From Neelides folsomi (Eukaryota; Arthropoda; Collembola; Neelipleona; Neelidae), in contig JAQGBZ010000268.1 in NCBI GenBank assembly GCA_034687125.1, positions 1 through 64,000 of the forward strand: a DNA stretch of 64,000 nt, in the 5' to 3' direction. A program made the position numbers and the translations under genes. Positions within the stretch are counted from its first letter, which is position 1, and each line of letters begins with the position of its first letter. Below the pieces are notes generated by a model. That model did not search any database. It saw only the letters and a program-made list of their open reading frames with translations, and had not been told where the DNA came from. Positions 1-64,000 of this stretch are shown in pieces.

Positions 1-654
1 ATTAATTTAATTATTCTGATGGATCCTCTTTAAGATGCACTTAACTGGAATTTCCTAAGTATGTTAGTTTCGGAGATATTTTTGGTTTCATGTGTTCATT
101 GTTTATTGCGATCCCTGTACATACATATATTACATACATATATTAATACAGTATTCACGAAAAAATACTTCTATCTAGTTAAATTGATTCGAGATTCAGC
201 CAAGTCAACAAAGGTAAGACCTAGGGCATTTATGTGACCCTTTGCCGTTGGTTATAGGCTGATGAACTTAACAATTTGGAAAATATTCAATTATGTCATC
301 ATTTGTAGGAGACAGAGGGAATTGAGGAAATTCATTGTTTCCGCTTTGGAATTTATTAGATTTACTTTATAGTGTTGATGGAGTTCCATTTTGTAACGGT
401 ACGCATGAGAAACATTCTACCTTTGTTTGTTAAAGGAAATACGGATTTGATGACCTGAATTTATATTCGGAATTTCCCTATACATCAATTTTTCAAAAAT
501 ATTTAATGAAAATACATTTTTAATATTTAATAATATTATTTCCTTTTACATTAACATTAATACTTAATCTAGTACTACATTATGGGAAGGATATTTAAAG
601 TTGGCAATACGTGTTGCATTTATAAACAATGTTATTTAAATATTTAATCAAGTT
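1..654. other. AT-rich flank without recognised gene
   Basis: This stretch lies downstream of the minus-strand receptor gene that ends at 655. It is AT-rich with no splice-linked open frame that I recognise. It would contain the 3' UTR of that receptor. I see nothing else in it. Confidence 0.5.
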
Positions 655-2937
655 CTACAAAAATAATATTGTTATGATGTAATTGATCATTTCCAAAAAG
701 AGAGAAAAAACCGTATGGTTTTTTACTGTGTAAAACGATCCAATTTGAGCTCCAAATGGATGAAGGGAATTGGCCAAAACTTTGTACCATTTGTTATTCC
801 ACAATACTTTTTTCTTCAGATGAATGCTAATCTTCGAAGAGATATTCCAAATAGTGGCCGTTTTTCGTATTGAGACGCATAAAACAGCACTGTGGATGAA
901 CACGCCAAGGGTGAGATGAAAAAGAGAAATTGGATTCATTGTATGACGATATCGAAGAGCAAGGGAAATGCAAATAATATTGCTAGTTGCCTAAAAATTA
1001 ATTATATGCTTTATTGTACCAATTAAATTAATTTATATAACACATAAATTAATAATAATAATTTCATACCACTGCGAATTTTGCATGGAGCAAGTACTGC
1101 TTAGCAAAGGAGAAACTCAATGTATTAAGGATGCTTAATTTTTGAAACGCACTGAAGATCCCACCAATGTTGATTGATCTTGCAATTGGAAATAAATGAG
1201 CAGACCCAACGACATTACTAAATTAATAATAATTATAAGAATGCTCACTATTCATTATTTATAACCCAAAGGTAATTTATTTTAGATTCTACAACATCGG
1301 TTTACTAAAATCCAAATGAAAAATTCTTATCTCCCAACTTTTAATTAAAATATTTAAGCTCCAATTAATGACGGATCTCCTATAATTTTGCATATAATCT
1401 TTCAGGTATCGGATTAAACTCGACGATTCTCGCTTTGGTGCAATAACCTTAAATATTTTGTTAATTTTTTTTAAATTTTATATTTACTTTCTACAAGAAA
1501 ACCATAATCAATTTCAAATCTCACTATTTTTCAAAGAGTTAATCACGATTAAAAACAATAGTTAATGTTAATTTAATCATCAGTGTTTTGACAAAGAGCT
1601 TTATGCACAACTGCGCATGGGTAATAAAGTTACTAATTTGGTGCATAGAATTTTAAACTTATCGCAGTTATTAGATTGTTAATTGATAATGCATTATCTT
1701 TTATTTATCCAACATTATAATGGAACAATTAATCCGATTTACAAACTTTAATTTTATTAAACTCTTCTAAAAGTATGGAAATTAAAAATCACTTTTAGAA
1801 CATTTTAATATGTAGATTTCAAGTTATATTAACATTACATATGCAAATGTGAGTATTTAAACTACAATTATTTATTTAATATTAGGTGAGGAAAAACGTA
1901 CAGAAAATAATAGTATTTTGACAAATTAGTTAAATGCATTTAACTTTTAAAATTTGACGGGAGATATGAGATTTTTAATTGGATTTGTATAATTCGATGT
2001 TGTTGAATTCAGATAAAATTTATTTGCTATTATAAATTTTGCTTGTTTTAAATGTTTGAAAGCAGTTTATAAACAACTTTTTACAGCAATTCACTTACTT
2101 GATATTATTGAGCCAAAATGATGAGATTGAAAAATATGCGAAAATAATCACAAAATTGATGAGGCAGCTTGAGAGAGAAACAACTCGAATGAGAGATTCG
2201 ATAATTGTAAATAGGATAAAAACAATTGGTCCTCTGTAATCCAAAGGTAAAACCGAGTACATGTATTGCCATTGCTCAGAATTGGAAACAAAGTTCTTGA
2301 AGCCTGAGAAAGCAAGGAGGAATAATAAAAAACATCCCAATTGAATTTGTTTTGTGAATCCACTATCTTTCTCATCCCTCTCGTTAAAACAAACTGTAAT
2401 TAAATTAATAATTTTTTGAATATATCATACAATAACTATTTATTAATTGCGAATAAATAAACCATTTGTTATTAATAATGGTTAAAATATGTAATTACTT
2501 TTTAAATGGGTGTCGAGAAAGACGGTTTGATTGAAGAGGTAGGCGAGAGCTTTTCTTTTGAACAACAAATTGAAATGGTTCATTGAGAAATGAAGGAACG
2601 CGAGGCTGAACATGAAAAGTGTTGGTTGTTCATCGGTTTTTTTCTCTTTTAACATCTTACCAAGACGGAACAGAAGAAACAAAGAATAAAACCAACTCGA
2701 AATGACGAAAGAACCCCAAATTCCCATTCGAATCTTCGAGTGGACCACTTTAAGAACTCTTGAATTTTTCCTGTCTTCTTCAAAAGGAATAAAATTCAGC
2801 CGTGAAAAAAACGAATAAGCTTTAAAATAAATTCTAAACTTTCTTCGGTAAACATTTTTAAAATTAGTTTTTATTAGTTTGAAAATAAAAAAATATTTAC
2901 AATTCACTCGTTTAAACTTTTTGGTATATGATGCCAA
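655..2937 (-). CDS. Gustatory-receptor-like 7TM chemoreceptor (5' end unresolved)
   Basis: The model has four exons on the minus strand: A 2499-2937, B 2099-2393, C 1070-1217 and D 655-990. The phases join exactly (1, 2, 0) and give about 405 residues, the usual length of arthropod gustatory receptors. The protein is very hydrophobic with several membrane segments. The last exon carries the family-type C-terminus, with 'GSFYTVKNHTVFSLFLEMINY' about 30 residues before the stop, comparable to the Gr pattern of a TM7 ending in TYxxxxxQ. Here the final motif is NYIITIL, so the canonical TY...Q is degenerate. The first exon segment (RIYFKAYSFFSRLNFIPF) resembles the N-terminal block of Gr proteins. 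No in-frame ATG is visible in exon A before residue ~70, and an in-frame stop lies just upstream. A short upstream coding exon is therefore needed and was not found. Role: probably a ligand-gated cation channel or chemoreceptor at the plasma membrane; the ligand is unknown. Confidence 0.55.
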
Positions 2938-2939
2938 TA

Positions 2940-3780
2940 TTTGTTATTAAATTGGGTCCCGAAACAAGTCCCGTTTGAGAATTTTGTTAACTTGAATATG
3001 ATATGATCTCAATTAAAGAAAACAAATATGCCTTTTGTTACAACTAATGAAAAACAAGATTAAGTTTTCTACCAAAGAAATGAATTGGAATCGAATGATG
3101 GAACGACTTATCACAAAATGAGTTTATTTGTATGTAAGTGAGTACGCACGTGTGTGGTTTACATTTCGGTATGCTTTTACTTTTACTAACATTCAATTAC
3201 TGTGCGACCCTTGGGTTTTTTCAATTAAATTAGATTTATATAATACTTTGTGCCAAATGCTTTGACCCTATAATCTCATTTTACAAAATACCAATACAAT
3301 TATTAACAGAATCTGGAGTAGTTCAATAATTTTGTTTCGTGCTCTGATTTTCATAAATCGATTGAAAATTCCACGTGCGATCGTCAAACTGAATGATTTT
3401 CATAACCTACACTAACAATAAAGAACATCAATATTAATTGTCATACGCAATTTAACTATTTTGTTGCGTGCTCATCCAAACGAAGATATAAATGGGGCAT
3501 TAATAAAAATTAAACTCGTAAAAGCTTATAAGCTGCGTAGCGATAAATGAAAAGCTTGAATAAATAAGAAACGGTTCTCAATTTTTTGTTCCTTCTATCA
3601 TTCCATTTTCACTGGCTATCACATTGAACGTAAAATCAACATCCGATTGCCAATTTCTTAATTGAATATGATTCAGTCTTATACGTAAGATAATTTAATA
3701 AAGCAAAGCGAAGACCTAAAATTCCTCATTGTTATTACTCATGTTGATTTTTATCATATCTACATAATTAAATATTCAAA
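2940..3780. other. Intergenic spacer between divergent genes
   Basis: This is the AT-rich spacer between the minus-strand receptor gene and the plus-strand orphan gene. It should hold both promoters and the missing first exon of the receptor. I could not fix a TATA box or start site with confidence. Confidence 0.4.
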
Positions 3781-4458
3781 ATGATTTATACAATATTTTA
3801 TGTTGATAGAAAAGAGAAAAAGGAGAATCCGAATTGCTCCAATAAAAATGAAGATCCGTGCGTGTTCTTTGAAATGGATAAGAATTTATTAACGCCTCGG
3901 ATCAATTCCTTGAAAGCCATTGAAAGGGAAATTGAATATGCTTATGAAGATCTTCGAAATCTCCCAAGCAAAGTTCTTCAAGTTGTGAGGTATTCTAAAG
4001 AAACGGCTTCTGCTGCCCAAGAGAAAGTAATTGCAAGACACTAATACTTACAAATAAATTAAATTCTAATTATTCAATAATCTCAAATAATAATTATCAC
4101 AGAATTAAATATTTTAAAGGCAGCGAAACGACTGAATTATGGAATAAGAGACAAAATGTTTGACAATTTGTGTTCAATGGAAGTTGACCATTCGCTGTGG
4201 GAAGAATTGCGAACTCAATTTGTTGCTGACTACAAGAAGTCCATGCCCATGCCGAGAGAACGAGATTGGGAACCAAAACTTGAAGACTATCAAAAACAAG
4301 AATTCATCGGATTAAAACCATTGCCAATGCCACTGTCACCTTCAGCAACCACTTCCAAAGGTATCAAACGAGGTTCAAAAGCGCCGATTTTAAGCAGCGA
4401 CTTCACCTTAATGGAAGATGATATTTTCTTTGCTCAAACTGCGAATATGATTGATTGA
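3781..4458 (+). CDS. Two-exon hypothetical protein, 194 aa
   Basis: Exon 1 is 3781-4026 (82 codons, donor gtaatt). Exon 2 is 4120-4458 (acceptor ttttaaag). The intron is phase 0, and joining the exons removes the exon 1 read-through stop. The product is about 194 residues, soluble, with no signal peptide or membrane segment. Residues ~35-115 are charged and probably helical: an acidic/basic heptad-like stretch around LKAIEREIEYAYEDLRNL, followed by AAKRLNYGIRDKMFDNL. The C-terminal third is proline/serine-rich with a short acidic end. The ATG at 3781 is the first in frame; a second ATG at 3874 is possible. I do not recognise the family. It is divergently placed from the receptor gene upstream and converges on the ABC transporter downstream. 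Confidence 0.5.
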
Positions 4459-5173
4459 CTGATTGATATGTGTTATATTAATAATTAGTTATGTATCAAA
4501 AATGACAATATCTTTAGACTATTCTGTCGTTAAAAGTTTTCGAATACTAATGCTAATGCATATACCTACATAACAATACATTAAATTAAATCCATAAAAA
4601 TATGATTTTGATTTTTTATTCATATTTCAGTGTTTATTTTATTTCTCCACATTAAAGGCCCATTATAAGCATTTTATTACCTCTTTATCTATATTGTAAT
4701 GCTAGCAAATTATTTACATAATATTATTCTAAAACATTTTCTTATTATTGAATAACATGTTAAAATATCAGATACAATAGATTTATGAAGGTACATAATA
4801 TGTAATAAGTACTAGATTTATTAGCTAAATAAGAACTAAAATGCAAATTAAATACATTTAACTTTTATGTAATAGTATATAACTAGTTCACAAAAGTTTC
4901 ACTTTCTTATAAACCAACAATGAGTATAAATTTATTCCGCTGATATCCTTAACCATAAGTCTTTTTAAAAATCTATACTTTGAATGATCAAATTCATGAA
5001 TTAATCAAATATTTTTCCTAATTTAATAACATCAATTAATTTCATTTTCGGTCTTTTGGTATTTTATCTCATAATAATACTTTAATTATGGATAGTAAAA
5101 CTAAATGTAAGTCAATAATCAAAAGGTACCGTTTGGTTCATTAAAATTAATAAATGCATTTGAATAAAAAGAT
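4459..5173. other. Convergent intergenic region / 3' UTRs
   Basis: This is a very AT-rich region between the stop of the plus-strand orphan gene and the stop of the minus-strand ABC transporter. It holds several AATAAA-like words on both strands, as expected for two converging 3' UTRs. No coding signal was seen. Confidence 0.5.
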
Positions 5174-8100
5174 TTAAATCTTTTCCTCATTAATGTCATT
5201 GGTGGAATTTGATTTAGTTTCTCCTTGCATATTCCATAGCCTGTGATACAATCCTTGTTTTCGAAGAAGTTCATCGTGCGTCCCCGTCTCCTCCACTTCC
5301 CCTTGGTTGATGACAATGATTTTGTCGGAATTCATAATAGAGGAAAGTCTATGCGCGATTGTGATCGAAGTTCTTCCTGAAGCCGCAGCATCAAGAGCTT
5401 CTTGTACAACCAATTCACTCTCGGTATCCTTTTAAGATTTAAAAGAGTTTAATTATTTTAACCTATTCAATATACTGTAGCTCAATATTCGCTTGCTTAT
5501 TGGTTTTATTTATTGTGTAAATTACAAGTGCGGACGTGGCTTCATCAAGAAGAAGGAGTTTCGGGTTTCGGACGAGAGCTCGAGCAATAGCAACTCGTTG
5601 TTTTTGACCTGAAACAAAATCAATATTTGTTCAATTTAATAGTTAATTTGTGCCGAAGCTTAAATACTTTAATCGATATTAACAATTAAATATTTAACCA
5701 TTAAACTTTATATTTCAAAGATATTCTATTAAATTGATTAAATATACTAAATTACCTCCAGATAACTGAGTTCCCATTTCTCCTACACGAGTTTCATAAC
5801 CCTAATAATCAAATCAAATCAAGATTTAATTATGCAAGTTAATTATGCATCGGAAGTTCGTCTTTTGAAAGATTGAAATTTAAAAGTTCCCATGAGACAA
5901 AACTGAAACTTACGGCGGGAAGTGCAGCAATGAAGGTGTGGATGTTGGCCTTTTTAGCTGCTTTGATAATGTCGTCCATTGGGACATTGTCCCTAGAGTT
6001 GTCTCCATAAGCGATATTTTCTGCAATCGTACGGTCGAACAAAGCTGGTTCTTGGGCCACGATGGCCATTTGGGTTCGTAGTGATGGTGCGTTTAATGCA
6101 GAAATGTCTTGCTCATCAAATTTCTAATAAGATTTAATTTTTTAATTCTCAAAGAACTAATTTACTTTTAGTTTTTTGTTATTAACAGGAAATATATAAT
6201 ATGTAAAGTTTGAAAATGTTTAAATTAAAAAAATTGAATTTAAATTCAATGCTTATTACCACTTTCCCGGATTTTGGATCATAATATCGCATAATTAATT
6301 GAATGCAAGTAGACTTTCCACAACCCGAAGGTCTAAAAAAATTTAACCATTAGATAACTATTAAATGGATTTTAGTTAGACTTGATTTTGTCTTAATTAT
6401 TTGTATATAAGGTAAAATATTTAAATTTTTATTCCTTGATTATAAGAAAATAATCATAATTACCCAACAAGTGCAATGCTTTTCCCAGGCTCAACTCCCA
6501 ATGTCAATGCTTGTAAAATCCTAGCAGTTGGCCTTGTTGGATAGTTAAATTCAACTTTGTCGAAAATAACGCTTCCTTGTGAGTTACGCTAATAATGTCA
6601 TATAATAAATATTAATCCTTCCATTATATTAATTAAATGTTCAATGACATAATCAGTTGATGAGACATTTTAGAATCAAATAAAAATCATCGCTTACAAC
6701 TTGAAGCCCGACGCTGTGTGAAGTGTCAATAGCCGGCTTACGGTCCAAAAGCATGATGACTCTTGCGCCAGAAATCTTAGCTTTGTAATAATTTGGTGCA
6801 AAAGCCATTGTTTGACCAACCATCATTGTTCCGAAAATTAAAGCTTCAGCCACTCTGAATTTTTAATAATAATTATCATTATCATACCATTATACCAGAT
6901 TGAAATGGATTCTTTTCAATTATTTATATTGCATACTTAAATACATCTCCAAAATGTTCGTTCTCGTTTACAATCAAATGACCTCCATAGAAAAGAACGG
7001 CTGAGTAAGCAAATAGCGGAACACTCTGAGCCACACCAAAAATCAAACCTCTCAATAAAGAGCGTCTCATATTGAGTCTAGTGAAAATCAATCAAACAAT
7101 TAAAATTTTCCAATTTTTAATTAATTTATCAATAAATTTTTATTAGAACCACACCTGTAGGGTTTCTCCAGGTGTTGATTATATGTTTCCACGAATTTCT
7201 TTTCTCGTCCCAAACTCGCAACAGTTCTGATGTTGCTCACAGCCTGAACGGCAACTTTCGAAGCTTCTTCTGCCGATTCTTTTTCGAGTATATTTTGTCC
7301 AGTCATGAGTTTTCCCTCCATGTAAGAGGCAAAGAGAACAACTGGGACAAATGCCAAGCAAAGTGCTCCCAATTTTGGAATAAAATACATTGCCACTCCA
7401 ATAGCTAGAGAAAGCGTGGAAATTGCTTGAACCACAGACCCAATCCGACTTCCAGTTGCTCCTTGTACACTTGCAGCGTCTCCAGAAAGTCTCGCACACA
7501 AAGCTCCAACAGAATTGGAAGGATCATCAAACCATCCCATTTCTTGATTCAAAATAGCTCCAAACATGAGTTTCCTCAACCGAAGGGTCAAAGCTTCTCC
7601 GGCCAAACTAAATGTAAAAAGTTGAAAAAACATCGACAATCCGGAAGCGATTCCGATGGCTAAAAAGACAAGGGAATAGGTGTCCGCTTTATCTCTGGCT
7701 TCTTCAATTGGTTCGGCCAAGACCTTAAAATTAATTAATTTTTTTTATTAATTACTTCATAATGGCATTAAGTAGCAAAATATTAAAAATGATGAAATTA
7801 CTGCAAGAAATTCTCCAAATATGATAGCGTAAAACGGTAGGATGCATCCTTGAATTGTAGACATGATAACTCCAGTTACCATCAAGGGCATTTCGGGTTT
7901 ATTCAATTTTAAGAGTCTCCTAATTGGTGCTTGTTTGGCTAATTCCGAATCACTAAATACTTGTTCATTACTTTGAATAATAACCACATCATCTTCGTGG
8001 CTAATACTTTGCTTTTTATTTAATTTCCGACCGGAAGTTTTTCGTTCAAAAACTTTTTGTTCTTTGTTTTCCAATTCTTCTGCGTCACTCTCGTCGTCAT

Positions 8101-11100
8101 AATCAATTTGGCTATGAACTTGTGCGGTGACCAATTGATAGTAAAGTCCTTTCTTTTCAAGAAGTTCATGATGAGTTCCCATTTCTTTAACTTGACCATT
8201 TTCAATTGCTACAACGACATTGGCAGCTCGGATGGTTGAAAGTCTATGAGCTACAATGAGAGTTGTTCTTCCTTGTCTTGCTTTGTCCAAAGCAGCTTGA
8301 ACAACTGATTCACTTTGAGTGTCTAAAGCCGAAGTTGCTTCATCCAAAAGTAAAATTGCTGGATTTCGGACAAGGGCTCGTGCAATGGCAATCCTTTGTT
8401 TTTGACCACCTATCATACAAAGGAAATTTTTTATATGAAAAATAATGTTATAAATTGTGTTTTTATAGTATAAACTTAATTAATTACTATAATTCAAAAT
8501 ATATTTACCTGACAGTTGAGCTCCTCGGTCTCCCACAAGAGTGTCGAATCCCTAAAATATTAAATTCATTATCAATTCATAAATTAATAATTCCTAGCAA
8601 ATTATTTTTGCAAAATGTTAAAAGTTTAAATCCATACATTGGGTAAACGTGAAATGAATGCATATGCGTTTGATTGTTTTGTGGCTTCTTCAATTTCTTT
8701 ATCGGTAACACCTTCAAGTCCATAGCTGATATTTTCACGAATTGATGTATTGAAGAGAATTGGTTCTTGACTTACAACACCAATTTGAGATCTCAACCAA
8801 CCAATATTCAAATCTCTGACGTCCTCGCTATCCACACAGATCTAGTAAATGAGATTTGCAAAAATTTTCACTATAGTATAATAATGCCATCAAATTTTTT
8901 ATATTAATTTTAAGTAAATTAAATAGTCATTAAAATAGGTTCAGAGCTTAGTGTGTTAGAACTAATACCCTTGTATGTAATTTCTAAATAATGTGTAAGT
9001 TGGTAATCTTTTAATGTAATGACATTGTACTTTTAATTCCCGAATGATAAAAATGTGCTTATTTATCAAAAATCACATATCATGCTACAATAAATTAATT
9101 GAGAATTTATAGTGTGAATAAAAAATGAAGTAATAGCCTCGTGATTTTCGTTATCTTTCAAGGGCTAGTTACTACACTATTTTGCAAAGATAAGATATGG
9201 CAGGCAAATTGAATAGAAAGATAGGGTAAGAATGGAATTTTATATTGAAGGAAATACCTTTCCACCCAATGGATCGTAAAACCTCTGGAGAAGCTGCAAA
9301 CATGTGCTTTTTCCGCATCCTGAGCCTCCAACAAGGGCAACCGTTTGTCCAGACTCAACATTAAGATTAAAACCTTTTAAAATTTCCACTTCTGGACGAG
9401 ATGGATAGGAGAAATTAACAGATTGGAAGGAAAGCTTTCCCTTTGATCTTCCCTTTGGTTTTTTCCCTTTATCAGAATAGCTGTCGATTTCAGGTGTTCT
9501 AAAAAATTAATAATTATATAAAATTCATCCTATTTATTTGAAAAATGATTAATTTTTGGAAAGATTCCATAAAACAGTCGAAAGCTTACCTGTCAATAAC
9601 ACTGAAAATAGAAGCTGCAGCTCCTCGACCAATAGCAAAAGTTTCAAAATAAGACCCGGATTGCCCAATGTTAAATGCACCCATCAGCACGCTGAAGAAT
9701 ACCTAAATATTTAATTTATTATTCATCAAAGCCCCAAGGTTAAGTATAATGTATAAATCTTTTGAGGAGTTAAACATTACAATAAGCATGTTATCTGGTC
9801 CATAAGCCGGTGTTTTCCCGTTTTTACAAAACTCCTCTCTTCCGTCAAAGATAAGCTTGATAAGAAAAATGGTATAAAATTTTTAATAATAAAACAATGC
9901 CCATAAATTGAATATGTAAATTAATGCACAATTATCTTTAATTGGACTATTCTATTACTGTTATAATTTATAATATTTTATATAATCAATATTCATCTGG
10001 ATTCGCAATTCATCGTTGTACCTTTGTTCCATACCAAAAGGCGAGGGCATAACTTGCGTAAATAATCAACCACATGAGCCCAACTCCAAGTCCAGAAATT
10101 GCGCCTCGTTTCTTTCCAGCTCCTTTGGCAAAGGCGAGACCATCTTCATAACGATTAATTTCTTTTTTTTGCCCACCAAAAGCCTGAATTTTGACATTGG
10201 GATGTTAAAAATTTGAAGATTTTGTGATATTTTACGATTCTCAGCTCATTTTACAACATACCATAACAGTGCGAATATTAGTGATGGCTTCTTCCGCCAC
10301 AGTACCCGCTTTAGCGTAAGCATTCTGTTCTGTTGTAACAAGACGTGTTTGAATCGTAGCAACGATTCCTGTTGCAACTGCTAAAACAGGGACGGAGCAG
10401 AGGATGACGAGAGTGAGAAGCCACCCGTGCAAAAACGCATTTCCAATCGATAGTAAAAACACGAACATAAAGTAGATACAAAGTCCGACTTTTTCACCAA
10501 TTGCTTCTTGAACTTTCATCAAGTCTCTATAAAAAATTATAAATAAATCAATTTCCGATATTGAAACTTTATATTTTATTTCCTTCGTTTAACTCACTCT
10601 GAAATTCTGGACACGAAGTTTCGATCCTGAATTGTATCATACCATCCAACATTTTGTCTGAGAAGGGATTCCAAATATTTCGCCCTCATTTTATGAATCT
10701 ATAATAAATTATTTATTTATTAACTTTTTTTCCAAAATTTTTGCTCCAAAATGTGATGTATTTGGGAAATAAAATACTGATATTTATAACGAACTTGAGT
10801 TTCGGAAACTCTGTTGAAAATAGATATGAAAATAAACATGAGGGCTAAAGTTGCAGCACCCATTACACCCATCCATCTGCTAATCCTGTAATCCATAAAA
10901 ATACGTATTTTTATTTACTTTGAGAAATTTGGTCAATCAATAAAGCATTTCAATGCTCACGACATCACTCACCTTGTAAGTTCGACCAAAAATATATCAT
11001 CAATGTCTGGGGGAAGGGTCGGCCTATGAAAGCAAAATATATCTGTAATGTAGGTATATAATAAACATAATAGTTTGTTTGGTTAAAATATCAGCAACTC

Positions 11101-12414
11101 GAGTAATCAAATATTTAAATTTAAAAATGTATGATACAAAAATCAATGTAAGATGTCACAACTTCTTTAATGGATTCTCGTCATTTTATACATAATGCCA
11201 TATTGTCATTTAATTAGCATGTTGTTTCATAAATCACAATTTTATAAGCCCTTTATATACCTTTACATTAATAATAAATAATAGGAAGTCATTTTTAGCA
11301 AAACGTTTTTTAAAATATCGTAAAGTTTAAAATGATGGAATATCGTTTTTATGCAAATTAGAGACTAGTATTTATATCATTGTTTACTTTTACAATATTA
11401 TATTTTACGATTGGAGATATTGATGAGTTAATTCTTAAGATATTCTTTCAAATCCCAAAAATGCTTTTAAGTCTAACCGTTTATGCAAATCATCCTCTTT
11501 TCTGAAGGTTAAGTAAATATGTACAGAATTGAAAAAGGGTAGGAAATCCATTTCTTATACTCATATTAAGAAAAGAGTTGAGTGTGGGGTTTTTACTCAA
11601 CCTTTACTAGACTTCATCATGATAGTCATTAATTTTTTCCTATTTTAGGATATATCCCATACATACCATACTTTAATACTCAAACTTTAACTCATAATAG
11701 TATGATTTTCTTGTTGGATGAATTTTAATATTAAGAAAGGTCTGAATGGAGAAATGGACTGATAAAATATGCATGCCCAATTATAAATGCTAAAAAGTTT
11801 CTTACGTGGTGATGCCCGTAAAGTTTGAGGTACAAAAATATGCGATTCCACCTGAGTCTTGTTCAACCATAATTTTCGTGAAATCTCCAAAAAGTATAAC
11901 CATTACAGGGAATGAGAAGCCAGCGCCTATAGCTGCTAAGAACCCAACGAACAAAAATATCTTGTCGGAAGTAGTCGCAAATCGAAACTAGAAAAATTAA
12001 TTTTAATTCACATTAAAAATTATAAATGCTCAATAATTAACTAAACAATATTACCCATATTTGTCCGAAAATGTATTAATTCTGAATGTTGGTTTTAAAA
12101 ATTACCAAGTGGAAGTATGGGACTGGAGGAAGTTTGGGTTCGTCCTTAGCTTTTTCCTCATTTCCTTTTTCTTTTCCATTTTTCCTTCTGTGGAGTGAAA
12201 ACAAAATGAACAAGATAATGTGTAATGATAATGATTGAAACATTAATTGTAACGTAACGAATACTAACAGTAATTACAGTAATTACAGAGTAGTAAATTG
12301 GAATAAATAATATTATTTATTAGGTTTTAAAAGAATTAAAACGATCAAATCTTACTTTTCCTTCTTTTCATCCTCAGGTACTGTGATGTTCTTTTTACTA
12401 CTCCTTCCCCCCAT
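5174..12414 (-). CDS. ABCB1: ABCB full transporter, P-glycoprotein (MDR1) type, 1311 aa
   Basis: This gene is complete with 23 exons and every phase agrees. Exons: 12356-12414, 12106-12187, 11806-11987, 10973-11023, 10795-10885, 10598-10698, 10262-10526, 10022-10183, 9781-9855, 9590-9702, 9258-9498, 8638-8841, 8509-8551, 7802-8409, 7155-7723, 6937-7077, 6698-6854, 6464-6588, 6260-6332, 5914-6123, 5756-5801, 5526-5608, 5174-5428. Order: basic N-terminus, six-helix TMD1, NBD1, linker, TMD2, NBD2. NBD1 has Walker [10 protein letters not shown] (~451-459), Q-loop VVSQEP, signature LSGGQKQR (~555-562), Walker [13 protein letters not shown] and H-loop AHRLST. NBD2 has GPSGCGKST (~1090-1098), [20 protein letters not shown] and AHRLSS. 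Both ATP sites look catalytically intact. The family exports hydrophobic drugs and lipids across the plasma membrane using ATP. The length matches animal P-glycoproteins (~1280 aa). The start is the first ATG, in an MGGRSSKK context. The fully intact frame argues for a functional gene. Confidence 0.95.
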
Positions 12415-15400
12415 TTTTAATTATATTTTCGGGTATTCTGTTAAACGACAATTGGTCAATAAACTTAAAATATTTATGTAAGCTAGTTAAAAATCTTAAA
12501 GGTCGTTGAAGGTTATAATATAACGTATAAATCTAACATATTAGACTAGAGAGCAACTTTAGTTAGCTATTGCTATTTCTAATCTTGAACGTTTTAATAT
12601 TAGAGCTTTCGCAATATTTATTATTCCCACAAGCCACAATTTAAAGCATTGGTTTAGTTAAGTAACTTAAGTACATTTGATTCATATATTATCTTGCTAA
12701 TTATAAATTATAACATTAGCCTTTAATCAACTTGAATAACTTTTTTTTTAAAAGAATGACGTATAAAATAAAATCTTATGTATTTGAAAAACTTTTTAAA
12801 CTCGTATAAGTAAATACATATGTATGTGTATATGGTATACATACCCTTATTGAAAATAAGACAATTCAAATTAGAAAAATACCTTATTAGCGACGTATGA
12901 TTCAACAAATAAAGGTTTATAAAAAACGACCTATTAATGAATTATGCATGAAATTAATTGATCCAATGATTGGGTAATGAAATATTAAAGGAGAGCAGTG
13001 GAGTTGTGGAGGAGTCCAGAAGGGCGGTTGGGCCGGATGGCAAATAACGACTGACTCAAATATCGCACGCAATGAACCTCACACTCACTGCACGACGTTT
13101 CTTTCCCATTCAATATTAGACAAAAGCCTTTTTTCGCTTACCTCAATTTTTTGCTGTTTATTATTAGATGAGCAGACGGGAGATAGAGATAAAATAGAGA
13201 TTATACACCTAGAGATAAGGAATCTCGGAGTTTAAGACAAGACTCGTCAGGATTTGCAGTTTACTTTTCACGAGATTCGCACATCCGCTTTAGCTCTCCA
13301 GATTCCCCACCCAAATGAAAATCCCTTGAGGTCGTTTTTGCCCTCTTGAGAAAATAATGGCAAAATGAAACGAAGACCGCCGGTAAAAGTTGATGATTAC
13401 TCTACAATTTATAGATATAGGTATTTACTTGCCATTAGAGAGATAAATGGTATAAAGGACTATCTAAGGTATTTTAAAACATTGGGATATTATCTTTGTC
13501 ACCCTTGTGTAATCACTTGGAAAAAAACATTCGAGGTTAAAAACGCTCAGTTCATAAGCCATTTAATATTGGAGGAGTTGAGGTAAATAGATGAAGTGCG
13601 AGTTATTGAATGTCAATGCCAAAGATTGACGACCACACAATTAGCAAGTCGATTCATTGGCGATACAAACCTTGCTGTCATACACAACTTTATAACAATT
13701 GCAAATTTTAAAATTCATTAATGGCACACGGCAATAATAATTATTACTTTATATCAGTAGCATTATAGATTAAAGTATGGGCTTAATATCTTGCATTGTA
13801 CAAAAAGATAATTGAGTACCTGACTTACGATAATATTGATCCTATTATGCAAATTATTTTTATAAGCTTCAATTATTTCCTACAGCTACCCGCTACCCTG
13901 ATCCATACCTCTCTTTTCGGTATATTAAATACCAGAGGTATTATTCTATTGCTTAATTCTTTTTAAATGAAAGAAATTCTTATTTGTACCATACATATTT
14001 TGATTGCCTTTTTGTTTTAAACAGGAATGTTATATATAGATAGCTTATCCCTTTATATCTAATTTGTTATTTTTATATCAAATGATATTTCATCATTTTA
14101 TATCTTTTAATATATTTATTATTTTTATTATTATTAAACTACATATAGTACATAACTTAAATATAAAATATAATTATGTAGGTATTTCGATATTTAAAAT
14201 AAATATTTTGATGAATTAACTGTCTGATAACAAAATAATTTATGAAAATTGGCATTTAATTTGATGATAATTCCTACCTATAATAAATCAATATTAATAA
14301 CAAATGTCTATCATGCATCATGTACCAACATACAGTAGATATTTTTTGCATATGCACTATCTATTGACTTTTATATTAAACTATGCATCTGATTGTGAGC
14401 TACAAGTTATTAAATTTTCGAAATGAAGTTAATTGATCTATTAACATTCAAGATTAGATATTACTGGTTAATAATCATTTTATAGTGTATAGTTAAAACA
14501 AATCTTAAATCAAGATTCAAAATGATTCTGCCAATACGACAGAAACGGTCAAATCAAGATAAATACAAATAATAAATTTTTCGAAGTTTGTTCAATAAAT
14601 AGATTAAACATCCTAAAACACATGGTAAGAATTTGAGTAGGACTAGCTATTTATAAATCTGCCTTGCATTGCCAATGTCAAATTCAATCAATAAACTGCG
14701 AGTCAATCCCAATATATAATAATACTTTTAATAATTGCATTTTCTAGCTTGTGTTATGCTTGTATACTCCGTACTAATTTACTTAAGTGTTCACAGGAAG
14801 ATCCGATTTCTTGTTTGAAAATGAATTAAAATGAGATAAATAAAACAATGATTTGATGTACAGTATTTTGTAAGTAAATAAATATAAACTTCATATTTTC
14901 ATACAAATTTACCTACTATCATATTAGCTCAATGATTTTTAATACCCGAACGGCGAGTGACAACTGATTAATAGACAGTGGTATACCAATATATATGGGT
15001 AGCTTACTCTACGTTTTCATATTTTTATTCTAAAGAATTAGTGCAATTCAATTCAATTCACATCTCGTTCCTTGTGATAATCTTTGTTCCCAATTTTGAA
15101 TTTGATAGACAATGATTTTACCGTTTTATTCAAATAATTGAATTTTAATTTTTCTAATGTCCAATATTAAGGTATATCAACATTAAAGATCAAAGGAATG
15201 AGCACATAATTGTTTGTGTTGTGTTCTTAAAGACAAATTAGAACTCCTTAGTACTCGTACATAAAGTCAAACAAAAACGGGGCGAAAGATGCAAGCTTCG
15301 ATAATCCGGTCGGATTTGAAGAGAAAGTGAGTTCTCTTCAGCCAGAATGCGCTCCAAACAAAATTGTCGACTCTCGACTTCTCCTTCCTTCTACTCCATG

Positions 15401-15622
15401 TACCCGTGAATTTTGTCGACAATTCTCAACTTGATTAAGTCTTGCCATTATTTTAAAAAACCGATTTAAAAATTAATTCTATTAAGATTAGTTGACCTCC
15501 AATAAAGCAATATATGTAAAATAAAATACATTCAAAAATATGAAATTTCAAATTTTAAAAATTAAATTATATATATTACATTGAAAGTTAGGCGACAAAA
15601 GTAGATGCTTAATACATATACC
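12415..15622. other. Intergenic, upstream of ABCB gene
   Basis: AT-rich spacer. The first ~1 kb left of 13.4 kb should contain the ABC transporter promoter and any 5' UTR exon. Around 13.0-13.3 kb the composition is briefly more GC-rich. A 73-codon open frame at 13365-13586 has no motif or splice partner and is taken as chance. Nothing else was recognised. Confidence 0.45.
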
Positions 15623-15636
15623 ACAAGTTTAATCGT

Positions 15637-15906
15637 AATTATCTCGAAAACCTCACCGCCGATTCTCTTCATATTTTTACCATAAATACTATTCATCAAG
15701 GACTATCGAATGATCATAGTCTCTACGAGCATCAACTCTTACTTTTTTAAAATAAATCCTTAAAGTTACTTGGAAAGGACTTGAAGATTTATTAAAAAAG
15801 TAAGAGTTGATGCTCGTTGGGACTATGACCAATCGATAGTCCTCGATGATTAGTATTTATGGTAAAAATATTAAGAGAATCGGCGGCGAGGTTTTCGAGA
15901 AAATGG
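15637..15906. repeat. Long near-perfect inverted repeat (foldback/MITE-like), ~123 bp arms
   Basis: The arms at 15637-15759 and 15784-15906 are reverse complements at roughly 90% identity, separated by a loop of about 25 bases. The shared core reads CTCGAAAACCTC at the outer end and CGAGCATCAACTCTTAC near the loop. Weaker pairing continues outward for ~15 bases. No open frame is involved. It looks like a non-autonomous foldback DNA element; a transcript would form a long hairpin. Confidence 0.75.
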
Positions 15907-16204
15907 CCAAGTTGTAAACTGTCGACAAATTTCCCAAACATCTACTCCACTTGCACTGATTGGAATTTTCCTCTTGTTATCACAAGCATTCGTTGGTCAC
16001 TCACATTCCCCAATTCCTACAATGTTACCTGTACTTTGATAAAAAAAGGTATCTTGAATTATTCTAGAATGTTATTATCTACTTAATATTATTATTGTAA
16101 TTCACATTCAAGGTAGGGCAATATCGAATTTTATGTATAATATTCTGATATTTATACTTGCAAGTGGAAATTAGCACACGGTTATTATATTATTAACCTG
16201 ACCA

Positions 16205-16368
16205 TCCGATCCGGTGTCGTATGTAAAAGTGTGTACCGTGTAAAATTGTGGATTCTTTTGTTCTAGGTTAGGTTACGATAGAGGGACAAACTAGTCAATG
16301 GTATCCTTTAACATTACGAGTCCGCACTTTTACACGCTCCACACTTTTACATACGACACCGGTTCGGA
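16205..16368. repeat. Inverted repeat, ~50 bp arms (MITE-like)
   Basis: The left arm 16205-16254 and right arm 16318-16368 are reverse complements with few mismatches. The outer core is CCGGTGTCGTATGTAAAAGTG. About 60 bases separate the arms and contain a single TTAGG-like pair of words. I could not define target-site duplications. Probably a small non-autonomous DNA transposon. Confidence 0.65.
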
Positions 16369-18033
16369 AAGAAAGTGTTATTAGGTAAAAACACAAATTT
16401 TTATTAAAATATTAATTACAAGCATTCAATGGGAGCTTTCACGAACGCTAAAAAGGTTTATGCAATTAAATTGTGAAAAGGGGTTGATTTCAAAAGACAA
16501 CTGAAGACAACTTTCAACAGAAGGAACATTTCTCTTTAAAAAACCCTCGTTCCAAGAAAGCGAGTGATAGTCTTTATAAAAACGTTTCCTTTTCGGAGGT
16601 CGTTTCTAATAGCCAGAATAAAAGAGAGATTTGATTCAAGGCTGAAAATAAAAATTTCCCTAGTCTTCACCACCGACGGCACGGTACTTGACCAAAATGT
16701 GAAGACTTTCGGCAGGTCCGAGCATGGATGATGGCCCTTAAGTTGGCTGGACATGAGTTTTATCATCTTATTGAGGAAGGGAGGTCAGTTGTCAGGAAAG
16801 AGCAGTTCAATTAAATAACAGTCCCTTCCGAGTATCCTTGAGTCACCCTCACTTAACCCAGAACCCTAATAAAAATCTCCATCGCCCTGGAAGGAATAAA
16901 AGTGTCTTGACTTCCTTCCAACGGTGCTTTTCCGCAATCGAATTGAGAGCGAACCGAGATGGATTTATAATGTTTTCCTCCTAAGAAATTGAGGGTGGGC
17001 GGCATAATGAGACCGGCTTTTATTTAAGGTGGCGTTCTCCATGTCCAGGGTGCATCTTAAGGGTGCAATGGTGAGTGTCAAATAAGGGGCAATGATTTAC
17101 CCTCACGACCTCTCACTTTCCAACACAGGTTTGGTCAATCGACACTGAAGGCTTCAGAAGCACTTGTGGTGGCAGCCACCATCCCTCCTCTGAGCCATCA
17201 ATTACGCCCTTACCCAGACCTCACCCAAGCTATCCGAACCCACCGACGAAGACAATTCCATCGACGCGGGCACCCCGCCTTACGGGCCAACCCTCACCCT
17301 CCTCCTCGCCCTCCCGGCCCTCACTATTATGGCCTTTAAACAATGAGATGCTACAAAAGAATGTCGATTGAGTCAAAAATGTAGGGGTTTTATTTTTCTC
17401 TCTTCAGCTATTACATTTTTTATTTAACGAAAAATTTTTTCGAATATTTTGAATAGGTATAATTAAATATACTAATTATCATATAGGTATAATTAAACAC
17501 TTCACTGAAACAACACCTTCATACCTAATTTAACTAAACATTTTAATTTAGAATTAATGAAAATATTTTAATTTTTCCCTTTCTCTTTTAATACTTATTA
17601 CTTATTGTAATATAGAAATTATTTAAAACATGATTTTATAAATCTTTAAAGTTTTGAAATACCTAAAATCTTAACTTATAATCTATTTATTCATTTCTTC
17701 TACGGCATATCCGAGATAAAAGGGAAGATAATAGATGAAATAGATGAAATGTGAGATGAATTTCCAATTGGAAGCAATAACAATGATTGTTTGAATCGAG
17801 AGGCAGTGATTTATATGAGATCTAATAACCAACTCCACCCAGTTCTGATCTCCTGATCACCTTGAAATCTGAAACTCATTGTTGTGAATTACAATTTTGA
17901 AATCCTGATGAAGACAAGGAAGTAATACCAATAATTAATAATACAAGACAAAGACTTGGTGGACAAAGGTGATTTGAATTAACTCACGCTTTTACAAATT
18001 GAAAAAAAAGATGAGTGCACAATTTTTAACAAG
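16369..18033. other. Intergenic spacer with GC-richer block
   Basis: No gene was recognised. The 16.8-17.34 kb part is GC-richer and contrasts sharply with the AT-rich flanks. Short open frames here lack motifs. It may hold regulatory DNA for the cuticle protein gene or for even-skipped, but that is only inferred from composition. Confidence 0.4.
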
Positions 18034-18041
18034 TATAAATA
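18034..18041 (+). promoter_or_regulatory. TATA box of the cuticle protein gene
   Basis: TATAAATA lies 90 bases upstream of the ATG at 18124. It is followed about 30 bases on by TCATTC-type sequence that fits an arthropod initiator. Cuticle protein genes commonly have strong TATA promoters, so this is a credible core promoter. Confidence 0.6.
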
Positions 18042-18123
18042 TAAACGATTTTTCACATGATCTCTTCATTCGATCTTGAAACATTTTTATCCCAAAGTTC
18101 AGATTTCAATCTATTACTTCATA

Positions 18124-18581
18124 ATGGCAAAGATTGTTTATATTTTGGTAAGTTTAAATAATTCTCAAAGGGGTTGATTTATATGTAAAATACTATACAA
18201 TATTTGTATATTTAATATTTATATTATTTTTCTAAACTAAATACATAATATTTTAGGTTGTTGCTCTTGTGGCTAGCATGGCAGTCATTTGCTATGGTCA
18301 AGCAAGGTACAAATTGAAAACCTTTCATTAAACCATTATATTTTTGGAATTTCCAAATATTGTTTTAATTCTTTTATTTACTGAAAATAATAAATACATA
18401 GATAATAAATGTTGACCAATTGGACAGGTATCCAGCAGGAGTGAATCCAGCAAGCTGTCCCAACTACCCATTTTGCAATACTGCAGGCATTGGGGCCCCG
18501 GCTGGATATGTCTTTGATTCTCGCCTCGGATATCCAGCAGGGATCAATCCAGCCGCCTGCCCTTATTACCCTTACTGCTAG
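18124..18581 (+). CDS. Secreted cuticular protein, CPCFC family, 75 aa
   Basis: Three exons (18124-18147, 18257-18306, 18428-18581; phases 0 and 2) give 75 residues. Residues 1-22 (MAKIVYILVVALVASMAVIC) form a signal peptide. The mature protein holds two repeats, YPAGVNPASCPNYPFC and YPAGINPAACPYYPYC. Each ends in a C-X5-C pair, the defining motif of the CPCFC cuticle proteins of insects and crustaceans. The family is a structural component of hard exoskeleton secreted by epidermis. The very short first coding exon interrupting the signal peptide is typical of arthropod cuticle genes. A TATA box lies upstream and AATAAA follows at 18804. The start is the only ATG giving a signal peptide. Confidence 0.9.
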
Positions 18582-18803
18582 CCACTTACACGGTTCGGCA
18601 AGCAAAATCAACAGCGTCACTCAAACCCACACAACACTCGGAAAGGCAAAGCAAATATCCATTAACGCTGAGGCTAATCATACGACCATATGATAAATAC
18701 ATGGCCAAATCAACTCTTTTATATCCTTTAAAAACTTTCTTACCTTTTATGGTTCTTTTTGTATAGTTCTTACAATTACACCCCAATTTCACAAAAGTTC
18801 TTT

Positions 18804-18809
18804 AATAAA
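18804..18809 (+). terminator. Polyadenylation signal of the cuticle protein gene
   Basis: AATAAA lies 223 bases after the stop codon, the first such hexamer on this strand after the gene. The distance suits a short 3' UTR. Confidence 0.6.
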
Positions 18810-21800
18810 ATCCAATGTGTGAAAATGTTTGATCAAATTCATTTAAGATAAAGAAGCATATAAAATGTGTAATAGGTGGAATGGGAAATTGGAATTGATT
18901 TTAGGACACTTAAAAAGAAAGTTTTACGAGTGAGGATGATAATAATTGATGATGATAAATGAGGAAAGGTTCAAATCGGTTTTTTACTCATTTCCTCCCC
19001 TTTCCTGCACAGATTGTCGTGCAGGCGTGGAGGGGCCATAAAGGTCCCCAAGGAATAAAAGAGTGTTAATTGAATCTTAATTGGTTATGATGGATGATTG
19101 GAATGGAATCGAGCCGAGTCTTTTAAAGCCCCTCTCATCACTTTATGATCCTCGTCCTGGCAGAATTCCCCTCCCAAATCCCTGCTGTAAATATTCCCAT
19201 TCTTCCTTTTAGGGCTCTTCGTCGTTCCACTTTTACAAGGGACTTTTAGAAGGGTTCCTTTTTCTTTATGGCCAGCCCTCGGTCCTTCTTTTACTCTCCA
19301 TATACTTTAGATGTATTTATGTAGACACCCAATTACCAAAAGTGTACTTGACATCTTCCTTATTCTCGCTCCAATCTTCTTTACATCTTGATTGAACTTC
19401 TCTCCCAATTATCTATTTTATCTCTCATAATTCCACTCTTAATAAATTATCTGTAAATTAGAGGGTTCAAAATGGCGTTAATCTTTCTAATCATTACGTT
19501 CCGAGAATTTCTTAATTAATTTTAAAAGGTAACTTTTCATTAATTCAACACTGACAATGATTAGAAAAGATGAATTGGGATGTTACAAAGAATTAATTCT
19601 GAAAACAAAATAAAAAAACGGATATGTAATTTGACGTTAAATGGATGTTTATTTATGTTGTAATGTGACACGAGTTTAGTAATATTAAAGAATAACTTTA
19701 CGTAAGATAATATATCTTTTAGTCCTCTCGTTGAAGAATAAGAAGAAAGGCATATAGGAGTACTAAAGGGGGAAGAGAGTCATCTTCGCTCTTAAGCAGA
19801 TTTATCTTTTGAGGCAATAAAAGTTTATTGCTCACGGACGTGCCTCACACTCCGCCTTGGTCCACATTCTAATAATTCAAATCCAAAGTGAGACTTTACC
19901 CTTCGCTCAAGCTCAATAAACTCGGAAATAAATACACATGATGGAAATGGAGCAGCGGTTGTAAACCCGCCTTTGTGAACACACAATGAAATACAATCAA
20001 TTTAATTATTAACCTTCCATTCACCATTTAATTATTCAAGCAATTAGCAGCCAGGGTTTAAACACGTTCTCTGCCTCTGCTAAATGCCGTTTAACTCTCG
20101 GCTGCAGAGGTTAAAAATGGTGTGAAGCGGGCGAGTTGTCATATAGGTATAAGATGTAAAGGCGGAAGGCTGGGAGAAGGGAAATAAAAAAAGAGGGAGG
20201 AAAAGTCTCTTTAGGAATTCGGCCGTAAAGAGGGAAGGGATTCAATTAGACGGAGATCAGTCTAATAATGGCAGAGCCGTCTCTCTTGGCTTCGCGTAAT
20301 GGAGGATCGGGGAGGCGGCGGAGTAGTGAGGATGAATGAATAATAGAAGATCATGAAGCTCGCTGATGAAATTCAAGTGTCCTCGGAGACCCTCCTAGCT
20401 CCAAGTGGAAAATCCGCATGAAGCGGAGAAAAATTGAAGAACTGGCTCCAAATCTCCGACCAGGGAATTGTCTCAATTTTATATTTTTCAATTTTCCTTC
20501 CCTTCGCCCTCACATTTTTCTCGCTCCTTTATTTTCTGGCCGGAGACGAAGGCGAGGGCGAACGTTCCTTTACGAGCCTTATGAAATGACGTTCATGGAG
20601 CTCTCCATTTTTTTATGGACACGAGCTCTTTTCCTATCCTTATCTACTCGCCCTCACCGCACTTTCTCCGCCTTGCCCGCCGTTCCCTTCCCTCTTACAA
20701 ATTTAATCCGCCTTCTTCATAAATGTCACTTCCCTTTCATAATCTCCCTCTCTTCCGGCCGGATTTGATTAAACATCATTTCAATTTAATCATTTCCCTA
20801 CTTATTATTCCTTTTTCATTCTAAGCGAACTCATTCCTCACTCCTTCACTTCAACTTTAAACTATCTTTTATTTACTCTTATTTTTCATCATATTTTTTA
20901 TGCCTAAACAATTGAATTTTTATTTGACAAGACAAATAAAATACACTTTTGAAAGATGTGATAATGTTGTTTGACTTGTTTAATATTTAATAATCAAATA
21001 ATAATTAAGTTATCTGTATTTTTCAACGCTTTGGCCGTTGAATCTCTCACTATGAACATTACTTATAATCCAATATGTGTAGAATTTCGATGTAGAATTT
21101 TATATTGGTTGCATATATGTAGTACCTAGTATAAGTATGGTAGAAAAGTGCGAGTGGATATAACCTGACATAAAATGGGAATATCTGGGCGTTATAGGCT
21201 ATTTAATAGTATTTTTATAGTATATAGATTATTATTAAAGTGTTTTCGAGAAAGTTGTTAATTAAATAGAGGTTATAAAGAGGGGAGCGGCTCGGTTCCA
21301 ACTAAGACGTTCCTCGTTGTTGTTGGTGGTAATTGGGAGGGAGGAATTGGTCGACCCAGCGTGCCGAAACCCCGAAAGGACGAAGAGACAAAGGAGCCGC
21401 AGAATTAATACCATGACGGACCATGGGACTCCCTTTTACGATTATTGACCAGTTCTGCCCAACGAGACTTTACCGTAAATAAGAGTCCATCTTATAGAGC
21501 CTAATAACTAATAAGATGGAAAGAATGTGTCATAAAATCCAGGTTATTATGCTTTTATAGCCCTCATCTTCTTATTTGTCTCCTCGCCATCTCAACTCCT
21601 TCACCAACTTGTGCCGAGCAATTATTCCCACTTTATGCTCACAATAATATACTTTTTCACTCTAATGAAGGTTCTTCCCCATTTTAAATCCAATTAAGTG
21701 GAAAAGCCCAAATCTCAGCAAATCAGCCATAAAATATTAAAAGAAGGAAAATTGGAAAATTCTCTCGCTCATATCTTTTCCAATGTAAACTAATGTGTTC

Positions 21801-24800
21801 ACACTGACAAAAAAATAGTTCGCACATTCTTAATCTTTTTTGTTCTATATTTGAAATTTTTAATTTCTAAATTTTTCTTTAAACCTAAACTAACAAACTA
21901 AAGGGCAAGATTTCAAAAAACCTCCCTCTGACCACGACCGGCTGACCCCATTCATTAAACGATGTTGTTCGTTAGAAAAATCCCTTGGCCTTCCAATAAT
22001 ATGAAACCCTCATCCACTTAAAAATCCACTGATATTGAGCTCATAAAGCATAAGGGCCTTTTTTCTCCTTATCCCTTCCTCTCCCAATAGAATAGACAAT
22101 CGAGGCAAAGGACCGCAGATTAAATTGCGTCACCATTCCGGGCATCTTGAAGCCTTCCCAATAAATGTTATTCACTTTATTACAGCTTAGTTAGTTGGAA
22201 TTGAAGTCACAAACTTCAACACTTTCCGAAAAAGGTCGCCAATCGGTCTTCTCCATTCACCCTAATTGAGAAAGGGGAGAATTACATAAATGGTTTCCAA
22301 CACGCTGTATTCTCCCAAAAAGGGCTATTGTATTATGGAACAACTGAGCAACCCCAAGGATTGTATAATCTCCTCATGAAACGAAAGCTATAGAGAATTA
22401 ATTGGTTTTTACACTACAAAATGAAATCGGGTTCAAGTGTTTAATTAGCATTAGAAAGCCGTTGAAGCAGAGGGAAAAGTTGTTGACTTTAAATGAGGGA
22501 GAAGAATGAGAATCCCTTGAGGGAAACTCTGAACAAAAGTCCTTCTCTTAGGCGCGAATATTTGTGGTCCTCTGAAGTTTGGACGAGGGCGAGGGTGGGA
22601 CGAGCGAGGGCCGACGACCAAAGGGACCAGCCAGTGATTAATGATGGGTTTAACCGTGAAATGTAAAGGAACTAATAGACTAGCTGGATAGCACCCTACA
22701 CATCCATTCCTCATTCAGTAGATTCAAACAAGCTTACAGGGATTTAGAGCCAGGCGAACACATGTTCAACCGATTTATTCACACCTCTCATCTTCTGACA
22801 TTTGGGCTATTAGCGAGATTCATCGCCCATTCCCTATTCCCGCCCTCTCGTAATACAGGAAGTTTAACTTCAATTGTCAATTGTCCACTTGTAATAAAAT
22901 AATAAGTGATGAATTCATACAATTCATATACAATTATTAAGTAAATAGAGTAGATTACAATTCACACAGTCAAAGCAAGGGTTTATTATTTGTTGATGGA
23001 TTCATACACTCTCGCGGGTCCATTTATTTATGTATTTAATAAATAGACTAAATATCCTTCTCACTTTAATGAACCCGACAAGGGCCATAAGAAGTGCGAG
23101 TTGTTTGAGCTAAACACTTAACATTTAAGCTCGTACATTGATACAATAACAGTTTAACTTCATTTGAGTGAATGCCGCTGGGAGTGTAAAAAAGGACAGG
23201 GTCAGTCCCTGTCTACTCCTGTCTGGCTCCAAAGAATGTAAATCTATGGAATGATAACACATTGAGAAATACGGCGGCCCGACACTTTCCCCACACGTAC
23301 CCCAAACGCATCTCCCACACATGTGAATTGTAGTTTGGTAGGCCAAGTGTAGTGGGAATGTATAGGAGCCTGAATGGGCGGCGGAACTTCCGTCTTTTTA
23401 TTCCGGAACCTCGGAGCCGAGTGATTTCCGCTCTCTGAGTGCGGAGGCTCCCAATTCATTCATGAATATCCTCCTTGGGCGTAATGGGCCCATAATTCTC
23501 CGCTGAGTGAATCCATTACCGAATGGGAAGTGGAGGAGGCGGGACGATGACAAGAAACAGGAGGCTCACCAGACACCTCGCCCGCCGGCTGCGAATCCCC
23601 AACACCCTCACCAACCTCACATGGGAAGAGGCATGGGAAATGCATGGGGTACATGTGCGGAGATTGAAGATGAGCAATTCGCCACTGGTATCCATTAAGA
23701 ACCTCACCTCCTTATTTATCACCTCGCTAAGAGCTATTCGCAAAAAAGATCTCGTTCTCTTAAATCAACCTTTTAAATCCTAATTTACTTTTTACATCGC
23801 TGCATTACTCAAAAAGCTCTCAACACTTCATTTCTCCATTGAGATCATCGTCTTCTCATCGCACTCTCCATATTTTATTAGCAATGAGAAGTTTGCTCAG
23901 ATGGTTGAATCTCTTGAGAAGTCTTTACTGTTTTTATATACTATATTACATGTTGATGTGTTTTAATCTAGTTAAGGACTATATTGTATTTATGAGGCAC
24001 ATCGTGAACTTACTCTGTATGCTTAGCATCATAAAACAATGTGAAAATTTTAATAATACTTATGGTTTTTATTAAATTCTGAATCAATTTATATTAACTA
24101 CATAAATACACATACCTACATTAACTTTCTTTAGTATAACTCAATTAATCTGATTATTATGATTGTGAATTATTTGAAAACTTTTAAAAATATTCATATA
24201 ATAATGTACATAAATGGAGCATGTATTGGAAGGAACTTTTCTTGAATTTTTTTTAAAAAAGCAATTTAATAAACGTTAATTACTATTCATGCATTGCATT
24301 GTTTATTTCAAAGGAATTGTTAAATCTTAATGGTCAAAATGCGACTTGCTTTTATTTCTGTTCATAATTTCCGGAGCATTTACTTTATCATTGCTCAAAT
24401 TGGCAAAGACATGACAAAGGAAGAGAAAGCGATGCTTTTATCATCTGTTTCATCTGGAAAAACCACAAACTTGCAATTATGGTATTTGGCAATCCCAGAG
24501 AACGATAAATTTAAGATGATTTCCCCAAACCTGTTTATGCTTCGTATGCATTCAAAATGGATCAAGTAATATAACTAGCAATATCATGCTTATTCCTTAT
24601 TCAAATCTCCTATAGAATCAACGTTCCATGAATCTCAGTGCTTGCAAGCCGTTCCTATATTTTGAAATTTCAAATGTGAATCAATGACAGATCATTTTCC
24701 ACATTGTTGATCATACATTTATTTTTCTCCAAAATTCCATGTTTCCCAAATTGGCTCTCTGGCACTTCATTGAAAGAGGAGAGAGAAAGGACGGGAGGGA

Positions 24801-27548
24801 TAATTGAATCTTCTCTTTTAGGTAAACATTGTGTGTTTCCTCCATGTGATTCCTACTAAAGAACCAATTATTGTGCGGAAGGAGATAAAAGAGGAAGTAA
24901 TGGGTCTGAAGTCTTGTTCCGGAGTATAGTCGTAATTTAGCCATAAAGTGCTATTAGGGATTTGGGCAGGAATGGACGGCGGAGGAGTGTTTGAGGGGCC
25001 CCGCCTCTTCCAATCTCGCGATAGCTCGAGAGGACCATAAATAAGGCAGGAAACATAATGGAGATAAGGGCCCTGAGACGAGGTTAAGGAAAGTGGCGGA
25101 GGAACGCAAGCCCGAGACGGCGGCCGTAATGGTCGGGGATCGACCGAACCGGGTAATGGAGGGATAATCAAAATGTCGCCGAGGCCGAGTGGTCCCGGAT
25201 GACTCGAATGAAGGGAGATGAGCGGGGGCAGGTGCGGGCCTAAAAGAGCACAATCCGCTCCCCGCCTATTATTATAAATTAGAGTCTGTTGAGACAAGGG
25301 ATAAATAGAAATTGGGAGGATCATCTGTTCGTTGCCATGGAACCATTGGGAGGTTGATGTAGATAAATGAGTCCATCCTGCTCTCACGGGTCTCTCCCGC
25401 ATCAAGACAGAGACTGAGGACCCGGGAGATAAAATTCATGAGCTCGCATAAATCCTCCGTCTTCGAGCTCCATTCCCGGAATCCAATAACGGGGAATTAT
25501 TTCCTCCACAACTTTTATTATTCTTCCCCTCTCTCCAATTAACTCGCCCTCCTACAGACCCCGAGATGTTGAGATTCACTCCCTCCAAACCCATTTGGTC
25601 AGATGGACATTTACCCAAATGTCTCCGAGTTACGATCCATATCCAAGATAACCAGAGGAGATTGTATATAAATATGAGACCGTGTGGAATTTGGAATTTG
25701 CACAATAAACGGCGCAATTTCGAATCTTCCTTCCAACGCGGCCAGATGATCAAAAGAAGATTGAGAAGGACCAGTTTCTAAATTGAGGAGCGGGAAAGAC
25801 ATAAAAGTGTCAGAGAAGAGAATGGATTTATTACGGAATAATTCTCGTAATGGCGGAATGAATATGGATCAATATCGATGAGGTTTAATAGGAGAAATTG
25901 AGCAGAGTGGTTTTATTAAATGCCACTTTGTTATATCGGCCCTTTATGACTCGCCCTGAGTGAACAGTGGCCTCAGATGAGGAAATCACTCTTGGCCCGT
26001 CTTTACACCAAGCATTATGGATATTGAATTATGCCCCTCAATTGAGTTTATGACCGCACTCTTACTAAGAGCTCACTATCTTAATTACCAACTCTCTTCC
26101 TCACCCCCTCAATCTCAACCTTTTGATCATTTATAGACCCATGGCCTAGCATTTGGGCCCTCCGATGCAACTCGCCACCTCCTTTTATTACTCCTTCAAT
26201 TACGAGGAAGGAACATGATCGTACATTAAAATGGAATTTTCTCAAGTAGTAATAATATTTTAAAAGCACGTGCATTTTCAAGCATTTAAATGACTAATTG
26301 CTAAGTATGTATGTGGGACGAGAAATGCAAATTGAATAATTGGGCGATAATAAATATATAAGTGTTTAGAAGAAGAATTAGGAGTAATGAGCATATTTAC
26401 CGTTGAGAATTGAGTAAAATGAATCATCACTTTAAAATTCTACTTTACAACGAACAAGATGAGGATGTATTTTAATAAAGATCTAAATTACAATTCTAAC
26501 TGTATAATGAAATGAGCGAAACTTAAATCGCAGAATTGCATTCATAATTATCACATATCAATTCTATGTATGACAATAAGATATTCTTTTTATTCAGGGT
26601 CAGTATATTATCATTTTAGTATGGAAGTGAGTCTAAATTTGGCTAAAGAAATGCTTAAAGGCTTCTTTGAGTGAGTGAACCAATATAAAATATCGGCTAA
26701 CTCGATAAGAATGATCCAAAGAACTTTTATGATGTTTTTGTTTTCTTTGTAATTCAAAATACAATATGGAATAATATTAGTAATAAATGAACTAAATTTA
26801 AAATGAAAGTTGCTACTTGTTCAAGTATAATGGAGGTTATTTGGGTACGTGCAAAGGAAGAAAGAAATTCCAATAATGACAATAATGAGCAAATAGATTC
26901 AATTCTGAAAGCTTCATGTTTTATTTTGGCACAAGAGAATTCACATTACTGTCTTCTATACTCTATTGTAATATCAACAACACAGTCTGTAAGATAATAA
27001 ATCCCTTCAATGGCACATTCCTCCTTATTTCAATAGCATTAGTACAATTAGACAAATGGAATTGTTTTAAGCTTAAATGAGAGCAGTTAATTACTAAAAA
27101 TGTCAAATATATTCTACATAAACTCTCAATAGCCAAATTGATTCTTTAAAAATTCTATAAAGCCTAACTTTCTTCTTATAACAAAATGGAATTAGTACGA
27201 AAAAATGAAATAAATAATATTTTATAAAAAGGTTAAAAAATCTTAAAACCAAGATTCATAACCCTCATTAAATTTATTATATTTTCTACAACTAATGAAT
27301 TCTTGATGAAATCTTATTCTTAATACTGAAATCTCTATACAGGACTTTGTGCTGACAATGAGACTTGAATAATTAATCCTCATGCACGTTATACACATAT
27401 TAATATTAATATTTACACCATCCTTTTCAATATACACAAGAGGGAAATGAGTATAATATTGGTTTTAATACATAATACTTAAACATAACTTAAACACTTA
27501 ACTTAAAAAATCATCTGAGTATCATTATAAGGACAATTGAAAAGAGAT
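18810..27548. other. Gene-poor, GC-richer region 3' of even-skipped
   Basis: No spliced gene could be built across this ~8.7 kb. Blocks at about 20.1-20.8, 22.4-23.7 and 25.0-25.8 kb are much richer in GC than the rest of the window. They contain long open frames on several strands without motifs, as expected from composition. Flanking a developmental homeobox gene, this is a reasonable place for cis-regulatory elements. That is inference only. Confidence 0.45.
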
Positions 27549-30500
27549 TCAATGTTTCGGACTTTCTTTGTATGGTTGGAAGAGAGTTGTGGCCGGCGGT
27601 GAGTGGCGGGTATGTGGAGACGGGGTATTTTTGCCTCCCGGGCTCAACCTCTCTGGATCCACACATTGAATGCAATTCTCGCTTGAGGAGTTTGAGGACG
27701 GGGAAGACGTGAGGGGAATTCGAGTTGTTGTAACATGAGACATCTCGTCCGGGTTGTCCCGGAGGTAAGGCGGGTACATGGGCCGAGAGCCTGTAGAGGA
27801 GGAACTCACAAGACCATAGGGATGATGACTGGGAGAATGGAATCCGGGGCGGATGGGACCTCCATGTCCCTGCGGAACTCCTTGCGGGTAGGGATTTCTC
27901 GGAGGCATGCCAGGACCCATGGTTGGATGCGGGTAGTAGGCTGCTTGATAGAGAGATGCTGGATTGTAAGGATAGTTGGTGGCCGAGGCAGCGGCCGCAT
28001 GGAGGATGTAGGCAGCTAAAGCAGGGTCAGCATATGGCCAGGCCAAGGCAAGTCGTTGGCGCTTGTCTTTCATCCTCCGGTTTTGAAACCAAACCTGGAA
28101 TTAAAAAACTTTGTTGATTGAGTTTGCTAAATATAATAACTTAGTTCCTTGAATGATCATTTTCCCAATACTTTTAGTTTAAGATTATGTAATTATTCTC
28201 GTGAGGAATAATGGAAAGTTTGTAAGTAAGTTGATAAATACATGTTTAACACGACGGCCTGGAGATAAAGTAAATTGAACATGTGTAAGTGTAAGAATTG
28301 TAAAAAGCATTATGCGTCGCTTTTGAAGGTGTCAAAAGAAGATGAAGAGGGAGGGTCTGAGGGCCGCCGTGGAGGAAGAGGATGTGTGCAAAGGAGGACA
28401 TCCCAAGTCTTAATTAAATTTTAACGTGTTTTTTCATTCGTCAAAGGAGAATTCCACCGAGATTTTAGCAGCTCAATTATCGAGCGATGATAAGGCGAGA
28501 AGTGAGCAAAGGTTCTCGGATTTCATTCCCTGATTTTACGAGCCCCCTCTTAACACCATTATCCCTTTACTCTCAAATTGTTTCTCTGGCCCGAGCCGCC
28601 TGTGAGTTTCTCGCTCTCTCAGCTCCTTCGGCTGATGATGAAAATCTTAATGTTTAATGTCTCCTCATTAGACTTCCTTAGCGAGGCCATTATCGCTCTC
28701 CATTATGCCTCCTGTTTAGATGAGACTCGGAGTCTCTGCATATTTGATAAGATGAGGCGCTATGATTACGCGCCTTCGACAAACCCCAACCATTGGAAGG
28801 AAAAGAAACACTCATCTACCTTGATCGTTGACTCGGGGAGATTGAGCTGAGCGGCCAATTCGCACCTCCGAGGTCGAGAGACGTAATTTTCTTTGAAGAA
28901 CTCCTTCTCCAGCCGCCCCAATTGCTCTCTCGTGAACGCTGTCCGATAACGACGAATCCCCTCGTTCACCGACCCATTCCCTCCTGGTGACTTCTCCGAA
29001 TCTATGAACAAAACGTTCATTGTTAGTTATTTAAGCTAATGAATATAATATTTTTTCTATCTATACTAATAAGTTCAAAATGAGGCTTCTTTATTAGACA
29101 ATTTTGGGATTCCGGCTAAGAGGGAAATGATAGGAAAATAATTGGACCTCTAATCCTTCCTTTTGTTACTTTTTTTAAATCCTTTTCTAATTATTCCCAG
29201 AATCGCTCATAAGACAAAACGATTGTCAGCAAGATGTTGATGAATGGAATGAAAAGCCATATGTGGGTGTAATTTTAGTGCCTATTTAGCCAAAAGGAGA
29301 AAAACCCTTGTCCCATGAGCCTATGGAGAGCTATGTAGTGATTGTATTAGGACTTATTGGTAATCATCGTCGGTGGAAGAGTTTTGACCCTTCCTAATCC
29401 TCTAAAACTTAATCCCTAAAGGCTTTATGTTTGTGTATATTTGGTTATGGGAGGAGTGGTGTTGGGTTGAAATAAGTGTTTGCTTTCGGTTTTCTCGGAA
29501 TCAAAAGAGAACCCCAGGGTGTGGAGGGTTTCAGAAGCCAACTAACTTTTAAGCCCCGCGAGTCAACTTCACAGAGAATTTGACGACTCCTGATGAGGGT
29601 TTTAGCGGTTTATATTTGGGGCTGGGAATACCTGGGATATCCACTTCCTCATGATATCAATTAGTATCTCCCAACGGCCGCAACTATGTAATAAGCGAAT
29701 TGAGAGATGTGGGGCGGCTGGTGACTTATTTATAGCCGTCAAGGGATGAGCTTTATGGCCAAAGTCAAATACTTTGTTGAAAGAGAACAAAAGGATGGGC
29801 CTGGATTTTGGAGTGGAGATGTGGGTGGGCTTTGATCCGAAGCGGGGGTGTCCTCCGCGAATGAGGACGGTGGAGACATTGAGGAATGGGAGCCTTTGTC
29901 ACCCCGCGTGTTCCTTCCCTTTGTCCCTTCCTCCGATGGTCGGAGAGAATAGCAGGCATGTGCCCTTTGACAGAGAAGCCCTTTCTATTGTGACAACTAG
30001 CTGACACTTATACGATACTCACCTGAGCTCTCTTCATCCCACCTATACGACCAAATTCTTTTCTCCCTCCACAACCAACATTTCTCTCTTCACAGATGTA
30101 CTCTTATGTCCCAACCACAAGGAATTTCCTATTATGATGATCAACCCCTATTAGCCACTATGTCATTCAAACCATTCCCAATTCAAGTCTTTCATATTTC
30201 ACTCATCAATCAAGTATTAAGTTGAAAGAAATAGCAGAAATTGACAAACTATTAAACTATCAAAACATTAAGGACATTATCTAAAGTCCCAATAGTGGAA
30301 AGGACACCTATTTTACTAATCTAGTTTATACAATTTAATAAAATATTATAAGAAACCCCAAATCGGCGTTCTTTCAATATTTCATCAGATGAGAAACAAA
30401 ATATACTCGTATTATAAATACAGAGTGTTGTAATGAAATGAAATGAAGCAATAAGTACAGAATAAATCTATTTCTTATAAAATGAGCCGTTTTAAAATAC

Positions 30501-30946
30501 CAACTAATATTATGAATTATAGAATTATGAATACATAATTCAATTTACTGACCTTTATCGGAAGGAGGTGAGTTTTTGATGGAGAGATCGTCTCGTCCCT
30601 TTGAGCTTCCCTTGAGAGAGTCTGGAGAGTGGAGGGAGGAAATTGGCGGAGTGGCAGGAGGAGATTGGTCCGATCCGATCGGCGGGGAAATCGGGGCCGC
30701 CTTGATGTTAATTCCCGAAAACCCATGGATCCCAAGTCCGTGATGGAGCATGTGATGCGGGATTGGGGCCGGATGGTGCGGGTGCGGGTGATGCGGCCGG
30801 AGAATGTCTTGAATCCGAAGTAGCCCGTTTCCGCAGAGCATCCCCGAATTGTCAGGCGGGTTTGAGTCAATCGGAATTTGTATTTGTCTTGGCTGCATCT
30901 TCCTGCTGAGCCGTTGCTGAGACTGCGGATGGAGGAGGAGGTTCAT
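27549..30946 (-). CDS. eve: Even-skipped / Evx homeodomain transcription factor, 373 aa
   Basis: Three exons (30553-30946, 28820-29001, 27549-28094; phases 1 and 0) give 373 residues. The homeodomain is residues ~147-206, starting [19 protein letters not shown] and ending [13 protein letters not shown], diagnostic of the Eve/Evx class. The second intron falls between homeodomain positions 46 and 47, just before VWF. The N-terminus is rich in His, Pro and Ser ([14 protein letters not shown]). The C-terminal part is Pro/Tyr/Gly-rich, ending in LFQPYK about 5 residues before the end. That matches the Groucho-recruiting tail of arthropod Eve. An in-frame TGA about 90 bases upstream of ATG 30946 supports that start. 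The family is a nuclear repressor in segmentation and neurogenesis. The gene is isolated within gene-poor DNA. Confidence 0.95.
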
Positions 30947-31039
30947 GTGGTCCGGGCGATGAGGAAAGAGTGAAGGTTCCTCTGCTACTCCACTTGGACT
31001 ATCTCTGAGCCGAGGGGCGGGCCAGGGAAGGAATCATAG

Positions 31040-34000
31040 CCCTTGCGGCCCAATCATCGGCCCTATCCACGTCTTGATTCGAGCCATCAGGACGGGATGA
31101 TGTGCCATCACCCATCACTATCTCTGTATAGAATACCCAGCCCCACACCTTCTTCCTTTTATGCTCGCCCATATATCTTTCACTCCTGCTACAATATATT
31201 CCTTTTCTGTAACAAATAGATATCTCAATACTACCGACAATAAGTCTACTATATTTACTGTATAAATGTTTCTACTTCAGTATAATCTGTATATCTACAG
31301 TAGTTATATTTTAGAACTATGGAAAATTCATATAAAAGAATATCTGTATATCAGAAGCACTTGATCCCCAAAGGAGGTATTTATGCCTTCTTACGACGTC
31401 CTCCTTCCTTTTGTCATCCTCCATGTAATGAGCCTCACTTGGCATTCTAGCTCGTGCTCCCAATTGTATCTACACCTGACATTACCTCTCTATAGAAAGA
31501 GTTTACATTCTCCACGAACCCCTTTACGACAGAGGCTACGTGATTTCTAACCATTAAATTTAATTTGAGATGTGAGGGGTATGTAATTTTTACTTGAGTA
31601 CGGCTCAGTTTCCAGTAATCTTCAATCATACTATTATACTACAATTAGTAGTATTCTTTTAAATTTTATCATTCCTGCATAAATATTATTTTAATTGTCT
31701 TTATTTGCTTCATGAGATTTATTGAGATAATTTTAAAGTGCTAAATAAATTATTGTATATTATTAATGGCGTTTAATTGTACGAATTCTGGACTAATGTA
31801 TTTTTTAAATTGTGCGTGCTACTAATATTAACTTTAATCTATTGAAACTTGTCGTTTATGGTTAATCTCGTTATTCCTCCATTTTAATCCTCAGGTATTT
31901 CAAAGTCGACCACAAGTCCAATTCAGTTATTACTTCAAGATGAGTATGCAAGGAATGAACTTTAACGGTTTTGATATGAGGCATTCATAATTTGACACAA
32001 AGATTCCTTATCAGTTAACAAGGATTGACGCATCGATGCATCAGGTATTCATAATTGGCTCTCATTCCTCGGAAAAGTTAATGGATTAAGAATTCGTTGT
32101 AGGTGGCATGTAAGAATTGATTGAAGGACAAGTTTGAGCTCCCGAATCATTTACCTTTAATTATCCTCGGAACTGTTTGTGAAACCGATCGAGTGTCTCG
32201 TCTCGACAACCGCGCATAAAATGCATTATTTATGAAGAGGCCTCAACTTCTCAGCTTCCAATGTTCTCGATACGGTTAAGGGTTCAAGTTCATAGAATGT
32301 GTTATTCCTCAACGTCTCTCCCTTCAAGTTTTGTTTTGGGGAGTAATTGAAACTAATGGAATAATGGGATATTGTTCCGTCCAAGTAAAGGGATCCTGTC
32401 TGGGCCCGTTGCCCGGCCGAGAATTGGCATTGGAGTCAGAGTGACTCTTGAGATAAGCAGAGTGCCTTTATTCGTAATGGAATAAAACGGTCAGGACTGG
32501 GCACATGATAATCTGTCGTCGTCGGCGTCTGTCAGCTCCATTACCCCCAAAACCTCCGCTTTTCACTTGCACTTCCTTCACCCAAAATGATTATCTCAAA
32601 AGACTCGTCAAAATACTCCTCTTTGGCCCATTTGTAAGATACTACAAACGTAGTACAACCTTCCTTAAGACATATATTTACATCGAGATGCGACAAGTCC
32701 CTTTAGGGTTTTTAACAATTCAACAACAACTGTGTCCAATATAAGTAAAAGCAAAGTGAGATTTTTAGGAATTTTGGTATTATTACGCGGAAAGCTCTTA
32801 AACCGTTGTTTGACTGATATTATGATACGCGGCAGCAATATATAAAATGAAACAGATAGATACAAAATATACTTATAAAGATCCTTAATGTACATATAAA
32901 TAGTATAACTATCTGTATATAGTATAGTGATTTACTGATAGAAGGTAGTAAGTATTTTATACATATGTGACTGATCAGAAGTATAATAATGTATGGAATA
33001 CATACATATATAGGTGATTATGGAATCTCTTGAGATATGTTCAGGATAATATAATGGATATAGTCAATCAACGAATGAATTGGATGTTTTTGTTGGATTT
33101 TGGGCAGGTTTTGATGTTCATCATTTCCTTGGGCTGGTGGGATATGTAAATGAGGGTGAACGTAGTTATGAGCACTTATTAGTATTTATTACTAACCCGG
33201 GCCGTCGTAAAGGAGGAGTTTGGGAGGTTCGAGGGTCGGAGAATCTCTCTTTATGACGAGGGAAAGAAAGGGAGAGAATCGTCGTAAAAGGAAAGGTCAG
33301 ACATTATATTATTGTGTTTTGTTGTGACCGCCGACGGCCGCGGAGGGACAGCCACCTGCTACTGAGACATCCCCCCTATTGACTCCACAAGAGGAAAACT
33401 GAGAATCCAAACCAATAATCTCCTTTCAAGAGCTCCATGTCCATAAGCTCCAAGCGTAAAGTATACTTTGAGAGATAGATAAGATTAACCCTCGACCTGC
33501 TACAATAATATCATCTTCCCTCAACCGCTCAAGACTCAAACCAAAATATTAATGCAATGTGGAAAACTCCTCAGGAACACATTGTAAACATTTTATTCCT
33601 TTTACTACATGTTGGATAGAAATGTTTTTAAAATAGTTTTAATAGCTTTCCTTTTTACAACTTATTTGGATTCTCAGAAATTGTCTTTAAAAACAGATAA
33701 TGTAGATAACCCACTGATAGTTTTATGAAAAGATCGGAAGCTCAATGTTAGTAAAAGTAGGTTCTTCAATTAAACAATTTTTCTGACGTGCTCCATTGGT
33801 ATTTGATTCCAATTATTGTAATTTTCCAAGAACAGTTAATTTCCAAAGGAATTTCGGCATGTATTTGATTGCAGTGAAAGGGGACTTTGGATAGGTGATG
33901 TTGAGTGATGGGCAGGAGCTGTTCAGAGCCCGGCCATGTTGAGGAGGCGGAGAGGGACTTAAAATAGAGCTCGTCGTCGGTCGTAGTGGGAGGGAAGGGA

Positions 34001-36052
34001 GAGGTGATAATAGGATTTCGGTAGGATAGAGGAAAATGTTGAGGATCGGAGGTGGAAGCGCTGTCGAGACCCTGTCAAATACTGAGGATGATGAATGACC
34101 CACCGCCCTTCCCCCCGCAATCATACGAAGAAGGACGGGAAACCCCCTTTGGATCCAACCCTACTAAAAGACTATCATTGAACAGAACCTGATCCGGATT
34201 ACCCGATTCTACCAAAAGAGATGCTCAGCACAGCTTGAACACCTTTTTTAAACAAGCCGACCACATTTTTCGGCTTTGTAAAGAACTTTTCTCCTTTAGC
34301 TCCTCATTGGGCCTACGGGGACTCCAAACCCTTTGAGCTCAACTTTCTCTCCAACAAATGGGAGGATGAGTGAGCTAACAATCAAAACCATTCCGCCAAA
34401 TTCCTCACTTCGATGTCAAATCATTATGGTTTCTTTTATCAATAAATTAACACTCTAATAGACGTAGTGAGAAATGCTATTAAATATCCCCCCTCCGCTT
34501 CTCTTTAATCAAAAAGACCATTTCTCAATTTCACAGAACTCTGAAGCTAGCGAGAGAAAATTCATTTGCAATTCACATATTCTCATTTTAATCCGAATGA
34601 GCAAAGTCTAGTTAAAGTTTTAGGGAATCGCGAGATTCGGCCAGGCAGGGAGATAAATAGAAGCGGAGAGACAGGGTGTGTAATTGGGTGTTTTGGATGT
34701 GGGAGCTGAAAACCTTCGTGTTGTTTGGTTTCGGTTAAATGAACCAACGATAAATCCTAGTGTGGTAATTTGGCCTTTATAAATTGACATTGATTTCTGG
34801 GAGTCGGGCCTTTATTGGCCTCGCCGTTTATCTTGGCACGAAAGTATTTCCTTTTGTCCTCAGCGAGTCCATGACAAAACCGAAATGGCTCCTCCTTTGC
34901 CCATCGCACTCCGACGATCCAAATCCTCAAATGGAGAATGGAAAAAGATGGGAACTCAATTTCCCGAGGAAAATCGCCCCATTTAAATTCTAATTCAACT
35001 TGTTATCTTCCCCATGGCCCTTCCGCCCTCACGGAATCAATTCGCTTCGCAGACATCTCCGGATCAAATCAAAAGGAGGGAATTACTTCCTGAATAAACA
35101 ATGATCCTCTGGTCCCTTCCATTATTCCTCCCCATCTCTTACAATACTAATTATGAGCGGACAAAAAATTATGCCTGCCACTCGAAGGGTTAAAGGGAAT
35201 TATTAACCCTCTCTCTTCTTTATCAAATAAAACGGTTGAGTCCCTTCAGAGATTTCATGAGGATTTGGAGGGAGCAACCCTTTTGACCCCCGAATAGAGA
35301 ACATATGGGTGTTTACAATCCAGTTACCGGATTAGGACTTTCTCCCTCTGGGCCCATCCGACTTCCTTTTATTAGAACAATGATAACATGGATATCCACT
35401 TACAATCCCATCTCTCCAATCCAATGATGGTTGTAAATTCTAATATCCTAATTGGTTCAAAATTGAGTTATCTTATTAGGGATTCAAGGAACGAGGTGAA
35501 CTTGCTTAAGATAACTCTCATTTTAACCACATGAACCCAATAAATCATAATGAACCTTAAGGTGTTTTCTACATATTTGATACAACACACCAATATATGG
35601 AATATCTTCATTCAAGAAGCTTATATTATTGTAAAGGGAGTAATACCATCGTTAAGATATTAGCTAGGTATATACATACATAATAGTATGTGCACACATG
35701 TATGATATACTTCATATAAGTATACCTAATAAATACTAGGTATTAGTAGTAACATTGGGTATTCTATTTTAATAAATGCATAAATATGCATACCTTTCAT
35801 AAATTCCAGAAGGATAAATTTAAGATTTATAACCTACATTAATTATTTCATAAGCCATAACATACATACAGATAGGTACACTCTGGAGCAGAATTCCTGG
35901 TGCATAGTATTTTTTTTAAATATTTCGAAAAATACAAGATATTTTTATTGAGCAATCTTACAACACTTTTAGGTATAATTTGATATTCATTTGAAAAATA
36001 TAGTTAAAAGGCTTTAAACTAAACTAAAATATTATAAAACCAGCATTAAATC
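31040..36052. other. Gene-poor region 5' of even-skipped
   Basis: The segment includes the even-skipped promoter side and ~5 kb of upstream DNA. GC-richer blocks occur at 32.3-32.6, 33.2-33.4 and 33.9-35.1 kb. Open frames are short, motif-free and not joined by plausible splice sites. No further gene is seen. Regulatory content is likely from context but unproven. Confidence 0.45.
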
Positions 36053-37275
36053 TTGGTGCAAAAAAGGTTGAGCGTTTTATTCAATTAGATCGAATTACCC
36101 AATTAAATCATTAATAAATGGTATGAGATCCTTGAACCTCCCTAAGTTGTCCAACTCTTTGAGTCATTGAATTAATCAGCGTTTGAAGCGTCCCAAGAGG
36201 AATATTTTCCCACGCTTTCATGATTGACCTTTTGAGATCGAGATCGGAATAATATTGTTGTCCCTGTCCATAAACAGCGTGGGATAAGATTGCCCATAAA
36301 TTCTCCATGGGATTCATGTCCGGGCTGTAAGGTGGCCAACGCATAAGACGCTCATCAGCGATTCCTTGTAGAGCTAACCAAGCTCTTGTTGGGCGGAACA
36401 CGTGGCAAGGATGGTTATCCTGAGCCAGAATCCAGTTATCTCCAGCAATTTCCTCAGCGCAATTCATCAAATATCGTTCAAGATTGTTAATATACTCTTC
36501 CGAGTTCATTCCCGATGAAACAAAAGTGAGGTCGGTCTTACCATTAAAGGCGAATCCAGCGAAGACCATCATCGTTTCTCCACAGTGAGTTCGTCTTACT
36601 CCCGTCACTTTGGGTTTCCTTGAATCAGCCCAAATATTCTTATATTCAGTTGGTCCAACACGGGTAAACTTTTTCTCATCCACAAACACTGTGTTTTGCC
36701 AGCGTTCGCCCATATTTGTCATTTCTCTGGTCCATGTCAACCTTTGCTGCTTGTGTCGTTCTGTGAGCGGAGATTTGAGTTCCATTTTTCGTCTATTAAT
36801 GTGTGGGCAGTTTTTCAAAACTCTCCGTATGGTCCAGCGGCTTTGTTCAAGTCCGAGAGAATCCTTAATTTGGTTACAAGACAAGGATGTGTTACTCGCT
36901 GTGCGGAGAATGTTCCTTTTCACACGCGGCGAAACGCTGTTTCTTTTCCTAACCGCATAATTCTTCCTCAACTTGAGAAATTTTGAAACCGTATTTCTCG
37001 AAATTCCCAGTCGTTTAGCAATTGCCACTTTTTTCCATCCGATATTGATTAGTTTAGCTATTTCGGCTCGTTCGCTAACTGTCAGGGATTTCCCTCTCAC
37101 CATTTCTATAAAGATGATAAAACAGTGTTAATGAACACTATTATTATTAAATAATTTATTTAATAGTAAAATATTATAAATTCATTATAAAATAAGAATT
37201 AAATTTAATTATTTTACCTGCATTAATTAGTGAAAACACCGGCTTTAGTAAAATGCTCAACTTTTTTTGCACCAA
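36053..37275 (-). mobile_element. Complete mariner/Tc1-superfamily element (DD37E type)
   Basis: Terminal inverted repeats of 27 bases flank an intact transposase: left 36053-36079 (TTGGTGCAAAAAAGG...), right 37249-37275, 25 of 27 matching. The total is ~1.22 kb, normal for the superfamily. The left end has a TA three to five bases outside the repeat, but a clean TA duplication is not visible on the right. The exact ends may therefore be a few bases off. The element lies between even-skipped and the aldehyde dehydrogenase gene. Confidence 0.85.
36111..37103 (-). CDS. Mariner/Tc1-type transposase, DD37E, 330 aa
   Basis: A single open frame starts at the ATG at 37103 and ends 32 bases inside the left terminal repeat. 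Residues ~1-110 form a paired-type helix-turn-helix region, with AKRLGISRNTVSKFL as the first recognition helix. The RNase-H-like domain carries the acidic triad: D in FVDEKKF, D in LAQDNHPCH, and E in PDMNPMENLW. There are 37 residues between the second D and the E, so this is DD37E rather than Tc1 DD34E or mariner DD34D. DD37E elements (ITmD37E) were first described in mosquitoes. No stop or frameshift is present, so the copy may be recent or active. It cuts and pastes the flanking element. Confidence 0.9.
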   Translation of the reverse strand: MVRGKSLTVSERAEIAKLINIGWKKVAIAKRLGISRNTVSKFLKLRKNYAVRKRNSVSPRVKRNILRTASNTSLSCNQIKDSLGLEQSRWTIRRVLKNCPHINRRKMELKSPLTERHKQQRLTWTREMTNMGERWQNTVFVDEKKFTRVGPTEYKNIWADSRKPKVTGVRRTHCGETMMVFAGFAFNGKTDLTFVSSGMNSEEYINNLERYLMNCAEEIAGDNWILAQDNHPCHVFRPTRAWLALQGIADERLMRWPPYSPDMNPMENLWAILSHAVYGQGQQYYSDLDLKRSIMKAWENIPLGTLQTLINSMTQRVGQLREVQGSHTIY

Positions 37276-37277
37276 AT

Positions 37278-37932
37278 TTGTTCCATTGAAGCAGGTTTTT
37301 GAAAATATTTTTATTTGTAATTAAACAAAAAACACTGTGTCTTTTTGATTCTTTGTTAACTATAAGCATAATGAATGTATTGCATTTATATGTACATGCA
37401 TTTATACAAAAATGGATTAAGTACTATACATAACATACTTTTAAGTAATTATGCACTTATAATGCATGTACTCTTGAAATTGATGCAACGCAAAGATTGG
37501 ATGTACTTTGATTGGATTTATTTATGTAAAATACTTCAAATAGGAATAATTAAATACTTACATTTGCCATTGATGATCATGATAACACTAAACATTAAAC
37601 GGTTAAAAAGAGTTATTGTTGGCACATGCTAACCAGCATAGCAGAGTAAGAAGGTTGGGGTTGGTTGGGGGCAAAACGGAGAGTCGAGAACGAACCGAAC
37701 GAACGAGGGAGAATGCCTTATGTTATCGCCATCAAGAGTGAGATTTAGAAATGATTTTCAATATATGCATCACACACAAACAAACCAGAGAGAGAGGAGA
37801 AAATCTCTTTAGAAGGGATATTTGTAAATGGGTCAATTGAGAAATTCAGTAATTTTTAGATTCAATTTCAAACAAGTTAAAAATAATGAAAGTTCATATA
37901 AATGAACGGAATACCCTAACTTAAATGATATG
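37278..37932. other. AT-rich spacer
   Basis: A short AT-rich spacer between the transposon and the next inverted repeat. The 85-codon open frame in it has no recognisable motif. Nothing else was seen. Confidence 0.4.
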
Positions 37933-38127
37933 AAATATTCGGCTGGAGTTCGGAAACCCAACAAACTCTATGGTGCACCTTGGTGATTACTTGTATTAGT
38001 ATATAAGTACAAGTTGTGCCCTCTATCCTAACCTAAACTAACCTAATACAATTGAAATACCTCACCATGGTGCACCATGGCTAAAGTACCGTAATGCTGG
38101 CTTTCCGAATTCCAGCCAAATATTCAA
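37933..38127. repeat. Short foldback element, ~195 bp
   Basis: The left side AATATTCGGCTGGAGTTCGG (from 37933) matches the reverse complement of the right end at 38127, which reads AATATTTGGCTGGAATTCGG. The inner parts also pair around TGGTGCACC. Arms are about 50-60 bases with a few mismatches and gaps. Probably a small non-autonomous DNA element. Confidence 0.6.
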
Positions 38128-39183
38128 TTATGTAGCCGATGTCGGATACAAGGCGAAAAGTAGGAAATTATTTATATGGGATTGTGCCTTTGAATTCATG
38201 TAGAATTTGATTTTTTCAAATTTTTTCTCTCTTTTTTTATATAGTCTATACTATGTACAATACATTTTTTTTTATTAAATTAAAGATTTTTTAAAAGGTT
38301 TTTTGAACATTTTAAAAGATTTTCTGTAAATCTTTATAAGTACAATGAACTTACATAATATCAATTATATTGATTCTTATAATTAATTATTTAATATTCA
38401 ATCATATTTATGCTTCAGTATAGCTTTAAGTAATTTAATCTCAAATACATACTCGTACTTGTAATCATTAATATAAATGCAAAGTCACAGACTTGTTTAA
38501 AGACAAAGACACAAATACTAATTTAAAAAGAGAATAGGCTATGGCTGTACTTAAATGAATCTATAATGTTCAAGAAAGTCGATTAAGTCAAATTCCAATA
38601 ATCATAAAAGATTTCAAATTATGGGAACTGAAGTATGTAATCATTTATTGAATTGAATAACCTCCTGAATCCTGATTTATTTATGGGAAATACCCATTCG
38701 TACGAAATATTTTTCCTTTTGTATGTTGTCCAATGCTCAGCTATTAAAACTTATTCCGGTTATTAAACATTTCTTTATACTGTGTATTTGCACAGTCAAT
38801 AAACTGCTAAGCTCGTATTGAGAGAAGAGTAAAATTGACGACACATTTAAGACGTCAATATCAACCAGTAATTAAAATTAATTAACCCGAATTACAACAT
38901 TAGAACAGTGAACGGCTCTCCCAATGACAATAATATCTCAATGAAGGCTTATTATTGGTCATAGCCATTCTTTTAAAGAAAACTCTCATTCGAAAAAGTC
39001 ATATTTTAATTTTTCTAAAAAATTTATTGCTGATTTGTGTAATAATATATTTGTATAGCTCCAAAAACTTTATTTTTTGTATTTAATGTATAATGATTAA
39101 ATCAATTTTTTATTTCCATTCTGACTAAAATTAACTTTTCATATTTTTTACTATTTTACCAATTTTTATACAATTAAACAACC
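38128..39183. other. Intergenic, upstream of aldehyde dehydrogenase
   Basis: AT-rich spacer that should include the ALDH3 promoter and 5' UTR. No coding motif was recognised and no firm TATA/initiator pair was identified. Confidence 0.4.
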
Positions 39184-41744
39184 ATGTTTCAACTTGACAT
39201 TGAGGTTTCATATTTTCTTGTTTCTAGAATTTACAATAAATAAGTATTGGAGATTGTAGCATACAATATTTGCACTTATAGGCATTTATATAACATACCT
39301 ATTTCCAAATTCAATAGCAGATAAAATATTTATATAACAAATCATTTAAGGTTTGGAATGATTGAAATAATAACAAATTGTTAATTATGTAGATAGTGGA
39401 AAGAGCAAGAAGAGTATTTTCATCTGGAAAAACCTTGCCTTACTCATTTAGGAGAAAACAATTAAAAAATCTTCTTAGGTTTTACAAAAAGTGCGAAGAA
39501 GAAATCCTGACTGCTTTGCATAAAGATTTGAGGAAATGCAAACAAGATGGTAAATTCCATTCGAAAATACTAAAACCGGTCAAACAAATAATATTAGGAT
39601 TTTTATTATAATATGTTCTTGACTTTTTATCATTTTTAGCATTATTGACCGAATTAATGTTGATGAAAGCCGATATTAGAGATATTCTGAGAAACTTTAA
39701 AAAATATACTGGAAATGAAAGCGTTTCCTTTAACTGGCTCACATTCAACGATTCTGCTTATGTTAAAAAAGATCCATTCGGAGTTGTTTTGATTCTCGGA
39801 ACTTGGAATTTCCCCTTTGTGACAACTCTTAAACCATTAGCAGGTTCTTATTCGCATTACAATAAAATAATCATTTATTAAATTAATGGCTAAATGTTTG
39901 AATAATTTCAAAGGAGCGATTGCAGCTGGAAATTGTGTCATCATTAAACCTTCTGAAGTTTCTCCTCACTCTGCAGAAACAATGGGACGACTTTTGCCTT
40001 TGTATCTTGACCAGGTTTATATTAATTCATGTTCGATATTTTGAAGGTGTGGATTATTCTATTTATTTTATTCTTTATTTGAATAGGAATGTTATCAAAT
40101 ATTTATGGGTGGCTTGGAAGAAACCCAATTGCTTCTTACAAATAAATTTGATTATATTTTTGCTACTGGGTCAGTAAATGTTGGGAAAAGCATAATGGCA
40201 GCTGCCGTCAACTTTTTAACTCCAGTGACTCTTGAGCTCGGAGGAAAAAATCCGGTTTATATTGACGAATCATCGGATATAGGGGTAGCTGTGAAAAGGT
40301 AAAATTAGCTTTAAGTGCAAAACTCATTTTTGTCATTTTCGTTTTCTTTATTTTGACAGGATTTTATTAGGAAAATTTCTAAATAACGGTCAAGTTTGTT
40401 TAAGCCCCGATTACGTTATTTGCAATAAAAAGATTGAAGCTCTTTTTATTGAGAAAGCGAAAGAAATCTTATTGGAGTGGTATGGAGAAGATCCCCAATT
40501 GAGTCCCGACTATGGGAGAATTGTCAATGCAAGGCATTTTGAAAGACTCCTCACACTTTTGCAAGGAACTGAAGGAACAGTCGAAATTGGAGGGAATTAC
40601 GACTCTGATGATCTTTACATTGCTCCAACAATAATAAGTAAAAAAATATAAATTAATTGTACATTAATTCCTTCTATCTGAGGTAATAATTCAAATTCTT
40701 GTCTACCTTATACTACATATACTGTAATTACTTACCGATATTGCTTTTATATTGTTTTAGCTGGAGTCGAAATAAGTGACATTTTTATGGAAGATGAAAT
40801 TTTTGGTCCTTTTTTACCAATTTTAAATTGTGAAACAACAGTTGATGCCATTCAACTGATTTTATCAAAGTAAAATAATTCGATAATTTAATAAATATAT
40901 TCTAAAATATTAGTTTTGAGTTTTGACCATGCTATGAGTATAAACTATACTCTACAGTATAATATGAACCTACATAACATAACATAACATACATATAGTT
41001 AAATGTCTTTAGTTTAATGTTGATAGTGAGTATAACATAGTAATAGCCATAAGTAATAATTCATTGTATTTAGATAAAAAGTTTAAATCTTTTATTTTTT
41101 GACAGACCAAAGTCTCTTGCTCTCTATGTGTTTAGTCAAACTTCTTCAGTTATCAAAATGTTTTTGAACAAAACTTCCACCGGAGGAATGTGCATTAATG
41201 ATACGTATGAACCTTTGAAAATATAATTTGTTAAATTCTAATTAACAATAAGTTATAAAAATATCATAACATGTTATCTATGAATTTTCACGTATGGTTA
41301 GTAAAGGTAATATTCTTTTTATATTTTAGTTGTTTTCAATATACTTATGAAGGACTCCCATTTGGAGGCGTCGGAAATAGTGGAATGGGGTAATCTTTGT
41401 ATTTCATATCCAAATATTTTTTTAAATAAGTATCATGTTGCTATTTTTTATCTAGAAACTATCACGGGAAATATTCAGTTGACACTTTTTGTCATAAAAA
41501 AGCCGTGGTCCACCGTGGACAGTCTTTCCTGACTGAGTTGCAGATTGAGCCGAGATATCCAAAAATGATGAAAAAGCTTTGGATGGCCAAACTTTTCACA
41601 CGTTTCTTCTTTTTATTTAATGTTAACTTTAAAATGATTTTTACACACTTTTCCATTTTCATTATTGGATTGCTCACATACTTTGTATTTGACAAATACC
41701 TGATCAAAAAGATCAATACATTTATTCAAAAATGGAATAAATAA
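39184..41744 (+). CDS. ALDH3A2: Fatty aldehyde dehydrogenase, ALDH3 family, membrane-anchored, 509 aa
   Basis: Ten exons: 39184-39204, 39393-39549, 39640-39843, 39914-40014, 40087-40298, 40360-40637, 40761-40869, 41106-41204, 41330-41389, 41456-41744. All phases agree; the sum is 510 codons including stop. Key sites are the NAD-fold segment [18 protein letters not shown], the general-base Glu in LELGGK (~E211) and the catalytic Cys in [10 protein letters not shown] (~C245). EIFGPFLPI and [12 protein letters not shown] follow. These positions match human ALDH3 numbering closely. The last ~40 residues form a hydrophobic helix ([19 protein letters not shown]) followed by Lys residues, like the ER tail anchor of ALDH3A2. 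Role: NAD(P)-dependent oxidation of long-chain fatty aldehydes to acids at the ER. Exon 1 (seven codons, donor gtttca) is the least certain part. Confidence 0.9.
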
Positions 41745-41858
41745 TGTTATGATTTAGAATTAGGAGACTATGATTATATCGGATATCAGAACACTACGTA
41801 GTTTACTATCTAATGTACAAATATGTTACTTTAAATAATATTGAATCAAAGCTAGTGC

Positions 41859-41864
41859 AATAAA
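41859..41864 (+). terminator. Polyadenylation signal of the ALDH3 gene
   Basis: AATAAA lies 115 bases after the stop codon, before the next gene on the same strand. A credible short 3' UTR end. Confidence 0.6.
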
Positions 41865-42342
41865 GTGAATTAACCGTGTCTCATTTATGCACAATTTTGC
41901 TCTGTTGTACCGTCAGCTTACTTCCGCTACTCTTGAGCCTGCTAACTGATCCCAATAATGAAAAATTGATAATTGATATATTGATGAGTGTAATGACAAT
42001 GACTAATGAGTGAATATTCGAATAGGGATATAAATAAAAATAAAGAACTACAGATTCAGGTAGTTCTAGTAGAAGGAGAAGAGCTAAAATAGCGTTGAAT
42101 GTTTCCTAAAGTAGTCAATTTGAGAAATTGAAGAATTGTAATTGTAAGTCTAAATCCTTTCTATATGGTTTTGAGCGGTTTCTTTCCTACAAGAAGCGGA
42201 GAAGATTTCTCAGTACAGTATTCTCAGAAAGAAAATAAGAATAAAATAGAAAAGGACAATTACCATTATATGAATTATTATAATTTGGAATAATACTATT
42301 TACAATAATAATATTCATCTTCAAAGTTAATTCAATTCTGTA

Positions 42343-43827
42343 ATGGCCGATTCTCGAAAAAGAAGGAACGAGGACGAAGACGATTATAGCGCAGGCATTT
42401 TATCCGAAGTGGACAAATTCGGTCAGAAGTCAGCGAAAAAGAACACAATTGATTCCGATTCTGAAGACTCCAATGAATGGGATGATGACTACAATAAAAA
42501 GAAATATGATGTTCTCAAAGATGACGATATTGAAGGTAAAACGCATTTTTAATCATGAGATTATTTTATCTCTTCAACTTTTTATAAACTAAATATTTCA
42601 ATTATAGTGAATAAAAATAATATGAAATAAATTTTTTTATTATAGGACAAGAAGAAGGAACTGTTGACTTTGATGGGGAAACTAAAATTACACCTTTCAA
42701 CATGGCAGATGAAATGGAAGAAGGATATTTTGATGGAAATGGAATGTACATTTGGAATAAAAAAGATGACGTTAAAGATAGTTGGCTCGATTCTATTGAT
42801 TGGGTTAAGGTGAGTATGATTTACAATTTTATAAGAATACAATAAATAATTGCTTTTAATTAACATTTTATACACTTTTGTCTTTAGGTCGAGCACAAGA
42901 AGAAAATGGACAAATTAGATGAAGAGAAAGAGGAGGAAACTCCTGATGTTCTTGATCTTTATAAAAATGCATTGTCATATTTAAAAGTTGGAGAATCGAT
43001 TTTAAAAGCGATCAAGAGACTTGGTGAGTTGTAAAAATATTTTACCAATTTTATAATTTTTTAATTATACAATCAGTTGGGTAAGATATTCATTATTTAT
43101 TTGTAAAAGGTGGACGTAAAATAATGACAGCTTCTGAAAAATTGAAACAGAAAAAATTGGCAAAAGAAAAGGGCATTGAAGCTTCCAGTTCCACAGTGGT
43201 GGACAAAGATGATAGTGTAGCTAACTTAACGGAAATAGCTAATAAAATTATGAGCGCAACTGGAAATATGAACATTTACCAAGAGACTTTTGAGAGTATT
43301 AATTATAAAGTAATTATTAATTATATTGCGCATATATTTCACTAACATCCATTATTGAATACATAATTAATTAACTGATAATAATAGGTGATTAAATAAG
43401 TATATATTACTTGTAGCTAACCAAGGACGAAAATTCTAAATCTGCTGAAGATCTTGACATGTTCTCGGATGATTTCGTAAAGAAAGAAAAAGAAACTCCA
43501 AAATCTTCTGAAGCTGAATTGAAAGCTGCTGGAGAAAGTATGGTTTTGTATTTTACTAGATGTTTGACATTACATTTAGCTCAATTAAGACTAAATAAAT
43601 GGAATTCAATTGTTTTATTCCCTACAGATTTCAACGACGAGGTTACGTGGGAATTCAAATGGGATGATAAAGAAGATGCCCCAATTTATGGACCACATTC
43701 ATCTTCTCAAATGAATGCTTGGGTGGAAGATGGATACTTCAAAGATGGTGTTTTTGTAAGAAAACATAAAGGAGAAGATTCAAAATTTTACACATCTAAA
43801 AGAATTGATTTTGAAATATATTGTTAA
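42343..43827 (+). CDS. CD2BP2: CD2BP2 / U5 snRNP 52K protein (GYF domain), 337 aa
   Basis: Six exons (42343-42535, 42646-42809, 42888-43023, 43110-43309, 43417-43537, 43628-43827) with phases 1, 0, 1, 0, 1 give 337 residues, close to the human length. The acidic, basic-rich N-terminus leads to the conserved block PFNMADEMEEGYFDGNGMYI...DSWLDSIDWVK (~residues 80-120). A helical middle contains SYLKVGESILKAIKRLGG. The C-terminal GYF domain (~272-337) begins VTWEFKWDD and includes WVEDGYFKDGV. It ends TSKRIDFEIY. The family binds proline-rich PPGW-type ligands and is part of pre-assembled U5 snRNP in the nucleus. The usual GPF of the GYF signature reads GPH here. The ATG is the first in frame. 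Confidence 0.95.
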
Positions 43828-44119
43828 TTTCGTTTTTGTCTTTAGTCTTTTAAGATGTAAAACCATTTGTTATTATTTGTATGTTATATTTTATTGGAAT
43901 TAATCACTGTATCTCGAATCCAGATTGTTTACCTATTAAGCCATTTTATAGTTAGGTAAGTATGTACTATACATACTCTTTGTATATTATGTACTCTTTG
44001 TATTACTATACTATAATATCGATATCAAACTAATAAGTACATAAATAAAATAAAAATTAAATTGATACTATACATAGGATTGTCCTACACCTTGTATTAT
44101 TCCAATTATTTATTTAAAG
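43828..44119. other. 3' region of CD2BP2
   Basis: AT-rich sequence containing the 3' UTR of CD2BP2. AATAAA-like words occur near 44044. No other signal. Confidence 0.4.
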
Positions 44120-45075
44120 ACCACAGGGTGGGATTCCGTCAAGTCCGGTTAGTAACTCCGGCTCCGGTAAATAGGGGAAACCGGATTATTTTGGTCCCAT
44201 CGAAACCTTGACCGGAGTAGCACTGCACAAAAAGCCCATTTTCGTCCCACCATGACAATTTTCCCGGAGTTCATTCTCGGAGCAATATTTTTTCAGCACA
44301 ATATTCTCGGAGTCTCCTTAACTTCTCTAGACACTCCGAAAATATTTAAACTCCTTTAATTAATTAACTAAATAATTTTTAAAAACTTTTTACGTCACAT
44401 CATTGCCTAACTATCCTATTTTAACTTGATAATGTGAAAAATACATTATTCAAAGTTTAACGCCGTTAATTTATTAAAACAAAACAAGCTTTTTTTGACG
44501 AATAAATTAAATTTTTCCTCGAGCTTTACTTAATTTTGATATTTAATATAATATACCTACTTCACAACTACATACATACCTAGTGCGCCAACTTTGGTTT
44601 TTGATTTTCAAAAAAAACTATTAACTTTTGTTCCAAGAGTCGTATGTCAATATGAAGCTTAATATGTAGTAATTTAAATATAAATTGCATATTGGAATAT
44701 TAATCCCTTGTTCTTGACACATTCCATAAGACGCGGGTATTACATGTAAGTTGCAAAACGGTTCAAAGAACGAATTCGTTCATTGAATTCATTCATTTAA
44801 TCAATCAATGAGGGAAATAATTTGATGTGACAATGTAAATGAGAAGGCGAAGGTGAGGCGGATCAATCTTTTATGATGTGAATATTTGAGAAAACACTAC
44901 TTGTGGACCTTGATGGAAATACAAATCAAACCGTTCAAATGAGTTTTTGAATTTTATCAATTTAAATTCAGAATAAATTTGAAGTTGCCGCTCCGTAAAC
45001 CACTCCGAAAAATGCTGAATTTCTCGGATTCTCTCAAAATTTCGATGGGATCAAACAACTCCGGGCTCTGATCGC
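44120..45075. repeat. Probable foldback/non-autonomous DNA element
   Basis: Both ends carry CTCCGG/CTCGGAG-rich sequence in inverted orientation. The word TCCCATCGAAA near 44197 pairs with its reverse complement near 45045. TTCTCGGAG-type words recur on both sides. The interior is ordinary AT-rich DNA without an open frame. Ends and target duplication are not defined, so the boundaries are approximate. Confidence 0.4.
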
Positions 45076-45343
45076 TATGAAAATCTGAGCGAGAGTTTAA
45101 TTTAACCTTTTTATTTATCTAGAGAAATATTAAAACATTGATTCATTTTTGATTTTTTCTTCTTGAAATGAACATTGTGACTCTGTTTCATCTTCTAAAG
45201 CTTCAATTTAAAGAGTTGAAAGAGCGATTAGATATGATGAATAGTCGATAAATGCAATAAAGATACCTAATTCATAATACATAAAACAATAATTTTACAT
45301 TTAATGAAATTATGTATTGAAATTGAATGTACATACTTGTGAA

Positions 45344-46059
45344 TGGCTCAGCGTTAACTGAGTTATTTTTATCATACAAAGTTTTTTTTGTTTTTTAAAG
45401 GTATTTTCTCAAAGATTATCTTTTTATGACCAATGCATCATTCAACTTGAATAATAATCTTAAATTGAGATTTGAGCCCCCATTTAAATAAACCGTTACA
45501 AACGGCAAATACAAGAAACCCGACTCCCGACTAAAGGTAAAACAAAGCCTTTATTAGAGGACTATTTCTTGGGACATGTACCGGGTGACACATTTAAGGC
45601 ACTTCCATAGGGAACATTACGAATATAGAAATACTATTCATATACTGAATTAAATGATTAAAAACGGCGTTTTGTAATTAAAATTACAAAATGCTTGATT
45701 TTAAAATGATATTTAAAATGCCATCTCAATATCGTAATTACAATAGTTTGATAATGGTCCCAACTTTTTTAATTTAATTTAGAGTTTTCATTGTTTAAAC
45801 ACTTACTTCAAATAATAAGGAATTTTCAATAACTCAAAGCTTATTTGAAGAGTAGTTCCAGAAAATGCAAAACGCTGTTTTTAATAATATTCAGTATTCC
45901 TATCTTCGTAATGTTCAGTATAGATGTGAGTAGTGTGTCACCTGGTAATAAGATAGCTTAGGTTGGGTATGGTAAGAGAGCATATATTGATGATCTTTGA
46001 GAAAATTCCTTTAAAAAATTAAAGTTATATAGAATCAAAAATCAATTAACGCTGGGCCA
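45344..46059. repeat. Foldback element with long imperfect inverted repeats, ~716 bp
   Basis: The outer ends TGGCTCAGCGTTAACTGA (45344) and the reverse complement of 46059, TGGCCCAGCGTTAATTGA, match. Further pairing occurs around ATTTTCTCAAAGAT, GGTGACACA, GAACATTACGAA and AAAACGGCGTTTTG, so each arm is about 300 bp with indels. No open frame is present. It is a non-autonomous DNA transposon of unknown family. No clear target-site duplication is visible. Confidence 0.65.
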
Positions 46060-46339
46060 CCCTTTATACTTCAACATCAAAATCTAGGAAAAAAATTGAT
46101 TCACAATACGTTTAAAATAATACTTAATTATGATTAAATATATTAATTTAATCAATTAATACTTACGATAATTTATGTGTTATATTATATTATTGTAAAA
46201 TATATGATCTCTTTGAACAAAGTCTTTACAGCGATTAAGAGTGGATTAAAATTTGTAACAAGATTTTGAGATTATAAGTTTGTAATGAGTTTTGTAATGA
46301 TGATTTAAAACGCTAAAATTGTCACGGAAAAATGTGCAG

Positions 46340-46570
46340 AATTATTAAATTATTGGTTAGGTTTATTGGTAAGCCCTCTGTGGGTCGGAAACAGAAGGTC
46401 GGAATGGACAGGAACGATCCGCTCCTGTACGATTCCGATTTTTTACCTTACTGTCCGGTCTTGTTCCGATCATGTTCCGATTTCGTTCCAGTGTTCCTGC
46501 CCGGTCTGATTCCGAATGGGACTTTAGCCCAGCTATGATCCCCGGGCACATTTTGGGCCAGGAGCCGGAC
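46340..46570. other. GC-rich degenerate repeat patch
   Basis: A ~230 bp block with repeated TCGGAA/TTCCGAT words stands out from the AT-rich surroundings. It resembles a remnant of a mobile element or degenerate minisatellite. Open frames on both strands reflect the repeat and have no motif. The rest of 46.06-46.94 kb shows nothing recognisable. Confidence 0.35.
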
Positions 46571-46938
46571 ACAAATATATTTTTAAAATATTTAATTCAA
46601 TTATTTAATTCAATAAAGAATGCCTTGAGAGAAGCGTGGAAATATTAATAAAAATTATTAAAATACTTGGAAATGAAAAAATAAACAAACTGGCCCTTTT
46701 TTAAAAATAAATTTAAATGGGGTAGCGGGGAACTTAAATAATGATTATTCGGCGTTAATTAATTAACGAAACATTTTTATTAAAAAAAGGACCCGTCATT
46801 TTTATAAGGGTATATTCCCGTTAGATTGGCATTTAGAATTGAGCCCTCGATTGAGCAGTTTTCTCTAAAAGTCGGTGAACTCCTGGCAGACACGGTTATT
46901 TTATTATATAGAGATAACAATTTTTAGGAGTTTAAAAT

Positions 46939-48290
46939 TTAAGAATTTCCAATAAAAATATATGTTGAGTCACTCAGTACTTCTGAATCTCCAAGAATCC
47001 TCATTTCAACCTGAAATTCAAAAAAGTCAATGTGAGGAACAATAATTAAGGATTCGGGATAAGCAATTTAATCTATAATTTTTATACTACCTATCCTAAT
47101 CCTAATAATATTTTTAATTCAATTGCATAATTCAATTTTTTTAATCATTAAATACAATTTTATCTTGGATTAGTTTAAGTACCATTAATTTGTATTGGCA
47201 ATGAATGAGATCAGATTCGTCGTCCAATAGTGAAGAAGGTGAAGCATCAAAGGGAACCATTAACGCATTTTCATTATTTTCACATCCTTGCCAATATTTT
47301 CTCTTCCCGTCTTTCAATTTCGGTGCTCTTGAGCTGGCCACAATAACATTTTCTTCTTGGAATCTCCCTTTAGCTCGAAATTTCGCGTTCTATGATCAAA
47401 AAATTCCCCCAAAGCTTTAATTTCTAAGTTCATTCATTAAAATCTATCAAAAGAAAGAATAATTTAATTACCCGTATTATTTTAATTTCAAAGAGGTTTA
47501 TGACGGAAAGATGAGAACTGTTGATCTCAGCAGTAAAGTCAACATAATCACCAGGATGGAAACCTCTCTTGGGAAGTCGAACACAAAATCCAATTTTCCC
47601 TGATAAAATTCTTGAGAGAAATCCTCCCTTTTTGTAAGAGCTGAGGAATCCTGGTCGGAGCGAATCAGGAAAATATCGGAGAGAGACATGCGGATGAATT
47701 GACAAGGGATATTTATCCGATATCGTATTTCCTCCATTAATAATGACCCTCGCTTCAATCCAATATGCTGATGAACCACAATTTCCACTTATTGACCCGC
47801 CGAGACTCCCCGTTGGACATGGAGGAATCCTCAAATTGGATCTGAACTCATAAATAATCGTCGTGTGACCTTCAATGCTCGTTGATTCTTGAGGGTGGAA
47901 ACTAAACAACGGGATTTGAAAATTAAACTCATCTTCTAAAATGTCATTATGTTTTCTTCTGCTTCGGAATGAACTTCGCAATTTTCCCAAAACCCCTTTC
48001 CCATTTGGAACTTCACGTTTTTCAGTGATCCTCACTTTTGTTTCCCCTCGGAATTTGATTTGCAATTCTGAAATATTAATCCATTTTTAAATATACTAAC
48101 ATTAAGTAAGTATTATAGCTCTTCTGTAAGTATAAAAATGAAAGTTTTTAAATTAAAAGTGAATAGTTTTTAAACCTTGAATTTGGAAGGGATCTTTATT
48201 GAATAATGTAACAATTCCATAAATTTCTTCTTCTGGCCTGTAATCAACTTTTTGATTCAATATGTTGATTTTAAACTTGTCAATACTCAT
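46939..48290 (-). CDS. Arrestin-domain-containing protein (alpha-arrestin), 329 aa
   Basis: Four exons (48176-48290, 47472-48067, 47183-47389, 46939-47010; phases 1, 0, 0) give 329 residues. The N-terminal arrestin fold starts MSIDKFKINILNQKVDYRPE and continues IYGIVTLFNKD and LQIKFRGETKVRIT. This is the alpha-arrestin pattern of a beta-strand, 'Y.pGe.v.G.v' and 'v.l.f.G.a...w'. The C-terminal half has IGFCVRLPKRGFHPGDYVDF (the second-domain opening with the 'GE/GD' turn) and ends CQYKLM/VEMRILGD...IFIGNS, the usual last strands. No PPxY motif for NEDD4 ligases is visible. The protein is therefore a short alpha-arrestin without the canonical ubiquitin-ligase tail. Likely a cytosolic trafficking adaptor for membrane proteins. 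Exon 4 is inferred from the family's last strands; without it, exon 3 would run to a stop at 47141. Confidence 0.85.
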
Positions 48291-49249
48291 GTTTAATGAG
48301 TCACATTACACTCCTCGGTATGATTGAACTAATTGATTTCTTGAACTTTATTAATCAGAAAATATATTTTGCAATTTAGTAGTGAAGTAATGATACACTG
48401 TGCAAATTATAGTCATATGAGTTTTCGCTCAAATGGTTTGGTCTAGCATGTATCATATGATTCATTTGATGATGAATTAAGCCAATTATATTTAATATCC
48501 AATGAAAGCTAAATAGCTTATCTTATCATATATTGGATGATTAGCTAGAATTTAAGCTTTTAAAAGTCGCATATTCATTCATTGATATTAGTTTTTATTT
48601 AGGGCAGGGCTATTTTGATGAGAGAAAAACGAAATTTTTGCAGTCGACATTTATTTTTTCATATACACTTCTTATAATTTACACATTTAGTATTTTTTGT
48701 TTATCATAATACCTATGTATTATATTTACATATGCCATTTAGGTATGTACCAACGTGTAACAAATAAGTTTGGTTACATTATTAATGATCCTCGAAAGGC
48801 TTATTAATGATGTTAATATAAGTGATGCATAAATAAGCAACTTTTAATGTCTGGAATTCTTTTCGAATGATATGATCCCCAAACTCCAAAGAAAATTCCA
48901 AACTGAATGAACTGTATTCGCTGTGCACAATCGGACTGATAAACATCATAATAATCATAACTGACTCATCGATTATACAAGGAAAAAAATATTTAAATGT
49001 ATGTATAAATAATTTGTTTATGTATTTCAGCATTTGAATATATTGTATTCATTATTATTATTGATTAAACGGTAGATGAAATTTTAATTATTTAATATGG
49101 CTGACTAAACGTTATAATTTTATAATAAACATGTTAACATGTACCATAAAAGTTGGGATTAGATTTGGAACGTTTAAATATGAACAATCTAAAACCTTTG
49201 ATGTAATGATCTAATGATAGTTAGGTGAAAGAATAGAATATTACCCAGT
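48291..49249. other. Intergenic spacer
   Basis: AT-rich DNA upstream of the arrestin gene and downstream of the channel gene. The 83-codon open frame at 48782-49033 (minus) shows no motif. No gene was recognised. Confidence 0.4.
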
Positions 49250-49350
49250 GTACCCCCTGGGAAAATATTTAGGAACTAATGACATTTTTACTGTGAAAAG
49301 ATGGGGGTAGAGATTGCTCATTAATGCTCCCAATCTCGGATTCGTATCAT
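49250..49350 (+). repeat. Dispersed repeat, copy 1 (3' side of CNGK gene)
   Basis: About 100 bases similar to 62112-62215 in the same orientation. Shared words include CCCCCTG, GAAAATATTTAGGAA, AAAGATGG and TTCATTAATG. The copy lies ~310 bases past the CNGK stop codon. Identity is partial with small indels. Function unknown; an old mobile-element fragment is the simplest reading. Confidence 0.55.
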
Positions 49351-49657
49351 CAGTCATTGATCCCAGATGTTTTCGCTAAGATTTTTAACAAATCTTATAT
49401 AATTAATTAAGATTTTGATTGTTAAACTTTTATTATCTACATTTATTTTAACATATTTGTGAAAATTTATTTGTGCAACTAAAAGATATTGTTGAAGAAG
49501 AAATGATCATCACGAAAAAAATAATTTTTTACACTAATTGTGGTTTTGGTTTTTATACGAGTGGTTAAATATTTGAGAATAAACATTTATAATAAAAATT
49601 TGACATAATTATAAAAATGATTTTTTTAAAATAAAGAAAACACTTTATTTTATGAAA

Positions 49658-52600
49658 TTAAAACAGTGAACCATAATGACTTTTTCGGCTTCGAGCATTC
49701 CTTTTATGTTGATGTTTATTGATAAAATCAACATTTTTACTCGATTTGTTTGAGTATTTCTTTTTCTTTTTGTGTTTTTCTTCTACATCCATCTGTTTAT
49801 TCTTTTTCTCAGTATTCAAATTTTCCCTGTTCTGTCGTTCTTGTTCTCTTTGACGGCGATAGAGTGGCAAGTCCACATCATAGATATCCTTCTTTGGTCG
49901 ATAAGGAAGGAAAATAGTTCTTGAGTAATCAATAGAAGAATATTTGGATAAAATGTTGATCTGACAAAACATTTCAAATTCATCGTAATGCTCAAGCAAA
50001 TCTTTCAGCTCGTTCTGGTTCAACATGAGGACTTCAACAAATGTCTCGGCCCGGAATGTTCTTGAATAAGGTTTGTCGTAGAAGAAAATTGAGCCGTAGC
50101 CGAAAGAGTCGCCGGGTTTCAACATCTTCTTGTGAAGCATCACTCCATCGACCATTGTGTAGCTGCAGATGTTTCCTTTGTACACAATGTACAGATTACT
50201 TCCCACTTCCCCATGGTTCACAATGTTCACCCCGGGAAAGTAAATTTCATGACGGAGTTTTCCAGCAAGGTTCCGATAAAATGATTTATCTTCAGTTCCT
50301 TTGAACAATTTGACCTAACAAAAAATGTCAATCACTACCTATATTTGTTATGATTTAAAATAATCTACTAAAGTAGTGATTTAATAGTAAGTAATTAACC
50401 TTTTCAATTGTTGATCCAAATAACGCATGACGAACGGATATTTGAATCACGCGGGGAAGACATAGGAAAACCTGTTGATATTTTTTCCCTCTACTTTTTT
50501 TCCAAAAGTATATGAACCAAAATAAAACAAGTTCGTGACTTTTTCTGGAAACGCCGATATTTTGGAGATGAATCTTGAATAATAAAATATATAGTACTGG
50601 TCAGTTTACAAATTCCTGGCACACCGCGCCATAACATTTAAAAAGAAACAGCATTTTGGAATATTGAATTTCTAAATTACTCCAAGGATTTTTAAAACGT
50701 TTAATATAAATCAAACGTACAAAATTCTGCTCCTATTTTAAAAGAGTTGGCGCGGTGTGCCAGGAATTTATAAACTTGCCAGTAAGTAAAAATGAAATAA
50801 TTATTGGTATTAAACAAAAATTACAATGCTTCTAATATAATTACAATTAACTGTTCCACTTGATAAAAGTATTCATTGTAGTATTTAGACAAAGAAGCAA
50901 ATCCAGAGACGAAATCCGACAGAATAATGGAGAGGATAAAAGCACCAAAGAAGATACAAACAATTGTTAATGCCATTTCACGTGTATTTACAGCATTCTG
51001 AATATAATGAAGATTTTCATAAAATGATATAAATGAAATGTGTTAGCACGAAATAAATCTTATTTCAAATCATAATTTAGCATATAGGTAATTTTGATAA
51101 AAATTAGAAAATAATTTAGTTTAAAATATCATTTACAATTTCTCCAAAACCAGTTGTGCTTATGGTTGTAATAACCCAATAGATTGCTCGAATATAAAAT
51201 CTCCAATAAAACATAAGTTCTCCATCCTTTTTGACACGATCTATATTTCCCATTCTCCCTATTTAAAATGATCAGGAAAACATTAAAATAAACATTTAAT
51301 TAATGTGGTTGATTGATTAAAAAACCTCACAACAATTTCACAATGATTATCATATTTATTAAATAAAAATATTTAAAAACATACACTCGTGAGTCCATGT
51401 ATCGTTAAGACATAAAATTTCTTCAGTGACATTTTCTATTTTTTTCCTTTTACAAGGAGCAATAATGAAATAGGAACAGGCAAGGATGTGAGCCAAGAGA
51501 AAAAACGTGGTAATAGAAATTGTAAATTTTGATCGAAAGTTTGAAATATGAATGTCGTCTTTCTTTGAGAGTTTATCATTATAAAATCTCGCCTATAGAA
51601 TATTTTTGGCATAAATTATATTATGCAACATAAGATTAGGTTAGGTTAATATTTTGTACAAGAGGATTTACATAATTGATAAAAAATTTCAATACCTAAG
51701 CTATGTAGAGTACATTTTGTAATTAACTCACCAATCGTAAAAATTTTAGTAAGAGAAAATATTTCACATGTGATTCAGCAATATTCCCAATTAAATTATT
51801 CAGTGCAATAAATTGTATTGGAATAATGGCCAAAAAGTCAAGAATAAAATAGGAGGTCAAGTATCTGTAATTACATATAATTCGATCCTTAATTTAGAAA
51901 TAGAGTAGTAGACATTTTAATATATAAATAAGTAATTACATTGATTAAAGTAATGAATTATTTTACTAACCTGATCACAATTTTTCTAAAATTCTTGCAA
52001 TATTCGCCATCGGGTGTTTGATAAGCAGTTATAAATTGTAAAAGTAAATGGAGAAGAATAATAATTTCAAGAGAATTTGAAAAATAAGGAAAATTCTTTG
52101 AAAAGGGATTTTTATATCCTTGAAAATTAAAGTCGCGAGAAAAAGTGACTATAAAAAATGCAATTGCGGGAGTAAAAAGGCAAAGCCAGACAACGATTGA
52201 ATCCAGGATTTGATAAAAAGTACAATTCGGATGAAGAAGAATTGAAAATTTGCTCCATGTTTTCCTTTCGTCATCAACAAGAGTTTCCCTTCTAGATTCT
52301 TTTCGAACTTTTATTCCTTTCTTTCTGAAGAAATATCAAAATATTATAATATTTATTTAAGTAATAAATAGTAATAGCTTATGCAAATTTACATAGGGTA
52401 AATAAAATGTTATTATAAGACATAATAAGAATATCATTTACCTGCATGCATAAGGATATAAATAATCTACCTAATATGTATTTGCAAATCAAAACTAAAT
52501 ATTACCTTTTCTTTGGTGGTTTTTTTCGAGCAAAATAAATGAATGGCAAGTTTTTGTCTTCGCTTCCAGTTCCAATAATATTTCTTAAAATCCAATTTCT

Positions 52601-52774
52601 GGACGATCCTGTCTTCTCTTGTGATGTTCTCAAAGATTCAATGTCTTTATCGTCCAATTCATCTTCGATATTGTCACTTCTACAATCAATGTAATGTCGA
52701 AGGCATTCTGTTCGTTTAATATTGTCAATGATTTTTGCCTCGTGATCTTCAAGAGAATAATTATTTTCTTGGTG
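49658..52774 (-). other. CNGK: CNGK repeat IV (TTGFGE pore + CNBD IV + basic tail)
   Basis: Exons 29-36: 52506-52774, 51971-52324, 51732-51864, 51385-51592, 51137-51258, 50845-50997, 50400-50573, 49658-50314. Exon 29 is a charged linker. S1-S2 lie in exon 30, S3-S4 in exon 31, S5 in exon 32. The pore in exon 33 reads WVITTISTTGFGEI, with Glu in place of the filter Asp. S6 is in exon 34. The C-linker in exon 35 includes LFWFIYFWKKSRG. The CNBD reads VNIVNHGEVGSNLYIVYKG, and the FGE position is FGY. The Arg position is Tyr, although SRTFRAE follows two residues later. The last ~70 residues are Lys/Arg/Asn-rich (KHKKKKKYSNKSSK), probably cytosolic. Confidence 0.8.
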
Positions 52775-55700
52775 CTGTAAATTTTCAGTTTAAAATTATC
52801 CCATGAACAAAATAAACAATTTAATCATAGATCTTTACTATATGATAATACTAGTTAAGTAACTTAATAATAAATTAACAAAGTATTAAATTGTAAATCA
52901 TTAAAGCATTATATCTTTTTCATGGAGAATTTTCCTTTGGAAAAGATCATTGCCCTTATCATCCAACTTGACTAGGAGATTTTTCTTGATGATTGGAAAA
53001 CGTTCAAGAAGCGTGTCAAGGCTCTTTTTAGTTAAAAGTAAAAGTTCCACATTTGTAGATGCAATGGCATTGAACCCTCTTGGTTTTCCGGATATCAAAG
53101 TTGCTTCACCAAATGATCTAGAAAATGAAAAGTTAAGAGTTAAAATCTAAATACCAAACCATTAATACTAGGTATTATGCTATTGATTTTTAGCTCTGAA
53201 TTTTTAAGATGCAAATTCAATTACTCTTTTCTCTTTAAGTTCACGACAAACTTAAGTTTTGAATCCATAATTGCAACGACTCCTCTAGAAATCACATACA
53301 TTTCTCCCATTATATCCCCATACCGGCAAATCCTTTCACCTCTCACAAAATGAAGTTTAATGAGCAAATAATTCAAAGTCCGTAGGATGTTATAAGAGAA
53401 TTCTTTGAAAAGAGGAACCTGAAATAAAATTGATAATCAATGAATGATAATGATTTGATTTTATTATGAAGTGCATAAGATACATTATATCAGTAGCCGC
53501 TTTTTGATTGGTAAGAATAAATATGTATTACTTGACTTAAAATATCCCCTCTAATCGCTTTGTAAATTTCATTTTCAAGATTCGAATTCACTTCAGCAAA
53601 GAGTTCTGATGGTAATAAACCTTTCGTTTCTTCCCACTCATTTGTCAAATAATCGTCAACTTGTCTAAACATTTTTATTGCACTTTTTAAAAAGGACTCA
53701 CATACCATTGTTGAGGTTGGTAGTATAAAATTAATATATAGAATACTATTTAGCTTACGTTCTGATCTTATAGCTAACATTTTCAGATTTCAGAATGAGT
53801 TTCAATGTTGTGTAATTCTCAACAAATCTTGCTCGAATTTCATCCGTGTCAACTTCAGCAGCCTTTAAAAATTTGATACAATAAAAAAGTATGATAAATT
53901 ATAACTATTTATACCTAAATGAACTATTTAATATTTAGATAAAATTTTTACTAACAGTTAAGTCAGCGATAATTAATCGGGTTATGATGAGTCCTAATAA
54001 ATAATATAAAAATATAAGTCAAGTAATTTTATGTATGGAATATAAAATTGCCACTTGATCAAATGAAATACATATAAAGAGACTAAAAGATCTTACCGAA
54101 GACCATCATGAAGAATACTAAAACAATTTCTGTAGGGCCAAGGAAAAACATATCCCCAAATCCACTAAAAAAACGAATTTCGATTTTAAATTTCATAGTC
54201 GATACATATAGGCTAATTTATAATAATTTAAGTAATTGCATTAAAATACCTCACAAGGATGACTTGACTTGCATAATAATTTCCAGCAATCCAACGTTCA
54301 CCATATCCTTTCAGCTCATTTACATCATCTAAAAAGTTTAATATTTGATTAAAATGTTCAATCAATCAATCAAATTACTTATTGTACATAGGTACATTTA
54401 GTTCCAATCCATGAATTTGCTAAACAATAAGGAAGAAGCTGATCATCTCCAGCAGACCATTCAAAAGATGAAAAAGGACATGCATAATACATTGCAATAG
54501 CGGCCATGAAGGAACAAAGGACAACAGTCAAAGAAGCGTAGAGGCAAAGTCTAAGAAATAATATTTTAATTATAGGAAATTCAAAAATATTACAATTTTT
54601 CAAAATTACAAAATCATGCTTCTTGCAACAAATATATTGTGAATGATTCTAAACATGGTTGGAGTCCTTAAAATCAAAACAAGTCTGGTCCATTTGAGTT
54701 TTGTATGCCAATATGTTCCGCGCCCATCACCAGTAAGATTTGTATATCCAGTGAGGAATAGAGATATTTCAGAATAAAAAATAATGAGAATTTCAAAGAA
54801 GAAAACTCCTTCAAACATGTAATGAATTGCAGTTTTCACCGGATGAGAAATTTTTACTCCATCGGCTGTGTAATAAGCCCAATGAAACTTAAGGAATCTA
54901 AATTTGAATAAAATAAAATTATTGATTCAATATATTATATAAAGATAAAAAATAATAGTAATAAGTTAAATAAGTTTTTTTAATTACATGTCCATCATGA
55001 GGAAAACGTCTAAAATGAGCTGAACAACTTGAAAGGAGAAAAATCGAATGTTGTTGAAAGTTTCCATAAAAATGAGTAACAGGATAAGGATGCTCACACA
55101 ACTCATTACACAACTCCAAAGAGAGGCAAAATCTCCATCCGGATTAATTGACATGTTGAATAGGAAATATCTAATAGTAGAAATATTAATTAGAACGTGT
55201 TAATATTCATTAAGTCTTACTTAAATATTCTTGTCCATTTTGGCGCTTTATTCCAATCATCTGTAAATTCTTTGAATGAATATCTCATGATTGATTGATT
55301 CTTGTCTTTGGGGAAAAATTCAAAACTATCTATAACTCCAGAAGGAGGCCATCCTCCACGGGACGTTTTATCTTGATTTTTTGAGAGTTTTCTTTTTTCA
55401 GCGTAATCTTGGATTTTATGTTCAATCTTATCGGCAATCCGATCCTTAATAACAACATTATAAATTAAGACTAATATATACAGATATTTAAATCATTAAT
55501 ATAAAAAATTATCTCGCATAATAATATATAATTAATAATTTTAATTCCATTGACTTAAAATATTTCATTACACGTTCCTTTCTGACAATGTCTTCGAAGA
55601 TATCAAGATCCATTTCAAATTGAATCACATCATTAAAATCGTCAAAGTCAACAATGAAGAAAATGCAATGTGAAAGCGTTCGGACGAAACAAGGACTTGG

Positions 55701-58700
55701 CTCTCCAAATAGCAAATCACGAGATCCAAAGTGAGCATATTTCTCTAAAACTGATTTCCTCGTTTTCATATCTTTTCTCAGAAGCTTGAAAAATTAAAAT
55801 AATTTGGATAAATAAAATGTGTGGTAAATAATTTTATTAATAAATTAATACCTCAACGGATCCTTGAACAATGATGTACATTTGTCGAGCGACATCCCCC
55901 CTTTTCACCACAATCACTCCAGGTGATAACAAATACCGTTTTAAATGTTTCCCCAATCGGATTACTAATTTCGGATCCATTTTCTAATTATTAGATTCAG
56001 AAGATGAAAAGGGTGTTGAATTAATAAAATGTATTTGCCTACTAATCTCATTAAAATAAATTATTAGCAATATTACTGAAATAATTGGAACTCCGTCAAA
56101 AATTTTCCAAAATTCCGTATGAAGAGCATCTTCTTGGAAAACAGGCGGAGCATCAAACATTAAATGAGTTGTTCCTCTTGGTAAAGTCACATTTTTCCTT
56201 ATCTGAGCTTGAAGATGAAAAAATTCAATGACTTCGAATCTTAGAAGACGCGGCAAACCAGCAAACTTCATAAACTGTTTAATCTTTACTAATCGCTGTT
56301 GAAGTTCCAGCCTGAAAGTACAATTAAGTATTTGCCATGTATCATATCTATATAAATCAATTTAATGATAGATAATTAGGTAAGAAGTTTACTTATAATA
56401 AAGCTTACTTTTGTCGAACTTTGCAAGCTAAAGCTGAAGTGAGAATTGAAGTCACATATCCCATGTAAAAAAATACAATTAATTGTAAAACAATATTGAC
56501 AGTCATTTCAACATGACTTTGAGGGTGGAAATCTCCGAAACCAGTACTTGAAAGCGTTGCAGTTGCATAATGAATTGATATCAAATATGGCATGTTTTTT
56601 ATAAGAGTTTGCACAGAATAATACAATTGCCAATAAAGAGCGGTTTGAACCACATCGTGGTCTTTTACAAAGTTAACCTCATAAGTTCTAAGCCATATGT
56701 CTCGGTGGCATTCATGCTTGTAAAAAAGTTTTCTATAACAAATAAAAATTAAAACATCGTGTGTATGAATTCAAGAATGAAATAATTTCAAAATACAGGT
56801 ATATCATTGTATAACATATTATATAAATAATAGAATATAACATTAATTAATTACCCGTCATTAACAAGTGGGCAGGCCAATTGGAATAATAAGCAAGCAA
56901 CAACATGAATCACGATTAAGAAAAATAACATTGTTTGCATTAGCCTTATAACAATGAGATGATGTGGAGCAGTGTTTTCCATGTACACAAAATATCTAAA
57001 AAGCTTTAAAAAATTTTTGTTTATTATCGGATTCTAAAAGCAAAGAAATTATTTGACATTTCTGGTCGGGGTAACCATGTTGGGACAAAAAACGGGCACA
57101 TGGGCTCTTGGGCCCGAAGTAGGTAAATGTGCCCACATAAGGGCGCATTGAACCCAAACAAGATTAAACTGTTTTAACTAATAATTAAATTTAAACGTGG
57201 CATTTTCTATGTTTCGACCATTTTGGTCTTACAAATTGAGGGAAATTACAAAAGGACTTGATTAGTTGTAAGCCACACCACCTTTGGTATACTCTATTTC
57301 AACCAACGTGTATTCAGATGAGCAAGGTTAGCTTAGGCTAGATAAGTGATATTGTTCAAGCTTATTGTTAATATTAAATGAATTTTAATGCTTTTTTCGA
57401 TATTTTTAATGTGCCCTTATATGGGCCCTTTCTTGGCTCATTTTACCATTTTTCAAGGCACATGTGCCCGTTATAGGGTTCAATGTGCCCATTTTGGGTT
57501 TGTGTGCCCGATTTCTAACATGTGCCCCCTTATGTGGCACATTTTTAGGGTCCAATATGCCCTTTTTGGGGTTCAATGTGCCATATTTATGGCACATGTG
57601 CCTCTTTTTGGGTTCAATGTGCCCGTTTTTGGGCACATGTGCCCGGTTTTTGTCCCAACATGGTTACCCCAACCGACATTTCTTTATATCAATCATACTT
57701 TCCAGGTTTTAATTCCCCTCATGAAAATAGGAATCATTAAATAAGGACTTTTGGTTCGATAAGCAATGAAATAATCAAAAGGAATGATTGGGAGAATGTC
57801 AAGCCAAAACATAGCCCGAGAAGTAACAATCTTTATACCATCCCGAAATTTGAAGTAAATTCCTAATACAGAAAAGATAATGTAGAATAATATTTAGTTA
57901 AAAGAAGTTTTATACATTTAAATAAAATTTACCGGTAAGGGGAAGTGTTGCATAGATTTCGACAAGTAGATCAATTGCGTAGATAATGTAGATAATGTTA
58001 ATTATGAGAGGGGATCTTTTGAAATCAAAATACAGACATGTGTAGTATAGATATCCATGATGATTTGTATTGAAAGCGAGACAGTAAGGTTCAAGTACAA
58101 ATAAAAATACTGAAATGAGGATAATCACCCGAGTCCAATAATACACAAAAGCATCTTGTGTTGCACAAATAGGAGGCATTTGGCAATTCACATAAGCCAA
58201 TGAATGTTGCTGGAATTTAAATTTTGAAACATTGTCATAAAATAAATATACAACTCTTTTAACAATGAAAATAATGAGATAATACAAAGTACTTATTCTC
58301 TAAATAAAGTTAAGGGTTATGGAATTACCTTTCGAATATTTGGAATTTTACATGGCATTTCAATGATTCCAACTTCCTTAAAATCCAACAGGACATCAGT
58401 TGAAGCGAGAGGATTGCTGAACGTTCTATTCCTATTTTGATAAATATTTGTTTGTTTACAATTCAAAAGGATAAAATGATATGATTCAAAAGGATTCAAT
58501 TACACATCTATAGATAAATTTGGAATGTTAAAATAGGGAATTTACCATCTCATTTCCATAAAAAATCTAAATGACTTGAACATGGCTTGTTGAATTTGAG
58601 TAGTTGGTTCTTTTGCTTGAACCCAAAATATCGGATCTTTTCCAACCATCTCATAATAATCATACATTCCTTCCTTTCTCATCTAAATCAACAAATAAAT

Positions 58701-61700
58701 GAAAAAATAACACCATTAGACAAATGCATGTAACTTTAATATATTTAAATGTAATATAATAGTAGTAGAAAAATATAATACATTTTGTTTATACGACTAA
58801 TAAAAGTTGTTTCTTACATTCACACGATAGCGGAATTGTTCAAGAACAGAAGGAAACGATCGGAAAACATTTAAGAAATCTTCTTTTTTAATCCTTAAAA
58901 ATTGACAAGCAAGCTGAGTTTCAATATTAGTTGAATAAGGAATCGAGAACAAAAGATTTGTTTCTCCAAAAATGCATCCAGGACGAAGAATTGCCGCTAT
59001 TTTGTTTTTGTTAAACTTGGACCTCACAGCAACTTCACCTTGAATGAGATAAAACATTTGATCCGCGTAGTCTCCTTCTTGACACAATCTGTTAAGTGTA
59101 GTATAACTCTTTAGTACACAAAACAAAAAACAATTGAATAATTACATACTACCTGTATGTAATACTAAAGTACAACTAAAGTAGTATAATCAATTATTAA
59201 ATGTATGTATGTAATTCAATAACATAAATGATTTGGTTTACATGAAATCTTTTCCAAGAAGAATGACATCAGAAATTTGAGCCACTGCTCGAAGAAAAGT
59301 TTCTTCGAGCCCACGAAACAAAGGCGCCACTTCAAACATTTCGAGACAAATATCATACTTGATATCTTCAAGAATCGACTTGGGTAAATTCGAGATAATC
59401 TGAACTTCGTATACTCCTTGTCGATAATTCCATAAAAAGCGATAGTATTGGGCAACTTTCAATCGGAAAATGTTAATTGCTCCGATCTCTTGCTAAATAG
59501 AAAAAAATAATTATGGCATTTTCAATATATTTCGTTTTATTCCATTTCATATAAAATGTTTAATACCAAATGTTCGTTAATGGCGTCAACTCTATGGTAA
59601 AGATCGTGACGTATAACATCATATTGAAGAATAAAGTTAGTTAAATTAGATGAAAAATATCCCGATAGATAAATGGCTCCAACCAACATAGCCAAACTTG
59701 CGAAAACCATTTCGCCTTCGGTGACTGGAGTCATATCTCCATACCTAAATTAATTAAAAAATATATGATAATATAAAAATTGATATTCTTTATAATAAAT
59801 GTATTGAATATATAAAATATAATTATATTTAATATGGGTTTAGTTTTAGTTAGATCGATTGATAAAATTAATATTGTTTATAAAATAATATTTGCAATGA
59901 AAGGCATTTCGTTACCCAACAGTTGTTATTGTTGTAGTTGAATAGCTATAATTTATAAAGAAAACATATTTATGATAAAACTATTATATTGACTCGAATA
60001 TAAGAGAAATGTCGAAAGATTAAAGTTAAAAAAATATTCTTAGAATATTACTATAATGCAAGGACATAAACTGATGAAGATTCTTGAGGATAATGTGGAA
60101 ATTCACCAGCAGCGTGATAAAGCCAAGAGTCTCTAATATGCTTCATATGTTGTTGAAGCATTATATGATTGGGAGTCTGAAACAAAAGAGAAACAATTCA
60201 TTTTATTAAGACAATAATAATGTAAAAGAATAAAAAATTTATATTTATAAGATGAAAGAATAAGAAAACACAAGTTTACCAGAAATGTAAGACAAATGCA
60301 GATACATGCATACACATGAACAAAAGTCATATAAATTATAGAAAAACTGAGAAGAAAAATTAGCTGACGATTCCCTTTCCGCTCTGTATTAAGATGTTCT
60401 GAAAATAATAAATTAAGGTTTATTTTGATTAATTATTTTTTTAATATTGAGAATATAATACATAGATATGAAAAGATACAATAATCTCGAAAGATTACCA
60501 AAAAAGAGTGCGACTCGATAAAGAATGAATGGCTTGTTAATTAAATTGACGTAATTTGCAATTGATTCATTTTCAAATAACTTTTCAGTTAATATTAACC
60601 GGACGATGGCATCCAGCGGAATTAAAACGAAAACATCAAGGAAAAATTGATTAATTGGGTAATGTAACCAAAATATCAAATAATCGGCTTTGGTGAAATG
60701 TCTCCAGTACTCAACACATAATCGAAAAAATATGTCGACAATATAAAGAATAATTGCAACAAGGCATGCAATTGAAAAAACGCGATTTAAATAATTTGAA
60801 AAAAATGCTTGATAAGTGATTAAAAAGATAATGGTTATGCTCAGAATGACGCTGAGAAATTCAAACAAAACTGCAATCTTATGAAAGACATGAACTTGTG
60901 TTGATACGACGTTGGGAGCAATATGATATTTTGGAACTTTCTTCATAATTGCCTTTCTTTTCCTGGCTACATTGAACATTAAATCTGGGTCTTCGCCTTC
61001 TTGGTTTCTAAAAACAAAATCACCCTCGGTGAATACAGGAAGTAATTCACCTGATGACGTTGAGTGTTCAGATAATTGCTCATCTTCTTTCATCACTAAA
61101 TTTTTAATTAAATTGTTAGAATATTTTATCAAGCTCCTTTGAGATATAAAGATTCAATGGCATCATCATGTAGTCAAACCTTCCATTATCTTAAGCTCAA
61201 CAAGATCAATGGGTGCTGAATCTTCTTCTGTTTGAGTGGTCGTTTCGTTCTCCGTTTCTTCGGGAGTAGTACTCATAACTGAAGGATCGGTTTCTATTTC
61301 TATTCCAAGATCTGCCATGATCCCTCGATTTTTTCCAACATGAGCAGGAACGTTGGTGTAAAGTCTTGTAGCCGATTCATTAACTGGAAAGGAAAATGAA
61401 TCATTTCTTCCGAAGTCAATGTCGTATCCTTCGTCATCCGTCTCCATGTCAGGATTCTCAGTCATAAAAAGAGTCTCAAGCTTGTTAGATTTGGTGTTCT
61501 TAAATAGATCGACTATAAAAGGCTTTTTAATAATGTTCGACTTTTGATTCTTGGGTTCATTTGGAGGTTTTGTCAACTTTGGTGCCGTATTTGTTTTCTT
61601 CATCGAACTTTTTGGCGGAACGACGAAACTAACAGCTTTTGATTTGGACTTCGGATCTCCAGGATGACTTTTGTTAACAAAGTGACTCGGTACTGATAAA

Positions 61701-61942
61701 TTAGTTTCCCCCTTTGGATCATTTGAAGGTTGAGAAGTCTCGGCTTTTTTCTTTGACGTGCTTGGAGACGGTTTGGAAGACTTTGGACTAAATGCGACAG
61801 ATTTATTTGGAGATTTGGTCAAAGATTCCTCTTCGACCTTTTCCTTCGTTTTCTTCTTATTTTGAACTTTGTCTTTCTCAGGGGGCTTTTTCTTTTCCTT
61901 TGTTTCTTCTTTCTTGAGAGGAGACACTTGAGCCTTCTTCAT
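49658..61942 (-). CDS. CNGK: CNGK-type pseudotetrameric cyclic-nucleotide-gated K+ channel, ~2582 aa
   Basis: The model has 36 exons joined in phase throughout, with one weak junction after exon 28. Order: a Lys/Ser/Pro-rich N-terminus (exon 1, 61180-61942, residues 1-254), then four consecutive units each with six membrane segments, re-entrant pore, C-linker and cyclic-nucleotide-binding domain, then a Lys/Arg-rich tail. Filters are TVGYGD (~542-547), STGFGD (~1117-1122), VSGFGD (~1665-1670) and TTGFGE (~2249-2254). The four-in-one CNG layout with GYG/GFG filters is that of CNGK (tetraKCNG) channels of sea urchin and fish sperm, K+-selective and opened by cGMP. Sea urchin CNGK is somewhat shorter, mainly at the N-terminus. 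Exon coordinates are given per repeat in the following entries. Likely a plasma-membrane, possibly ciliary or sperm, hyperpolarising channel. It is head-to-head with the receptor gene at 62737. Confidence 0.85.
50597..50782. mobile_element. 186 bp MITE with TA target duplication (Tc1/mariner type)
   Basis: The left end CTGGTCAGTTTACAAATTCC and right end (reverse complement CTGGCAAGTTTATAAATTCC) form terminal inverted repeats of ~38 bases. They extend through TGGCACACCGCGCCA. TA lies directly outside both ends (50595-50596 and 50783-50784), the insertion signature of Tc1/mariner transposases. It is inside intron 34 of the CNGK gene. Its terminal sequence differs from the DD37E element at 36053, so that transposase probably did not mobilise it. 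Confidence 0.8.
52973..55170 (-). other. CNGK: CNGK repeat III (VSGFGD pore + intact CNBD III)
   Basis: Exons 19-28: 54988-55170, 54610-54897, 54396-54550, 54250-54328, 54097-54164, 53956-53993, 53759-53862, 53532-53664, 53225-53418, 52973-53117. S4 is RLVLILRTPTMFRIIHNIF. The pore is YYASQVILV/SGFGDMF, with the intron again splitting the filter codon region. S6 is followed by a C-linker with DEIRARFVENYTTLK. CNBD III has RICRYGDIMGEMYVISRGVV, SFGEATL (Glu ~1849) and GKPRGFN, where R (~1858) aligns with the phosphate-binding Arg. It is the only repeat with both residues. Exon 21 uses donor gtacct and exon 24 uses gttagt; both are needed for the frame. Confidence 0.8.
55221..58431 (-). other. 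CNGK: CNGK repeat II (STGFGD pore + degenerate CNBD II)
   Basis: Exons 10-18: 58329-58431, 57933-58209, 57699-57862, 56855-57003, 56409-56732, 56077-56311, 55852-55983, 55572-55784, 55221-55444. S1-S2 lie in exon 11, S3-S4 in exon 12, S5 in exon 13, pore and S6 in exon 14. The pore reads HYATATLSSTGFGDF. The CNBD keeps the strand block VIVVKRGDVARQMYIIVQGSVE. After FGE it is shortened to PSPCFVRTLSHC with no Arg at the phosphate-binding site. Cyclic nucleotide binding is therefore unlikely. Intron 12 contains the 611 bp transposable element described separately, only ~15 bases from the splice donor. Confidence 0.8.
57064..57674. mobile_element. 611 bp non-autonomous DNA transposon with 9-bp target duplication
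   Basis: Flanked by a perfect 9-base direct repeat, GACATTTCT, at 57055-57063 and 57675-57683. The ends are inverted: GGTCGGGGTAACCATGTTGG on the left and GGTTGGGGTAACCATGTTGG as the reverse complement of the right. The match continues through GACAAAAA-CGGGCACATG. The right half contains imperfect tandem copies of a ~26-29 base unit built on GGTTCAATGTGCCC. A 9-base duplication fits Mutator-like (MULE) or Merlin-type elements. No transposase is encoded; the open frames through it simply translate the tandem repeat. It lies in CNGK intron 12. Confidence 0.85.
58546..61095 (-). other. CNGK: CNGK repeat I (TVGYGD pore + CNBD I)
   Basis: Exons 2-9: 60499-61095, 60280-60398, 60052-60176, 59916-59945, 59567-59744, 59242-59492, 58818-59088, 58546-58682. 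Exon 5 is only 30 bases and encodes YSTTTITTVG, so an intron splits the selectivity filter between G and YGD. The filter TVGYGD equals that of classical K+ channels. The C-linker (LKVAQYYRFLWNYRQGVYE...) precedes a CNBD with FGETNLL. Where other CNBDs have the phosphate-binding Arg (RRTA), this one reads IPYSTNIE, with Tyr at the Arg position, so nucleotide binding is probably lost or weak. Confidence 0.8.
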
Positions 61943-62736
61943 TTCAAGATACTTTTACAAGGATTTCCACGAATTTACTGATATCAAAACATCAATTCAA
62001 ACTTTATGTTTTTATTGATAAATTATAATTTGAGAAACGATTTTCAATTTGTGACAAAATTCAATTGTTTCCTGAACAACAGTCTAAACCCTGCGTCTAG
62101 AGAATTATCGGATCTTTCCCCCTGTGAAAATATTTAGGAAGCTGGTGGTATTTTAAACTGAGGAAAGATGGTGGTAAAAATTGTTCATTAATGCCCCAAA
62201 TAATTCTGGTTCGGTTGTCGAGTCAAAGTCGATGACCGAAGATAAGTCGAATCGTGTTTAAAAAATGTCCAATGTATCACAAAAATTATGAATTACATAT
62301 TAACCTATACATGTACTAATATGCGTATGCAAAATGAAAAATGTATTGTTATATAATTGTTCGCAAAAATGTTCCTAACTGGATATTAAAAATATAAGCA
62401 TTATTTAATCTTTATCGCTCTCATCACTCGTTCTTCGTAACTCCATAATGGAATTAAATTAAATTTTCGAACTCATTGTTTGCTTTGAGTTTCAAGCCTC
62501 CACTTAAGAAATTAAATAAATTAAAAATTAATAACTTTCTTTATAATTGCATATTACATATTTGTTAAGAATAAACATTAGCGAATGGTTAAGCTTTGAA
62601 GATCATTTCTTATGGCGTACATCAGAATCCATAAAAGGAATATTTTATTTCAATTTTTGGCCCATTTTTAATGTTCGTTGGGTAATTTTAAGACTTCAAA
62701 AATTAAAGGCCGTTCTTGTTAATAAATTAATGTATA
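61943..62736. promoter_or_regulatory. Head-to-head intergenic region (CNGK / receptor gene)
   Basis: The ~800 bases between the divergent starts of the CNGK gene (minus) and the receptor gene (plus) must contain both promoters. It also contains the second copy of the dispersed repeat. I could not place a TATA box or initiator with confidence. Confidence 0.4.
62112..62215 (+). repeat. Dispersed repeat, copy 2 (5' side of CNGK gene)
   Basis: This copy matches 49250-49350 in the same orientation, sharing CCCCCTG, GAAAATATTTAGGAA, AAAGATGG and TTCATTAATG. It lies ~170 bases upstream of the CNGK start codon. See copy 1. Confidence 0.55.
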
Positions 62737-63876
62737 ATGGGTTGTTTAAGAATTACTCTTATTTCGGCATGCAGACCATTTCTGTTAATAGCAAAAATTA
62801 TTGGAGTTTTTCCCGTCCCAATATTTCACATATTGAGAGGGACTTTAACCAAAAAATCAGTTTCTTATCTCTCAGTTGCCTTTTTTTATTCAATATTTCT
62901 TATGCTTTTCAACGAACTACTTTCTCTCGACATCAAAATTTCAACAGTGCAATTGATAACATGCAGTACTGGAGAATTTTCATTAGGACCCACAGAATTT
63001 CTTTCACTTGGAATCGTCGCTTCTTGCCTCTTTATAATTAAAACTGTGACTATTCCCATTTTCACCATTTTAATTCCAATACGGATATGCAAATTTTTAC
63101 ATTTGATTCAAATTCTTGACACATCATTTAAAGTCCCTGTTTATTCAAATATATTCACGATTAAAAATTTAGTCAATTTAATTTCTTTTTTATTTGCACT
63201 TACAACGGATATAGTAGGAATGGCTAATTTCGCTGAAAAAACACTTTTGAATCATATTTATTTGGAAAATAAAGGAGTCAGCACTTATAAACTATTTGGT
63301 TTTAGGATATTTCAAAGCAAAGATATTTTACTTTATATCCTTCAATTTGGACTTCTAATTGGTAATTTAGCTCTATTTATTCTTATTTTTCTTCTTTGCA
63401 TGTTTTCCCAAGGAATAACTCAAAGAGTTAAAGTTGTTCAAGGACAATTTAAAATTTATTGTAAAAACATCAAGAGCAAAATCAATCCTTTAAATCCTAG
63501 AATTCAAATTCTTTCAAATAATGTGAAAACTTTCTCGACAAATCAAATGTTTTTTATTGAACAAAATACTTTAGAAGTCGTCATTGATTGTTATGAGAAA
63601 TTGAGAGATTTGCACAGCAAGTTAAATTCAATTTTTAGTATGTTTCTCTTCTTCTTCATTTCCACTACTGTTCTTTTTGTTATCAATGCTATTTTCTTCA
63701 TTGTGAGCACTCTTGGCGTGGGGGCTTTCTATGCAATTTTTCATCCCGTTCAATCTATGTTAAATGGCAATTCTGAGGTAATTGCAATTCTCTCTGCAAC
63801 ATTTGTGGTGTTCTTGAGACTTTTTACTGTTATTGAATGTGGTGAGGAAATGGAGCAAGCGGTAATCCATATTTAA
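62737..63876 (+). CDS. Gustatory-receptor-like 7TM chemoreceptor (3' end outside window)
   Basis: A single long exon starts at the ATG at 62737 and reads 379 codons before a stop, but the true coding exon probably ends at the donor after EMEQA (GCG then gtaatc, ~63861). The N-terminal block RPFLLIAKIIGVFPVPIF matches the opening of arthropod gustatory receptors. About six hydrophobic membrane segments follow, with a cytosolic loop around YEKLRDLHSKLN before TM6. This loop pattern and its position are typical of the Gr family. The conserved last membrane segment and TYxxxxxQ motif are missing, so the last exon(s) must lie mostly beyond 64000. A candidate 21-base exon at ~63933-63953 (LDGLFKN) is possible but unproven. 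It is divergent from the CNGK gene. Ligand unknown. Confidence 0.6.
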   Translation: MGCLRITLISACRPFLLIAKIIGVFPVPIFHILRGTLTKKSVSYLSVAFFYSIFLMLFNELLSLDIKISTVQLITCSTGEFSLGPTEFLSLGIVASCLFIIKTVTIPIFTILIPIRICKFLHLIQILDTSFKVPVYSNIFTIKNLVNLISFLFALTTDIVGMANFAEKTLLNHIYLENKGVSTYKLFGFRIFQSKDILLYILQFGLLIGNLALFILIFLLCMFSQGITQRVKVVQGQFKIYCKNIKSKINPLNPRIQILSNNVKTFSTNQMFFIEQNTLEVVIDCYEKLRDLHSKLNSIFSMFLFFFISTTVLFVINAIFFIVSTLGVGAFYAIFHPVQSMLNGNSEVIAILSATFVVFLRLFTVIECGEEMEQAVIHI

Positions 63877-64000
63877 AAATTAAAGTTGTTTAACGAGTAT
63901 TAATATTTAATTGCTAATATTTAAGTTTATTTAGTTAGATGGTTTGTTTAAAAATGTAATAAATTGGTACATGTATTTGATCATAATGGTTTTTGAAGTT

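Follow-up and report, generated by a model that had tools for sequence, protein, structure and literature searches.

The channel that steers sea-urchin sperm is a CNGK, and the CNGKs studied so far are sperm channels. The locus described here, in a 64-kb window (the whole stretch of DNA that was analysed), raises the question of whether an arthropod possesses such a channel. The accessible part of the published account of the family lists choanoflagellate, sponge, sea anemone and deuterostome hosts, up to fish, and no arthropod (PMC4749565), and a search for an arthropod CNGK or tetraKCNG (arthropod, insect, crustacean, mite) found none in the literature that could be searched. That the genome is an arthropod's, as originally proposed, is borne out by 39 cuticle-protein matches in a genome search. 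Based on the evidence presented here, we consider it highly probable (roughly 0.85) that the window gene encodes a four-repeat K+ channel of the CNGK type, a single chain of which would fold into the whole pore. Judged from its sequence, the gene is a member of the known CNGK family, unusual for its arthropod host, and present twice. The overall interpretation given in the original prediction is partly supported.

Gene model and the junction between repeats III and IV

The coordinates proposed for the gene proved right: in a hand-built model, it runs on the minus strand from a start ATG at 61942 to a stop codon ending at 49658, and its 36 exons form a single open frame of 2602 codons (Table 1). 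GT begins 34 of the 35 introns, AG ends all 35, and the phases are compatible, in agreement with the claim of four units in series on one strand. At the stop rate of intronic DNA in the gene region (8.1% of codons), the chance of such an open frame would be about 10^-95, a figure that is only rough because the exons had been picked for being open. Hydropathy analysis gives 22 TM-like segments in the window protein and 21 in the product of the second gene described below, some of them outside the membrane part and with S4 mostly missed. The inverted-repeat element in intron 12 is an insertion and no part of the channel.

Table 1. Features of the predicted channel gene in the window
Feature	Position	Strand	Details
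Predicted four-repeat CNGK-type channel gene	49658..61942	-	36 exons, 2602 aa (2582 with alternative intron 28 donor)
Exon 1, N-terminus	61180..61942	-	Charged and low-complexity, 254 aa
Repeat I, exons 2-8	58818..61095	-	6TM, pore TITTVGYGD, C-linker, CNBD I with Glu but without Arg
I-II linker, exons 9-10	58329..58682	-	
Repeat II, exons 11-17	55572..58209	-	Pore TLSSTGFGD, CNBD II (Glu and Arg lost)
II-III linker, exon 18	55221..55444	-	
Repeat III, exons 19-28	52913..55170	-	Pore VILVSGFGD, CNBD III (sole CNBD of the gene with Glu and Arg both kept)
Intron 28	52775..52912	-	138 nt, 18% GC, 7 stops in frame, best-fitting donor without GT; weak alternative donor at 52972
III-IV linker, exon 29	52506..52774	-	NLPFIYFA motif, shared with the second gene's linker
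Repeat IV, exons 30-36	49658..52324	-	Pore TISTTGFGE, CNBD IV with neither Glu nor Arg; basic tail
Inverted-repeat element within intron 12	57064..57674	not assigned	42-nt arms, 93% complementary

The one weak junction of the model is intron 28, between repeats III and IV, which has no convincing donor. The best-fitting donor, GAT|ATAATG, is non-GT. The alternative, CTA|GTCAAG, has a score of -2.6, where the other 34 donors range from -1.0 to 9.6; of the 508 GTs across the gene region, 401 equal or exceed that score. The product of about 2582 residues that had been proposed is reached through this weak donor, whereas the best-fitting junction gives 2602.

Two other readings of the locus turn on this junction. 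It is improbable, if not negligibly so, that the copy in the window represents a decaying allele, or a variant one, whose mRNA, having lost the intron 28 donor, hits a stop and encodes only three repeats, with the second gene supplying the working channel; GT is indeed absent at the best-fitting donor and read-through past exon 28 meets a stop at 52901, but all 36 exons are open, GT and AG are in place in 34 of the 35 introns, one frame-keeping GT is present for intron 28, and an assembly error is equally possible at its donor. The weak donor, together with the stop that follows repeat III, could also mark the boundary between two adjacent genes, for a three-repeat and a one-repeat channel that would assemble together. 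We regard this as extremely unlikely: repeat IV contains no Met in its first 323 residues past the junction, so that its own exons cannot begin a complete unit, and exons 28 and 29 lie only 138 nt apart; moreover, the second gene, in which the end of repeat III and the III-IV linker are within one open exon, does not have the weakness of window intron 28. The Met-free stretch also upholds, for repeat IV, the claim that there is no internal start-type exon; the claim is less secure for the I-II linker, which contains several Met and where exon 9 starts with ATG.

A second four-repeat gene and the relationships of the repeats

The best support for the four-repeat architecture of the window gene is a second gene in the same genome (75.10 Mb in 840 contigs searched), located on contig C103 and encoding four repeats in the same order in 2172 residues, its CNBDs being recognised by alignment only. 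The two proteins are identical at 746 of 2132 aligned residues (35.0%), and 22 of the 35 window introns have an in-phase counterpart no more than two columns away, where chance alone would give 0.9. Together with the window gene, this makes at least two old, putatively CNGK-type paralogues in the genome; if true, two old arthropod paralogues would mean that the CNGK family persisted in ecdysozoans. Two weak matches to single repeats on contig C300 were considered as a possible third CNGK.

The modelled polypeptide contains four 6TM-pore-C-linker-CNBD units, with the reservation on the intron 28 junction. Pfam recognises a CNBD above the cut-off in all four, Ion_trans_2 in repeats I, II and IV, and Ion_trans also in IV, repeat III having a CNBD match only; S4 of repeat I contains just two basic residues. 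The selectivity filters (I TVGYGD, II STGFGD, III VSGFGD, IV TTGFGE) are of the K+ type, GYG or GFG, in 4/4 repeats, as they are in the second gene. Units in order, filters and CNBDs all conform to the CNGK-type architecture that had been predicted. The 6TM-C-linker-CNBD unit is common to KCNH (EAG/hERG), HCN and CNG channels; these differ in having one unit per chain. The gene has neither the single unit with a GET-type filter of CNG (CNGA/CNGB) channels, CNGA1 having GET in place of GYG, nor the single unit with Ion_trans_N of HCN channels: this HCN N-terminal domain has no match in the four units, and its sole match in the genome search is on contig C152. Among solved structures, the bacterial CNG K+ channel SthK best matches repeats I and IV, the two searched. 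It too has one unit per chain, where the window gene has four, and its pore therefore needs four chains.

In a tree of the eight repeats of the two genes with one reference each of hERG, HCN1, CNGA1 and SthK, namesake repeats pair (I+I, II+II, III+III, IV+IV; support 100/99-100). The original prediction had set the repeats apart from EAG, HCN and ordinary CNG channels; in line with this, although on a weak backbone, none nests with hERG, HCN1 or CNGA1, nor with SthK. Support for the grouping of the references is just 63/55, and a weak branch (69/81) even puts the repeat III pair on their side; a single origin of the eight repeats is therefore not established. This weak backbone is one of the points in favour of a quite different history, in which the gene is not a CNGK by descent and another CNBD-channel unit underwent an independent fourfold duplication in this lineage. 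The CNGK assignment does rest on architecture and published descriptions rather than on CNGK sequences of other animals, and the bit scores of the repeats against the references (40-113, SthK being highest for all eight) are similar to those against differently numbered repeats (32-78). Identity, however, is 19-25% between differently numbered repeats and 35-44% between namesakes across the two genes, which makes the fourfold duplication far older than the gene duplication; together with the lack of nesting with any one reference, this renders an independent duplication very unlikely.

Ligand contacts, gating and possible site of action

As far as the accessible parts of the published descriptions go, the gene resembles the CNGK or tetraKCNG of sea-urchin sperm (ApCNGK, Sp-tetraKCNG) in its four 6TM-CNBD repeats per chain and its GYG/GFG filters (PMC4749565, PMC3481119). 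The Thr just before GFG that is reported in three of the four sea-urchin pores (PMC4749565), and reported as a feature of marine CNGKs, is found in repeats II and IV of the window gene and only in IV of the second gene, the residues at this position in repeats I-IV being V/T/S/T and V/A/I/T, respectively. The likeness is one of description, not of sequence, and there are differences: the arthropod host, the two paralogues and a CNBD III without the canonical Thr, which is replaced by G in the window gene and by R in the second gene.

The ligand-contacting Arg is absent from three of the four CNBDs of the window gene and from six of the eight in the two genes together. In each of the two genes, CNBD III alone retains both Glu and Arg, the state also seen in SthK, HCN1 and CNGA1; the hERG CNBD lacks the Arg in our alignment, and hERG is reported as not gated by cyclic nucleotides (PMC4749565). 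Their retention in both paralogues suggests a preserved ligand contact, and it is at the third repeat only that one cGMP is reported to open the sea-urchin channel (PMC3481119, PMC4749565). By analogy, a single ligand at CNBD III would open the K+ pore formed by the four linked units of one polypeptide and the cell would hyperpolarise, with CNBDs I, II and IV persisting as structural remnants, in keeping with reports on the sea-urchin channel. We rate the chances of such gating through CNBD III as about even. Somewhat less probable is that the gene is a true CNGK gated by pH or another signal instead of cyclic nucleotides. The zebrafish channel (DrCNGK) provides the precedent: it is reported to be pH-gated (PMC4749565) and shares the four-repeat plan and the loss of the ligand-contacting Arg in at least one CNBD. 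The six CNBDs lacking Arg and the missing Thr of CNBD III speak for this possibility; against it, Glu and Arg of CNBD III were preserved in both paralogues, whereas one or both of these residues are gone from every other CNBD. DrCNGK is described, in the accessible part of the source, as without the pore Thr that the window gene has in II and IV.

The cGMP-to-hyperpolarisation pathway that had been proposed is one that we infer by analogy. Genome searches gave cyclase-domain matches on nine contigs and tektin matches on five; with tektins present, flagellated sperm are plausible, and a mite with aflagellate sperm, as acariform mites have, is a less likely source of the genome. Sperm would be the most likely site of the channel, given the axonemal tektins of this genome and the occurrence in sperm of those CNGKs that have been studied, and we lean slightly towards a sperm role. 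Na+/H+ exchanger matches lie on four contigs, among them minus-strand matches on C242 and C22 and a match on C95; none of the four has a CNBD match, a weak negative, as the CNBD listing included no more than two of the four that the window gene has. The CatSper profile PF15149 matched nothing, a result without weight since the controls gave no match either. We offer only tentatively, and think it rather unlikely as a whole, the scheme in which this lineage kept two ancient CNGKs pared to one working CNBD (III), with a single ligand gating a self-contained K+ pore, and in which the paralogues, with their differing pre-GYG/GFG residues, act in different cells or sperm stages, possibly without a sea-urchin-type sperm Na+/H+ exchanger. 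The CNBD losses shared by the two paralogues would provide a natural test of whether one CNBD suffices to gate a four-unit channel. A COX1 match lies on contig C742, and a genome search gave three matches, all weak, to the insect odorant-receptor family.

Architecture of the window gene and its intron 28

Based on an exon model assembled by hand out of reading frames, the window (C268:1-64000 of a 75.1-Mb genome in 840 contigs) contains a CNGK-type gene, hereafter gene 1, with one weak splice junction in the present assembly (see table). We put at roughly 0.85 the probability that it encodes a four-repeat K+ channel. Its exons join into a single open frame of 2602 codons, with introns of 50-695 nt and a GC content of 0.351 in exons versus 0.228 in introns. 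All four units have a CNBD above the Pfam cut-off; repeats I, II and IV each also match Ion_trans_2, the last of them Ion_trans as well, and the CNBD is the sole Pfam match in repeat III. By hydropathy, 22 segments look TM-like; at least the one at 2361-2379, within a C-linker, is false, and S4 is mostly missed. The selectivity filters read, from I to IV, TVGYGD, STGFGD, VSGFGD and TTGFGE; four G[YF]G[DE] motifs occur in none of 1000 shuffles of the protein, in which GYGE at 1647 is a fifth match and not a filter. The original prediction of four units in one frame is thus borne out by the frame, the CNBDs and the GYG/GFG filters.

Positions of the channel genes and other features (window coordinates unless a contig is named)
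Feature	Position	Strand	Remarks
Gene 1, CNGK-type channel	61942 to 49658	minus	36 exons
Gene 2, four-repeat CNGK-type	C103:140450-151346		34 exons; spliced alignment, hand-trimmed
Gene 2, III-IV linker exon	C103:148460-148867		one open exon
CNBD-channel exons	C300:70200-75200		odd SYGD pore-like motif; apparently single unit
Inverted-repeat (MITE-like) element	57064-57674		intron 12 of gene 1; GGGCACAT-type internal repeats
Second inverted-repeat element	50599-50780		intron 34 of gene 1; 32-nt ends at 50749-50780 and 50599-50630
Tc1/Tc3-like transposase open reading frame	36111-37127	minus	DDE_3, Tc3 HTH
Membrane protein-like open frame	62731-63876	plus	381 codons
Homeodomain end	27549-28100	minus	LFQPYK motif near C-terminus
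Mitochondrial contig	C742		15157 bp

A GT donor is present in 34 of the 35 introns. The exception is the intron that separates repeats III and IV, intron 28, where GT is absent at the best-fitting site. Translation continued past exon 28 would end at the stop codon at 52901; exon 29 continues in the same frame 138 nt downstream, and those 138 nt hold 7 in-frame stops at 18% GC. One GT-AG option has its donor at 52972; it drops 20 residues and yields the 2582 originally predicted, the best-fitting site giving 2602. In a leave-one-out comparison the other 34 donors all score higher (-1.0 to 9.6, against -2.6 here), and -2.6 is equalled or exceeded by 401 of the 508 GTs across the gene region. 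The missing GT may reflect a mistake in the assembly, a polymorphic site, an atypical donor or a donor lost recently, and these are indistinguishable from sequence. Since Met is absent from the first 323 residues after the junction, the repeat IV exons could not start a separate complete unit.

A second four-repeat gene and relationships among the repeats

A CNBD search of the genome returned 21 matches, its low sensitivity being evident from the recovery of two of the four gene 1 CNBDs and one on C103. Among the contigs with matches, C103 encodes the same four-repeat architecture in what is here named gene 2, and the genome contains at least two CNGK-type genes, gene 1 among them. In a tblastn search of the gene 1 protein against C103:141500-151500 the units lie in order from the repeat I pore to the repeat IV CNBD; sequence upstream of that pore was added from a further C103 stretch. 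The exons of the spliced alignment were reduced by hand from 50 to 34; four of those kept, of just 22, 34, 2 and 12 nt, are uncertain. The 2172-residue product is identical to gene 1 at 746 of 2132 aligned residues (35.0%) and has V/A/I/T before GYG/GFG. Of the 35 gene 1 introns, 22 match one of the 33 in gene 2, in phase and within 2 columns, and 21 of these coincide exactly; 2000 random placements gave 0.9 matches on average and never more than 7. This agreement is somewhat favoured because gene 1 guided the gene 2 model. In gene 2 a single exon carries the last part of CNBD III together with the linker and the NLPFIYFA motif, which independently supports the III-IV fusion.

A tree was built from the pore-to-CNBD stretches of the eight repeats and of hERG, HCN1, CNGA1 and SthK. 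Namesake repeats pair across the two genes (100/99, 100/100, 100/100 and 100/100 for I to IV). The four references form one side of a weak branch (63/55), and the repeat III pair sits on their side of a 69/81 branch; with so weak a backbone, one clade of eight repeats is not supported. Bit scores are 165-216 against the namesake, 32-78 against other repeats and 40-113 against the references (SthK scoring highest for every repeat), and this overlap indicates that differently numbered repeats are no closer mutually than to the references. A passage of PMC7576140 reports that CNGK repeats pair I-III and II-IV; this pairing was not recovered in our weakly resolved 12-sequence tree, which speaks neither for nor against it. 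The putative CNGK membership is based on architecture, filters and CNBDs, the tree comparing repeats of one genome with four references.

Ligand sites and a possible role in sperm

The Glu and Thr of the phosphate-binding cassette are ligand contacts. When the cassettes are aligned to SthK, HCN1 and CNGA1, Glu and Arg are both kept only in CNBD III, in both genes alike. CNBD I keeps Glu and has lost Arg, and CNBDs II and IV have lost both, the Arg column of CNBD IV shifting with the placement of a one-residue gap. The Thr adjoining Arg is missing in CNBD III (G in gene 1, R in gene 2). The Arg is called crucial in a passage of PMC4749565, and passages of PMC4749565 and PMC3481119 report that sea-urchin CNGK opens with a single cGMP at the third repeat and that zebrafish CNGK is pH-gated. 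The S4 segments, chosen by eye, are uneven: in gene 1 the longest run with a basic residue at each third position counts four such residues in II, three in IV, two in III and a single one in I.

Gating of gene 1 through CNBD III has, in our estimate, about an even chance. In the proposed mechanism a single ligand would occupy CNBD III, this occupancy would open the K+ pore and the open pore would hyperpolarise sperm. The odds lean slightly towards a role in sperm. Tektin gives 17 matches on five contigs (C358, C224, C96, C72 and C12), which makes a host with axonemes and flagellated sperm plausible. The Chitin_bind_4 cuticle family is typical of arthropods, and its 39 matches identify the host as an arthropod. 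The genome also has one HCN N-terminal domain and 35 cyclase-domain matches on nine contigs. No arthropod CNGK is named in the portions of the open-access CNGK/tetraKCNG literature consulted; predicted database entries may exist.

Other features of the window and genome

The element in intron 34 was recognised by eye. The membrane protein-like frame appears multi-pass and, by eye, gustatory-receptor-like; a Pfam search of it gave no match. The homeodomain end, whose Pfam match falls below the cut-off, we take to be Even-skipped-like. On the mitochondrial contig the frame order is, by eye, ND2, COX1, COX2, ATP6.
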